From the NCBI GenBank assembly GCA_030705825.1, contig JAUZPR010000009.1:1-47690 (forward strand): a DNA stretch of 47,690 nucleotides. Direction: 5' to 3'. Numbering within the stretch: position 1 is the first letter of the stretch; the number at the start of each line of letters is the position of its first letter. Made by a program: the position numbers and the translations under genes. The stretch comes from Bacillota bacterium. GTDB lineage: Bacteria > Bacillota > Clostridia > Acetivibrionales > JANLFN01. The notes beneath the pieces are model-generated. The model had not been told where the DNA came from, ran no database searches, and worked only from the letters and a program-made list of their open reading frames with translations. This document shows positions 1 through 47,690 of this stretch, piece after piece.

Positions 1-31
1 ATTTCACACCGATTTTTGTCACTCTTACCAT
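1..31 (-). CDS. Start of an unidentified gene running off the left edge (partial)
   Basis: An ATG on the minus strand opens a frame reading MVRVTKIGVK before the window ends. An AGGAGGG ribosome binding site lies about ten bases upstream (near 41-47), which is the main support. Ten residues are too few to name a family. It would be divergent from the ABC permease at 113. The frame is open but very short, so this could be chance. Confidence 0.4.
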   Translation of the reverse strand, partial: MVRVTKIGVK

Positions 32-82
32 CAGATTAGTCCCTCCTGCCATTAAAACCACGTCAAAAAAACCTGACCCTCC

Positions 83-88
83 TATAAT
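83..88 (+). promoter_or_regulatory. Probable -10 element before the ABC permease operon
   Basis: A perfect TATAAT lies about 25 bases before the permease start. No convincing -35 is present at 17 bp (ACGTCA at 60-65 matches only half). The transcript leader would be very short, with the AAAGGAGG ribosome binding site close to its 5' end. Confidence 0.35.
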
Positions 89-112
89 GGTAACTGTAAA
101 GGAGGATCACTT

Positions 113-2599
113 ATGAGACTATTCATGAAAGCACTTTTAAAGGGCCTGCGGGACAAAAAGGCACGAACTGCGTTGGTGCTCTTTTCCATCGCTGTTTCGG
201 CATCGCTGATATTTGCCAATGAATGCTTTTCCAAGGTTTGCGAGCAGAAGTTCTACAATGCTGATGTCCGCTGGGGCGGGAATTCGGATATTTGTATCCA
301 GACGAAAGCCGCTGTTGGGGCAAAGGAATGGATTGATGAAAACATGCTGGCCAGGTACGACCATCAATTCGCATACCGCTATCAGTTCATCCAGGAAAAG
401 GGGCTGTATAATCCCAGTATTGAAAAGATGCACTATTTTACAGTACTGGGTGTGGATATAAAGGAGTTCAATGCATATAATCCCATTACCTTGAATCAGG
501 GCAGCCTTGACGATTGGAACGGGTATAAGGCCATTATAGGTACCACCTATGCAAAGAAGTATAACCTGAAAGTCAATGATATCATGAAACTCGAACTGTA
601 CGGGAAAACGTATGCTTTTAAAATTACCGGTATTAGTGAAGCCAGGGGACTATTTGTCAGAGAACTGGCAGACGGTGGCTTTATCCTTGTTCCAAAGGAT
701 ACAATGGCTAAAATCTTTAAAGGCGGCAGCAATGTTTCCTTTATAAAACTCAAAGACAGTACACAGAAAAAGGCCATGAAAGAGAAGCTTACCGATGAAT
801 TTGGCGAATATTTGGTAGAGTATGGCGTGGATGATTCCCTTATTGCAGCAGAAACCACCAACTATGTGATGCCGTTCCGTATTTCCGCGGTGGCTGTGGT
901 ATTCATGAGCATATTTATCATATTTACAGCCTTCAGTCTGATTACTCTTGAAAGGATCCCCCTCATCGGGACGCTACGGAGCATTGGCTGCACCCGAAAA
1001 CGTATTAACCGGCTCCTCATTGGTGAAAGCGTCTTTCTGGGCGCCGTCGGAGGTTTGCTTGGATGTCTCATGGGTATTGGCGTACTGGAAGTCATTATAA
1101 AAATCTATTTTGCAAGTGATGCAGCCACTTTGACTTCGGCTGTCGTGCTTAATTTCAGAGCTGCCCTGACCGCCATTGGAATAGCCATTGTAATAACCAC
1201 GGCCAGTGCTATTCTTCCCATTCTCCGGATTACCAGGATTCCTATTAAAAATATCATTTTAAATGATGTGTGGAAGAAAAATGGCAGAAGAAGTAAGCTC
1301 TGGATCGTTGGCCTTGTGCTTTTGGGGGCATGTGCCGTTGTTCCCCATTATCTGAAAATAAGCTTTACAGGCATGATCATCGGTAATGTTGTTGCGACGG
1401 GAGCGTTGATTGGAATGATTCCGCTGGTGCCATTTTTGACACGGTGTATATCCCGGCTCTTTGGAAGAATTCCATTTTTAAGCTACGAGTCTGCCCTGGG
1501 TGTTCGAAACCTCCATGACAATAAAAGCCTGCTCAACAACATTCAGCTGTTCTCCGCAGCTATTGCAATTGTCGCCTTCATGACGTCGATGTTTCATTCC
1601 ATGAATGCGGATCTGATAAAGGCCTATGACCGTGATACCAAATACGATATTCTGCTGGTCCTGCGACATACCGACGGGCAGACCCTTTCAAAGATTTCCG
1701 GAATCGAAGGGGTAAAGGACTGCTTCGGGAGCTATAGGGCCGATCCCGACATCAGCAATCATCAGACCTTTTTCAATATGTTATACGGAATTGACAACGA
1801 AAAATTCTTTGACTACAACATCGTACAGGGGCTGAATAGCAACAATGAGGCCCTTGCAAACCTTAAAAATGGAAGGAACATCATTACAACTAACATTCTC
1901 AAGGATAAGCTTGGCTTAAAAATTGGGGATATACTGATGATTAAGTCGGGCAGCATGGATTTGCCGTATAAAATAACCGGCTTTGTAGAAACCAATCTGG
2001 GCATCGGGCATGTAGGCTACATTTCCTCCGACAATTTTAAAAAAGATATGGGTGTATCGGATTATTCCGAGATTTACATAAAGACCAATGGCAATCCCGA
2101 TTCGGTCAAAAACAACATCCTGAGGGCGCTTTCCAAGGATGTTATGAGTATTAATACCAAAGAAGAGCTGAAGATTGCCAATTCCGACAAGGTGGTACCA
2201 ATGTTCAACGCCATTAGCGTATATAGCTATATTGCGCTGCTGGTAGGGCTCATTGGGATCATCAACAATCTTGTGGCCAGCTTCCTTCAAAGGAAACGGA
2301 GCTTTGCACTGCTCCTCAGTGTAGGTATGAGTCTGAAAGGTCTGAACCGTATGCTTATAACTGAGGTGGTAGGTATGGGGGGTCTGGGTATACTCTTCGG
2401 GTTGGCATCCGCCATAGTCATGTCCTCGGCTATTCCCTCCATTGTTTGCATCTTCTGGGGGAAGGTCTCGGTAGCTCTGCCATTGTCACAAATGGCAATC
2501 ATGGGAGCTGCAGGTATCCTTGTAATGCTGCTGATCGCAGCCGTTCCGGTCATGAAGAGCAACAAGCTGAGTATTATTGAGAGTATCAAATACGAATAA
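113..2599 (+). CDS. ABC transporter permease, FtsX/MacB type (828 aa)
   Basis: Membrane subunit of an ABC transporter of the FtsX-like permease class, as in lipoprotein-release or peptide-antibiotic export and detoxification systems. The N-terminal membrane segment (about residues 17-36) is followed by a large extracytoplasmic region. Membrane segments follow near 258-280, 305-325, 350-370, 397-411 and 420-445. A second half repeats the plan, with segments near 478-496, 700-722, 750-780 and 793-812, so there are about ten spans and two FtsX domains. The start ATG follows an AAAGGAGG site. The ATPase gene begins 15 bases downstream, so the two form one operon. The substrate cannot be read from sequence; the LytTR-DUF3021 neighbours suggest a peptide or antimicrobial response, which is inference. 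Confidence 0.85.
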   Translation: MRLFMKALLKGLRDKKARTALVLFSIAVSASLIFANECFSKVCEQKFYNADVRWGGNSDICIQTKAAVGAKEWIDENMLARYDHQFAYRYQFIQEKGLYNPSIEKMHYFTVLGVDIKEFNAYNPITLNQGSLDDWNGYKAIIGTTYAKKYNLKVNDIMKLELYGKTYAFKITGISEARGLFVRELADGGFILVPKDTMAKIFKGGSNVSFIKLKDSTQKKAMKEKLTDEFGEYLVEYGVDDSLIAAETTNYVMPFRISAVAVVFMSIFIIFTAFSLITLERIPLIGTLRSIGCTRKRINRLLIGESVFLGAVGGLLGCLMGIGVLEVIIKIYFASDAATLTSAVVLNFRAALTAIGIAIVITTASAILPILRITRIPIKNIILNDVWKKNGRRSKLWIVGLVLLGACAVVPHYLKISFTGMIIGNVVATGALIGMIPLVPFLTRCISRLFGRIPFLSYESALGVRNLHDNKSLLNNIQLFSAAIAIVAFMTSMFHSMNADLIKAYDRDTKYDILLVLRHTDGQTLSKISGIEGVKDCFGSYRADPDISNHQTFFNMLYGIDNEKFFDYNIVQGLNSNNEALANLKNGRNIITTNILKDKLGLKIGDILMIKSGSMDLPYKITGFVETNLGIGHVGYISSDNFKKDMGVSDYSEIYIKTNGNPDSVKNNILRALSKDVMSINTKEELKIANSDKVVPMFNAISVYSYIALLVGLIGIINNLVASFLQRKRSFALLLSVGMSLKGLNRMLITEVVGMGGLGILFGLASAIVMSSAIPSIVCIFWGKVSVALPLSQMAIMGAAGILVMLLIAAVPVMKSNKLSIIESIKYE

Positions 2600-2614
2600 A
2601 AGGAGTGGGTCCCT

Positions 2615-3289
2615 ATGTGTAAAATCATTGATGCGAAAGGTGTCAATAAATCATTTCAACTTGCAAATCAAAAGGTGGAAGTTTTGAAGAATGTGAATCT
2701 TGAGATATCAAAGGGAGAATTCATATCAATCATGGGGCCTTCAGGCTCGGGGAAAAGCACTCTGCTTTACTTGCTCGGCGGGCTGGATAAGGCCACAATG
2801 GGTACTATCCGCATCAGCGGAGTGGAAATGAACAAACTCGGAGACAAGGATCAAAGCAGCATGCGGAGGAATAATATCGGTTTTATCTTTCAAGCCTATA
2901 ACCTGGTTGAAAACCTGACATTGGAGGAAAACATCCTGCTGCCTGCCCTGCTGGATGGGAAAAAGAAAAAGAACGTAATGAAAAGGGCGGAAGAATTGAT
3001 GAGAACTGTGGGAATTCTGGAGAGGAGGGACCACACCCCAAGGGAGCTCTCCGGGGGCGAGCAGCAGAGAACAGCTATTGCCCGTGCCCTTATCAATGAG
3101 CCGGACATTCTTTTTGCCGATGAGCCTATCGGTAATCTGGACAGCAAGACCGGGACCGGAATCCTCAAGCTTTTACAACAGATCAACAGAGAAAAGGGCA
3201 TCACTATCCTGATGGTCACCCACTCGGAGGAATCAACCCGGTATGGGAACAGGATCATCCGGCTAAAGGACGGCGAAATTGCAGTGTAG
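2615..3289 (+). CDS. ABC transporter ATP-binding protein, LolD/MacB class (224 aa)
   Basis: Cytoplasmic ATPase that would power the permease encoded just upstream. Walker A is GPSGSGKST (residues 41-49), the Q-loop is FIFQAYNL, the signature is LSGGEQQ (146-152), and Walker B with the catalytic Glu is DILFADEP (165-172), followed by the D-loop GNLDSKT. The switch His is in MVTHSEE. The length is normal for the family, with no fused domain. An AAGGAG site sits nine bases before the ATG. It is the second gene of the operon starting at 113. Confidence 0.93.
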   Translation: MCKIIDAKGVNKSFQLANQKVEVLKNVNLEISKGEFISIMGPSGSGKSTLLYLLGGLDKATMGTIRISGVEMNKLGDKDQSSMRRNNIGFIFQAYNLVENLTLEENILLPALLDGKKKKNVMKRAEELMRTVGILERRDHTPRELSGGEQQRTAIARALINEPDILFADEPIGNLDSKTGTGILKLLQQINREKGITILMVTHSEESTRYGNRIIRLKDGEIAV

Positions 3290-3305
3290 AAAAATATGGT
3301 ATAAT
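3279..3305 (+). promoter_or_regulatory. Probable extended -10 promoter of the lytTR gene
   Basis: TGGTATAAT is a full -10 with the TGn extension, ending at 3305. A TTGCAG -35-like hexamer lies 15 bp upstream, inside the end of the ATPase gene. It would let the regulator pair be transcribed separately from the ABC genes. Confidence 0.5.
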
Positions 3306-3337
3306 GTTAACGAAAACTACTTGCGAGAGTGTAAACT

Positions 3338-3886
3338 ATGAGGGTTGGTCTCAGTTGTACCGACAATATAAAAGGAATTCTGCTGGAACTGTTCTCTGCC
3401 AGGAACATCACTATTGAAGACAGTTCTGAGGTCTATGTGGTGGAGGCAGGCAGTCCGGTTCCAGCAGGGAAAGTTTCCATCCAGTTTGAATTGGGAAGCC
3501 TGAATAAACTTATCGGGCTTCTTGATATGCTTTCAAAACAGGTGGATGAAACCTCCGGCACCATCATCGGCAAGTCTCCGGATGAAAATTACGAAATCAT
3601 TCCCCATAGGCAAATCTGTTTCTTCGAGGGACGAGGCAACAATATTTTCTGCATCACCAAGGAAGGGGAATACAGAGTGAAGGAAAAGCTTTACGAGCTT
3701 GAAGCCAAGCTGCCGCAAAACGCTTTCGTCCGGGTAAGTAAATCCTTTATCGTAAATATAGAAAACGTAAAACAAATCATACCCTGGTTTGGAAGGCGGC
3801 TGGTGCTGAAGTTCACCGACTGCAGGAAGGAAGTCGAGGTCTCAAAGAATTATTCGAAGAGTTTCAAGGAATTCCTTGATATGTGA
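3338..3886 (+). CDS. LytTR-family DNA-binding protein (182 aa)
   Basis: Transcription factor with a C-terminal LytTR domain (about residues 84-182). Visible hallmarks are ICFFEGRGNNIF, the KLYELEAKLP helix, and FVRVSKSFIVNIENVKQI. The N-terminal 80 residues are not a receiver domain: there is no phospho-acceptor Asp pattern. This is the short stand-alone LytTR type that in Firmicutes usually precedes a DUF3021 membrane protein, which is what follows 11 bases downstream. The membrane partner presumably controls its activity. The likely target is its own operon and the adjacent ABC transporter (inference). The ribosome binding site is weak. Confidence 0.85.
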   Translation: MRVGLSCTDNIKGILLELFSARNITIEDSSEVYVVEAGSPVPAGKVSIQFELGSLNKLIGLLDMLSKQVDETSGTIIGKSPDENYEIIPHRQICFFEGRGNNIFCITKEGEYRVKEKLYELEAKLPQNAFVRVSKSFIVNIENVKQIIPWFGRRLVLKFTDCRKEVEVSKNYSKSFKEFLDM

Positions 3887-3897
3887 CGAGGTAACCT

Positions 3898-4335
3898 ATG
3901 TATAAAGTCAAAATCGGATTGCTGAATTTAATATGTATGGGCCTGGTAGGCGCTTTAATGCAGTTTGTCTGGGTGCTTCTAAGCGGTAAAACAGACCAGC
4001 TGACACTCTATGACGTGGTCAATATGATGTGCATGTGCGCCATTGTGGGGACCATATGTCTGTTCGCACTTTTTTATGTAACTTTACGGTGCATGGGTAG
4101 TTTACTAAGGGCAATTGTTACCAATGCAGTGCTTGGAGTTGTGCTGTGCTTTTTAATTTATCTGGAGACAGGCGTATTTTTTGGCTATTGGGCTTTAGAC
4201 ACCAAATGGATTGTTATATTGGTTATTGCTGTTGCGGCCAGCTCGGTGATGACGAATATCTGGTATAAGAGAATCAAGTTTTATAATGGGAAGCTGGAGA
4301 TGAAAAAGGCTTCACTAAAGGAAAAAAGGCATTGA
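3898..4335 (+). CDS. DUF3021 family membrane protein (145 aa)
   Basis: Small integral membrane protein with four hydrophobic segments, near residues 8-28, 42-65, 72-92 and 100-121, and a basic C-terminal tail (KRIKFYNGKLEMKKASLKEKR). Size, topology and position immediately after a LytTR gene fit the DUF3021 family. These proteins are thought to act as membrane partners or modulators of LytTR regulators. It is the last gene of this plus-strand group and converges on hicB, ending 21 bases from that stop codon. Confidence 0.75.
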   Translation: MYKVKIGLLNLICMGLVGALMQFVWVLLSGKTDQLTLYDVVNMMCMCAIVGTICLFALFYVTLRCMGSLLRAIVTNAVLGVVLCFLIYLETGVFFGYWALDTKWIVILVIAVAASSVMTNIWYKRIKFYNGKLEMKKASLKEKRH

Positions 4336-4356
4336 AATGGATTCTTCATCCAGCCC

Positions 4357-4722
4357 TCAGGCATGTTCCATTCTATTTTTATTATCCTTACTCACCTTTT
4401 CTCTAATCGCATCCTCAACAAATTGATTCAATGAAACCCCTTCAAACAAAGCCTCTCTGGCTACCGTTCTATGCAGCTCGGGCTCGATCCTGACATTAAA
4501 TGTACCCTTGAATGCCCGTTCGGGTTCTTTCCCATTCAGCTTGCATAATTCCAAATAATCGTCCACCGCCTCATGGAATGCTGCTTCAAGCTCTTCGACA
4601 TTGCTGCCTTCAAAAGTAATTGAATCATTAATAAATTCTATTTTACCGAAAAAGGTCCTATCTTCCGCACTAAAGTTTATTGAGCCTGCAAAATCCTTAT
4701 AACTCATAATATTTTTAACCAA
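4357..4722 (-). CDS. hicB: HicB-family antitoxin (121 aa)
   Basis: Antitoxin of a HicAB type II toxin-antitoxin module. The N-terminal partial RNase H-like HicB fold shows FSAEDRTFFGKIEFINDSITFEGSNVEELEAAF. The C-terminal part, FNVRIEPELHRTVAREA and SLNQFVEDAI, is a ribbon-helix-helix DNA-binding domain, so this protein should also repress the operon. Translation probably begins at the TTG: an AGGAG lies inside the last codons of hicA at normal spacing, whereas the internal ATG five codons later has none. One base separates the hicA stop from this start, giving tight coupling. Gene order is toxin first. Confidence 0.88.
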   Translation of the reverse strand: MVKNIMSYKDFAGSINFSAEDRTFFGKIEFINDSITFEGSNVEELEAAFHEAVDDYLELCKLNGKEPERAFKGTFNVRIEPELHRTVAREALFEGVSLNQFVEDAIREKVSKDNKNRMEHA

Positions 4723-4723
4723 T

Positions 4724-4981
4724 TTAAATCATCTCCTGATTCTTTAAAGCTTCAATCAATTCGTCGATCTGGTACATTTTAAGTACATTGCACGGATGAG
4801 GCTTATGAAGTCTTATGATATGCTTTGTTTCTTTATGAATAAATGCAACTCTTGAGCCTGATGTTTTTCCTCTGTTATCTTCAATGTAACCAAACCTTGA
4901 AACTAAAGTTCTGGCCTCATCATAAGTAAAATCAACCGGACGTTGTAAAAGTCTTTCAACCAGCTTATCCTGTTTGCTCAT
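4724..4981 (-). CDS. hicA: HicA-family toxin (85 aa)
   Basis: Small dsRBD-like mRNA interferase expected to block translation unless bound by HicB. Residues 1-85 show the usual beginning (LVERLLQRPVDFTYDEARTLVSRFGY) and the core SGSRVAFIHKETKHIIRLHKPHP. Many characterised HicA toxins have a catalytic His in a GSH motif. Here the motif is GSR and a conserved HKPHP follows, as in a known HicA subtype. The first gene of the operon, it is preceded by a consensus-like promoter and two palindromes. Confidence 0.88.
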   Translation of the reverse strand: MSKQDKLVERLLQRPVDFTYDEARTLVSRFGYIEDNRGKTSGSRVAFIHKETKHIIRLHKPHPCNVLKMYQIDELIEALKNQEMI

Positions 4982-5014
4982 AATAATATATCTTTCTTTT
5001 TAATTTACTCTTTG

Positions 5015-5067
5015 TGTAATTACATTATACGCTATTGTAAGTTATTTCGCAACTAAATGTTAGTTGC
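5015..5067 (-). promoter_or_regulatory. hicAB promoter with overlapping palindromic operators
   Basis: On the minus strand TTGCGA (5047-5052) and TATAAT (5024-5029) are separated by 17 bp. A perfect inverted repeat, GCAACTAA-3 nt-TTAGTTGC (5049-5067), overlaps the -35. A second perfect palindrome, TGTAATTACA (5015-5024), sits immediately downstream of the -10. Both are well placed for autoregulation by the HicB ribbon-helix-helix domain; which one is bound is unknown. Confidence 0.7.
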
Positions 5068-5102
5068 AAAATAGCAAAGTCAAACTTGAAATTAGAAAAA
5101 CT

Positions 5103-5148
5103 AAAAAGAAAAGGAAAACCGCCATATTTGACGGTTTTCCTTTTCTTT
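5103..5148 (-). terminator. Rho-independent terminator after tRNA-Thr
   Basis: Directly after the tRNA 3' CCA, the minus strand reads a long A/G-rich arm, a CCG stem base, a short loop, and the complementary C/T-rich arm ending in a T run. The stem GAAAAGGAAAACCG pairs fully with its partner. Confidence 0.75.
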
Positions 5149-5224
5149 TGGAGCCCTCAATCAGAGTCGAACTGATGACCTCATCCTTACCATGGATGCG
5201 CTCTGCCAACTGAGCTATGAGGGC
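5149..5224 (-). tRNA. tRNA-Thr (GGT)
   Basis: A complete cloverleaf can be folded: acceptor GCCCTCA/TGAGGGC, D arm with AGTTGGCAG, anticodon stem CATCC/GGATG around the loop ATGGTAA (anticodon GGT), and T arm ATCAG-TTCGACT-CTGAT. The CCA end is encoded. It is transcribed on the minus strand with a strong terminator directly behind it. Confidence 0.95.
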
Positions 5225-5226
5225 AA

Positions 5227-5452
5227 AATTGTGTGATAAACTTCGTATTACTGCGTCAAGCTTCACTCTCAAAAATCCTCACATATTTTTTATATGCTCC
5301 GGTTTTTTCTGTTCGCTTTCCTTGTACTGCTCGTTTCTGACGCAATTTCCTAATACCTTATCTCCTTAACTTTCCTCTGTAAACTGTTATCTTCTTTTAA
5401 CTGTACATTGTCAATTGTACACTGCCAACTGATTAAGCTGTACACTGTTTTT
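5227..5452. other. Spacer between the two tRNA genes with short degenerate repeats
   Basis: No gene is supported here. From about 5396 to 5450 the sequence repeats variants of CAACTG / TGTACA (for example TGTACATTGTCAATTGTACA and AAGCTGTACACTG). The same kind of repeat recurs at about 9360, 11101, 17055 and 40092. Confidence 0.5.
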
Positions 5453-5526
5453 TGGAGCGGGTGATGGGAATCGAACCCACGCTGTCAGCTTGGGAAGCTG
5501 ATGTTCTGCCATTGAACTACACCCGC
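5453..5526 (-). tRNA. tRNA-Gly (CCC)
   Basis: Acceptor GCGGGTG/CACCCGC, D arm with AATGGC, anticodon stem TCAGC/GCTGA around TTCCCAA (anticodon CCC), T arm TGGG-TTCGATT-CCCA, and an encoded CCA end. The CCC reading rests on the loop sequence; the commoner TCC and GCC isoacceptors would need a different base at position 34. Confidence 0.94.
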
Positions 5527-5578
5527 AAAACCTCTGCGAGGAAGTACCCGCATCTGCTGTTTTTAGAGAACGAAAAAT

Positions 5579-5607
5579 ATTGTAGCATAAAAAACGGATC
5601 AAGTCCA
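5579..5607 (-). promoter_or_regulatory. Probable promoter of the tRNA genes
   Basis: On the minus strand TGGACT and TACAAT are separated by 17 bp, and the -10 carries the extended TGc motif. It lies between the sigH stop codon and tRNA-Gly. Confidence 0.5.
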
Positions 5608-5633
5608 GCTGTTTTAATTACAATTAAACTGTT

Positions 5634-6278
5634 TTAAACCTTTCCCTCTTCAAGATATTTCTCCAATTTACGTTTTACTCGCTGTAGCGCATTGTCGATT
5701 GATTTTACATGCCTGTCCAGTTCCTCCCCTATTTCCTGGTAGGATTTCCCCTCAAGATACAGCGACAGCACTTCCCATTCAAGCTCACTTAAAATTTCAC
5801 CCATTTTCAATTCTATTCCCTGGAATTCTTCCCTGTTTATGATCATTTCCTCAGGGTCGGCAATACGCTCCTCACTTATGACATCCATAAGCGTGCGGTC
5901 GGATTCCTCGTCAAAAATAGGCTTGTTAAGTGATACGTATGAGTTAAGTGGAATATGCTTCTGTCTTGTGGCGGTTTTGATGGCAGTAATTATCTGCCTG
6001 GTAATGCACAACTCCGCAAAGGCTCTGAAAGAAGACAGCTTGTCCTCCCTGAAATCCCTTATGGCCTTATAAAGTCCTATCATGCCTTCCTGAATGATAT
6101 CTTCCCTGTCTGCACCAATCAAAAAGTAAGTTCTTGCCTTTGCTCTGACAAAACTTTTATACTTGTTGATCAGGTATTCGAGGGCCCTTATATCACCAAT
6201 CCTTGCGCTCTCAACGATTTCCTCGTCAAGCATAGCACTATAACCTTCACTAAGGTCGGTATGTGCATTTAATTTCAA
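5634..6278 (-). CDS. sigH: RNA polymerase sigma-H factor, sporulation type (214 aa)
   Basis: Sigma-70 family factor that directs early sporulation and stationary-phase transcription in Firmicutes. Region 2 is clear (DIRALEYLINKYKSFVRAKA, then ADREDIIQEGMIGLYKAIRDF), as is region 4 with its helix-turn-helix (LSELEWEVLSLYLEGKSYQEIGEEL and KSIDNALQRVKRKLEKYL). Length matches SigH. The start is TTG, seven bases after GGGGG. It is the last gene of the cysE-to-sigH block, its usual place in Clostridia and Bacilli. It also has its own near-perfect housekeeping promoter, at 6352-6380. Confidence 0.95.
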   Translation of the reverse strand: MKLNAHTDLSEGYSAMLDEEIVESARIGDIRALEYLINKYKSFVRAKARTYFLIGADREDIIQEGMIGLYKAIRDFREDKLSSFRAFAELCITRQIITAIKTATRQKHIPLNSYVSLNKPIFDEESDRTLMDVISEERIADPEEMIINREEFQGIELKMGEILSELEWEVLSLYLEGKSYQEIGEELDRHVKSIDNALQRVKRKLEKYLEEGKV

Positions 6279-6351
6279 AGTAACGCCCCCCTATTATTCT
6301 GGAGAAAGAAAAAATAAGATCATATGTGTTGAAAAGGGATACACATTCATA

Positions 6352-6380
6352 ATTATACGTAACTCATACTTGCATGTCAA
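6352..6380 (-). promoter_or_regulatory. Consensus sigma-A promoter of sigH
   Basis: On the minus strand TTGACA (6375-6380) and TATAAT (6352-6357) are separated by exactly 17 bp, matching the vegetative consensus at all twelve positions. It gives a leader of about 70 bases before sigH. Confidence 0.85.
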
Positions 6381-6484
6381 GAAAAAGTCTTGGCATCAAG
6401 CTTTTATCCATATTTTCCACATTGCATATCAATCTTCCCGAACCTGTCCGGGAATGAAATAATTTCCTTAACGCAATAAACGTA

Positions 6485-7378
6485 TTATTTGCTCCGCTGT
6501 TTTTTTATTTCATACATAACTATAGCTGCTGCTACCGATGCATTCAATGATGATATTTTCCCCTGCATGGGAATGTTTACTGTAAAATCACAGCTTTCCC
6601 TGACAAGTCTGCCCATTCCTTCACCCTCGCTGCCGATTACAAGTGCTATGGCTCCCTTCATATCACTTTCATAAAAAGGCTTATCACCGGAGGAATCAGT
6701 TCCAACAATCCATATGTTCTGCTTTTTAAGATTGTCTATGGTCTGTACAATGTTTGTAACCCTGGCGACCGGAACATATTCAATTGCCCCTGCCGATGCT
6801 TTTGAGACCACTGCTGTAAGGCCAACTGCCCTTCTTTTCGGAATAATTACCCCATGAACTCCTACTGCGTCGGCTGTTCTTAAAATAGAGCCCAGATTAT
6901 GTGGATCAGCTATTTCATCAAGTACGATTATAAAAGGAGGTTCGCCCTTTGAAGCTGCTGCCTGGAGAATATCCTCCACTTCGACATAATTCATCGGAGA
7001 TACAAAGGCAACCACTCCCTGGTGGGCATTTGTTGATGATATGCTGTCAAGCTTCTGCCTTTCAACCTCCTGTACCACAATGCCTTTATCTCTTGCCAGC
7101 CCGAATATTTGCTTTATTGAACCTTCCTTGTCACCCTTGGAAACCAGGATCTTGTTTATAGCCCTATCCGATTTAAGTGCTTCTATCACAGAGTTGCGGC
7201 CTTCCAGCGTTTCCTGGACCTCATCCTCCTGAACCGGTGCATTGAAATCTCCTCTTACTTCGGAACTGCGGAAAGCTTCCCTTTTACCGGAATCCCTCCT
7301 GCCGGGTTCTCTTTTTTTAAAATCCCTGTTCCCGGATTCTTTTCTTTCAAAATTTCTCTTTCCCTTGTTTTCGTACAT
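6485..7378 (-). CDS. rlmB: 23S rRNA 2'-O-ribose methyltransferase, TrmH/SpoU family (297 aa)
   Basis: Probable SAM-dependent methylation of G2251 (E. coli numbering) in 23S rRNA. The SpoU knot motifs are present: LDEIADPHNLGSILRTADAVG, IALVIGSEGEGM and ISSLNASVAAAIVMYE. Before them lies the RNA-binding substrate domain beginning LEGRNSVIEALKS. The first 55 residues are an unusual low-complexity, Arg/Lys/Glu-rich tail with repeated KREPGRRDSGKRE-type units. A GAGGAG site six bases before the ATG supports this long start. It sits between the HAD-GNAT gene and sigH, its conserved neighbourhood. Confidence 0.93.
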   Translation of the reverse strand: MYENKGKRNFERKESGNRDFKKREPGRRDSGKREAFRSSEVRGDFNAPVQEDEVQETLEGRNSVIEALKSDRAINKILVSKGDKEGSIKQIFGLARDKGIVVQEVERQKLDSISSTNAHQGVVAFVSPMNYVEVEDILQAAASKGEPPFIIVLDEIADPHNLGSILRTADAVGVHGVIIPKRRAVGLTAVVSKASAGAIEYVPVARVTNIVQTIDNLKKQNIWIVGTDSSGDKPFYESDMKGAIALVIGSEGEGMGRLVRESCDFTVNIPMQGKISSLNASVAAAIVMYEIKKQRSK

Positions 7379-7542
7379 ATAATACTCCTCTAAGCAGATT
7401 CCATACCAAAAATTTATGAACCTATTTATTATAACATTATTAATATCTAGACATGCAAATTATAGGCATGATAATAAGCAATAATAAATTTTAATGGGTA
7501 ATGGATATAGTTTAAGAAAAATATTGGAAATGATAAAGCGTC

Positions 7543-8712
7543 TTATACAGGTTTTTGGAGTTCTCCTTTTATCAGTTCCCAGTAAATATACTCTCCATCC
7601 TTGGAAACTACCTGCATCCCAAGTTTCTCAAGCACTCTTGCCGAGTTTGTATTGGTTATCAGGCAATCGGCCTTTATTCTTTCTACCTCTTCATGGCCAA
7701 ACGCCCATTCTGCAAGAGCTTTTGCAGCTTCGACGGCATATCCCCTTCCTCTTTCTCCGGGAACAATACCATAGCCCATTTCTACAAAGCACCCTTTTTC
7801 CGGCTTACCTTTAAACCCAATATCTCCAACGATCTTCCCGTCATCCTTCCTGACAATTATCCAAACACCCCAGCCAAGCTTATCTGTTCTCCCATCAATA
7901 CTTTCCAGATACTTTGGAATAAAATTATTTAAATCATCAGTAGGCCATTCGGAATTGTCAGTAAAATATATCGATTTGCCAATGCCGTTGATTTCATCCC
8001 AAACTCTCTGTGTCAAAGGAACTAAAACAAGCCTTTGGGTCTCTGTAATCATACTTTCATGGATAACAAATTCGGTAAGCTGACCTAGATTTTCAAGATG
8101 TTTTACAACTTCAAAAGAAGAAAATTCCTCTTTCAGCGTAACTCCGGTCAGTGCAGCTGCAAACCTCATTCGGGCATTTAAGGCAGTTTGTGCATCGACA
8201 ATACTGTCACCTATGTACAAACCATCTCCGGTGTTAATGCCCAATCTTCTGACAGCCTCCAGCAACCCCTCGGGATCAGGTTTGCAATTTTGTACATCCT
8301 CCCCGCCTATAATCACATCAACCAGACCGGACAGGCCTTCTCTAACCAGGACGCTCTCAATCCTGAACCGGTATTTTGTCGACACTATTGCAACTTTGAT
8401 TCCCATCTGCCTGAGATTATAAAAAACCGACGGGACAGCACTGAATACCATAGTACTTTCTACCATTATCCTGTCGGACATTTCTTTAAAATTGTCCCTG
8501 AACTCTTCGGCCCGGTCCTTGTATTTCTCATTGGTAAGTTTTATAAAGGTCTCAGGCAGCGACATTCCTATGGTTTTACAGATTGAATCCTCATCGGCTT
8601 TGGGAAAATCCATTTTTTCAAGTGCATAGTTGACACATTTGCAAATACCTTTGGATGTATCGGCTAATGTATAATCAAAATCAAAAATAACTGCCTTTAT
8701 CTTATTTCTCAA
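7543..8712 (-). CDS. HAD phosphatase fused to a GNAT acetyltransferase (389 aa)
   Basis: Two enzymes in one chain. Residues 1-215 form a HAD-superfamily phosphatase resembling PpaX and phosphoglycolate phosphatase: motif I DFDYTLAD (11-18), motif II in AIVSTKYR, motif III Lys in KPDP, motif IV LYIGDSIVDAQTA. Residues from about 225 on form a GNAT N-acetyltransferase with GYGIVPGERGRGYAVEAAKA (the acetyl-CoA loop) and TNTNSARVLEKLGM, like ribosomal-protein or small-molecule acetylases. There is no stop or frameshift between the halves. The start is taken as TTG with GAGG nine bases upstream; a GTG fifteen bases earlier has no ribosome binding site. It lies 33 bases after mrnC. The substrate is unknown; a role in damaged-metabolite clearance is speculation. 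Confidence 0.85.
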   Translation of the reverse strand: MRNKIKAVIFDFDYTLADTSKGICKCVNYALEKMDFPKADEDSICKTIGMSLPETFIKLTNEKYKDRAEEFRDNFKEMSDRIMVESTMVFSAVPSVFYNLRQMGIKVAIVSTKYRFRIESVLVREGLSGLVDVIIGGEDVQNCKPDPEGLLEAVRRLGINTGDGLYIGDSIVDAQTALNARMRFAAALTGVTLKEEFSSFEVVKHLENLGQLTEFVIHESMITETQRLVLVPLTQRVWDEINGIGKSIYFTDNSEWPTDDLNNFIPKYLESIDGRTDKLGWGVWIIVRKDDGKIVGDIGFKGKPEKGCFVEMGYGIVPGERGRGYAVEAAKALAEWAFGHEEVERIKADCLITNTNSARVLEKLGMQVVSKDGEYIYWELIKGELQKPV

Positions 8713-8745
8713 TTCAAGATTCCTCACTTTATATGACAGCTCAGT

Positions 8746-9168
8746 TTAATTATCCATACTCATTAAAAGTAATTCCATTAATCGGTTAAAGTCCTTTTTA
8801 AGATACAGGTAGCCTATTAGTGACTCAAACCCCGTAGCATATTTATATTCTATTATGTCCGCATTTTTGGGTATGGTTCCCGACCGGGCATTTCTGCCCC
8901 TTCTGACTACATCAGTCTCTTCCGGTGTCAATTTTTCCGATATCCTGTGGATAATATCAGACTGTGCCTTGGCTTTGACATATTCCACCGACAGCTTGTG
9001 AAGCTTGTGAACCGATGCACCGCTCTCTCTTTTTATAAGATATGACCTTATGAAGACCTCATAAACCGAGTCTCCTATATATGCCAGAACAAGAGGCGAC
9101 AGCTGGTTTATCTCGCTATCACCCAATTCAAACCGCTCGTTTACCTGATCAAAAAAATCGTTTATCAT
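8746..9168 (-). CDS. mrnC: Mini-ribonuclease III (140 aa)
   Basis: RNase III catalytic domain without a dsRNA-binding domain, which matures 23S rRNA ends in Firmicutes. The motif LAYIGDSVYEVFIR carries the catalytic acidic residues; KAKAQSDII and RRGRNARSGT follow; the second acidic cluster is EYKYATGFESLIGYLYL. The length is typical for MrnC. It lies between cysS and the HAD-GNAT gene, in its conserved position beside cysS. Confidence 0.93.
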   Translation of the reverse strand: MINDFFDQVNERFELGDSEINQLSPLVLAYIGDSVYEVFIRSYLIKRESGASVHKLHKLSVEYVKAKAQSDIIHRISEKLTPEETDVVRRGRNARSGTIPKNADIIEYKYATGFESLIGYLYLKKDFNRLMELLLMSMDN

Positions 9169-9396
9169 TAAAAAACCGTATACCTCTTATTAATTTTTTA
9201 CTGAATTCATTTTATCAGTAAAATTATACACCTTGCATGCCCCGTAGTAAACAAAACAAAAAATTGCCTGCAATATAAAAAAGGTATGCTCATTAAGGTT
9301 CAGAGTTCGGGGTTGGGGGTTCGGGGTTTGCAGTTCGGGGTTCGGGGTTGTGGGGCGTAACAGTTGACAGTTTACAGAGGGCAGTTATTAACCCTC

Positions 9397-9448
9397 AACT
9401 CCCCTTCTAGCTTCCCCTCACCTCGAGGGGGAGTTAGAGAGGGAGTTT
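9397..9448. repeat. Short inverted-repeat element, copy A
   Basis: It begins AACTCCCCTTCTA and ends TTAGAGAGGGAGTTT, which are imperfect inverted repeats, with a CCCCTC/GAGGGG hairpin in the centre. A second copy with the same ends and a longer core lies at 16943-17047. The form resembles a small non-coding mobile element. No target duplication was identified. Confidence 0.5.
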
Positions 9449-9551
9449 ATTTCCCTTCCCACAATGCCCTGGGGGAAGGGTCAGGGATGAGGGTTAGTTT
9501 TTGGGCTGTTTACCGCAGGGAGCGACGCCCACGTCGTTCCGTTTTGTGTTT

Positions 9552-9588
9552 GTTTAAAATAAAAGGAACAGTGTGAACACCGTTCCTT
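9552..9588 (-). terminator. Terminator of cysS
   Basis: On the minus strand AAGGAACGGTGT pairs with ACACTGTTCCTT across a 2-base loop (one mismatch), followed by TTATTTT. It lies about 55 bases after the cysS stop. Confidence 0.75.
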
Positions 9589-9642
9589 ACAATTACTCTA
9601 AAATATGAAATACTAACTCCGAACTCCAAACTCCGAACTTAA

Positions 9643-11037
9643 TTATGCCTTTTTCCACCTTACTCCCTGGGGAGTATCCTCCAGGATAATACCCATTTCC
9701 TTCAGCTGATCCCTTATGTTGTCGGCTTCCTTCCAGTTCTTTTCCTTTCTTGCCTGCTGCCTTTTTTCTATCAGGCCTTCTACTTCAGAACCTACATCGG
9801 TTTCATCGGCCTTTTTACTTTCGGCATCAGCCATTCCCAAGCCAAGGATTGAATCAGTCTCCAGAAGAAGCTCAAACAGCTGCTTTGACTTTTTAGGATA
9901 CCTGACTATGTTCCAGACAATTCCCAACGCTTTGGGTATATTCAGGTCATCGTTTATTGCTTCCTGGAATTCCTTCCTGAAACCTGATACAACTTCATCT
10001 TCAACCTGGTCGCTTCCATTTTTGTGAGCAAGAACTCCTTCCATCAACCGGCTCAACGAAACCTGCGCCGACTGCAATCCGTCCCAGGTAAAATTAAGTT
10101 TGTTCCTGTAGTGGGCGTTAAGGCAGAAATATCTGAATACAAGAGGTTCAAAGCCCTTCTTTTTCAGGTCTTCAATAGTATAGGTGTTTCCAAGGCTTTT
10201 AGACATCTTCCCGTTGTCTACCAATAGAAACTCTCCGTGCATCCACGTTTTAACCGCAGGTTTCCCCAGAAGCGCTTCAGACTGGGCGATCTCATTCTCA
10301 TGGTGGACCGGAATGTGGTCAACTCCGCCGGTATGAATGTCAAATACATCACCGAGATATTTTCTTCCCATTGCCGAGCATTCTATGTGCCACCCCGGAT
10401 AACCCATTCCCCAGGGGCTGGGCCACTGCATTATGTGTTCCTTCGGTGCCTTTTTCCAAATGGCAAAGTCGGCGGGGTGCCTTTTTTCTTCGTTGACTTC
10501 GACTCTGGCGCCTGCCATCTGAGCTTCCAGGTCAATTCTGGATAACTTGCCGTAATCCTCGAATTTACCTATATCAAAATAGATCCCGTCACTTGTTTCA
10601 TATCCGTAGCCCTTTTCTATCAGGCCTTGAACGAACTCTATCATTTCTTTGATGTGTTCGGTAGCCTTCGGAACTATTTCAGGCTTTTCGATATTAAGAG
10701 CCGCTATATCATTAAAGAATACTTCGGTGTAATAAGCTGCTATTTCCCAGGGAGTTTTCTTCTGCTCCTTGGCGGTTTTCATCATTTTGTCCTCTCCCTG
10801 GTCGGCATCCGAAACAAGATGTCCCACGTCGGTTATATTCATGGCATGCCTGGTGGTATACCCGTTATACTTCAATACTCTTCTGAGAACATCCATAAAA
10901 ACGTAGGTCCTCAAATTACCTATATGAGCATAATTATATACGGTAGGGCCACAGGAGTATATCCTCGCTTCATTGCCTTCAAGGGGCTTGAATTCTTCTT
11001 TTTTCCTCGTAAGTGTATTATACAGCTTCAGTTCCAT
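9643..11037 (-). CDS. cysS: Cysteinyl-tRNA synthetase (464 aa)
   Basis: Class I aminoacyl-tRNA synthetase that charges tRNA-Cys. The signature CGPTVYNYAHIGNLRTY contains the HIGH-type motif and one zinc ligand. HIECSAMG and HENE supply further zinc ligands, and KMSKSLGNT is the KMSKS loop. The length is normal. The start is the ATG with AGGAGG four bases upstream; an in-frame ATG ten codons earlier has no ribosome binding site. It follows cysE, with a hairpin between the two, and is expected to share the T-box leader, so that cysteine supply and tRNA-Cys charging are controlled together. Confidence 0.96.
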   Translation of the reverse strand: MELKLYNTLTRKKEEFKPLEGNEARIYSCGPTVYNYAHIGNLRTYVFMDVLRRVLKYNGYTTRHAMNITDVGHLVSDADQGEDKMMKTAKEQKKTPWEIAAYYTEVFFNDIAALNIEKPEIVPKATEHIKEMIEFVQGLIEKGYGYETSDGIYFDIGKFEDYGKLSRIDLEAQMAGARVEVNEEKRHPADFAIWKKAPKEHIMQWPSPWGMGYPGWHIECSAMGRKYLGDVFDIHTGGVDHIPVHHENEIAQSEALLGKPAVKTWMHGEFLLVDNGKMSKSLGNTYTIEDLKKKGFEPLVFRYFCLNAHYRNKLNFTWDGLQSAQVSLSRLMEGVLAHKNGSDQVEDEVVSGFRKEFQEAINDDLNIPKALGIVWNIVRYPKKSKQLFELLLETDSILGLGMADAESKKADETDVGSEVEGLIEKRQQARKEKNWKEADNIRDQLKEMGIILEDTPQGVRWKKA

Positions 11038-11073
11038 AAATCCTCCTAAATTTGTTATCCATTTCATGTAACC

Positions 11074-11101
11074 AATAAGGGCGGCTGTGGGCAGCCGCCC
11101 C
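11074..11101 (-). terminator. GC-rich hairpin between cysE and cysS
   Basis: GGGCGGCTG pairs perfectly with CAGCCGCCC (11079-11100), followed on the minus strand by TTATTGG. The T run is weak, so it may be a partial terminator or an mRNA-stabilising hairpin that lowers cysS relative to cysE. CAACTG-type repeats precede it (11102-11143). Confidence 0.5.
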
Positions 11102-11126
11102 TACTGTCAACTGTACACTGCTTTTT

Positions 11127-12050
11127 TCAACTGTCCACTGATTTTATTGTTGGGGACGGCTGTGAATTATATACAACCGAATACGGAGGCACCGAATGGG
11201 TCAGCCAGACGTTTCCGCCTATTACCGAATCGTGGCCTATAACAGTATCCCCTCCCAGTATTGTAGCTCCGGCATAAATTATTACATTATCTTCGATATC
11301 CGGGTGTCTTTTTACTCCCTTTATGGGCTTACCCAGTTCATCCAGTGCAAAGCTTTTTGCTCCCAGTGTTACACCCTGATATATCTTGACATTATTCCCA
11401 ATTTTACAGGTTTCACCTATAACAACCCCGGTTCCGTGGTCAATGAAAAAATGCTCCCCTATTGTTGCTCCGGGATGTATGTCTATCCCTGTCTGCTGAT
11501 GGGCGGATTCGGTCATTATTCTCGGAATTATCGGGACATTATTCTGGTAAAGTACATGTGCGATCCTGTGAATACTTATAGCATCTATTGACGGATAACT
11601 GAGCAAAATTTCTTCACTTGTCAGAGCTGCAGGGTCTCCTTCATATGCTGCCTGTATGTCCCTATGCAGCTGCTCCCTGATTTTGGGAAGCTGCTCCATG
11701 AGCGATATGGTGATGTCATTGGCTCTATCCCTGCATATAGTACAGTCCTGATGCTCCTTGTCATCTAATTTGCAAACCTCAATAAGTGTTTTTTCAATAA
11801 GACTGCTCAATTCCACGGCTGCTGTCCGTAAATTATTACCAATCAATATATTGACCCGGGACTCATCAATAGGAAACTTTTCATATACTCCGGGAAACAA
11901 GGCAGACCTCAAATTGTGTAGCACCTTGTACACATTTTCCTTTCCAGCAAGCCCTATTGTTTTTTCATTCAGAAAATGGTTCTTATTTATGTCCTCAAGC
12001 GACCTGGCTACTTCAGGAAGCTCATTATTAAGCCAATTATTCAGTTTCAT
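11127..12050 (-). CDS. cysE: Serine O-acetyltransferase, EpsC/CysE type (307 aa)
   Basis: Makes O-acetylserine from serine and acetyl-CoA, the first step of cysteine synthesis. The C-terminal half is a left-handed beta-helix of hexapeptide repeats: [54 protein letters not shown]. The N-terminal 150 residues are a long helical region containing a CTICRDR Cys pair, as in the clostridial EpsC-like branch, which is longer than E. coli CysE. An AAAGGGG site precedes the ATG. The upstream T-box couples expression to uncharged tRNA-Cys. Confidence 0.94.
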
Positions 12051-12108
12051 AAAAAATCCCCTTTCACATTGATAAGCAAGGGAAAACCCTTTTGTTCACA
12101 GGGTATAT

Positions 12109-12149
12109 AAAAATAAAACCCCGCCTTTTATTATTGCATAGAGGCGAGG
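12109..12149 (-). terminator. Attenuator terminator of the cysE T-box
   Basis: CCTCGCCT pairs with AGGCGGGG (one G-T pair), followed by TTTTATTTT. It comes immediately after the T-box bulge, so it is the terminator that uncharged tRNA would disrupt by stabilising the antiterminator. Confidence 0.85.
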
Positions 12150-12363
12150 TTGAACGCGGTTCCACTCTAATTGGATAAAACCATCTTATTCGTATAACGG
12201 AACTTGGCCCGTGAAAGCCTAACAGATCATGCTCAGCTTTCAAACTCGCAGGCGCACTTCTTCCGTTTATTTACCCGGGACGGCTTTCAGCCTGTTGACC
12301 CTCCCTCTCTTGGGGTTTAACCGGAATACTCTGCCTGGTCTTCATTTTTTGAATATATAATTA
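12109..12363 (-). promoter_or_regulatory. T-box leader, tRNA-Cys specific
   Basis: Reading the minus strand, the conserved T-box AGAGTGGAACCGCG occurs near 12154-12167, just before the attenuator. The upstream stem I region contains AGAGAGGGAG and GGCTGAAAGCC. A candidate specifier TGC (Cys) lies in GGAAGAAGTGCGCC, near 12252-12265. The UGGA in the T-box can pair with a UCCA tRNA end; U at the discriminator position is characteristic of tRNA-Cys, which agrees with the specifier. Uncharged tRNA-Cys should promote readthrough into cysE and cysS. Confidence 0.9.
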
Positions 12364-12369
12364 TTTATA

Positions 12370-12398
12370 ATTTTATCAAATAGAAACCTTAAAGTAAA
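12370..12398 (-). promoter_or_regulatory. Promoter of the T-box cysE operon
   Basis: On the minus strand TTTACT (12393-12398) and TAAAAT (12370-12375) are separated by 17 bp, placing the start of transcription just upstream of the T-box stem I. Confidence 0.6.
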
Positions 12399-12419
12399 TA
12401 CTATGTAGTGGTTCTAAAA

Positions 12420-12447
12420 GTAAAAAGGGTGGCATAACCACCCTGTT
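12420..12447 (-). terminator. Terminator of the Cys-rich protein gene
   Basis: GGGTGG-TTATG-CCACCC on the minus strand followed by TTTTTA, about ten bases after the stop codon at 12458. A T-rich flank also follows on the plus strand. Confidence 0.8.
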
Positions 12448-12457
12448 TTATTTAAGG

Positions 12458-13378
12458 TTATTCACGAGGATGCTCGTGTTCATTCAGTTGTCCGAACATT
12501 TCCGCTTCAGCTTCCAAAGCTCCCGGGAAATCCATCATTTGAGGCGGATAGAATTCATCTACAGGGAAATCAATAGTTTCAAAAAGTTCACAAGGATCTT
12601 CGTCAGTTGATGCTATACATTTCTTGTTAGGTACGCAGTAGTCAAATGCCGGTATAATCAACTGAACCAATCTTACAAGCTTGATAATTGAGAACAGTCC
12701 TATTGTAGCAACTACTCTCTTTCTGCTGCAATCTTCATCACATTCTCCACAATATCTGCTGTCATCTTCTTCGTCGATAGCTTCAACTATGTTTCTCGGC
12801 ATATTTTCAACGCCGCCTTCATCAAAGAACTTATCAAGAATATCTTCGATTTTGGCTCCCAGACAAATGGGTTCTGCGACTTCTATCTTCGCCGTCGGCA
12901 GGTTATCCTGCTGTATGTTCGATTTTCCGTGATGAGATTCATCAAAGTGGAACTTGAATATCCTTACATTTCCTTCAGAACCGAACAATATTACCTTTTT
13001 GTCAAACAATACAACGCCTGTTCTGGTAACTATTGTGGTGCAGCCTGGATCTTTTCCTCCCGGGAGGAAGAAGTCAAGTTTTACCTTGATGAAGAATTTG
13101 ATGTCTACAGTATAGAAACCTCTCTTGAATGGAACAGGTTCAATATCTGCATATACATCTATCACTTCAGCTTTTCTGCATTTCACATTTATTGCTTTGC
13201 TTACAATATAACGGTTGCCCTTTGTATTTTTCAAATGTACCCTGGCATTTTCAATACAGTCTTTTTCCTTACATGAGTCAAATATTTTTTCTGTTTGTAT
13301 GCATACAGCCTCTTTCAATTTGCAGAGATCTTTTTCGCAAATGAGGCCAGGTACTACTCCCTCATGCTCGTGGCCCAT
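12458..13378 (-). CDS. Cys-rich clostridial protein with His-Glu termini (306 aa)
   Basis: Function not recognised. Both ends carry His/Glu metal-ligand-like motifs (MGHEHEG at the start, NEHEHPRE at the end). About seventeen Cys are spread along the chain, including SCKEKDC, YCGECDEDC and YCVPNKKC. The middle (KAEVIDVYADIEPVPFKRGFYTVDIKFFIKVKL and VVLFDKKVILFGSEGNVRIF) looks like a beta-rich domain that I associate with proteins recurring in clostridial genomes without assigned function. There is no signal peptide; one amphipathic stretch lies near residues 225-250. An AAAGGGG site precedes the ATG. It is divergent from the gene at 13657. A spore-layer or metal-binding role would fit the composition but is unproven. 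Confidence 0.6.
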   Translation of the reverse strand: MGHEHEGVVPGLICEKDLCKLKEAVCIQTEKIFDSCKEKDCIENARVHLKNTKGNRYIVSKAINVKCRKAEVIDVYADIEPVPFKRGFYTVDIKFFIKVKLDFFLPGGKDPGCTTIVTRTGVVLFDKKVILFGSEGNVRIFKFHFDESHHGKSNIQQDNLPTAKIEVAEPICLGAKIEDILDKFFDEGGVENMPRNIVEAIDEEDDSRYCGECDEDCSRKRVVATIGLFSIIKLVRLVQLIIPAFDYCVPNKKCIASTDEDPCELFETIDFPVDEFYPPQMMDFPGALEAEAEMFGQLNEHEHPRE

Positions 13379-13656
13379 ATTTACATCCCCTTTCCTTATA
13401 GCCTATATGTGCTGAATAAATTTTCTGTTCAATTACATAATATGTTTTAACTAATGTTTGGTGATATGGAAATTTGTTAATTAGCAAATAATTATTGCAT
13501 TGGCCCCTTTGGGGGGTTAAGTGCCGCTGATATATAATATTGATTTCCTCAGAAAATGTTAATTTAAAATTTGCATTTCTGTTAACATATAAAAAGTTTA
13601 AACAATTTAATTAAATCGGACCGGTACCTCATATATATAAAGAGAGAGGTGGTTCG

Positions 13657-15144
13657 ATGTATAATTCAAACAATCAGCAATTTGTATTCAAGCAGAATTC
13701 GGGAAAGGTCTGGAATTTTTACTATGATGAAAAGCTGGGGCTTTGCTGCTGTACCTTGACAAAAAGGAATGTATGGAGTGAACCTGTATCCCTCCAGAAA
13801 AATATATACAGGTATTTCTATATTGATATTGACTCGGAGGACACTTTTCATGTACTGTATCAGGATAAACAGGGTAATATATTTTACTCCCATTTAACAG
13901 GTGGAACCAGCATAAAAACCATAGCAGTACTGAGCAGTAAATCGGTTTCTTCATACAATAAATATTTTACATTAATACCAATGAGGGATACCATTCACCT
14001 TTTTTACGTGCTTAATCACAACAATTCGTTAATGCTGGCCCATCAGTTGATAATAAACGACAAGGTAGAAAATCCTAAAGTAATAGACTATGTGTGCAAC
14101 AACTCCCTGCCGTATACCGTTAATTCGGATAAGGCAGGAAACATTTACACCTTCTATCAGGCTTCGGACGGCAAGAATTATCAAATCGGATATAAGAAAT
14201 TTCTTGCTCCTCAGAAATTCTGGAGCGAATTCACACCAATAACCAGGAATGCCACAAACAATGAGTATCCCTGGACAATTATCGACAGTAAAAGTACTAT
14301 ACATATCTGCTATCAAAGGTATAACGACAGGCAATATGAATTGGTTTACCAGCAAAAGGTACCCGACCGCAACATGTGGACCAACGAAACTGTAATTCAC
14401 AATTCCATCCACCCGTTCAACGAAGCATCAATTGCATATATAAACGAAGAAATCATAATTTATTGGGTAAGAGATGATATTATTTATTACAGTTCATCTT
14501 CAGATTACGGCATTACATGGTCCAAACCTTCAAGGTACAACTTTTCGGCTGGACGACAGCTGGTGTGCATAAAATACAAAACCAACAGCACTTTCGAAAT
14601 TGAAAAAATAATCTCTTCCCATTTGCCGGGAAGTTTTATCAATGGTTTTAAGATAGCTTTTTACAGTGGTTTGGCTGAAACCGACATATACAACCTGTCG
14701 GCAGACGAACTCAGATACATGATAGTCGACAGCTTTAAACTTCTCAGGAGCAGTATTGAAGAGCTGCATGATTCCGATTCGGAGCTCAGGGAAAGTATTT
14801 CAAGAATAGTATCATCCCAATCGGAGCTTGAAAAGGATATTATAAAATATACAGTAAAATTGGGTTTTATAGATAGTGAATTAAAACAGCTCAGGCATAA
14901 TTTAAACAAATTTGAGCAGTACAGGGACATTCTTGAAGACCTGAGGATAAAGAACAATGCCCAGCTTCAGGAAGAAGATGCAAATATGAAGGATCAGACT
15001 GATGCCCGGGAGGAAATCATATTCGCGAAAGATACCATACCCGACAAAAACATGTCAGATCTGACCAAGCCCGAAATATTTCCCGATATGGAGGAAGTAG
15101 AAACAGATGAAAAGGCAGACATTGGACAGCAGCCTACCATATAG
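13657..15144 (+). CDS. Propeller-like repeat protein with C-terminal coiled coil (495 aa)
   Basis: Family not recognised by name. Residues 1-340 contain repeated units of about 45-50 residues with the pattern 'I..HI.YQ.....LVY', for example TFHVLYQDKQGNIFYSH, TIHLFYVLNHNNSLMLAHQ and TIHICYQRYNDRQYELVYQQ. A SSSDYGITWSKPSRY stretch resembles an Asp-box (BNR). Together these suggest a six- or seven-bladed beta-propeller. Residues about 350-430 are a heptad-rich coiled coil (SIEELHDSDSELRESISRI... LKQLRHNLNKFEQY). The last 60 residues are acidic. No signal peptide or membrane segment is present. A GAGAGGTGG site precedes the ATG. The role is unknown. Confidence 0.65.
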   Translation: MYNSNNQQFVFKQNSGKVWNFYYDEKLGLCCCTLTKRNVWSEPVSLQKNIYRYFYIDIDSEDTFHVLYQDKQGNIFYSHLTGGTSIKTIAVLSSKSVSSYNKYFTLIPMRDTIHLFYVLNHNNSLMLAHQLIINDKVENPKVIDYVCNNSLPYTVNSDKAGNIYTFYQASDGKNYQIGYKKFLAPQKFWSEFTPITRNATNNEYPWTIIDSKSTIHICYQRYNDRQYELVYQQKVPDRNMWTNETVIHNSIHPFNEASIAYINEEIIIYWVRDDIIYYSSSSDYGITWSKPSRYNFSAGRQLVCIKYKTNSTFEIEKIISSHLPGSFINGFKIAFYSGLAETDIYNLSADELRYMIVDSFKLLRSSIEELHDSDSELRESISRIVSSQSELEKDIIKYTVKLGFIDSELKQLRHNLNKFEQYRDILEDLRIKNNAQLQEEDANMKDQTDAREEIIFAKDTIPDKNMSDLTKPEIFPDMEEVETDEKADIGQQPTI

Positions 15145-15148
15145 AAAT

Positions 15149-15212
15149 GAGACAGGGAACAGTTCCAAATCTCACCTTTAAGTTGAGAAATTGAACTGTT
15201 CCCTGTCTCATA
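15149..15212. repeat. Long perfect inverted repeat
   Basis: ATGAGACAGGGAACAGTTC and its exact reverse complement are separated by about 26 bases, which can form an imperfect inner stem (CTCA/TGAG). Each arm is itself partly palindromic around GGAAC. It starts a few bases after the stop codon at 15144, so it may end that transcript, but no T run follows on the plus strand. It may equally be a REP-like element. Confidence 0.6.
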
Positions 15213-15229
15213 TAAACCCAAAATGCCGT

Positions 15230-15430
15230 TTCCCTATATTTTGACACCTAGCCTATGCTAGGTGGGTGCCGTGCTGAAATCTTTTGTCATCCTCCGCCGT
15301 TGCACCCGTATAATACGGATGTCGGAATTAGCTTGAGGCCCGGCATCATCATTCAAACTCCGCGCTCCCTTATGTTCGATGTAGGTTCAAAATAAAAGGT
15401 TTGTCGTTCATTTCAGGCTTTTGTTTCTGT
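15230..15430 (-). ncRNA. Structured non-coding RNA, probably 6S-like
   Basis: A strong promoter (15437-15466) would start a minus-strand transcript near 15430 that contains no plausible coding frame. Its ends pair: TATTTTGA-ACCTA near the 5' end matches TAGGT-G-TCAAAATA at the 3' end, about 13 bp with one bulge. Inside are TGCCG/CGGCA, GGGTG/CACCC, an ATCCGTA/TACGGGT hairpin and a perfect CACCTAGC/GCTAGGTG hairpin that competes with the closing stem. A long closing stem, an open central region, a distal arm and an alternative 3' hairpin are features of 6S RNA. The exact 3' end is not defined. An unrelated RNA family is possible. Confidence 0.55.
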
Positions 15431-15436
15431 AATATT

Positions 15437-15466
15437 ATTATAGCATCAATAACAATTTATAAACAA
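15437..15466 (-). promoter_or_regulatory. Promoter of the structured RNA
   Basis: On the minus strand TATAAT with the extended TGc motif (TGCTATAAT) and TTGTTT 18 bp upstream. No ribosome binding site or start codon follows, in line with an RNA gene. Confidence 0.7.
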
Positions 15467-15556
15467 TTTTCTTTATGGTTCTTTTAACAACGTAATCAAA
15501 TAATTTAGCGCCAATGCTTTTATTTGCTCCTAAAATCAGGCTTTAGATGAGTTATA

Positions 15557-15814
15557 CTAATAGATGCGTTCATATCTGTTATGAGTAGTACCTGGGATTA
15601 TTCTGTATATTTCCAAAACGCGTATATTATTGGCTAAGCCTTCCCTGATTACGCTGTCCTTATATGCTTCGGGAAATTTCAGGCAATAACCGCATCCACC
15701 CTTGGAAATCTGGCACGGTGTAGCAACAACTTCAAATATTAGTCCTTTTGATTCAAAAATTCTGCATAATCTAAATGCAAAATTTCCGGAAATAAGTACA
15801 GCCAAGCAATCCAT
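15557..15814 (-). CDS. DUF3343 protein, putative Se/S carrier-like (85 aa)
   Basis: Small soluble protein with the DUF3343 pattern: a beta-alpha start (CLAVLISGNFAFRLCRIFESKG), then FEVVATPCQISKGGCGYCLKFP, which holds the conserved Pro and the Gly-Cys-Gly with nearby Cys residues. Members are annotated as possible selenium or sulphur carriers on this motif alone; biochemical function is not established. It has three Cys near the motif plus further Cys earlier in the chain. An AAGGAG site lies seven bases before the ATG. The gene is followed by the structured RNA on the same strand. Confidence 0.75.
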   Translation of the reverse strand: MDCLAVLISGNFAFRLCRIFESKGLIFEVVATPCQISKGGCGYCLKFPEAYKDSVIREGLANNIRVLEIYRIIPGTTHNRYERIY

Positions 15815-15980
15815 ATCATCACTCCTTCATAATATGCAAAAGGCAGCAGGCATAAGACAGTAAGCCGTGTGGGGGGGAGGGAACCTGCTATCTTATAAAA
15901 CCTGCCACCTATATATAATACTGGAAGCATAATGATTTTGTGCTTCGGAAAAACTCTTTTTTACCTATATAAAAAAGGAA

Positions 15981-16865
15981 TTACACGCCTATTTTATTTT
16001 TCCTTGCATAATAAAACAGGTATTGCTGGGCAAACCCTGCCAGCTCACCGAAATGCTGCCGTGCGAAGTCCTGTATTTCCTTGAAACCTGCGTTTCTTTT
16101 AAAATACAGTTGTTCCATGACACGCTTGACCCATACATCGGTAGGAAATACTTCATATTTGGTACCGCTGTAGAGCAAAATGCAATCCGCAACCTTTGGG
16201 CCCACACCCGGAAGCTGCATCAATTCTTCCCTTGCTGCTCCGATTTCCATGCTTTTGAGACTTAAAAGATCTATTTTTTTCTGTTCAACCATCTGAGAAG
16301 CACCCTTTATGTATTTGCACCTGAAACCACCCTTACAGATTTCAAGCCTTTGTAAATCCGTCACCGAAAGTGCCTCCAACTGCGGAAATGAATAATATGT
16401 AGTATCCTGGTATTCCAACTTCTCCCCGAAAATTTTCGAAAGCTCCTCAACTGTTTTCATTATTCTTGGAATCCTGTTATTCGCAGATAATATAAATGAA
16501 ATAAGAACTTCCCGTATATCCTGTTTAAGCAATCTTATACCAGACCCGAATTCCGCTGATTTTTTCAATATGGGGTCGAAGCCTAAAGTCTTCTTTATTC
16601 CCCCGTAATCCCTTCCAAGGTCAAAATATTCATACCAAAACCCGGTAAAATCGTCTATTGTGCAGTTTGTCAAGGTAAGTACACCCAAATCAAGGCTGAC
16701 CCTTGTCACCTTTCCATTGACCACTCCAGTATAGCTCCCGTCGGTATTTCTGTTCCACCTGAAGCACTGGCCGCATTCAAAGGTTTGTACAAGATCGAAG
16801 TCTCTAATACCGTGAACCTCTACTCTGCCGTCTATTTCAACAAGCTTGTACCCGTTGTACTCCAT
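15981..16865 (-). CDS. 8-oxoguanine DNA glycosylase, OGG1 type (294 aa)
   Basis: Bifunctional base-excision enzyme expected to remove 8-oxoguanine. The N-terminal OGG domain contains FECGQCFRWNRN (about 29-40). The helix-hairpin-helix is LPGVGPKVADC (218-228), with the catalytic Lys224 in the position of human OGG1 Lys249. The catalytic Asp243 is in FPTDVWVKRVM. The start is the ATG with AAAGGAG nine bases upstream; an in-frame TTG seven codons earlier overlaps that site and is less likely. Length and motifs are complete. Confidence 0.93.
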   Translation of the reverse strand: MEYNGYKLVEIDGRVEVHGIRDFDLVQTFECGQCFRWNRNTDGSYTGVVNGKVTRVSLDLGVLTLTNCTIDDFTGFWYEYFDLGRDYGGIKKTLGFDPILKKSAEFGSGIRLLKQDIREVLISFILSANNRIPRIMKTVEELSKIFGEKLEYQDTTYYSFPQLEALSVTDLQRLEICKGGFRCKYIKGASQMVEQKKIDLLSLKSMEIGAAREELMQLPGVGPKVADCILLYSGTKYEVFPTDVWVKRVMEQLYFKRNAGFKEIQDFARQHFGELAGFAQQYLFYYARKNKIGV

Positions 16866-16942
16866 AAATACATTCTCCTTTGGCAAACTTGGACTTAAAT
16901 GCTTTTTATGTATATATTCCCTTTAATTTTGTTTTGAATCAT

Positions 16943-17047
16943 AACTCCCCTTCTATCTTCCCCTCACATCAAGGGGAAGGAAAAGTGGGGCTTCGTAGCA
17001 AATCCGATTCTCGCCCTCGAAGTGAGGGAGAGCTAGAGAGGGAGTTT
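16943..17047. repeat. Short inverted-repeat element, copy B
   Basis: It starts AACTCCCCTTCTA and ends TAGAGAGGGAGTTT, like the element at 9397-9448, but its core is about twice as long and contains a second CCTC/GAGG palindrome. CAACTG/TTGAGAATG-type short repeats follow (17055-17130). The region 16866-17205 holds no gene. Confidence 0.5.
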
Positions 17048-17205
17048 GGGCCAGAGTCAGTTGACAGTTGAGAATTGAGAATGTACGGAAGACAGTAAAA
17101 CAAATTGAGAATGAGAAGAGGACAGTTTTTTTATAGAACTTTTAATATTACCTAAACTCATATATAATAAAAAAGTCAATTGGTTATGTTTTAGAAGGAG
17201 GGCAT

Positions 17206-17982
17206 ATGAAGGAAAAGATATATACAATTCCTGTTACCGAGGCTTTTGGTGAAGCCGGCGAATGTCCGCTTTGCACATTGGAACGGAAGCTTGAAAACGA
17301 ATATACCGAATATACCCTGGGTCCCTCCCTTATGGAGCCTGACAGCAGAATACAGACAAATGACAAGGGGTTTTGCAGGCACCATTTTGAACTGCTGTTC
17401 AACAGTCCGGCAAACAAGCTTGGTCTGGGCTTGATAATTGAAACAATGATGGCCGAACAAAATGAGCGTTTCAACGATTTTTGGTCAAAGAAAATTCCTT
17501 CTATAAAAAACGAAGCCGGAATGTCCACAATCAAAGCTGCAGCCGGCAAGCTTACTGCCCGGCAGACAGAAACCGAACGTTTCATTGACGATATGACAAA
17601 GAAATTAAACGAATTTGAAAACAGCTGTGTTATTTGTGATAAAATTGCTTTTACAATGGATAGATATATCGATGTTACGCTTTATCTGTGGTCCAAGGAA
17701 CCCGAGTTCAGGCAGCTCTTCAATAACTGCAAGGGCTTTTGTCTTCCTCATATGAAGGATCTTCTTGCAGGTGCAAAAAAATATATGGAAATTCGTGATA
17801 TGGCTTCATTTGTGGATACCCTTATAGATATGCAGAAAACCAATCTTGAAAGAATCAAGGGAGAAGTCGGCTGGTTCAATAAGAAATTCGATTACAGATT
17901 TGCAAATGAACCCTGGGGGAATTCCAGGGATTCCATCCAGAGAAGTATTCAGAAATTGTCAGGCTACTGCCGTATTGGATAA
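17206..17982 (+). CDS. DUF6062 family protein with paired Cys/His motifs (258 aa)
   Basis: Soluble clostridial protein of unknown function. Two similar halves each carry a CxxC followed by a C-x-x-H: ECPLCTLER then GFCRHHFELL in the first half, and SCVICDKIAF then GFCLPHMKDLL in the second, which looks like two metal or cluster sites. The rest is helical (for example MMAEQNERFNDFWSKK). The start follows GAAGGAGGG. The glycosyltransferase gene begins 16 bases downstream, so the pair is an operon. The match to DUF6062 is from memory of the motif pattern. Confidence 0.7.
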   Translation: MKEKIYTIPVTEAFGEAGECPLCTLERKLENEYTEYTLGPSLMEPDSRIQTNDKGFCRHHFELLFNSPANKLGLGLIIETMMAEQNERFNDFWSKKIPSIKNEAGMSTIKAAAGKLTARQTETERFIDDMTKKLNEFENSCVICDKIAFTMDRYIDVTLYLWSKEPEFRQLFNNCKGFCLPHMKDLLAGAKKYMEIRDMASFVDTLIDMQKTNLERIKGEVGWFNKKFDYRFANEPWGNSRDSIQRSIQKLSGYCRIG

Positions 17983-17998
17983 AAAACAAGGAGTAATA

Positions 17999-19279
17999 AT
18001 GTTTATTATTAAAAACGAAAAAAAACTAATAAATATTGCACTTATATCAATCATGGCAATTTTCTTTGGCATATCGGTTTATGTGGTTCTTAAGCACGGT
18101 AATTACTTTCTTTTGGGCAGTCTGGACCAAATGAACAATGATGATGTCAAATATATCAGAAGTGCTCAGGTCCTTCTTAGTGATCACAGGCTTGTTTATG
18201 GTTTTGCCGATCAACCCACCGTATTTATAATGCCCGGACTTCCGTTGGTACTTGCCGCTTTCTTCAAGATCTTCGGCTTGTCGGCCGGACTTGATGCATT
18301 CAGAGTATTTCAGGTTTTATTACATACACTGGGCATTTTTCTTATATTTTTAATAGCCAGGGATATTTTCAACCGCAGGGTTGCTATTATCGCATGCCTG
18401 TTATATGCACTTTATATCCCCGGCATTTCCAACACCGGCTTGATTCTGACCGAGGAAATATTCATGTTCCTGCTGTTAGCTCTTGTTTATGTGTCCCTGT
18501 TGGCATTAAGGACGAAAAAAATGGGGTTTTATATTGCAGGCGGTTTGCTTTGGGGGATTGCATGTCTCTTCAGACCGACGGTAGCGCCCTATCCCATAGT
18601 AATTCTCATTATGTGGCTTATTAAGAAATATACTTTTAAGGAAATGCTTAAATTTACTATAGTGACCGCCCTGATGTTCATAATAGTAATGTCTCCCTGG
18701 TGGATAAGAAATTACAGCACCTTTGACAGATTCATACCTTTAACCCAATCATCAGGCAATCCCTTCTTTCAGGGAACTTACGTGAATTATGACGAGAGTA
18801 AGGATCCTCCGCAGTATCCTGTTTTCAACAATGAAATGCAAAAGGACAAGTTTGAAATGGATACAGGTATGAAAAGGCTTAGAAAAGGCTTTTCAGAAAA
18901 CCCTGTAGAATATATTTACTGGTATACCCTCGGCAAGACCTATTACGCCTGGTACAGCCCGTATTATTATAAAGCCGTGCTTGGAGTGACATGGAATCCG
19001 GTATACTTTTGGCACAAGCTTGTTATTTGTATATGCATTTTAGGGATGATCCTGGTGGTTATGAAGAGAAAAATGCATCGGGACTGCATGCTTCCGATAA
19101 TTACGGTACTGTTCTTCAATACGGCTTATCTTCCGTTTTTTACATCTTCAAGGTATGCTTACCCCTTATATCCCCTTATGTTCATATTGGGTGCATATTT
19201 TGTTGAAGAAATAATACAGTATTTCATATCCAGGTCCAAAAAAGCAGCAAGCCGCATAAGCCATAAACTCTTGCTATGA
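17999..19279 (+). CDS. Membrane glycosyltransferase, GT39/ArnT-like (426 aa)
   Basis: Polytopic membrane protein of the GT-C fold, which transfers sugars from lipid-phosphate donors. The first membrane segment is followed by DDVKYIRSAQVLL, with the acidic DD placed like the catalytic acidic residue of protein mannosyltransferases and ArnT. About nine further hydrophobic segments follow, with SPWWIRNY and a C-terminal SRYAYPLYPLMFILGAYFVEE. The start is the ATG with AAGGAG six bases upstream; an upstream in-frame ATG lies inside the previous gene and lacks a site. Acceptor and sugar are unknown. It is linked to the DUF6062 gene. Confidence 0.82.
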   Translation: MFIIKNEKKLINIALISIMAIFFGISVYVVLKHGNYFLLGSLDQMNNDDVKYIRSAQVLLSDHRLVYGFADQPTVFIMPGLPLVLAAFFKIFGLSAGLDAFRVFQVLLHTLGIFLIFLIARDIFNRRVAIIACLLYALYIPGISNTGLILTEEIFMFLLLALVYVSLLALRTKKMGFYIAGGLLWGIACLFRPTVAPYPIVILIMWLIKKYTFKEMLKFTIVTALMFIIVMSPWWIRNYSTFDRFIPLTQSSGNPFFQGTYVNYDESKDPPQYPVFNNEMQKDKFEMDTGMKRLRKGFSENPVEYIYWYTLGKTYYAWYSPYYYKAVLGVTWNPVYFWHKLVICICILGMILVVMKRKMHRDCMLPIITVLFFNTAYLPFFTSSRYAYPLYPLMFILGAYFVEEIIQYFISRSKKAASRISHKLLL

Positions 19280-19410
19280 TAATGGGTGTCCCGCTTATCT
19301 TGGCATATCCTCGGCCAATCAACTGCAGGTATTATTTACCGGCGGTTTTTTTATGCCGTTTTATCAGCAAAATCAGGTGAGGCTTGTATTTTTCCTTTTG
19401 TTAAATTTGT

Positions 19411-19438
19411 GTAAAGTGGACGTAAAGTCTTTGTAAAG
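19411..19438 (-). promoter_or_regulatory. PhoP-box-like array 1 (three GTAAAG repeats)
   Basis: GTAAAG occurs at 19411-19416, 19422-19427 and 19433-19438, exactly 11 bp apart. On the minus strand this reads CTTTACA-CTTTACG-CTTTACA, which resembles the TT(A/T/C)ACA direct repeats bound by PhoP of Gram-positive bacteria. It ends five bases before the -35 of the promoter at 19443. Confidence 0.7.
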
Positions 19439-19442
19439 CCAA

Positions 19443-19471
19443 TTGTAGCTATTCTTAACCAGTTATATAAT
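19443..19471 (+). promoter_or_regulatory. Candidate pit promoter 1
   Basis: TTGTAG and a perfect TATAAT are separated by 17 bp. The weak -35 with an adjacent activator-type array fits an activated promoter. Confidence 0.6.
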
Positions 19472-19509
19472 CAATTCATGAAGATGCAAAATAAATAAGA
19501 TTCTACGGG

Positions 19510-19564
19510 TTAACTTTCAGTTAAATTTTTTTAACACTATCTGGAATTACAAATTTCACATAAT
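19510..19564 (+). promoter_or_regulatory. PhoP-box-like array 2 and candidate pit promoter 2
   Basis: TTAACT (19510), TTAAAT (19521) and TTAACA (19531) are spaced by 11 and 10 bp. A CATAAT -10 lies at 19559-19564, 22 bp after the last repeat, with no separate -35. This is the geometry of PhoP-activated promoters, in which the boxes replace the -35. Confidence 0.65.
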
Positions 19565-19607
19565 ACAAGTTTTATAAAAACACAATAAGATTTAAGGGTG
19601 ATGATGC

Positions 19608-20609
19608 ATGATATTTGGTTTAAGCATTGTTTTAATAGCAGTTATATTCTGTTCTCTGGTATTCGACTTCATAAACGGTTTTCACGACACTGCCAATTCC
19701 ATAGCAACTTCAGTCTCTACGAGAGTATTGACCCCCAGGCAGGCAATAATAATGTCAGCGGTTCTTAACTTCGTCGGAGCATTAATGAGTGACAAGGTTG
19801 CTAAAACAATTTCAAAAGGGTTGGTGCATGGTACTCTTGAACAATATGTAATAATATCGGCAGTTCTTGCAGCTATTATATGGAATCTTATAACCTGGTA
19901 TTTCGGTATACCAAGCAGCTCTTCCCACGCCTTGATAGGAGGCCTTATCGGAGCATCAATAACCTATGCCGCCAGCACCAACATAGTTATGTGGAGTGGG
20001 GTATGGAACAAGGTAGTGCTGCCGCTGATAACCTCTCCGATAGTAGGCTTCATATTCGGATTTTTTATAATGTCATTACTCTTCGAAATATTAAGGCCAT
20101 TTTCTCAAAGGTTTGTAAATAAATGGTTTTCCAAGCTTCAGATACTTTCAGCCGCAGTTATGTCATTTTCACACGGAAACAACGACGCGCAGAAATCGAT
20201 GGGTATAATTACTCTTGCACTTGTAAGCGGCGGTCTTATAGGAAAGGACGCAGGAATTCCAATCTGGGTCAAGCTGGCATGTGCCATTTCTATGGCACTT
20301 GGTACTTCAATCGGAGGTTGGAAGATTATCAAGACAATGGGTGTTAACATGATAAGGCTTCAGCCTATCGGAGGATTTGCGGCAGAAAGCGCAGCAGCAA
20401 TTGTTATTGAGACTGCAAGCAGAATCGGAGCTCCTGTAAGTACTACTCACGTTATATCCTCGGCAATAATGGGCGTCGGAGCTGCAAAAAGGTTCACCGC
20501 AGTCAGATGGGCTCTCGCAAAAAACATTGTTTGGGCCTGGGTGCTGACAATACCGGTAACAATGATACTTGGAGCGGTCATAACACTTATAATAAAACTT
20601 TTCATATAA
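19608..20609 (+). CDS. pit: Inorganic phosphate transporter, PiT family (333 aa)
   Basis: Cation-coupled low-affinity phosphate permease. Both PiT signature repeats are present: DFINGFHDTANSIATSVSTR (about residues 21-40) and SFSHGNNDAQKSMG in the second half. GIPSSSSHALIGG and GAPVSTTHVISSAIMGVG are the repeated Ser/Thr-His motifs. About ten membrane spans in two inverted halves fit the family. An AAGGGTG site precedes the ATG. No PhoU-like gene is adjacent, which is unusual because many pit genes are paired with one. The upstream repeats suggest induction by phosphate starvation. Confidence 0.94.
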   Translation: MIFGLSIVLIAVIFCSLVFDFINGFHDTANSIATSVSTRVLTPRQAIIMSAVLNFVGALMSDKVAKTISKGLVHGTLEQYVIISAVLAAIIWNLITWYFGIPSSSSHALIGGLIGASITYAASTNIVMWSGVWNKVVLPLITSPIVGFIFGFFIMSLLFEILRPFSQRFVNKWFSKLQILSAAVMSFSHGNNDAQKSMGIITLALVSGGLIGKDAGIPIWVKLACAISMALGTSIGGWKIIKTMGVNMIRLQPIGGFAAESAAAIVIETASRIGAPVSTTHVISSAIMGVGAAKRFTAVRWALAKNIVWAWVLTIPVTMILGAVITLIIKLFI

Positions 20610-20620
20610 TACCGACAAGG

Positions 20621-20657
20621 CCAAAAAGACCAGGTTTATATACCTGATCTTTTTGGG
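20621..20657. terminator. Bidirectional terminator between pit and the ABC exporter operon
   Basis: CCAAAAAGACCAGGT pairs with ACCTGATCTTTTTGG (one mismatch) across a 7-base loop. T-rich flanks occur on both strands, so it can end the converging transcripts. Confidence 0.8.
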
Positions 20658-20677
20658 TCTCAAGAAGATATGTCCTG

Positions 20678-20842
20678 TTATATGGTTTTTTCCTTTTTCC
20701 CGGATACCAGTACTATTCCACCTATTACTCCAATAGCTACCGGAGCAAACAGATGAGGGAAGATCAATCCCTTTGTTATAAAAATGATAATAAGTATAAT
20801 ACTTATTACAACCATACTCAGTCCGATAATTTTTTTAACCAT
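20678..20842 (-). CDS. Small membrane protein, last gene of the exporter operon (54 aa)
   Basis: An open frame with a good ribosome binding site (GAGGTGG, seven bases before the ATG) encodes a 54-residue protein with two hydrophobic segments (about residues 5-26 and 32-47) and a basic tail GKKEKTI. It lies 42 bases after the ABC permease stop and just before the shared terminator, so it belongs to that operon. No family was recognised. It may be a subunit or modulator of the exporter (inference). Confidence 0.75.
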   Translation of the reverse strand: MVKKIIGLSMVVISIILIIIFITKGLIFPHLFAPVAIGVIGGIVLVSGKKEKTI

Positions 20843-20884
20843 TTTGCCCACCTCATAATAAATTTTTATTTTTATAAAACAAGC

Positions 20885-23293
20885 TTACTCATATGTCAGT
20901 ACTTCACGTATGGTAAGACGGGTTGCCTTCCGTGCAGGATAATAACCTGCCAATGCGGAAACTAAAGTAACAATAAGCAGCCAGAGCGCCGGTGCCCAGA
21001 TTGGATACTCAACAGCCATTACACGGGGAAATATGAATTGTCCGGTATTACGAGCTATAAAGCCTGTTAAAGGTATGGAGACAATTATGCTTAAAACCCA
21101 ACTCAAAATACCGATAAAGACACCTTCCATCACAACAGACACCGATATGGCTTTTCCTGTCGCACCTATGGAACGCATTATACCTATCTCCCGGGTACGT
21201 TCCATTACATTTGTGCCTATGATTGAAGCAAGTCCCAGAGCACCCACAGCAGCCACCATCACAGACATCATCATCAAAAGTGCCAGGATGAGAATCACAT
21301 GGTTTACAACAACCTGCTTTGATACCGTCAGAGGCTGAATGGTAAACAAGCTTATATTATTCTGGGCGAATTTCTTTTCAATTCTTTGTGTTACGGCTTT
21401 TTGAAGGTCTTTATCCCGTCCATCCACCAGTACTCTGGCACACATTGCATTTCCTGTTTGATTGGTAATATGTGAAAAGTAATCGTAATTTACATAGGCC
21501 GCCGATTGGAGTCCGATTTTATCCATAATGCCTACTACCTTCCATACCGTATCCTTTCCGCCAATATTAAGAGTAAGGTTATCACCCACCTTCACCGGTG
21601 TTCCCAGCTTTTCAGCATTATCAATAAACTCTGTATCCAGTACCAGGGAATTGGTATCACCCTTCTGCAGCCAACGTCCCTCCGCAATTGCCGGAGTTAT
21701 CATAGTTGATCCGTTTTTCGGTGCAAATATTGCATATGGAGATCCGTATGTTCCGTCACTGTATTTTGGAAATATGTTCGACATACCATACCCCCATGCC
21801 TCGGCGGCCTTAACTCCGGGAATGGACTCCAACTGATTTTCTATGGTATCTGCAGGATACTGCCCGCCCAAACGTATATCAATATCGTAGTTTATATTCA
21901 CAAAAGATTTGTCTATTGTTTTGTTCCATGAGGCAGCCGCTCCAAGAGAAGCTGTAAAGGATGCTCCACCTATAGTCAGCATAATCAGGGCTAATATCAA
22001 CCTTCCTCTTTTCCGGAAGGTATTTCGGAGTGAAAGAGTAAGTGGCCGCGGCAATCCACGGAGCCGTTTCAAAAGAGAATCCATACGGCTGCTTCCAATG
22101 TTTTTAGTGTAAACCCCATAGTCACGGATAGCTTCATTAATAGTCACCCTGCTGCCTTTGGATATGGGATATACTGCCGTAACCAGAGGGACAAGAATTC
22201 CGAGAGAAATTTGGATTAAATAAGCCCAGGCCGGAACGGAACCGTCTATAACATTAAAATTGAGCATTCCCAGGGTTGCGAAGGCAAAGGATCTGCCTAT
22301 CATGACACCAAGCGGAATACTGATAATAAGTGCTACTCCCGACAGGCAGAAAACCATTCCCAGATATATTCCTGTAACCTGGTGCCTGTTTGCGCCCAAA
22401 GCCTTCATTACCCCTATCTGCCTTACCTGCTGGGACAGCAGCGAAGTAATCAGTGACGCAGTGATAAACCCGCTTAAAAAAAGGCACAGAAAACCGAATA
22501 TACCCAAGGTTGAAATTATACTGTTGCTTTTGTCGCTTTGCTCATATTTACCCGGTACAGGCACCTCAATCCGTTTGACTGTGTATCCTTTTTGTTTTAA
22601 GGCATTGCCCAGCCTAACTGCTAAATTATTTATATAAGACCTGCTCTGGGAATCATTACTTACAACAATACGCAACCCCGCTTCAGATGGCTTCCCTCCA
22701 AGCCATTCCAAAGTTTTTGGAGTCACATATCCTACAGCAGTTTTATTTACCCATCCCGGATCTTGGCTGGGATCAAATACAGTACCGGCAACCTGAACCT
22801 CATGGACATCCGAGTTGATAACTCTCATAGTGATAGGTTCTCCAACCCGACCATGTATTACCGGCATTGAAGCACGCTCGATCAGTATCTGCTTATCCCC
22901 CGGAGGCCAGCTTCCGGACTCGGAAAAGAATTTACCAACCTTTAAATTACTAAAATCATCTACTACGTAAAGCAGCAATACATCCCATTGGTCCGGACCT
23001 GTTTGGACTCTGGCGCGAACCGGATTACGCGCCCAGTCAACATCAGCTGTACCCGGAAAGCTTCGTGCAATATCAAGCGCACCTTTATCCGCTTTGTCCA
23101 TCCATAGGGTTGCCGACGGCGGATTTGCAGATTTATAATTTGCATCTATATTACGGTTAAGAATGGTGTAAGTATCCAGGACCAATCCAACCCCGAATAC
23201 ACCAATTGCAATTGCCAGGACCACAAGTATGGTACGAGGCAGATTCAGCCATAAATCACGGGTTATTTTACGCCAGCGCGGACTTACTATCAT
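20885..23293 (-). CDS. ABC exporter permease with two FtsX domains (802 aa)
   Basis: Membrane component of a MacB/FtsX-class ABC system. The N-terminal membrane helix (about 16-36, RTILVVLAIAIGVFGVGLVL) precedes a large extracytoplasmic domain. The first FtsX core (about 268-390) contains QVRQIGVMKALGANRHQV. After a second anchor and periplasmic-like domain comes the second FtsX core (about 665-795) with RTREIGIMRSIGATGKAI. The duplicated 'R.IGIM+.+GA' loops are characteristic. The ATG follows GGGAGGG within the end of the ATPase gene, one base after its stop. Regulated by the divergent TetR gene, the system probably exports a toxic or signalling compound (inference). Confidence 0.88.
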   Translation of the reverse strand: MIVSPRWRKITRDLWLNLPRTILVVLAIAIGVFGVGLVLDTYTILNRNIDANYKSANPPSATLWMDKADKGALDIARSFPGTADVDWARNPVRARVQTGPDQWDVLLLYVVDDFSNLKVGKFFSESGSWPPGDKQILIERASMPVIHGRVGEPITMRVINSDVHEVQVAGTVFDPSQDPGWVNKTAVGYVTPKTLEWLGGKPSEAGLRIVVSNDSQSRSYINNLAVRLGNALKQKGYTVKRIEVPVPGKYEQSDKSNSIISTLGIFGFLCLFLSGFITASLITSLLSQQVRQIGVMKALGANRHQVTGIYLGMVFCLSGVALIISIPLGVMIGRSFAFATLGMLNFNVIDGSVPAWAYLIQISLGILVPLVTAVYPISKGSRVTINEAIRDYGVYTKNIGSSRMDSLLKRLRGLPRPLTLSLRNTFRKRGRLILALIMLTIGGASFTASLGAAASWNKTIDKSFVNINYDIDIRLGGQYPADTIENQLESIPGVKAAEAWGYGMSNIFPKYSDGTYGSPYAIFAPKNGSTMITPAIAEGRWLQKGDTNSLVLDTEFIDNAEKLGTPVKVGDNLTLNIGGKDTVWKVVGIMDKIGLQSAAYVNYDYFSHITNQTGNAMCARVLVDGRDKDLQKAVTQRIEKKFAQNNISLFTIQPLTVSKQVVVNHVILILALLMMMSVMVAAVGALGLASIIGTNVMERTREIGIMRSIGATGKAISVSVVMEGVFIGILSWVLSIIVSIPLTGFIARNTGQFIFPRVMAVEYPIWAPALWLLIVTLVSALAGYYPARKATRLTIREVLTYE

Positions 23294-23294
23294 A

Positions 23295-24044
23295 TTAACC
23301 CTCCCTTTCCTGCATCACAGTTCGGTTTACAACTGTACCGTCGGAAAGTGCTATTGAACGAGTGAAATATTTACTCAAATCCCTTTCATGAGTAACCATG
23401 ACTACAGTCTTTCCATCCTCGGCCAATTTTGCAAACGAACGCATAACATCGTCTGATGTCCTGGAATCAAGGTTTCCTGTCGGTTCATCGGCGACTATTA
23501 TCGGCGGGTCATTTGCCAGAGCACGTGCAATAGCCGCCCTCTGCTGCTGCCCTCCGGACAATTCAGACGGGAGCTTTCTTGCCTGTTCGGGTATGCCAAG
23601 CTTCTCGAGAAGTGAAATAGCCCGTGTATAGCGTTCTTTTGATGGGTAGGTTTTGCAGAAGTCCATTGGAAGCATGATGTTTTCAACAACTGTCAATGTC
23701 GGCAGCAACTGAAAGAATTGAAATATGACCCCAATATTTTTTCCTCTCCAAACCGCCAGCTGTTCCTGGTTCATCGAGTGTACCGGAGTTGAAGCAACAA
23801 ATATTTTGCCCGAGGAAGGGCTGTCAATCCCGGTAATCATATTGATAAGCGTAGATTTGCCGCTGCCTGATTTACCTACAATAGCTAAAAACTCCCCTTT
23901 TTCAGCCTCCATACTGATATTTTTAAGCGCATAAAAGGAACCTGAAGGTGTATTGTAAATCTTATTAACCTGCTGCAGCGAAATTATTGAGCTGCCTGGT
24001 TTATCCTCCATATCTGCAATGTTTGATTTTTTCTGGTGTCTCAA
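23295..24044 (-). CDS. ABC exporter ATP-binding protein, MacB/LolD class (249 aa)
   Basis: ATPase partner of the permease downstream. Walker A is GKSGSGKST (57-65), the Q-loop IFQFFQLLP, the signature LSGGQQQ (162-168), Walker B IIVADEP (182-188), with GNLDSRT and the switch His in MVTHERD. The start chosen is a TTG with GGGGG seven bases upstream. The frame extends six codons further to another TTG that overlaps the site, and an internal ATG eleven codons later has no site. The charged N-terminal tail before LQQVNKIY is somewhat long for the family. Confidence 0.92.
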   Translation of the reverse strand: MRHQKKSNIADMEDKPGSSIISLQQVNKIYNTPSGSFYALKNISMEAEKGEFLAIVGKSGSGKSTLINMITGIDSPSSGKIFVASTPVHSMNQEQLAVWRGKNIGVIFQFFQLLPTLTVVENIMLPMDFCKTYPSKERYTRAISLLEKLGIPEQARKLPSELSGGQQQRAAIARALANDPPIIVADEPTGNLDSRTSDDVMRSFAKLAEDGKTVVMVTHERDLSKYFTRSIALSDGTVVNRTVMQEREG

Positions 24045-24094
24045 TTTATAACCCCCTGTCAATTAAATATTTCAAGTCTTGAAGAACTATCTAA

Positions 24095-24208
24095 TCAACC
24101 TCCGTGCATTCTTTTAATAATACCTATCAGGTCAACGGACTTGGCTACAAAACCTAAAACTACAACAATTGCCACTACAATTAAAATAATGATTATATTT
24201 CTCTTCAT
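24095..24208 (-). CDS. Single-span membrane peptide leading the exporter operon (37 aa)
   Basis: A short frame, MKRNIIIILIVVAIVVVLGF and a polar tail ending MHGG, encodes one clear transmembrane helix with positive residues at its N-terminus. AAGGGG lies seven bases before the ATG. It is the first gene downstream of the operator and promoter, 50 bases before the ATPase start. Its placement suggests a real gene, but it could also act as a translated leader. No family was recognised. Confidence 0.65.
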   Translation of the reverse strand: MKRNIIIILIVVAIVVVLGFVAKSVDLIGIIKRMHGG

Positions 24209-24227
24209 AAATTTTCCCCTTCCGAAA

Positions 24228-24273
24228 TTTTAATAGACACTGTGTTCAATATCGATTATAATGTCTATTAAAA
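24228..24273. promoter_or_regulatory. Inverted-repeat operator between the TetR gene and the exporter operon
   Basis: TTTTAATAGACA (24228-24239) and TGTCTATTAAAA (24262-24273) are perfect reverse complements separated by 22 bp. The left arm covers the -35 of the tetR promoter and the right arm lies just past its -10. A minus-strand promoter (TCGATA-17 bp-TAAAAT) overlaps the same arms. This is a strong candidate for the TetR binding site controlling both directions. Confidence 0.75.
24234..24262 (+). promoter_or_regulatory. Promoter of the tetR gene
   Basis: TAGACA and TATAAT separated by 17 bp match eleven of twelve consensus positions. They lie inside the inverted repeat. Confidence 0.75.
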
Positions 24274-24351
24274 GACGTTACAATAATCAACATAGCTGAG
24301 AATGTTTACTAATGGACAGTCGAAAGTAAATTGTTCAGAAAGAGGCTTATT

Positions 24352-24939
24352 ATGAAAGAAAAAATGGAAGACAGACGTATTATGCGTACGAGGAACATGC
24401 TGTATGATGCTTTTTTAGACCTTATGATAGAAAAAGGATATGAATCCATAACAGTTCAGGACATAATAGACAGGGCCAACATAGGCAGGTCAACCTTCTA
24501 TTTGCATTTCACCGACAAGGAGAACCTTCTGTTAAGCAATATGGAGCAATTGAGACATTTTTTAAAGGATCAGAGCTTAAATAATCCAATATTAAACAAA
24601 GAAGAATACCAATTCGGCTTCAGCTTTGCAATGCTGCAGCATGCCCAGGGCCATAAGCGGTTATATAAAGCTATTGTGGGTAAAAAAGGCGGTACTGCGG
24701 TGATCTACCATATGAAAAATATGGTGTGCGGTTTGATAAGTGACGATATCGAGGCTCTACTCCCTTTTTCGTCTTTACCCATTCCCAAGGAAGCAGTAAT
24801 AGACTTTGTGGTCAATACATTTATGACCCTGATAAGCTGGTGGATGGATAACAACATGCCTTGCCCGGCAGAAGAGGTAAACAGGATATTTCACAAGCTG
24901 GCCCTCAATGGGCTGAATTCGCTAAAGGCAAGTGTATAA
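24352..24939 (+). CDS. TetR/AcrR-family transcriptional regulator (195 aa)
   Basis: Predicted repressor of the divergent exporter operon and of itself. The N-terminal helix-turn-helix (about residues 14-60) reads MLYDAFLDLMIEKGYESITVQDII, then RANIGRSTFYLHFTDKENLL, the classic TetR pattern. The C-terminal ligand domain ends with a TetR_C_7-like segment, VIDFVVNTFMTLISWWMDNNMP, typical of the DhaS/YcdC-like subgroup. The start is the ATG with AAGAGG six bases upstream; a TTG seven codons earlier overlaps it. The ligand is unknown but is likely a substrate of the exporter. Confidence 0.92.
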   Translation: MKEKMEDRRIMRTRNMLYDAFLDLMIEKGYESITVQDIIDRANIGRSTFYLHFTDKENLLLSNMEQLRHFLKDQSLNNPILNKEEYQFGFSFAMLQHAQGHKRLYKAIVGKKGGTAVIYHMKNMVCGLISDDIEALLPFSSLPIPKEAVIDFVVNTFMTLISWWMDNNMPCPAEEVNRIFHKLALNGLNSLKASV

Positions 24940-24943
24940 TATA

Positions 24944-24976
24944 AAAACCATCAGTGCTGCCTGATGGTTTGTTTTG
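24944..24976 (+). terminator. Terminator of the tetR gene
   Basis: AAACCATCAG pairs with CTGATGGTTT across a 6-base loop, followed by GTTTTGT. Confidence 0.75.
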
Positions 24977-25110
24977 TCCATTCTTTGTGGATCATCGTTA
25001 TTATTGCAAAATTTGTCTTTTTTTACGATAATATATTTAGATATGTTTTAAGGAAAACCATGGGTGTCATTGTTCTACCAAATTTTATGACCTTAAGTGA
25101 GGCGAAAGGA

Positions 25111-27369
25111 ATGGTTGTTAAAATGGGAAAATTAATAAAAATAACAACGCTTGCAGTATTATTGGTATCCGTTTTGATAATGACGAATCATGTATATGCA
25201 AGTGGCTATGAAGCCGTACAAGCAGATATTAATGGGGAAGTAAATGTAAACCTGTATGGTGCAAATGGAAATAACACTTTTGACAACTCGACTGTACTTA
25301 ATAACATAATAACTGGAGTAGGGTCAAATAATACAGATTTATATTTTCCAAAAGGAATTTATAAAATAAGTGGTAATATAACATTTCCAGATAATATAAC
25401 ACTAACATTTGAAAAAGGTGCTATGTTGAGTGTGGATAATTCTAAGACAGTGACTATTAATGGTCAAATTAATGCGGAAATGTTTCAGGTATTTACTGGA
25501 GCAGGCGCAGTTAACGGACCTGCAAACAATCCTCAAATCTATCCCCAGTGGTGGGGGGCTAAAGGCGATGGAAGCACCGATGACTCGGCATCATTAAAAA
25601 AAACTATTGATTCTTCAACAGTAAATAACACCATTTTTATTTCAAATGGAAGCTTTAATCTTAATAATAATACTATAAATATAACAAAATCTTTAAAAAT
25701 ATCAGGCTCGGGTATATTAAACAATGCCAAATTATATATAACTGGGACATCAAACGTTGAAATAAATGGATTAACCACTAACAATGTATATTTAAGTATT
25801 TCTAATTCTTCGAATATTAAAGTTTTAAATAACAAATTTACCAATATAACAAAAGACATAGGAGGTTGTATAAGCCTAAATGCAGGTTGTACAGATATAC
25901 ATATAATTGGGAATAGTATATCTAATATAAATTATATAACATCAGCTTCAGTTTATGGATGTGGAGTAAAATTAGAAACAAGTGGAGCTGTTGGAACGGT
26001 TGAAATAGACTCAAATAATTTTAGCAACATCCATGGACCCGCTGCTATTTGGATTGGCGGAGGGACAGGCCTTTCTATAGATGATATAAAAATAACCAAT
26101 AACATAATTCAAAACACTGAAAACTTTGGTATTGAGTTCTTTGGTAACAATAATGTTATTATTAGGGCAGGGCTTATTGAAAAAAATAAAGTATGGGATA
26201 TAGGATCACAAAGAGCTCCCGGAACAGGAGTTGGATGTGGTGGTATATATACTTGCGGAACTTTTGCAAGTAACGTAGATGTAATCGGAAATGATGTAAG
26301 AAGGGTATGTGAGGTAGGCATAGAAGGCAGATGGCACTCAGTTAAAGATAATTACATAGAAGATACCGGAAAAGATCAATTGAATTATCCGATAGGGGAT
26401 TCTGCAGGTATTTATTGTGGCGGCCAATATGTAGAAAACAATATAATAGTAAACCCAGGGGCTAATGGTGGTATATATTGTTATTCAGGTGATAAAATAA
26501 GTAATTTTAATTACACAGGTAACATTATAAGAAATGATTATACTCAGTGGGTAGCTGCAACATCATATAGTGCTGGTGATTTAATAGTTGCGAATCACAA
26601 ATGGTATATATGCATTCAAGCAGGTACATCAGGAGTTAGTTCTCCTAATGGAACAGGCGCTGGCATAAGTGACGGATCGTGTATATGGAATTATAAAAAA
26701 CCATTTGGAGACAATGGTATAAGTTTAAATGGAGTAATGGGATTAGAGGACATAACAATCAAAGATAACCACGGAATAAACACACCAATATTATTATTGG
26801 CTTCAGCATTTAATAGGAATATAACAATAGTTGGTAATACCCAACAGTGTAATAATTATACTCCTGTATTAGCTTATCTTGGTGGCTATGGATCAAAAGT
26901 GTGCGAAAACCTTGTTTTTGATAGAAACAATACGGGCAATATGATTATCACAAACTATGATTTTAGTGCTTTTTCGGGAAGCACTCCTGATAATTGGAGC
27001 TTATGTAACGGAACTATAACAGAAGTGGTAAATGATTCCGGTAGAACCATTCCACAAATTAATCAAATTGATGCGAAAAATTTAGGAAGAATAAAGCAAA
27101 CAGTTAATTTCCTCCCTGGGTTACTATTGGCGGAAATTAGGTTTAAATCAAATGACGGTATTAAAGTTAAGTATTTTAATGGAGTAAGCGGGGCTTATAT
27201 GGGCGAATTTTCTTATACAGATACTTCGGGTCAATTTATAGTTATTGGCAGTTTGATTAATATCACAAATACCGATAGTATACGATTAGAAATATCCGCG
27301 AAGGATCAAACAGATATAGCAGCTGGTAATTATGTAGCTATTGATTATATAAAAGTTTATGAAAAATAA
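25111..27369 (+). CDS. Secreted right-handed beta-helix protein, pectate-lyase-3-like (752 aa)
   Basis: Exported protein. The signal peptide (KMGKLIKITTLAVLLVSVLIM, ending near VYA) is followed by WWGAKGDGSTDDSASLKKTI, the N-terminal motif of the pectate-lyase-3 / pectin-lyase-fold family. Many short beta-helix rungs follow (repeated N-N-x-I and GNxI units) up to about residue 470. An insert near YSAGDLIVANHKWYICIQAG resembles a small carbohydrate-binding (CBM5/12-type) module. The C-terminal 140 residues form a jelly-roll-like domain ending YVAIDYIKVYEK. The start is the ATG in MVVKMGKL with GAGG upstream; the next ATG, four codons on, is also possible. The gene is clearly richer in A+T than its neighbours, suggesting transfer. 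Polysaccharide lyase or hydrolase activity is likely but unproven. Confidence 0.75.
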   Translation: MVVKMGKLIKITTLAVLLVSVLIMTNHVYASGYEAVQADINGEVNVNLYGANGNNTFDNSTVLNNIITGVGSNNTDLYFPKGIYKISGNITFPDNITLTFEKGAMLSVDNSKTVTINGQINAEMFQVFTGAGAVNGPANNPQIYPQWWGAKGDGSTDDSASLKKTIDSSTVNNTIFISNGSFNLNNNTINITKSLKISGSGILNNAKLYITGTSNVEINGLTTNNVYLSISNSSNIKVLNNKFTNITKDIGGCISLNAGCTDIHIIGNSISNINYITSASVYGCGVKLETSGAVGTVEIDSNNFSNIHGPAAIWIGGGTGLSIDDIKITNNIIQNTENFGIEFFGNNNVIIRAGLIEKNKVWDIGSQRAPGTGVGCGGIYTCGTFASNVDVIGNDVRRVCEVGIEGRWHSVKDNYIEDTGKDQLNYPIGDSAGIYCGGQYVENNIIVNPGANGGIYCYSGDKISNFNYTGNIIRNDYTQWVAATSYSAGDLIVANHKWYICIQAGTSGVSSPNGTGAGISDGSCIWNYKKPFGDNGISLNGVMGLEDITIKDNHGINTPILLLASAFNRNITIVGNTQQCNNYTPVLAYLGGYGSKVCENLVFDRNNTGNMIITNYDFSAFSGSTPDNWSLCNGTITEVVNDSGRTIPQINQIDAKNLGRIKQTVNFLPGLLLAEIRFKSNDGIKVKYFNGVSGAYMGEFSYTDTSGQFIVIGSLINITNTDSIRLEISAKDQTDIAAGNYVAIDYIKVYEK

Positions 27370-27669
27370 TGAAGGTTGTGATATGTAAAATTAGCCTTTA
27401 TAAAAATTCAAAGCCGAAACCTTCGATTCCCCTCTTTTATAAAAAGAGGGGACGGAGGGGTGAAGTATAATGCCCACTTTTTTGTGTTAGTTAAATTATG
27501 GAAATGTTTAAAAAATGGATAATAGAAAAAGTGAAACCCGCTAATATCAAGAGGTTTCACTTTTCGATTATGAATATTTAGTGCAAAAATACGATATAGA
27601 AAGTGCAAATATTAATTACATTTAGTGCAATTTGTAGGTATAACTCACATTTTTTAAAGAGCTTTTTAA
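27370..27669. repeat. Spacer with two palindromes
   Basis: No gene. At 27428-27453 a palindrome (TCCCCTCTTTTA/TAAAAAGAGGGGA) lies inside a GATTCCCCTC...GAGGGGTGAAG block. At 27527-27564, AAAAGTGAAACC and GGTTTCACTTTT form a hairpin with T runs on both sides that can serve as a terminator in either direction. Confidence 0.55.
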
Positions 27670-28494
27670 TTATTTCTTCTGCTCTACAACAAGGCTTTTG
27701 GCCACCAGGTTCATATTCTTTATGTTTAGCGCCGTCAGTCTTTCGACCTCTTCTCTTACATGCCTCTGGATTTCATACAGCAGTGGTTTTATTACATAGC
27801 CGTAAACCAGTACAAGGTCCATTTCTATATATATACCTTCGGGGTGGTTCTCGGCCCTGAACCTTGAAATCCTGCTTACTCCCTTTATATTCGAAGTTAC
27901 ATATTCAATGATTTGATATATTGTGTAATCGGAGATGGTATATCTCCCTAAATAGCTGAAGGTTGGCCTTACGACCGACTTTTCCCCTATCAGCTGATAG
28001 CTTCCCTTACCTTTTCTTTTAAAGATTTGTAAGGGATCAAGAAAATATCCCGAAAAATCTTTTCTTATTTCAAACGTAGGAACCGGTATGACATGCTTAC
28101 CCTGTTCCCTTCTGGTTGTCAACGCCTGGTTTATCTCATACTCGCTGGCAACTTCATGTATATATATTTTCTGATCTATTCCGTTTAAGCCAAGGCGTTG
28201 GGCAATAGTCTCAACCATCCCGTCGGATGTCCCGAGTATAAGTATTGCTTCGGGCTTATACATAGTAAACGCCTTTTTTAAATCCGCAGCGTGGTTTTCA
28301 TCTGTAAAAATCGCACGTTTTATTGAACCGATCTTTGTACTTTCCTTTTTGGCAGATGTACCGGCGATAATTTGATTGCCTCTTATCAGAAGGCCGTCGT
28401 CAATTATGTAATCTATTCCATGCTCCCTTGCAACCCATGTGGCTCTGTGGCTTTTACCTGTTCCACTGGGTCCTATGAAGCCTACTACTCTCAA
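27670..28494 (-). CDS. P-loop NTPase fused to an Asp23/Gls24-like domain (274 aa)
   Basis: The N-terminal part is a nucleotide-binding domain with Walker A GPSGTGKS (8-15) and a following YIIDDGLLI stretch, resembling small kinases. The C-terminal 100 residues (from about TISDYTIYQIIEYVTSNIKGVSRISRF to KNMNLVAKSLVVE) have the Asp23/Gls24 (DUF322) pattern, found in envelope-stress and alkaline-shock proteins. The start is TTG with GGAGGA six bases upstream; the longer frame overlaps that site. A probable extended -10 (TGCTACAAT, 28544-28552) lies upstream. The fusion is uncommon; no function is assigned. Confidence 0.75.
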   Translation of the reverse strand: MRVVGFIGPSGTGKSHRATWVAREHGIDYIIDDGLLIRGNQIIAGTSAKKESTKIGSIKRAIFTDENHAADLKKAFTMYKPEAILILGTSDGMVETIAQRLGLNGIDQKIYIHEVASEYEINQALTTRREQGKHVIPVPTFEIRKDFSGYFLDPLQIFKRKGKGSYQLIGEKSVVRPTFSYLGRYTISDYTIYQIIEYVTSNIKGVSRISRFRAENHPEGIYIEMDLVLVYGYVIKPLLYEIQRHVREEVERLTALNIKNMNLVAKSLVVEQKK

Positions 28495-28521
28495 AGAAAT
28501 TCCTCCATTGTGAATTACCAA

Positions 28522-28931
28522 TTTAAAATTATTTTATATCAGTATTGTAGCATATCTATGAAAAAAGCAAAATATTTACCTTGGAGCATTCCTCGATGAA
28601 GGAGAGGTGTGTCCAACTTCCCCGCTAACACAATTTTCCTAATAAAAGGGAAAAAGAGAGCTTTTGACTCTCTTTTCTTTCCCCGGATAATTAGTCTTTA
28701 GTTTTTTAGGTCTTTTCATCTTTTGCACATTTGTAATTTTATCTTTGGTAAAAATATGTTAAACTATTCAATATTATGTGTTAGCTAAGAAGGTTTTATA
28801 CACTATGTTGTATTACACGATATATTGTATCATTTGAGTTGTAGATGTCAATATATATTGTAAAAAAAAATGTAGTAAAATAGTACTAATTATAATATTG
28901 GGTAGAAAACAAAGGAAGTAGGTCGTTTGAC
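28522..28931. other. Non-coding spacer, A+T rich
   Basis: No gene is supported. It contains a long hairpin at 28648-28684 (GGGAAAAAGAGAG pairing with CTCTCTTTTCTTTCCC). On the minus strand this is followed by TTTTATT and could end a transcript from the right. The stretch 28740-28910 is very A+T rich and featureless apart from ATATAT-type runs. Confidence 0.5.
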
Positions 28932-28939
28932 CTACTTCT
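28912..28939 (-). terminator. Terminator overlapping the end of the ytxC-like gene
   Basis: GAAGTAGGTC pairs perfectly with GACCTACTTC and includes the stop codon of the upstream gene. CTTTGTTTTC follows on the minus strand. Confidence 0.65.
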
Positions 28940-29846
28940 CAGTTTCGCCTTTTGCCAACTTTACCCGACATAAATCACATCCGGTGCAAATCAATACTCT
29001 TCCTGAAAAAACATTTTTAATAGTCTCCAGTAATTCCTTGTTCCGGAATTGTTCGGTGCTGTGAATCATAATCTTCCTGGGTGCCAAAGTTATTAACGAG
29101 CTTACAAGCAGATCATCATAATTTACTTCACCTTCGTTTATTTCTGTCATAAACTCCTGAATGCATTCATTGGTTATTTCTTTTCCGTTCCCGTCCTGCA
29201 GAACGTATTTCCCGTCATAGGCCACTATTATATGAACAACATCGAACTTTGGATCCTGTATATCTACAAAATATCTTAAAAGTCTTATAAACTCCTTATA
29301 TTCCCTCTCCATAAGGAAATCATCCACAGCCTTGTCTACTATTTCTTCAAGATCTTTTATATAGTCTTTTAATCTAAAGTTTACAAATCCGTCCAGTATT
29401 ATATTGTTCGAACTTTCAAAATAATCCAGCAGCTTTCTTACAATAATGTTCCTTCGGCGAATCTGAAATATGCTGTTGAGAATGTTTTTATCATCATTTC
29501 TAATAATTCTCAACGCAAGTTTCATTATTTCCTGTTTTTCGGCAGAGTTAAAATAGCAATAATTACTGTTTATTACTCTACCTATCAGCTTCTCCTCATA
29601 CTGTCTTAAAATAAAATCAGCCAAAGCATTTGAAACATGGGCAGTAAGCAGGTTATATGGCTGAAAGGATTTTTCGTTAGAGGTCTTATCTTCATTAATA
29701 CTGCAGATAATGGAAGTCGAACCGTTGGAATTAACTTCGTTAACAGAATAATTCACTTTATTGATATTTAACTGCTGCAACTCGTTGTTAATGTGCTTTA
29801 AAACATCATCAGCACACTCGTTAACTCCAATATAGAGATACTGCAT
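28932..29846 (-). CDS. ytxC: Putative sporulation protein, YtxC family (304 aa)
   Basis: Soluble protein resembling the YtxC-like sporulation family of Clostridia and Bacilli. It opens with a short predicted alpha/beta part (YLYIGVNECADDVLKHINNELQQL). A helical middle follows (ALADFILRQYEEKLIGRVI and FRLKDYIKDLEEIVDKAVDDFLMEREYKEFIRLLRYF). The C-terminal part has VHIIVAYDGKYVLQDGNGKEI and ends in CTGCDLC, a CxxC-type pair that may bind metal. The start is ambiguous among GTG, TTG and ATG within four codons; the ATG is used. The exact role in sporulation is not known. Confidence 0.75.
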   Translation of the reverse strand: MQYLYIGVNECADDVLKHINNELQQLNINKVNYSVNEVNSNGSTSIICSINEDKTSNEKSFQPYNLLTAHVSNALADFILRQYEEKLIGRVINSNYCYFNSAEKQEIMKLALRIIRNDDKNILNSIFQIRRRNIIVRKLLDYFESSNNIILDGFVNFRLKDYIKDLEEIVDKAVDDFLMEREYKEFIRLLRYFVDIQDPKFDVVHIIVAYDGKYVLQDGNGKEITNECIQEFMTEINEGEVNYDDLLVSSLITLAPRKIMIHSTEQFRNKELLETIKNVFSGRVLICTGCDLCRVKLAKGETEK

Positions 29847-30420
29847 CAACTTCACATCCCTTCAAATGTAGTATATGTGTTCGCAAAATGTTGTATGCAG
29901 TAATCGGCTTTCGCAATATTTTCCACAATATGCCTACAAGCATCCTGCATTTCTATATTCATCCGTATAATCAACCCATTCGTCGATTTTTAATATAAAA
30001 CAAAGTCTATAAATGATTTATATTAAAGACTTTGTTTTATGCTCTTTACGGAAATTAAAAAATCAAGGTTGAAATCATAATTTCCCCAAGCATTATAAAA
30101 AATAACCTACCTTCTAATATTTACCGTAGAAAACAGATACCAGGCAGTTGTAAAAAACTCATTCTGCCTTATTTCACCGTGTTTCTAGCGTTCGTTACCT
30201 ATATTATTATATGTAATTGAAATAAGTAAGTTACAAGAAAGAATAAGATTATATGATGTAATATATGGAATACAGAAAAGTTAAAGCAGCTGGTTTCCAT
30301 ATAGTGGGAATTCCCAATATACAAAATATTGATACCAAAAATAGCCAGATATACTATTTAGTATAGTTAAAAATGCGAAATTTAAGAAATTAAGATTTAG
30401 AAATGTAAAAAAAGATATCC
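29847..30420. other. Non-coding spacer
   Basis: No gene is supported. A long hairpin at 29995-30040 (ATAAAACAAAGTCT with AGACTTTGTTTTAT) is probably a terminator. A perfect TGGGAATTCCCA palindrome lies at 30305-30316. The remainder is A+T rich without clear signals. Confidence 0.5.
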
Positions 30421-31176
30421 TTAAACAGACATTAAAGGCAAGACCGATCCTATATCAATAACCGATCCTTTTGCAAGTGATATGGGCTTTATTCCCCTTG
30501 CTTCCAGAAAGGAAAAAATTAAAGCATGTGATTTCAACAGTCTTAGGTTTCCATTGACAACCCATTTGTTCTTTGCTGCAAGACCTCCGCAGCCTCCTAT
30601 CAAGCCTCTGTCCAAACCCGGAAGCAAAATTTCATCGGCTTCTTCAAGCAGCAGTACATTTATCCCGTATTTTTCAACCGCAGCTGCAATTCCTTTGTCA
30701 TGGGTAATTATGCTGTTTTCATTTACAACTGACACTGAGCATTTTGTATAGCCCTGCTTAACATTAATAAATGTCAGATTTTCTTTTTCAAGTAGATTAA
30801 GCAATGCTCTATCGGTATATTTAAAATTATGAATTAAAAAGCTGCCCACCCTTGCAGCATTATATGCAATATCTCCCGGATATTGGGCTGTAAGGCAGGA
30901 GGACCCCTCGATAAGTTCAAACCCGTAGCCTTGTAATTGTTCCAGCAGGTTTGGAGATGTACCCGGAGCATATACAATTGTTTTCTCTCCTATATGATGA
31001 AGCATTATATCGGGATGAAAAGCTATTGCATCATATACTCCCGGATACCTTGAAGTCCTTATGACTTTGATACCCATTTGTGCCAGACATACTTCGGCTT
31101 CGGGCGAGGTCCGTCCATCTATGACAACCAAAGAGACATTGCTTTCAGGTAAATTAGGTATTTTAACGAAATCCAT
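30421..31176 (-). CDS. DUF6873-type protein, GME-like fold (251 aa)
   Basis: Soluble protein with a repeated beta-beta-alpha layout that I associate with the DUF6873 family, proposed to share the guanidino-modifying-enzyme fold. Recognisable pieces are LVVIDGRTSPEAEVCLAQMG, FHPDIMLHHIGEKTIVYAPG, YPGDIAYNAARVGSFLIHN, VKQGYTKCSVSVVNENSIIT and GFIGGCGGL-like GLIGGCGGLAAKNKWVVNG. The conserved HPD, the KQGYTKCS Cys and the GGCGG loop may form an active site. The start is the ATG with AGGGGAGG seven bases upstream; an ATG eighteen codons earlier has no site. Activity is unknown. Confidence 0.75.
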   Translation of the reverse strand: MDFVKIPNLPESNVSLVVIDGRTSPEAEVCLAQMGIKVIRTSRYPGVYDAIAFHPDIMLHHIGEKTIVYAPGTSPNLLEQLQGYGFELIEGSSCLTAQYPGDIAYNAARVGSFLIHNFKYTDRALLNLLEKENLTFINVKQGYTKCSVSVVNENSIITHDKGIAAAVEKYGINVLLLEEADEILLPGLDRGLIGGCGGLAAKNKWVVNGNLRLLKSHALIFSFLEARGIKPISLAKGSVIDIGSVLPLMSV

Positions 31177-31230
31177 CGAATATCCTCCCCTAGTAAAAAA
31201 ACAGGGTAACACATAAATACATACTCTCAT

Positions 31231-31617
31231 ATTATATAAATACGATGTGAATTGCTATAGGTTTTGATCCCTCTCATTAGTAGTATACTGATGAGCCGGC
31301 AAAAAGCCAAATTATTTTGGTCATAAATAAAAATAATCACAATAATATATTATAAGGACTAACTGCCGGTTACCGCGGAAATCGGCGGTTATTTAAATAA
31401 ACCGCGCCTGCTGCATACAGGCGCGGTAATCTATTACAGCCATTCCTCATCTTTATCAACTCAAAATTCTACATAACTCATATTGATTTTACCATGTGAC
31501 AAAGGCAATCATATTTTAAATTTTATTGGTGATAATATAATTGCGATATTCTTGAACCAATTCTCTTGGTTGGTTAAATCAGAGGTTCAATTCATCTATT
31601 CTTGAGGAGGTTGAATT
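31231..31617. other. Spacer with strong hairpins
   Basis: No gene is supported. ACCGCGCCTG and CAGGCGCGGT form a perfect hairpin (about 31402-31428), followed on the minus strand by TTTATTTAAAT. Just before it, GGCGGTTATTTAAATAAACCG forms an overlapping alternative. Together they could act as a terminator for minus-strand transcripts or as two mutually exclusive structures. Confidence 0.5.
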
Positions 31618-31779
31618 ATGACAATGATTAACTGCTCTTCAGATTGTATTCACCAGAAAGAGGGAGTCTGTACTTTGGAAAACACAGCTGCCAATGTAGT
31701 TTCGGCATTATCGGATTGCATCTTTTTTCAAGGCCGAAATCAGGATTCCGTTACGAATGATGAAAATAAACATGATTAA
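31618..31779 (+). CDS. Small Cys-containing clostridial protein (53 aa)
   Basis: A 53-residue frame starts TMINCSSDCIHQKEGVCTLE and ends with an acidic tail. It has a GAGGAGG site seven bases before the ATG. Four Cys occur as CxxxC, a lone Cys and DC. Similar small proteins of Clostridia are often mis-annotated as hydroxymyristoyl-ACP dehydratase; there is no enzyme domain here. Metal binding is plausible. It lies alone on the plus strand, between minus-strand genes. Confidence 0.75.
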   Translation: MTMINCSSDCIHQKEGVCTLENTAANVVSALSDCIFFQGRNQDSVTNDENKHD

Positions 31780-31794
31780 AATATTGGGATATAT

Positions 31795-32019
31795 TTAATC
31801 CAACCCGTTGATATATGACTTAAAATCCTCCAGGTGTTCATAGGGAATCGCAACTCCCTTTTGACTCGGCCTGAATTCGTCACTGCTGCTATCCATCCAG
31901 AAAACTCTTATATCCAAATAGACCTTACCATTTTTTTCAACTCTTTTAATTTGAATCTCTTCACGGTTGTTTTTTTCAATTTTACCTACCAATTCTTCCT
32001 TATCCCAGAAATCAGCCAT
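31795..32019 (-). CDS. PC4/YdbC-family ssDNA-binding protein (74 aa)
   Basis: Small protein with the transcriptional coactivator PC4 (p15) fold: EEIQIKRVEKNGKVYLDIRVFW, then RPSQKGVAIPYEHLEDFKSYI. Firmicute members such as YdbC bind single-stranded nucleic acid and are thought to affect replication, repair or transcription. A GGAGG site precedes the ATG. A Spo0E-like gene ends 13 bases upstream on the same strand, so the two are probably co-transcribed. Confidence 0.85.
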   Translation of the reverse strand: MADFWDKEELVGKIEKNNREEIQIKRVEKNGKVYLDIRVFWMDSSSDEFRPSQKGVAIPYEHLEDFKSYINGLD

Positions 32020-32032
32020 AATATTCCTCCGG

Positions 32033-32200
32033 TTAATCTGTTATTTTTGAAAGCTTATATTTATAATATAAACATTCATAAAGCAATTTATCAATCTGAT
32101 CCTGCAAAAAATATCTTTCACTATCCGAAAGACAGGTACTTTCAAAGTAAAAATTTAAATCTTGCAGGAGCAGGTCTATCTTGTTTCCCAGGTTTTCCAA
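32033..32200 (-). CDS. Spo0E-like small protein (55 aa)
   Basis: A TTG-started frame preceded by AAGAGGG at seven bases. The core LSDSERYFLQDQIDKLLYE aligns without gaps with the Spo0E/Rap-type aspartyl-phosphate phosphatase core (pattern LnDpEVLkLSQELDkLI). The total length is right for that two-helix family. The catalytic SQELD is altered to LQDQID: the Asp is kept, but Ser, Gln and Glu are changed. It may be an inactive or divergent member acting on a response regulator such as Spo0A. It overlaps no other gene and leads the PC4-like gene. Confidence 0.6.
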   Translation of the reverse strand: MENLGNKIDLLLQDLNFYFESTCLSDSERYFLQDQIDKLLYECLYYKYKLSKITD

Positions 32201-32429
32201 AAAAACACCCTCTTATATTATATTCAGCCCGTTTTTTGCTGCTTAGCCGAAATAATATTAAAATTAGATCTTCAATTTTTTTACAATTAAGATATTATCA
32301 AAGAGAATATTTCCAGTAAATAGTACTTTCGAATCATTTATGAAAATTATATCTCATACTTTTTGTATGTATTTTTAATAAATCATTGGAAATAATAAAT
32401 TAAAACTAATATGAAAAGGAGTTGTTAAA
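32201..32429. other. Spacer between divergent genes
   Basis: A+T-rich intergenic region between the Spo0E-like gene (minus) and the DUF378 gene (plus). No RNA or further gene is evident. A TATAAT occurs upstream of the Spo0E-like gene near 32218, without a clear -35. Confidence 0.4.
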
Positions 32430-32645
32430 ATGCATAGAACGCCATTGGACAGGCTTGCATTAATTATAGTAATAATCGGAGCATTAAATTGGCTTCTCAT
32501 AGGGCTTTTCCAATATGACCTTGTCGCAGCCATATTCGGCAGCTCGACAACCTTTATCAGCAGAGCAATATACGCAATAGTAGGCTTGGCCGGTCTTTAC
32601 TCCATAAGTCTTCTATTTAGAGAAAGCACACCTGTTAGGGATTGA
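32430..32645 (+). CDS. DUF378 membrane protein (71 aa)
   Basis: Small membrane protein with two spans. The conserved DUF378 pattern is present: LDRLALIIVIIGALNWLLIGLFQYDLVAAIFG, then SRAIYAIVGLAGLYSISLLF. The AAAAGGAG site is well placed. Function is unknown. A strong terminator follows at 32680. Confidence 0.9.
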   Translation: MHRTPLDRLALIIVIIGALNWLLIGLFQYDLVAAIFGSSTTFISRAIYAIVGLAGLYSISLLFRESTPVRD

Positions 32646-32679
32646 TTCAATTTTCGGCTTTTATCTTATAAAACTTACA

Positions 32680-32732
32680 AAACAAAAATGAACTTTGGAA
32701 TTAGAGACATTCCAAAGTTCATTTTGTTTTAT
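32680..32732. terminator. Strong hairpin terminator, probably bidirectional
   Basis: ATGAACTTTGGAAT and ATTCCAAAGTTCAT are perfect partners around a 7-base loop, extended by AAAACAAAA/TTTTGTTTT flanks. It lies between the converging DUF378 gene and the 50-residue gene. Confidence 0.85.
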
Positions 32733-32747
32733 ATAAAAAATTAGTTA

Positions 32748-32900
32748 TCAATTATGCTCAACTGCTTCTTTTATTTCATTTTTTTCTTTAGGTATTTCGC
32801 ACCCTTTCCCATGGGCTTCAGTACATGCATTCAGATTTTTTACAATAACTCCCTTGTCTCTCTCTGTAAGCTTTACTGCAATAATATTTCTTCTACCCAT
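32748..32900 (-). CDS. Unrecognised small protein (50 aa)
   Basis: A frame starting MGRRNIIAVKLTERDKGVIV and ending EIKEAVEHN, preceded by AGGGGGTG. It has two Cys (NACTEAHGKGCEIP), is polar and mixed-charge, and has no membrane segment. It ends next to the shared terminator. The good ribosome binding site and isolated position suggest a real gene. No family was recognised. Confidence 0.6.
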   Translation of the reverse strand: MGRRNIIAVKLTERDKGVIVKNLNACTEAHGKGCEIPKEKNEIKEAVEHN

Positions 32901-32956
32901 ATTATCACCCCCTATTAAAGATATACCCTTTTTATAGGGACCGGAAACATGGTAAA

Positions 32957-33607
32957 TTAAAACAAGCCCGTTAAAACAGGTTTTAAAGCTCCATACAGGA
33001 AGCTTAATCCGAAAAAAACCATAAAACCGCCAAGCAGGATTATCACAACCCGGTATATTCTGATATTGATTAATTTCCTGGTTTTAGCCACTATATATGA
33101 GATAAAAGTATACCATGAAATATCGGTAAAAATATGTCCGATGTAAAAAACCAGCACTCCCAGAATCCCGAAGGATTTGTAGGAATTTAAAATCAAGCCC
33201 AACCCGACAACTGCCCACCAGAATATAAAATATGGGTTTGATGCACTGATCAAAGCCCCTCCAAGCAAAAGGCTTTTATTTCCTGACGTATCATGACTTT
33301 CTTCGATATTTAATTCCAACCGGTTTAAAATAGCATCTCTGACCATTCTTATCCCAAGGTAGCTTAGAAACCCTCCGCCCACAATACCAATTGCAGTCTT
33401 GGCTGCGGATGTTCCCAGGTATTTTCCTATTCCAAAAAGCAATAGGATTACAAGGAAAAACTCCAGGACAGAATGTCCCAAAGATATGAGAAGCCCGGAT
33501 TTAACCCCGGACTTTATACTTTTATCTATGGTATATGTTAACAGGGAACCGGGCATAAGTGCTCCCGAATAACCAATGACCACCGAAGTAAAAAACAGCT
33601 GTATCAA
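32957..33607 (-). CDS. LysE/RhtB-family exporter (216 aa)
   Basis: Amino-acid exporter-type membrane protein with six hydrophobic segments. It has the family start VVIGYSGALMPGSLLTYTI (the conserved GxxPGP-like site), SGLLISLGHSVLEFFLVI, GFLSYLGIRMVRDAI and SASNPYFIFWWAVVG. The start is TTG after AGGTGGGTGGG. Substrate is unknown; the family exports amino acids or related small molecules. Confidence 0.88.
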   Translation of the reverse strand: MIQLFFTSVVIGYSGALMPGSLLTYTIDKSIKSGVKSGLLISLGHSVLEFFLVILLLFGIGKYLGTSAAKTAIGIVGGGFLSYLGIRMVRDAILNRLELNIEESHDTSGNKSLLLGGALISASNPYFIFWWAVVGLGLILNSYKSFGILGVLVFYIGHIFTDISWYTFISYIVAKTRKLINIRIYRVVIILLGGFMVFFGLSFLYGALKPVLTGLF

Positions 33608-33657
33608 TTAATCCCACCCACCTATATGTGTAACTCTGTTGCTTGCCTGTTTTATTT

Positions 33658-33948
33658 TCATCTTGTGTTCAAAAATATCATACCATCTTTTTTACGGATT
33701 ATGAATGAGTCAGTTTCCGATTTTAGTATTTTTGAATCCTCCGGTAAAATAATTTTCTCTCCGGCGCCCGTCAAAAAAGCCGTTCCTCCTTCAAAAATTA
33801 CACTGAATTTAAATTTTTCTTTTGTGTGCCCTATAATATCTTTCTTTTGACCGCTGCTTAACCGTATTCTCTTAATTTCTTTAAGGTAGTATTCCTGTTG
33901 GCATTTCTCCAGATTATTCTTAAACTGTTCAATGCTCATTTCAGTCAT
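33658..33948 (-). CDS. Hypothetical protein (96 aa), coupled to the gene upstream
   Basis: A soluble protein beginning MTEMSIEQFKNNLEKCQQEYYLKEI, with predicted beta strands later (FKFSVIFEGGTAFLTG and SFIIRKKDGMIFLN). The start ATG overlaps the last eight bases of the preceding gene, so translation is probably coupled. The longer in-frame extension to 33999 lies inside that gene and is rejected. Not recognised. Confidence 0.65.
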   Translation of the reverse strand: MTEMSIEQFKNNLEKCQQEYYLKEIKRIRLSSGQKKDIIGHTKEKFKFSVIFEGGTAFLTGAGEKIILPEDSKILKSETDSFIIRKKDGMIFLNTR

Positions 33949-34141
33949 GATTATAATATTCCTTTCTAACAGTCTCAAGCTCATACCCATAGCCTGCATT
34001 ATTAAGAATATCGTATGTTGTCTTGATTACCAGTTCAGGTTTTATTTTGTCTTCTTCAAGTAAAAAGGTCAAATAGTCAAAAGTCATATCAAACAGCTCC
34101 TGCCAGGAGTATATATCTTTGAAATTCAGGATTTTTCCCAT
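33941..34141 (-). CDS. Hypothetical protein (66 aa)
   Basis: Short acidic helical protein, MGKILNFKDIYSWQELFDMT... LETVRKEYYNHD. The start is the ATG five bases after ATGGAGG; an earlier ATG overlaps this site. It is the first gene of a two-gene unit with the 96-residue protein. Not recognised. Confidence 0.65.
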   Translation of the reverse strand: MGKILNFKDIYSWQELFDMTFDYLTFLLEEDKIKPELVIKTTYDILNNAGYGYELETVRKEYYNHD

Positions 34142-34319
34142 TGCTTCCTCCATTAAATAAGCTATCTATTATTTTATACCATATAAAATTAAAAATCATA
34201 TTTTCAATCCAGATTACGGGTAGAAATGGCGATTTCGTGGTATACTATCGATAGAATCCTTGTGTGGTTGGTTTTAATACAATCATGCAAAGCTTCTACA
34301 TATAAAAGGAGTGATATAT

Positions 34320-34544
34320 TTGCCAGAGTTCTGTACATGCGGTTCTTTAGTAATTAATGGACAATGCACCAACAAAAGATGCTCTATGAGTTCGGCAACA
34401 AAACCGGCGAAATCCAGATCTGCAAAAACCGGATCAGCAAAAACAGCAAGTAAGGAAGCAAAGCCGCTTAGAACCAGAAAAGCTTCAAAATGTATAACCT
34501 ATAATCTATATGACCTGGAAAATAAAGAGGATAATGTTCAATAG
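34320..34544 (+). CDS. Small Cys-motif protein with a basic repetitive tail (74 aa)
   Basis: It starts at TTG with GGAG eight bases upstream. A GTG three codons earlier is less well placed. The N-terminus, EFCTCGSLVINGQCTNKRC, has CxC and CxxxxC spacing, like half a zinc ribbon. A Lys/Ser/Ala/Arg-rich tail follows (KSRSAKTGSAKTASKEAKPL), similar in composition to histone H1 tails, then TYNLYDLENKEDN. It may bind nucleic acid. The stop codon lies inside the terminator hairpin. Confidence 0.6.
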   Translation: MPEFCTCGSLVINGQCTNKRCSMSSATKPAKSRSAKTGSAKTASKEAKPLRTRKASKCITYNLYDLENKEDNVQ

Positions 34545-34558
34545 AACATTATCCTCTT
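34529..34558 (+). terminator. Terminator overlapping the stop of the basic-tail gene
   Basis: AGGATAATGTTC pairs perfectly with GAACATTATCCT around an AATA loop, followed by CTTTAATAT. Confidence 0.75.
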
Positions 34559-34602
34559 TAATATATCAAAAACCTAAATACCCTGACAACAAAGCGAGCC
34601 TG

Positions 34603-34767
34603 CTAATCGGGTATGTTATCATAGAAAAAGCCGAATAAAGCTACCAAAAAGCCTGCCAAAACTATAAAGAGTTCATAACCATTGAAAATTTTCAGAAATG
34701 CGATATAAATTCCTACTAGCATAATGGCTATCCCAAGCCCAAGTATCTTAACAGATTTATATAGCAA
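34603..34767 (-). CDS. Small two-span membrane protein (54 aa)
   Basis: A TTG-started frame with AAGGTGA upstream encodes two hydrophobic segments (about residues 7-25 and 32-48) and a short acidic end, FYDNIPD. It is the same size and topology as the product at 20678-20842, but no clear sequence similarity is visible. Not recognised. Confidence 0.6.
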   Translation of the reverse strand: MLYKSVKILGLGIAIMLVGIYIAFLKIFNGYELFIVLAGFLVALFGFFYDNIPD

Positions 34768-34908
34768 AAGCTGTCACCTTCTCTCATATAACTACAATTT
34801 TGTATTAATATTATACATTCTACATATTATTACCAAATCCTCTAAATTTTTTAAATTTTGTTATATATTTTTTTCGAGCAGCTATCAGTAATGGATAAAA
34901 TTCTCCAT

Positions 34909-34940
34909 AAAAAAGGGAGCAGTTCAACGAACCACTCCCT
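34909..34940 (-). terminator. Terminator of the cellulase gene
   Basis: AGGGAGTGGTTC pairs with GAACTGCTCCCT, with one mismatch, followed by TTTTTTATGG on the minus strand. Confidence 0.8.
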
Positions 34941-34953
34941 CAATTAATTATAC

Positions 34954-37900
34954 TTATTTGGTAAATTCCGCCATTATGGTTATATCGGCTGCTGGCATGA
35001 TAAAATTCGTACCCCTTATAGCCACATCCTTAGTTCCGTCATTATATTTAAGTGATCCTGGTTTGAGCCTGTATCCCCTGTTGGGAATTACCGTAATGCC
35101 GACTATTGAGCCGGGAACGGCAGAATTAACACATACCTTTATGCTTCCGCCTTTTACATTTTCGACATTTATGAAATAGCAGGTTCTTTCAAATATAGCG
35201 GTAATGGTTACTTCGGACGCAGGCATTCTAAATGTTGATCCGTTAATTTTAACATCTGAAGCCCCGTTATTATATTTGAGCGAGCCGGCCTTTAAGCGGT
35301 AGCCCTTATCTGGGTTTATTATCAGGTGCACCGTCTGACCGGGTTCTGCCGAGTCAGGAATTGCTTTAATATAACCGCCTTCAAATTTAGCAATATTTAC
35401 TTTATATATATCCCTTTCGAACTCAGCCGTGATGGTTATATTGGATGCCGGCATAATGAAGCTTGTTCCGTTTATGACTGTATCCTTATTACCGTCGTTG
35501 TATTTCAGCGAGCCGGCTTTTAACCGGTAACCCTTTTTGGGTAATATATTAAGCCTTATGGTTTTCCCTGGCAGTGAACATGCCGGAACTGCCATTATGC
35601 TTCCGTTTTCCGGTTTAACAACTTTTATGGTATAAATATCTCTTTCAAATTCTGCTTTAATTGTTATATTGGCCTCCGGCATAACAAAGCTTGTTCCGTT
35701 TATAACTGTATCTTTTGTGCCGTCATTGTATTTCAGAGATCCGGCTTTGAGCCTGTATCCCTTATCCGGAGTCACTTTCAGATTGATATTGGTTCCGGCT
35801 GCCGCTGCCGTAGGATCAGCTGTAATACTTCCATGCTTAAATGTACCTTTACTTACATTATATATAACCGGTGCCTTCTCAAATCTCACATTATCCATGT
35901 ACATTCTTCCGGCAAAGTCACATCCTACATCGGCCACGACTATTGTTATGTCACGAAGAACGGTATCTGGCCCAATAACCTTATTATCATTTATTTTGTC
36001 AAGATCGAACGAGACTTTAAGATGATATAGGTTATCAGCTGTTTTAGGAAGAGTATTTAATGTTGAAAGCGGTATATTGAAGGTTTCGGTGGCTTGGGCC
36101 CAGTAACCCAGGCTTGGCGGTGCAAATGCCAGATTTATGGATATATTCCCCTGGGTTGCACGTACAGGATCAAGATAAAAATCGAATGAAAGGAATTTAT
36201 TATCTCCGCGTGTCGCATTGATACCGTTCAGCACGATCCTGGGAGCATCTGCCCATCCGTCGGTCGGCTTGACATCCGGGTAAGCGGTTTCCCATGATAT
36301 AGCCTTGGATCCGTTTGCTTGCTTTATGGTCAATGCAGATTTGACTCCTGACCCTGCATCCCAATTCCAACCCTGACGGGTCGAATCTTCAAAATCCGAA
36401 GGCATTGCCGGAGTACCCAGAGGGTCATGTACTACAGGAGGCTCAACAATAACCCTGTTTCCTGTTACTGTGATATTATCCAAATAGATAGTATCGGTAC
36501 CGGTTGAAGCTCCTACAAACAGAATAATATTTGTTAAAGTACTGTCCGCAGAGTCTTTTGATATTGTATCAAGGTTTGGTGAATCAGCTGTAGAAATGGA
36601 TAGTACTGCTTTATACATGCCGTCCGGCTGTAGAACAAAATTATCCGGAGTTACCTGTATGGCCCTTGTCGGATTTGCCCAACCATGGGCTGCACTCTGC
36701 GGTATTGCTGCAATGGACACAGTCGCAGGCTGTGCTGTAATAACATCCATAGTCAGAGCAGATGCTCCGATTATATTCGGGCGGGCAGCCGAACCATCTG
36801 CCGAAATTCGGACATTAGCCCAGTAATTGCCTGCAGAAAGGTCACTGCTTGCACTTAAGCCGGAAATTTTCAATCTATTGTTTTCATTTGCCAATACTAC
36901 TGTTTTAATCGGACTGTCCCCGTTTAATCCAAAGCCTTGCGTTGTTCCATCGTTAAAATCCCATATGACGGTTGTATAATCTTCTCTTGGTGTACGGTCT
37001 ATTGGTTTGTATTCAATTCCTTTGATACGGTCGCGTACGTATTCACCAGAAACGCTGAGCTCTTTATCAGACCATACCTGGTCAGCGCCCGGATCGAGAT
37101 TTGTAGCATCGGACTTGCCCAGTTCAAAGGCTGTAAATGCTGCCGAGGTTTCATTTTTATTGGTCAGTGACCAGTTGCACCAGCTTACGTTATTTGCATT
37201 AAGATATTCGATCCATTGATCCGCCTTGTCCAGGAAGGGACCATTGTTACCATCAGCCTGGCTTGTTCCCCATTCTGTGGCAAATACTGCCGCTCCATGT
37301 TCAAGTGCATATCTGGTGTTGCTCATAACATTTGATCTGTCGGTATCATCTGATGACGCCATGTGTGTACCGGTATAAAAATGTACGCTGTACATTGTAT
37401 TGGCATCGTTTATAGGATTATCAGCCGCCAGATCAGGCCTCTGGCTCCAATTGGGACTTCCGACTATAACTATATTGTCATTTCCGTTGTCCCTCAGCAT
37501 TTTTATTATTGGCTCTGCATAAGCTTTTACCTTTGCCCAGCCGGCCGCATCATTTGTAACTCCGGGATCACTTCCTCCATTTGGTTCATTGGCCAGTTCA
37601 TATATGACATGCGGGTCATTCCTGAATTGATTGGATATCTCAGTGAAGAAATTCACAGCACCTGAGTATATCGACGCATTGGGATCACCAGGTGTCAGTA
37701 CATGCCAGTCTACAATAGCATACATGTCATTTGCTATTGCATAATTAATTCCGTCAATTACCTTGTCCTTAAGGGTCGGGTCTGTGGCGTACCCGTTTTC
37801 CCCCACATACATTGCAAGACGAATAACATTGCTGTTCCAATCATTCGAAAGAGCAGCAAAGGCATTATTGTTTATTATCTGCGGGAACCACTGCAGCCCG

Positions 37901-38871
37901 TGTGTGCTCATTCCGCGAAGCTGTATGGGTTCTCCGTTTCTATCGCACAAAGTCTTCTGACCGTTTTCTTCAATTAACTGCAGGGCTCCGGCTGCCGATG
38001 GTTTTTTAACTGCTGCATTGCCCAGCAGGTGGGTATACGGTGCCTGTTCGAATTGGGCAGTAACAGTTACGTTGGAGGCAGGCATTGTAAAGCTTGTGCC
38101 GGTTATCGCAGTATCTGCAGTACCGTCGTTATACTTTAGTGAACCCGGTTTTAAAACCATTCCGGTATCTGGCGATACAGTAAGGTTGATTGGAGTTCCA
38201 GCCACCGCGGAAGTCGGATTGGCTGTAATTTTTCCTCCAGTCAGTGTCCCGATGTCAACCGTATATTTATCCTCGAATTTTGCGCTTATGTTATCGATAG
38301 AAATGGTATCAGTCGAGGCTCCGACAAATAGAATAATATTTGTCATTGTGCTGTCGGCCGCATCTTCCGAAATAGCCTTCAAATTGGGTGAATCATTAGC
38401 TGTTATTGTAAGAACGGCTTTATAAGTACCATCTCCCTGATCGGTTGTATTCACCTGAGTGGCACGTGTTGGATTGGCCCATCCATTTGATATACTTTGT
38501 GGTATGGCGGCAATTGATACTGTTGCAGGTGCCTCGGAGATGACATCCATTGTGAGAGCCGTTGCACCATACAAATCCGGGCGGGCGCTTGTTCCGTCTG
38601 CCGACAGGCGTACATTTGCCCAGTAATTTCCCTCCGAAAGATCCCCGCTGGCACTCAAACCGGTAATTTTCAGAGCATTGTCTTCATTTGCTAACGATAC
38701 TGTCTTTACAGGACTGTCCCCATTTACACCAAATCCCTGTGTTGTCCCGTCATTGAAGTCCCAAATAGCTGTCGAGTGTTCTGCCGCATTGACGGTGGCG
38801 GGAATAAACATCCCCATCATCGCCAGTACCAGCAGAATAGCAAGCATACGTTTTTTCAAATTACTTCTCAC
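34954..38871 (-). CDS. Secreted multidomain GH5 endoglucanase (1305 aa)
   Basis: Extracellular cellulase. The signal peptide covers residues 1-29. Residues about 33-198 are a CBM17/28-type module ([18 protein letters not shown]). Residues 203-276 are an InlB-type B-repeat. The GH5 catalytic domain (about 285-620) has acid/base Glu429 in ELANEP and nucleophile Glu533 in ATEWG. Residues 634-805 are a second CBM17/28 copy, nearly identical to the first. Residues 818-1000 are a third beta-sandwich module ([13 protein letters not shown]), related to CBM28/27 types. Four more B-repeats fill 1003-1304, each with [14 protein letters not shown] and FxMPxxxITI. There is no dockerin or S-layer domain, so it is probably a free enzyme, with the B-repeats as spacer or wall-contact modules. 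The start is GTG with GGGGG seven bases upstream. Confidence 0.92.
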
Positions 38872-39182
38872 AGTAAGTCCCCCTTGCTTTTTTCTGATAA
38901 CAGCAATCCTTTCTGCAGAAACAATGCTGTTAAATGACCATTAACTGGAATTGGTTATATTATATTTCTGTGATTACATATTATGTAATTTCTTACAACA
39001 TCACTTTAAAATAACGTAACTACCATACAAGCTGAGGGTAATACCGGGAAATCTCCAATAAACCTGTCAAAAAATTTATTTTATTTATTTACACGAATTA
39101 TTTCAGATATTGGCTCTTTATGGTAGAATATAGAAAATCACAAATACGTTTGCATAGTGTTCGGCAAATTACCGGAGGTTAT

Positions 39183-40036
39183 ATGGAAAATTACTTGAGC
39201 GAGCTTAAAAGATTAGCAGAGATAATTATAGAATCCGACCTGGATTATGGAAGATTGAAAAATGCCACTGATGATTTATATCGTTTTTTCCTGAACATTT
39301 CAGATTTTGAGGAAAACACCGATGATAATAGATCCGATATCTACCTGCCTTCTGGAAAAGCCATAGGCCCGGTATGGGCGGCCATGTGTATAAAAGAAAT
39401 AATGCGGACCAGGGTGTTCCTGAAAGGAATTCTCAAAGGTATAAAAACAGCTCTTGATGAATTCAGCGAAAGACCCATACATATACTCTATGCAATGCCT
39501 GTGAATTTAAAATAAGCAAGGATAAACCGGTACATATGCTTATATCCGAGACAATGCTTAATGCATTATACAGAGAACCTCAGGCTGCTATAACACTGAA
39601 CCTCGTGCCTCAGCTGCTCAAGGATGCAATTCTAATACCGCAAAACATAATTATAGAGGCCGGTGCCATGGATCCGGAAAGAAATGTGGAAAGGATTATG
39701 GGGGTTGAGGGTGCCGATAAGGACTACTATATTCCTCTCGGAAGAATTTTTGAGCTGAATAGAGAAACGGCGGTTTCTTATGCGAAGACAAATAATCCAT
39801 ACCAATTTCCAGAAATCGAGATAGAAGTCCCCCCTGATATTGGGCAAAAATATAAGCAGTTGGATTTGTTCACTACAATACAGGTTTTTGAAAACGAAAT
39901 CCTGGAAAACTGGCAATGCTCGTTAACACTGCCTAAATTCATTATGGAGCTGGATAAAAAGAAAGCACCGGTTAAAAGGATAGGGTTCAGATATGCAGCC
40001 GACGGAGATCCGCATTTTGAGTACAGTATTAAATAA
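39183..40036 (+). pseudogene. Remnant of a larger enzyme gene, probable SAM-methyltransferase-like
   Basis: Two consecutive frames look like the two ends of one protein. The first (39183-39515, 110 aa, CGGAGG site) ends ...RPIHILYA, then an unrelated MPVNLK and a stop. In the family I believe this belongs to, HILYA should run on into a glycine-rich Rossmann motif. The second (39536-40036, 166 aa) starts abruptly with LISETMLNALYREPQAAITLNL, has no good ribosome binding site, and ends as a normal C-terminus. The Rossmann core between them is missing, which suggests an internal deletion of a few hundred bases. The family assignment is from memory and uncertain; two small intact genes are the alternative. 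Confidence 0.55.
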
Positions 40037-40049
40037 GGTTTAGGAAGTG

Positions 40050-40085
40050 AAAAACGCTTTCCCGTAAATACGGAAAAGCGTTTAT
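40050..40085. terminator. Hairpin terminator
   Basis: AAACGCTTTCCCGTA pairs with TACGGAAAAGCGTTT (one mismatch). It lies after the remnant gene and may also serve the converging yebC transcript. CAACTG-type repeats follow at 40092-40136. Confidence 0.65.
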
Positions 40086-40135
40086 GAACTTCAATCTTTA
40101 ACTCTCAACTATCATCTGTCAACTGTCAACTAACA

Positions 40136-40864
40136 TTACTCCTGCTCCCAGTTGTGATATACATTCTGCACATCATCAAGATCTTCAATATTTTCTATAA
40201 GCTTGTCCATGAATTCTATCTGCTTGGGATCATCTAATTTTGTGTAGGTTGCCGGTACCATTTCTATTTCTGCTTCCACGAATTCATAGCCCTTTTTCTC
40301 CAGCTCTTCCCTTACCTTTGAAAAATCTTCGGGGGCTGTTGTAACTGCAAAATATTCTTCATCTGCAGTAAAGTCTTCTGCTCCTGCATCAAGGGCTTCC
40401 ATCATCAGAGTGTCCTCATCGGTCTTGTCAGTCTCCTCTATAAGTATTACACCCTTCTTGTTGAAAAGAAATGAAACGCTTCCCGACTGTCCGAGGTTTC
40501 CGCCGAATTTGTCAAAAAAGTGCCTTAAATCTCCTGCAGTCCTGTTCCTGTTGTCGGTCATAGTTTCAACAATTACTGCAACTCCACCCGGGCCGTAGCC
40601 TTCGTACTGGATTTCCTCGTAGTTCGCCGAATCGGCTGAACCCGCAGCCTTTTTTATACTACGATCAATATTTTCATTAGGCATGTTAGCTGCCTTAGCT
40701 TTTGCAATAACATCCTTGAGCTTGGAATTGGCCTCAGGATCAGGACCTCCCTGTCTTACAATTACTGCTATTTCCCTTCCCAGCTTTGTAAAAACCTTGC
40801 CCTTCTGGGAATCGGATTTTTCCTTTTTATGTTTAATGTTTGCCCATTTGGAATGGCCTGACAT
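40136..40864 (-). CDS. yebC: YebC/PmpR-family protein (242 aa)
   Basis: Conserved cytoplasmic protein of the YebC/TACO1 family, described as a DNA-binding regulator and more recently as a translation factor that relieves ribosome stalling. The full-length family pattern is present: [18 protein letters not shown] at the start, [65 protein letters not shown] and SVSFLF. A GGAGG site precedes the ATG. It is monocistronic here. Confidence 0.95.
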
Positions 40865-40961
40865 AATTTACCTCCTTAAATCAATAAGTATTTGCAATAA
40901 AGATTATAATATTAAAATACAAATAAATAAAGAGCGTTTGTATTTTCTTTTACATAAATTA

Positions 40962-40989
40962 TTGAGAATACCTGTGTCCTAGCTATAAT
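40962..40989 (+). promoter_or_regulatory. Candidate promoter upstream of the sensor kinase
   Basis: TTGAGA and TATAAT are separated by 16 bp. The leader to the kinase start would be about 210 bases. The rest of 40865-41203 shows no gene. Confidence 0.45.
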
Positions 40990-41203
40990 AATGCATGATG
41001 CTTATTTTTTCTGGGCATATTTCCCTATATAGCGGAATTGATGTTTACTTTTTCGCTTGAAAGGGATAAAATGTAGTAGCAAATATAATATTTCCATTCA
41101 TTACCATTGCATTCAATACTTGGATTCTTTTCAGCAGTTAATATAATTCAGGTGCCAAGTATATGAAAGTTTATTGTGGACTCAGCTTAAAGGGGATGCA
41201 ATT

Positions 41204-42316
41204 ATGTATGGCGGAATCAAAAAACGAAACATCCTGATATATATTTTTTCTTCATCAGCAATAATTATTGCCTTGTTATTTCTGTGTTTTTTATTTTTTT
41301 CAAAAGAAGCCAAACGCATATCTGATTACAAATATCTGATATTATACGGGATAACTACATTAATTCTATTTTCAATAGCTTTAATTCAAATATATAATCT
41401 CCGAGGAAAACTTAAAAGGAAGGAATCTCAGTTTGAAAGCGCCAGAAAGGAAATCGAAAGGCTGAATAAATACATTGATAATCTTACAAGGCTTTATAAC
41501 TCAGCTCTTGAGTATGATGGTCAAAAAACAGAATTCTTCTCAAACATATCTCATGAACTTAAAACGCCTTTAAGCGTTATACTGGGTGCTATACAGCTTT
41601 TGGACCAGTACAAGCCCACATCATTATTGGAAAGAAGAAGGTCGGCAAAGCATATAAGTATTATTAGACAAAACTCTTACCGGCTTTTGAGGCTTATAAA
41701 CAACTTTTTGGATATTACAAGAATCGACTCAGGCTTTGCAAAAGTCAATATGGTTAACTGTAACATAGTTTATCTCACTGAAGAGATAACACAGTCGGTT
41801 GTTCCCTATGCGGTTCAGAAGGAACTTACCCTTGAATTTGATACTGATGTTGAGGAAATCCGAACTGCAGTAGATGTTGATAAAATCGAAAGAATATTGC
41901 TCAATCTCCTTTCGAATGCTATAAAATTTACTCCTCCAAAAGGGAGAATTACCGTAAAAGTCTGGGAAGAAAACAAAGTATCGGCTATATCGGTAAAGGA
42001 TACAGGCTCCGGAATACCAAAAGCCATGCTGGACAAGATATTTGAAAGATTCAGGCAGGTTAACAGCCCATTGACCAGAGAATATGAGGGCAGCGGTATA
42101 GGCCTGTCATTGGTAAAATCCTTTGTGGAGCTTCACAATGGGAATATTGAGGTTATCAGTGAAGAAAACAAGGGCAGTGAGTTTATTATAAGGCTTCCTG
42201 TCAGGTTAATTAATGAAGCGGAAAATCAAATTATCAATACGCCGGCAGCCGATCAGCATAAAATAATTCAATCTGCTAATGTGGAGCTGTCGGATATATA
42301 TTCAAGTGTTGTTTGA
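41204..42316 (+). CDS. Orphan membrane sensor histidine kinase (370 aa)
   Basis: Two membrane spans near residues 9-32 and 44-65 enclose only a dozen extracellular residues, so it probably senses within the membrane or through partners. A short coiled coil (65-105) leads to HisKA with FFSNISHELKTPLS, phospho-acceptor His117. The ATPase domain has the N-box LLSNAIKFTP, G1 DTGSGIPKAM, the F-box FERFRQ and G2 GSGIGLSLVKSF. The start is the ATG with AAGGGG eight bases upstream. No response regulator is adjacent; in clostridia such orphan kinases often act on Spo0A, a possibility here given the sporulation genes nearby. Confidence 0.92.
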   Translation: MYGGIKKRNILIYIFSSSAIIIALLFLCFLFFSKEAKRISDYKYLILYGITTLILFSIALIQIYNLRGKLKRKESQFESARKEIERLNKYIDNLTRLYNSALEYDGQKTEFFSNISHELKTPLSVILGAIQLLDQYKPTSLLERRRSAKHISIIRQNSYRLLRLINNFLDITRIDSGFAKVNMVNCNIVYLTEEITQSVVPYAVQKELTLEFDTDVEEIRTAVDVDKIERILLNLLSNAIKFTPPKGRITVKVWEENKVSAISVKDTGSGIPKAMLDKIFERFRQVNSPLTREYEGSGIGLSLVKSFVELHNGNIEVISEENKGSEFIIRLPVRLINEAENQIINTPAADQHKIIQSANVELSDIYSSVV

Positions 42317-42344
42317 AGCTAATTCCTTAAATTAAACATACCCA

Positions 42345-42375
42345 AATTAAAAACCCTGCAGCAAATGCCACAGGG
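42345..42375 (-). terminator. Terminator of the thiol-redox operon
   Basis: CCCTGTGGCA pairs with TGCTGCAGGG (two wobble pairs), followed by TTTTTAATTT on the minus strand. Confidence 0.75.
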
Positions 42376-42420
42376 ATTACAAATCAGCTATATAAATTGC
42401 ATTTCCTACCTGAATTTAGT

Positions 42421-42645
42421 CTAAATCAGGCTGTCGATCCTGTCCTTGTCAAAGCCTACTATTATGTTGCCATCAATATCTATTACAGGAACTCCTCTTT
42501 GCCCTGACTTGTTCACCATATCAGAGGCTGCATCCTTGTTTCTTGAAACATCCAGATCCTCGTATGTTACGTTTTTTTCCTCCAGATACTTCTTTGCCAT
42601 TGAACACCATGGACATGTAGGTGTCGAATATACCTTAACATTCAT
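42421..42645 (-). CDS. Glutaredoxin-family protein, NrdH-like (74 aa)
   Basis: Small thiol-disulphide carrier. The redox motif CPWC (Cys11, Cys14) follows the first strand, then GVPVIDIDGNIIVGFD supplies the cis-Pro and the GFD end typical of glutaredoxin/NrdH proteins. The start is the ATG with GGAGGA seven bases upstream; an ATG five codons earlier lies within that site. As the last gene of the operon, it is a likely electron acceptor for one of the reductases encoded upstream. Confidence 0.9.
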   Translation of the reverse strand: MNVKVYSTPTCPWCSMAKKYLEEKNVTYEDLDVSRNKDAASDMVNKSGQRGVPVIDIDGNIIVGFDKDRIDSLI

Positions 42646-42735
42646 AATAAATTCCTCCATTCGTATTAAACCCGATATAACTTAATATGAAATAAACAAG
42701 CACATTTAATTCGACATATGTATTTATGGTGAAAA

Positions 42736-43608
42736 TTACAAGCTTCTTATGTACTCAATGGCTTTCCTTCCGGCAAGAGCACCCTGGCCCACGGCAGTTG
42801 AAACCTGTTTGAAGCCCCCTGTACAATCCCCTGCCGCAAACAGGCCGTCCAAATTCGTCTGCTGGGACTTATCCACAAGAATGGAATTATTGTCGGTTAA
42901 AATCCCCAGCTTTCTTGCGAAATCAATACTCGAGGCACTTCCATATGCAACAAATATCCCGTCTATGCTTTCAGAAGTACTGTCTTTAAAATGTATATTT
43001 TGAAGAAATTCGGTGCCGCTAAGCCTTTCAATTGGCTTTTCATTAACTTTGAAACCTGCCGACTCATCCTTGTACTTATTCGATATATCAAGCTTACTTC
43101 CGTTTGTATATATGGTTATATCTTTTGTGAATGCAGTAAGTTCCATAGCTTCATGTACCGCATAATCCTTGAATCCAAGCACCCCTACCTTCAGATTGTT
43201 ATAGAAAAATCCATCACAGGTGGAGCAGTAGCTCACACCTTTTCCCTCAAATTCATCAATACCCTGGATATTGATTTTTTTCTGGGGTTGTCCTGTTGCC
43301 AGTATTAATGCTTTACCTAGAAAAACCTCATCATTGGTCATTATCTCAAAAAAGTCATTCTTTACTACCGATATGACCTCGGTTTCCACTATCCTGGCGC
43401 CCAGCCTTACCGCCTGCTGTTCCCCCGCTTTGAGCAGATCCTCGCCTCTTACAGGCTCAGCAAACCCAAAGTAATTTTCAATTTTTTCAGTTTTCAACAA
43501 GGCGCTATCGTTTTTACCTATTATTAGTGTATTCAGGTTTGCCCTTACCGTATATAAGGCAGCCGATAGTCCCGCAGGCCCTTTACCGATAATAACGACA
43601 TCGTACAT
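42736..43608 (-). CDS. Thioredoxin-reductase-like flavoprotein, possibly ferredoxin-dependent (290 aa)
   Basis: FAD protein of the thioredoxin-reductase fold. The FAD site is VVIIGKGPAGLSAALYTVRA (4-23), the redox pair is CSTC (128-131), and the C-terminal FAD motif is GLFAAGDCTGG. The segment that normally binds NADPH is degenerate: VGVLGFKDYAVHEAME replaces GxGxxA, and the HRRxxxR motif is absent. That pattern, known from clostridial ferredoxin-dependent flavin thioredoxin reductases (FFTR), suggests reduction by ferredoxin instead of NADPH. It starts three bases after the stop of the thioredoxin-reductase fusion gene. Confidence 0.85.
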   Translation of the reverse strand: MYDVVIIGKGPAGLSAALYTVRANLNTLIIGKNDSALLKTEKIENYFGFAEPVRGEDLLKAGEQQAVRLGARIVETEVISVVKNDFFEIMTNDEVFLGKALILATGQPQKKINIQGIDEFEGKGVSYCSTCDGFFYNNLKVGVLGFKDYAVHEAMELTAFTKDITIYTNGSKLDISNKYKDESAGFKVNEKPIERLSGTEFLQNIHFKDSTSESIDGIFVAYGSASSIDFARKLGILTDNNSILVDKSQQTNLDGLFAAGDCTGGFKQVSTAVGQGALAGRKAIEYIRSL

Positions 43609-43611
43609 ATA

Positions 43612-44895
43612 CTAATTACCCCTTTTGTTTATATATTTTTCCGCCATTAATCCTGCAATAACCCCATCATTAGCAGCAGTAGCTATCTGGCGGATTCTTT
43701 TCACGCGAACATCTCCGGCGGCAAAAACTCCTGCAGCACTGGTATTCATATCTTCATCACATATGATATAACCTTTCTCATCCAGATCCAATAATCCTTT
43801 AAAAAGATCTGTCCGGGGCTGCATTCCTATATAGACAAAAACGCCGTCGGCATTTATTTCTCTTTGCTGCCCGGTTTTAAGGTCTTCAACTACTGCTCCC
43901 TTTAAAAAGCTGTCTCCAAATACCCTGCGTATTTCGGAATTCCATATGACACTTATACCAGGGTTTTTAAACAATTCATCCTGTGCGGTTTTTGAAGCCT
44001 GGAAATGATCCAGCTGATGTATGACTGTTACATGTTTTGCATACCTGGTCAGGAATACAGCCTCTTCTACTGCAGAATTACCGCCGCCTGCGACAAGCAA
44101 ATCAGCATCCTGATACATAGCTCCATCACATGCTGCACAGTAATGGACCCCCCGTCCCCTGAAATCTCTTTCTCCTTCTGCCGGTAGTTTTCTGGGTGCT
44201 GCACCCGTTGCGATTATGATACATTTTACAAAATAGTCGGTATCTTCAGAAGTGACATGTTTTTCCTCGCCTGTAAGTTCCAATTTTTGTATTTCCTTCA
44301 TATCATCTATTCTGGAACCGAAATCCAAGGCCTGCCTTGTCATATTACCAACAAGGTCGGTCCCTCTTATTACCCCATTGGTACCTGGGTAATTGGCTAC
44401 ATTGAAGGTAGTAGCAACCTGCCCACCGGCTATTCCCTCATCAACAACAATCGTATTCATTTTAGCCCTGGCTGCATAAATTGCTGCAGAAAGTCCTGCC
44501 GGTCCGGCGCCCAGAATAAGAACATCACAGTGGACTATCTGTCTTCCCCTTGTTTTACAGGCACCTTCAACAACATTATCCAATACCTGATTGAACTCAG
44601 GCTTGCTGATGTACCCTGTAAGCCTTGAGCAAACTTCTTTTCCGTTTTTAAAAAAGAGTACGGCCGGACTGCTCTTGACATTGTATTTTTCGGCGAGCTT
44701 CCTGTTCTGTTGTCTGAATATCCTTGCAAACTTCATATGCTGGCCGTATTTTTCAGCCATCCGGTCGAAAACAGGTGAAAAGGCCATACAGACAGGGCAG
44801 TCTTCCGAGTAGAAATATACCGCTACAGGCAGTTCATTTTCCAGAACATCCTTTTGAAATATATCTTCAGTCAAAATATCAATAATATAATTCAT
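43612..44895 (-). CDS. Thioredoxin-thioredoxin reductase fusion (427 aa)
   Basis: Residues 1-108 are a thioredoxin domain (AVYFYSEDCPVCMAFSPVF, redox Cys33 and Cys36, cis-Pro in SSPAVLFF). Residues 121-427 are an NADPH-type thioredoxin reductase: FAD site LILGAGPAGLSAAIYAAR, redox pair CAAC (253-256), NADPH site VAGGGNSAVEEA, and GVFAAGDVR. The reductase is at the C-terminus, the reverse of the well-known mycobacterial TrxR-Trx order. The TlpA-like lipoprotein gene ends 18 bases upstream. The chain could reduce its own thioredoxin domain and pass electrons to partners. Confidence 0.93.
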   Translation of the reverse strand: MNYIIDILTEDIFQKDVLENELPVAVYFYSEDCPVCMAFSPVFDRMAEKYGQHMKFARIFRQQNRKLAEKYNVKSSPAVLFFKNGKEVCSRLTGYISKPEFNQVLDNVVEGACKTRGRQIVHCDVLILGAGPAGLSAAIYAARAKMNTIVVDEGIAGGQVATTFNVANYPGTNGVIRGTDLVGNMTRQALDFGSRIDDMKEIQKLELTGEEKHVTSEDTDYFVKCIIIATGAAPRKLPAEGERDFRGRGVHYCAACDGAMYQDADLLVAGGGNSAVEEAVFLTRYAKHVTVIHQLDHFQASKTAQDELFKNPGISVIWNSEIRRVFGDSFLKGAVVEDLKTGQQREINADGVFVYIGMQPRTDLFKGLLDLDEKGYIICDEDMNTSAAGVFAAGDVRVKRIRQIATAANDGVIAGLMAEKYINKRGN

Positions 44896-44913
44896 AGGGC
44901 TAACATCTCCCTT

Positions 44914-45477
44914 TTAATTCTTAGCCGACACCATCTTAAAAAGTTCTTCACTGCTTGTTTTCTGCTTCATAACTTTGTTTAAGGTTCCGTCTCTGTTAAC
45001 AATTACAGTAGTGGGGTAGCTGAATATGTTATATATGCCCGCAACCTTACTATCGGTGTCCAACAAGCTACTCAGCTTCAGTTTATTATCAGATAAAAAT
45101 TTCTTTACATTATCAGGATCTTCTCCAACATTTACATTGATAAGAACAGCTTTGTTTTCCTTAACAAGCTGTGTATTGAGCTTAATGAGTTCAGGCATCT
45201 CATCTATGCAATACGGACTCCAGGTAGTCCAGAAGTTAATAAAAATTACTTTTCCGAAATAGTCAGAAAGCTTTATGTTTTTACCCTCGGTATCCTTAAG
45301 GGAAAAATCCGGAACTGTGAATTTCTCCTCCTTCTGACTTGTCTCAATTGAGCTTTTTGATGCAGAAGGATTTTTACCGTTTGCATCGCTGATTCCGCCC
45401 CTGTCGTAGATACTGCAGCCTGTTAAAAACAGTGTAATTATAAATAATAAGGGTACTAATACCTTTACCCTTTTCAT
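44914..45477 (-). CDS. TlpA/ResA-like thioredoxin-fold lipoprotein (187 aa)
   Basis: Exported lipoprotein with lipobox LTGC (Cys21) after an N-terminal hydrophobic signal. A Ser/Lys-rich linker precedes a thioredoxin-like domain (about 54-187) with FSLKDTEGKNIKLSDYFGKV, INFWTTWSPYC and cis-Pro FSYPTTVIVNRDG. The usual WCxxC active site reads WSPYC: Ser87 replaces the nucleophilic Cys, and only Cys90 remains. It may therefore be a chaperone or a mixed-disulphide partner instead of a full oxidoreductase. It is the first gene of the redox operon, linking the cytoplasmic reductases to the outside. Confidence 0.88.
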   Translation of the reverse strand: MKRVKVLVPLLFIITLFLTGCSIYDRGGISDANGKNPSASKSSIETSQKEEKFTVPDFSLKDTEGKNIKLSDYFGKVIFINFWTTWSPYCIDEMPELIKLNTQLVKENKAVLINVNVGEDPDNVKKFLSDNKLKLSSLLDTDSKVAGIYNIFSYPTTVIVNRDGTLNKVMKQKTSSEELFKMVSAKN

Positions 45478-45630
45478 ATTCCCCCATCTCCATTCTATAA
45501 AACAAATATTTTAAAAGTTCCTTATATTTATGTGAAAAATATATACACTTCCAATATTAATACAATTCCCGAAACAATTTCAATTATTCCGGCTGAAATT
45601 AATTAAAAAAGTAACATTAATGAGTCGTTT

Positions 45631-45658
45631 TAATATTATGGTATATGAAATATAAATT
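45631..45658 (+). promoter_or_regulatory. Candidate sporulation-type (sigma-E-like) promoter
   Basis: TAATATT (45631-45637) and TATAAATT (45651-45658), 13 bp apart, partly match the sigma-E pattern of Bacillus (kmATATT and cATAcanT). No vegetative promoter was seen here. Short degenerate motifs of this kind arise easily by chance in A+T-rich DNA. Confidence 0.3.
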
Positions 45659-45675
45659 CGGGGGCTTTTTCAACC

Positions 45676-45864
45676 ATGGTGGATGATATTTTCTACGACA
45701 ACTCAGGGATATTGTTCTTCATCCTTGATTTTCTTCTTTTGTTTTACGACAACAGAAGTATTGGTATTTTAGCCAGAAAATTTGCTGCCATGCCCGAAGC
45801 CGAACTTACCAAAGCGCTTCTGTTTATATTGGTGTTTTTAATATTATTTTACAAAGGAATTTAA
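45676..45864 (+). CDS. Twin Leu/Phe-repeat small membrane protein (62 aa)
   Basis: Two similar hydrophobic segments, GILFFILDFLLLF (11-23) and ALLFILVFLILF (47-58), are separated by a polar stretch containing AMPEAELTK. The segments follow the consensus LFFILxFLxLF, which recurs in the products at 45996 and, more loosely, 47045. It is the first of five small plus-strand genes. The ribosome binding site is distant (GGGGG at about eleven bases). Family and function are not recognised. Confidence 0.65.
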   Translation: MVDDIFYDNSGILFFILDFLLLFYDNRSIGILARKFAAMPEAELTKALLFILVFLILFYKGI

Positions 45865-45995
45865 AAAGCTAAACCTCCGGCTTATCCGCAAACTTTATGA
45901 TCGGTAAAAAGTACTTGCCGTTCAACAAATTGTTGTAACGTTTTTCCGTGTACCTTCATATTATGTATGGAAAAAAGCGGGTTGGAGGTATTTCT

Positions 45996-46217
45996 ATGGG
46001 TTTTTTAGGGAATCTGTTCAGTGAGGAAAATGATGAACTTCTCTTTTTTATTCTGGTCTTCCTGTTCATTTTTATAAGCGGGAAGTTTGAAAACGGGTTT
46101 GAGGAGAGATCGGCAGACACTAATAATGGTACAGTACTATTCTTCATTTTACTGTTCCTTTTCCTTTTCATGAGATACGGGATAGCCGGAGACCCTAAGG
46201 AAGAAATAGTGGAATAA
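45996..46217 (+). CDS. Twin Leu/Phe-repeat small membrane protein (73 aa)
   Basis: Two hydrophobic segments, DELLFFILVFLFIF (13-26) and TVLFFILLFLFLF (46-58), share the motif of the preceding gene's product. A charged spacer (GKFENGFEERSADTNNG) lies between them and the tail is acidic. The start is the ATG with GGAGG seven bases upstream; the longer frame has no site. The helices are short for a membrane span and highly aromatic, so a self-assembling role is as plausible as a simple membrane anchor. Confidence 0.7.
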   Translation: MGFLGNLFSEENDELLFFILVFLFIFISGKFENGFEERSADTNNGTVLFFILLFLFLFMRYGIAGDPKEEIVE

Positions 46218-46283
46218 GCTTAAAGTCACTGCAGGATAGCGTAATTCTCCGCTGTTATTACATAGTATGAAAGGATGATTATT

Positions 46284-46604
46284 ATGAACGATGCTATAAG
46301 CAAAAAGCTTGCCGAAATGTTGGGAAAAATGGATGAAAAGATTTTACAGGCAAAATTGAACGCTGCTATCGATATGCTTAAGAAAGGAAACCCCGAAGAC
46401 CTCGCTAAGAAAATAAACAAACTGGATAAAAACGAAATAATGAACAAGCTGAATGAACTGGACACATCCAAACTTAATGAGTTTAACATTGATAAGGAAG
46501 AAATTCGAAAAAGAATTAACAGTGCGGATTTTGAAAAAATGTCACAGATACTCGGGGAAAACGGCGATGAAATTATCAATAAATTAAAAGACATTATTAA
46601 GTAA
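46284..46604 (+). CDS. Charged helical small protein (106 aa)
   Basis: An almost entirely helical Lys/Glu/Leu/Asn-rich protein: MNDAISKKLAEMLGKMDEKI, then short repeats such as LDKNEIMNKL and IDKEEIRKRI, ending NKLKDIIK. There are no Cys, aromatic residues are nearly absent, and there is no membrane segment. The start ATG is nine bases after AAAGGA; an ATG three codons earlier overlaps it. Third gene of the small-protein set. Not recognised. Confidence 0.7.
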   Translation: MNDAISKKLAEMLGKMDEKILQAKLNAAIDMLKKGNPEDLAKKINKLDKNEIMNKLNELDTSKLNEFNIDKEEIRKRINSADFEKMSQILGENGDEIINKLKDIIK

Positions 46605-46645
46605 TTTCTGAATATATTCTATTAAAGCCTTTTGGGGGAATCTCG

Positions 46646-47032
46646 ATGAGTGATGATCTTGGAAAAAAGATAAAACAGATCACGGATCTATTAAGCCAGG
46701 ATAACATGTCCGAAACCTTAAAGGACTTGTTTTCCGCCTTTGCCGGACCAGGAGGCAACTCTGAAGCACAGCCGAAAGCAAATGATACTCCGGCTGCTAA
46801 AGAGGAGGGTACCGGTAAGGGTGAGGCGGACAGTTCAGTTGAAATGATGCGAACTGCAAAAAAAATTATGGATAAGTTAAACACAAATAACGACCCGAGG
46901 ATTAATCTTTTAAGTGCAATCAGACCCTATTTGAACAACAAAAGACAAAAGAAACTGGATAGCTGTCTTAGGCTGCTGCAGGTATCAAGTCTTACAAGAC
47001 TAATGGAAGATAGCGGCAAGGACGGCAATTAG
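46646..47032 (+). CDS. Small two-part soluble protein (128 aa)
   Basis: An N-terminal helical part (KKIKQITDLLSQDNMSETLKDLFS) is followed by a Gly/Ala/Pro/Glu-rich linker (about 34-62), then a compact C-terminal part: DPRINLLSAIRPYLNNKRQK and KLDSCLRLLQVSSLTRLM. The DPRI-LL-AIRPYL-xxRQxKxD pattern looks like a conserved clostridial module, but I know no assigned function. A GGGGG site precedes the ATG. It lies 41 bases after the helical protein and 12 bases before the next gene. Confidence 0.7.
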   Translation: MSDDLGKKIKQITDLLSQDNMSETLKDLFSAFAGPGGNSEAQPKANDTPAAKEEGTGKGEADSSVEMMRTAKKIMDKLNTNNDPRINLLSAIRPYLNNKRQKKLDSCLRLLQVSSLTRLMEDSGKDGN

Positions 47033-47044
47033 GGGGGATTTCAT

Positions 47045-47389
47045 ATGGAAAACAAAAGGTATTTCTCTCCGGGCGGCAGGTATGCCTATACTAATTCCCG
47101 CAGCAGATCCAATTCACAATCAGATAATGATCTTGCACTTAACGGTTTAAATGAAACAATAAAAATTCCACCCCCTAATGAACCTCCTGATGAACACGAA
47201 GAAAAACGTTTTAAAAAAAAGCCCGTTACTGCTAAAAATCCATTCAATCAATTAACCGGAATATTTAAAAGGTTCAAAGTTGAAGAGCTTATGCTTCTGG
47301 GCCTGATATTCCTGTTATTCAATGAAAACATAGAAGATGATCTATTACTGATAGTACTCATATACATATTGCTTACGGGCAGGGAATAA
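47045..47389 (+). CDS. Small protein with C-terminal twin hydrophobic segments (114 aa)
   Basis: Residues 1-75 are polar and low-complexity (YTNSRSRSNSQSDND, then IPPPNEPPDEHEEK and KRFKKKP), like a disordered arm. The C-terminus has two hydrophobic segments, VEELMLLGLIFLLFNEN (79-95) and EDDLLLIVLIYILLTGRE (97-114), related in style to those at 45676 and 45996. An AGGGGGG site precedes the ATG. It is the last gene before a strong terminator. Not recognised. Confidence 0.7.
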   Translation: MENKRYFSPGGRYAYTNSRSRSNSQSDNDLALNGLNETIKIPPPNEPPDEHEEKRFKKKPVTAKNPFNQLTGIFKRFKVEELMLLGLIFLLFNENIEDDLLLIVLIYILLTGRE

Positions 47390-47392
47390 TCA

Positions 47393-47421
47393 AAGGCGGC
47401 CAATCGGCCGCCCTTGTATTA
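47393..47421 (+). terminator. Terminator of the small-protein set
   Basis: GGCGGCC and GGCCGCC form a perfect hairpin around AATC, followed by CTTGTATT. It lies just after the last stop codon. Confidence 0.8.
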
Positions 47422-47585
47422 ACTTCATTTCATATTTTGTTAAGTTTCTCCAAGCTCTTAAAAGCCTGATAAATCAAGTCTTTGTATCATTTAAACATAT
47501 ATTTCAATTGCATATTTTATTTTAAAAAACAAAAAATAGTTTTGACAGGTAATTAACTTAACGGTGTGATAAAAGGAGAATTACA

Positions 47586-47690
47586 TTGAAAAAGAAAACT
47601 CTTGTATTAATTATTGTTACGGTTGTTATAACCTCCTTACTATGGACATCATATATTTTCAAACTGGATCTGTCCGATCAGAGTAAATAC
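47586..47690 (+). CDS. Membrane-anchored protein, N-terminal fragment cut by the window end (partial)
   Basis: A TTG start eight bases after AAAAGGAG opens a frame of 35 codons reaching the window edge. KKKTLVLIIVTVVITSLLW is a signal or anchor helix with a basic N-terminus, followed by a polar stretch. Too little is present to name a family. Confidence 0.7.
   Translation, partial: MKKKTLVLIIVTVVITSLLWTSYIFKLDLSDQSKY

Follow-up and report, generated by a model that had tools for sequence, protein, structure and literature searches.

Introduction

The coat morphogenetic proteins SpoIVA, SipL/SpoVID, SafA, and CotE are expressed early in the mother cell under sigma-E and work at the outer forespore membrane. 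The forespore membrane is marked by SpoVM, a 26-residue amphipathic helix. Bacillus also harbors YjcZ-type proteins, which consist of one hydrophobic stretch with Gly-rich ends. The yjcZ gene of Bacillus subtilis has been assigned to the sigma-K regulon (PMC517825), and the sigma-K consensus in this organism is KCACM, 14 to 16 nt, and GCATANNNTA (PMC3416734, PMC517825). Neither CotE nor SafA is found in clostridia, whose coats likely contain unidentified proteins (PMC3533761); SpoVID is missing there as well (PMC3533761).

Here we describe five small genes, designated P1 to P5, located toward the end of a 47,690-nucleotide stretch of DNA that was analyzed as a whole (the window; C232:1-47690 within a genome of 3.65 Mb). 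The features of the region are as follows.

44914 to 45477, minus strand: ResA/TlpA-like thioredoxin-fold lipoprotein, divergent neighbor, outside the cluster (Pfam AhpC-TSA/Redoxin)
45611 to 45641, plus strand: predicted sigma-K-type promoter of P1, TAACA-N14-TAATATTATG (pattern match; p=0.043 versus dinucleotide shuffles)
45676 to 45864, plus strand: P1, 62-residue Leu/Phe protein with two hydrophobic segments of about 13 residues, the first interrupted by Asp (open reading frame, alignment A4)
45935 to 45965, plus strand: predicted sigma-K-type promoter of P2, TAACG-N15-TCATATTATG (pattern match; p=0.007 versus dinucleotide shuffles)
45996 to 46217, plus strand: P2, 73-residue Leu/Phe protein (MGFLGNLF...) with two hydrophobic segments of 13 to 15 residues (open reading frame, alignment, run lengths)
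46284 to 46604, plus strand: P3, all-helical charged protein of 106 residues, encoded by the first of the conserved core genes (alignments A2/A6, AlphaFold)
46646 to 47032, plus strand: P4, 128-residue protein, the most widely conserved member (alignments A1/A5, distribution, model)
47045 to 47389, plus strand: P5, 114-residue protein (alignments A3/A7, run lengths)
47395 to 47412, plus strand: intrinsic terminator with an all-GC stem of 7 pairs and a loop of 4 (sequence)
47586 to 47690, plus strand: 5' end of the next gene, truncated by the window end (sequence, synteny)

The Leu/Phe proteins resemble YjcZ in that they are very short, hydrophobic, and predicted to be expressed in the mother cell by sigma-K, and, by analogy, yjcZ is an earlier example from Bacillus of a tiny hydrophobic protein made under sigma-K. 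They differ from it in having no Pfam or NCBIfam match, in being built from a 13-residue Leu/Phe/Ile unit that is often duplicated, and in lying beside a P3-P4-P5 operon. With SpoIVA, SipL/SpoVID, SafA, and CotE, the cluster would share expression in the mother cell and the outer forespore membrane as a workplace, and its distribution tracks that of SpoIVA. It has, however, no detectable sequence relation to these proteins, consists of small all-helical proteins plus a short hydrophobic hairpin, and in most lineages is predicted to depend on sigma-K and not, as they do, on early sigma-E. As in SpoVM, its segments may lie as short helices on one face of a membrane, but they are uniformly hydrophobic and twinned instead of amphipathic, and their predicted promoter is a later one.

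Gene content and family searches

An earlier, sequence-only reading of the window described a set of five small genes on one strand with ribosome binding sites and a terminator. This description holds, as all five frames are on the plus strand, each is preceded by GGAGG or a similar element, and the GC-rich terminator follows P5. Each of the five has orthologues in other genera, with 20 to 67% protein identity and the gene order kept, and they are therefore genes and not chance frames; leader peptides and mis-called frames were ruled out by the same protein-level conservation. As for the starts, the ATG of P2 is internal to a longer GTG frame, and P3 is 109 residues long in the list of open reading frames, with an ATG further upstream.

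None of P1 to P5 gave a match above cutoff in Pfam, NCBIfam, or PHROGs, and the homologues of P1/P2, P4, and P5 likewise gave none in Pfam. Weak Pfam matches (Wbp11, MgtE_N, and others) were discarded, every one being below its cutoff. Curated YjcZ-like models (Pfam/NCBIfam) were unmatched by P1, P2, 24 homologues, and the single-segment relatives, and those for SafA, SpoVID/SipL, CotE, and CotJ were unmatched by P3, P4, and P5 or by the homologues of P4 and P5. A search of the open-access literature for the motif and for a sporulation transcriptome of a close relative gave nothing usable. Within these libraries and this literature, the initial impression that no such family had been described is upheld: late mother-cell spore-envelope genes are a known general kind, and the P1 to P5 families are absent from the curated libraries searched.

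P4 consists of an N-terminal helical pair, a disordered linker, and a C-terminal helical DPRINLL..RPYL..RQ..C domain. Residues invariant across the order lie mostly in this C-terminal module (D83, P84, L88, P94, R100, Q101, and C107), and the others are at the opposite end (M1, D4, and K8). The AlphaFold models of P4 (pLDDT of 70 overall and 86 to 97 over residues ~81 to 120, the C-terminal domain) and of P3 (all-helical; mean pLDDT of 69.8) are of middling confidence. When the two were compared with solved folds using Foldseek, no match fell below an E value of 2.7. The best VIA-align result (Z of 6.1, rmsd of 6.2, 74 residues) was within the range that the tool deems common for helical models, and a sequence search of the PDB had a best E value of 0.08.

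Distribution and synteny

P4 was present in 53 of the 58 genomes of the order, and a search of the class with a P4 profile found it in 144 of 293 genomes. In a sample of the phylum it was found in 7 of 199 genomes, 5 of which were outside the class. In each of the 33 order-level loci examined, P3, P4, and P5 were direct neighbors with a common orientation; four pairs of these loci seem to represent the same genome from two collections. One or two Leu/Phe genes were found upstream of the trio in 24 of the 33. The order P3-P4-P5 is kept even in distant families, where P3 and P5 are barely recognizable. The Leu/Phe family is present in 43 genomes, 42 of which harbor P4 (p=9e-14, inflated by kinship among the genomes), and the distance from a Leu/Phe gene to P4 was 0.3 to 1.1 kb in the 24 contigs checked, distant families included. 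Of the five genes, P3, P4, and P5 make up the conserved core, and the Leu/Phe genes vary. The earlier reading had suggested co-conservation as a check on the five-gene set, and the genes do co-occur.

Within the class, spoIVA is present in 137 of the 144 genomes with P4 and in 83 of the 149 without it (odds ratio, 15.6; Fisher p=6e-16, a value that exaggerates independence, as the genomes are related); seven genomes with P4 have no SpoIVA match. P4 occurs mainly in endospore formers, and the P1 to P5 cluster is confined almost to spore-forming Clostridia. The converse is false: SpoIVA is found in 4 of the 5 genomes of the order that have no P4 match, and because these and the 83 class genomes without P4 have SpoIVA, endospore formation as a whole does not require the P4 module. 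The relatedness that inflates the association, along with the P4-containing genomes that have no SpoIVA match, could be taken to mean that these are ordinary small membrane proteins with a vegetative role, linked to sporulation as a by-product of phylogeny. This is most improbable, as the promoter evidence given below is independent of distribution and specific for sigma-K, with sigma-A at background and yabG as a positive control.

The Leu/Phe proteins and P5

P1 and P2 each contain two copies of one motif of about 13 residues, FFILVFLLLF, and the family consensus is N-x-E-LLFFILVFLLLFYD ... D-S-x-ILFFILVFLLLFY (alignment A4). In 22 homologues, the two halves are on average 69% identical across 15 positions. 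The uninterrupted hydrophobic stretches are 38% Leu, 30% Phe, and 16% Ile, and most are 12 to 15 residues long, with a mode of 13. These values confirm the earlier suspicions that the halves are duplicated and that the segments are too short for ordinary membrane spans; a membrane and a protein layer are both possible locations. The twin LFFILxFLxLF segments had also been attributed to the products of 62, 73, and 114 residues alike, which is correct for P1 and P2 but probably not for P5, which shares the twin plan and seems to belong to a different family. Comparison of its profile with that of the Leu/Phe family aligned just 18 columns, with a probability of 43%. P5 is composed of a basic/aromatic N terminus, an IP(L/P)PNE motif, and a C-terminal pair of hydrophobic segments of 11 to 13 residues with an acidic turn.

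Three Leu/Phe units are found within a single open reading frame at locus L004, and single-unit proteins of 33 to 50 residues, such as MSDGIKNFFGDNSEILFFILVFLLLFFNGRYYDKCD, are dispersed over genomes with Leu/Phe genes. From these two-copy, three-copy, and scattered single-copy forms, it follows that the unit has multiplied both within and between genes. The genome of the window itself has five candidate single-unit miniproteins of 38 to 50 residues (L165, 275 to 394, minus strand; L166, 265 to 378, plus strand; L164; L167; and L168), which were probably overlooked by gene callers. In family f34, other tiny hydrophobic proteins, such as FGWVIIILLAFLLMPN and NSFLLLLLLFILLASCC, occupy the Leu/Phe position (L070, 6563 to 6769 and 7473 to 7679, minus strand; L083, 6740 to 6952, minus strand) and are perhaps analogues of the Leu/Phe proteins.

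Proteins of this length and hydrophobicity with a late promoter are compatible with holin-like, membrane-active peptides that modify or lyse the outer forespore membrane or that of the mother cell as sporulation ends, with P3 and P4 as an antidote or organizer. We consider this very unlikely, as a 13-residue segment cannot span a membrane, there is no match to a phage or holin family, P4 has no phage or plasmid relative, and lysis genes would not be expected to keep a conserved place beside a scaffold-like trio. The search of PHROGs for phage holins and small proteins gave no convincing match, no phage record contained P4, and a phage/holin or mobile origin was ruled out on these grounds.

Promoters

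By eye, the regions upstream of the Leu/Phe genes contain GTAACA and, after about 15 bases, CATANTATR, a motif of sigma-K type in its sequence. Written as a regular expression, it matched 28 of the 43 upstream regions, in contrast to 0.33 in dinucleotide shuffles (maximum, 2). When the scoring weights were based on the published consensus of B. subtilis and the A seen here at the second -35 position was partly tolerated, 30 of the 43 had a sigma-K score at p<=0.05 (2.1 expected) and 24 at 0.02. Significant scores in the same regions numbered 4 for sigma-E and 1 for sigma-A, the latter being background, and neither sigma-G nor sigma-A promoters exceeded chance. As the -10 elements of sigma-E and sigma-K are largely common, single promoters can be misassigned, that of P1 in the window (p=0.043) most of all.

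P3 genes with no preceding Leu/Phe gene had sigma-K sites at p<=0.05 in 10 of 24 cases (1.2 expected), and those of operon-first P3 genes are often near perfect (TCACA-N15-GCATAAACTG and GCACA-N15-GCATATATTA). Upstream of operon-first P3 genes in genus g7, the site is sigma-E-like (ACATAATA-N13-GCATACACTG). The internal P4 genes gave none in 20 when scored for sigma-K. The promoter search upstream of P3 in the window gave none (p=0.10), and this gene is probably transcribed from the promoters of P1 and P2. Leu/Phe genes and operon-first P3 genes are thus both predicted to be late mother-cell genes under sigma-K.

The yabG gene, a sigma-K gene in B. subtilis, is preceded by the same motif in the genome of the window (p=0.01; Pfam E value of yabG, 9e-111) and serves as a positive control. 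The motif is also found upstream of a YmaF gene in this genome, and most of the dispersed single-unit Leu/Phe genes carry a motif of this type. The sigma-K regulon of the genome was sampled by pattern search only, and because the pattern gave 52 matches and its reverse 34, many of the single matches are due to chance. Sigma-K-like sites precede an MXAN_6640-family putative metalloprotease (NF045524; L124, 113 to 1570, plus strand), a candidate late sporulation protease, and a Cu/Zn superoxide dismutase-like protein (PF00080; L116, 1095 to 1610, minus strand) that is possibly spore associated. In the window, a YtxC-like sporulation protein (PF08812) is encoded at 28932 to 29855 on the minus strand, with a sigma-K-like motif about 350 bases upstream at 30205 (minus strand).

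Neighboring genes

In most loci outside one genus, P3-P4-P5 is followed by the gene of a SleB-like enzyme with PG_binding_1 and Hydrolase_2 domains, and we infer from its position and start that the gene at 47586 in the window encodes such a cortex-lytic enzyme. The divergent genes upstream encode a ResA-like thioredoxin-fold protein, a thioredoxin-thioredoxin reductase fusion, and a second flavoprotein, accompanied in relatives by a CcdA-like membrane protein. In the window, the fusion, a second TrxB-like flavoprotein, and the ResA-like lipoprotein lie in a row at 42736 to 45477 (minus strand) and possibly constitute a StoA/CcdA-like sporulation thiol system. StoA and CcdA take part in the thiol chemistry of the cortex in B. 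subtilis. The location of P4, with its order-wide invariant Cys, beside genes of thiol enzymes is suggestive only.

This setting raises the possibility of a germination or cortex module, in which P3-P4-P5 would hold or control the adjacent cortex-lytic enzyme and the Leu/Phe proteins would be bystanders: the SleB-like gene is immediately downstream in most loci, distant families included, and the ResA/CcdA-like genes resemble StoA/CcdA. Such a module is nevertheless unlikely, as the terminator in the window lies between P5 and the next gene, and genus g7 and several distant families have the trio with no SleB-like gene. In addition, SleB is a forespore gene under sigma-G in B. subtilis, whereas the promoters of the cluster are of the mother-cell type.

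Discussion

Our results indicate that the cluster is probably a mother-cell sporulation module, particular to a large part of the Clostridia, that builds or anchors an outer layer of the spore and in which P5 and the Leu/Phe proteins would be short hydrophobic elements at a membrane surface. A spore coat or envelope structure had been guessed from the sequence, and the predicted sigma-K promoters, the association with spoIVA, and the synteny with SleB-like genes strongly support it. Transcription by sigma-K in the mother cell late in sporulation would cover the Leu/Phe genes as well as the P3-P4-P5 operon, with the core genes apparently under sigma-E instead in one genus. P5 may use its two short C-terminal hydrophobic segments to attach to the surface of the outer forespore membrane, leaving the basic/aromatic tail exposed, and the soluble, helical P4 and P3 would bind at this site and serve as a scaffold. 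The Leu/Phe miniproteins, variable in gene number and with one to three copies of the 13-residue unit, would be packed into or onto this surface and form an abundant hydrophobic filler of the envelope layer, either the base of the coat or a remnant of the outer membrane.

P1 to P5 are good candidates for missing parts of the clostridial spore envelope. A more tentative proposal, which we put forward with considerable doubt, is that P3-P4-P5 and the Leu/Phe proteins together fill the role in clostridia that CotE, SafA, and SpoVID have in coat assembly in Bacillus, in which case a mother-cell scaffold would be placed on hydrophobic hairpins reaching half a membrane and coated by self-packing 13-residue units. 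The Bacillus morphogenetic proteins CotE, SpoVID, and SafA do not occur in clostridia, many gut species among them, and for this reason little is known about coat building in these bacteria. The P1 to P5 genes add three families that are unnamed and widely conserved, plus a family of hydrophobic miniproteins, with promoter evidence on the timing and cell of their expression, and they provide a gene set that is directly testable in culturable, non-pathogenic, cellulose-degrading clostridia.
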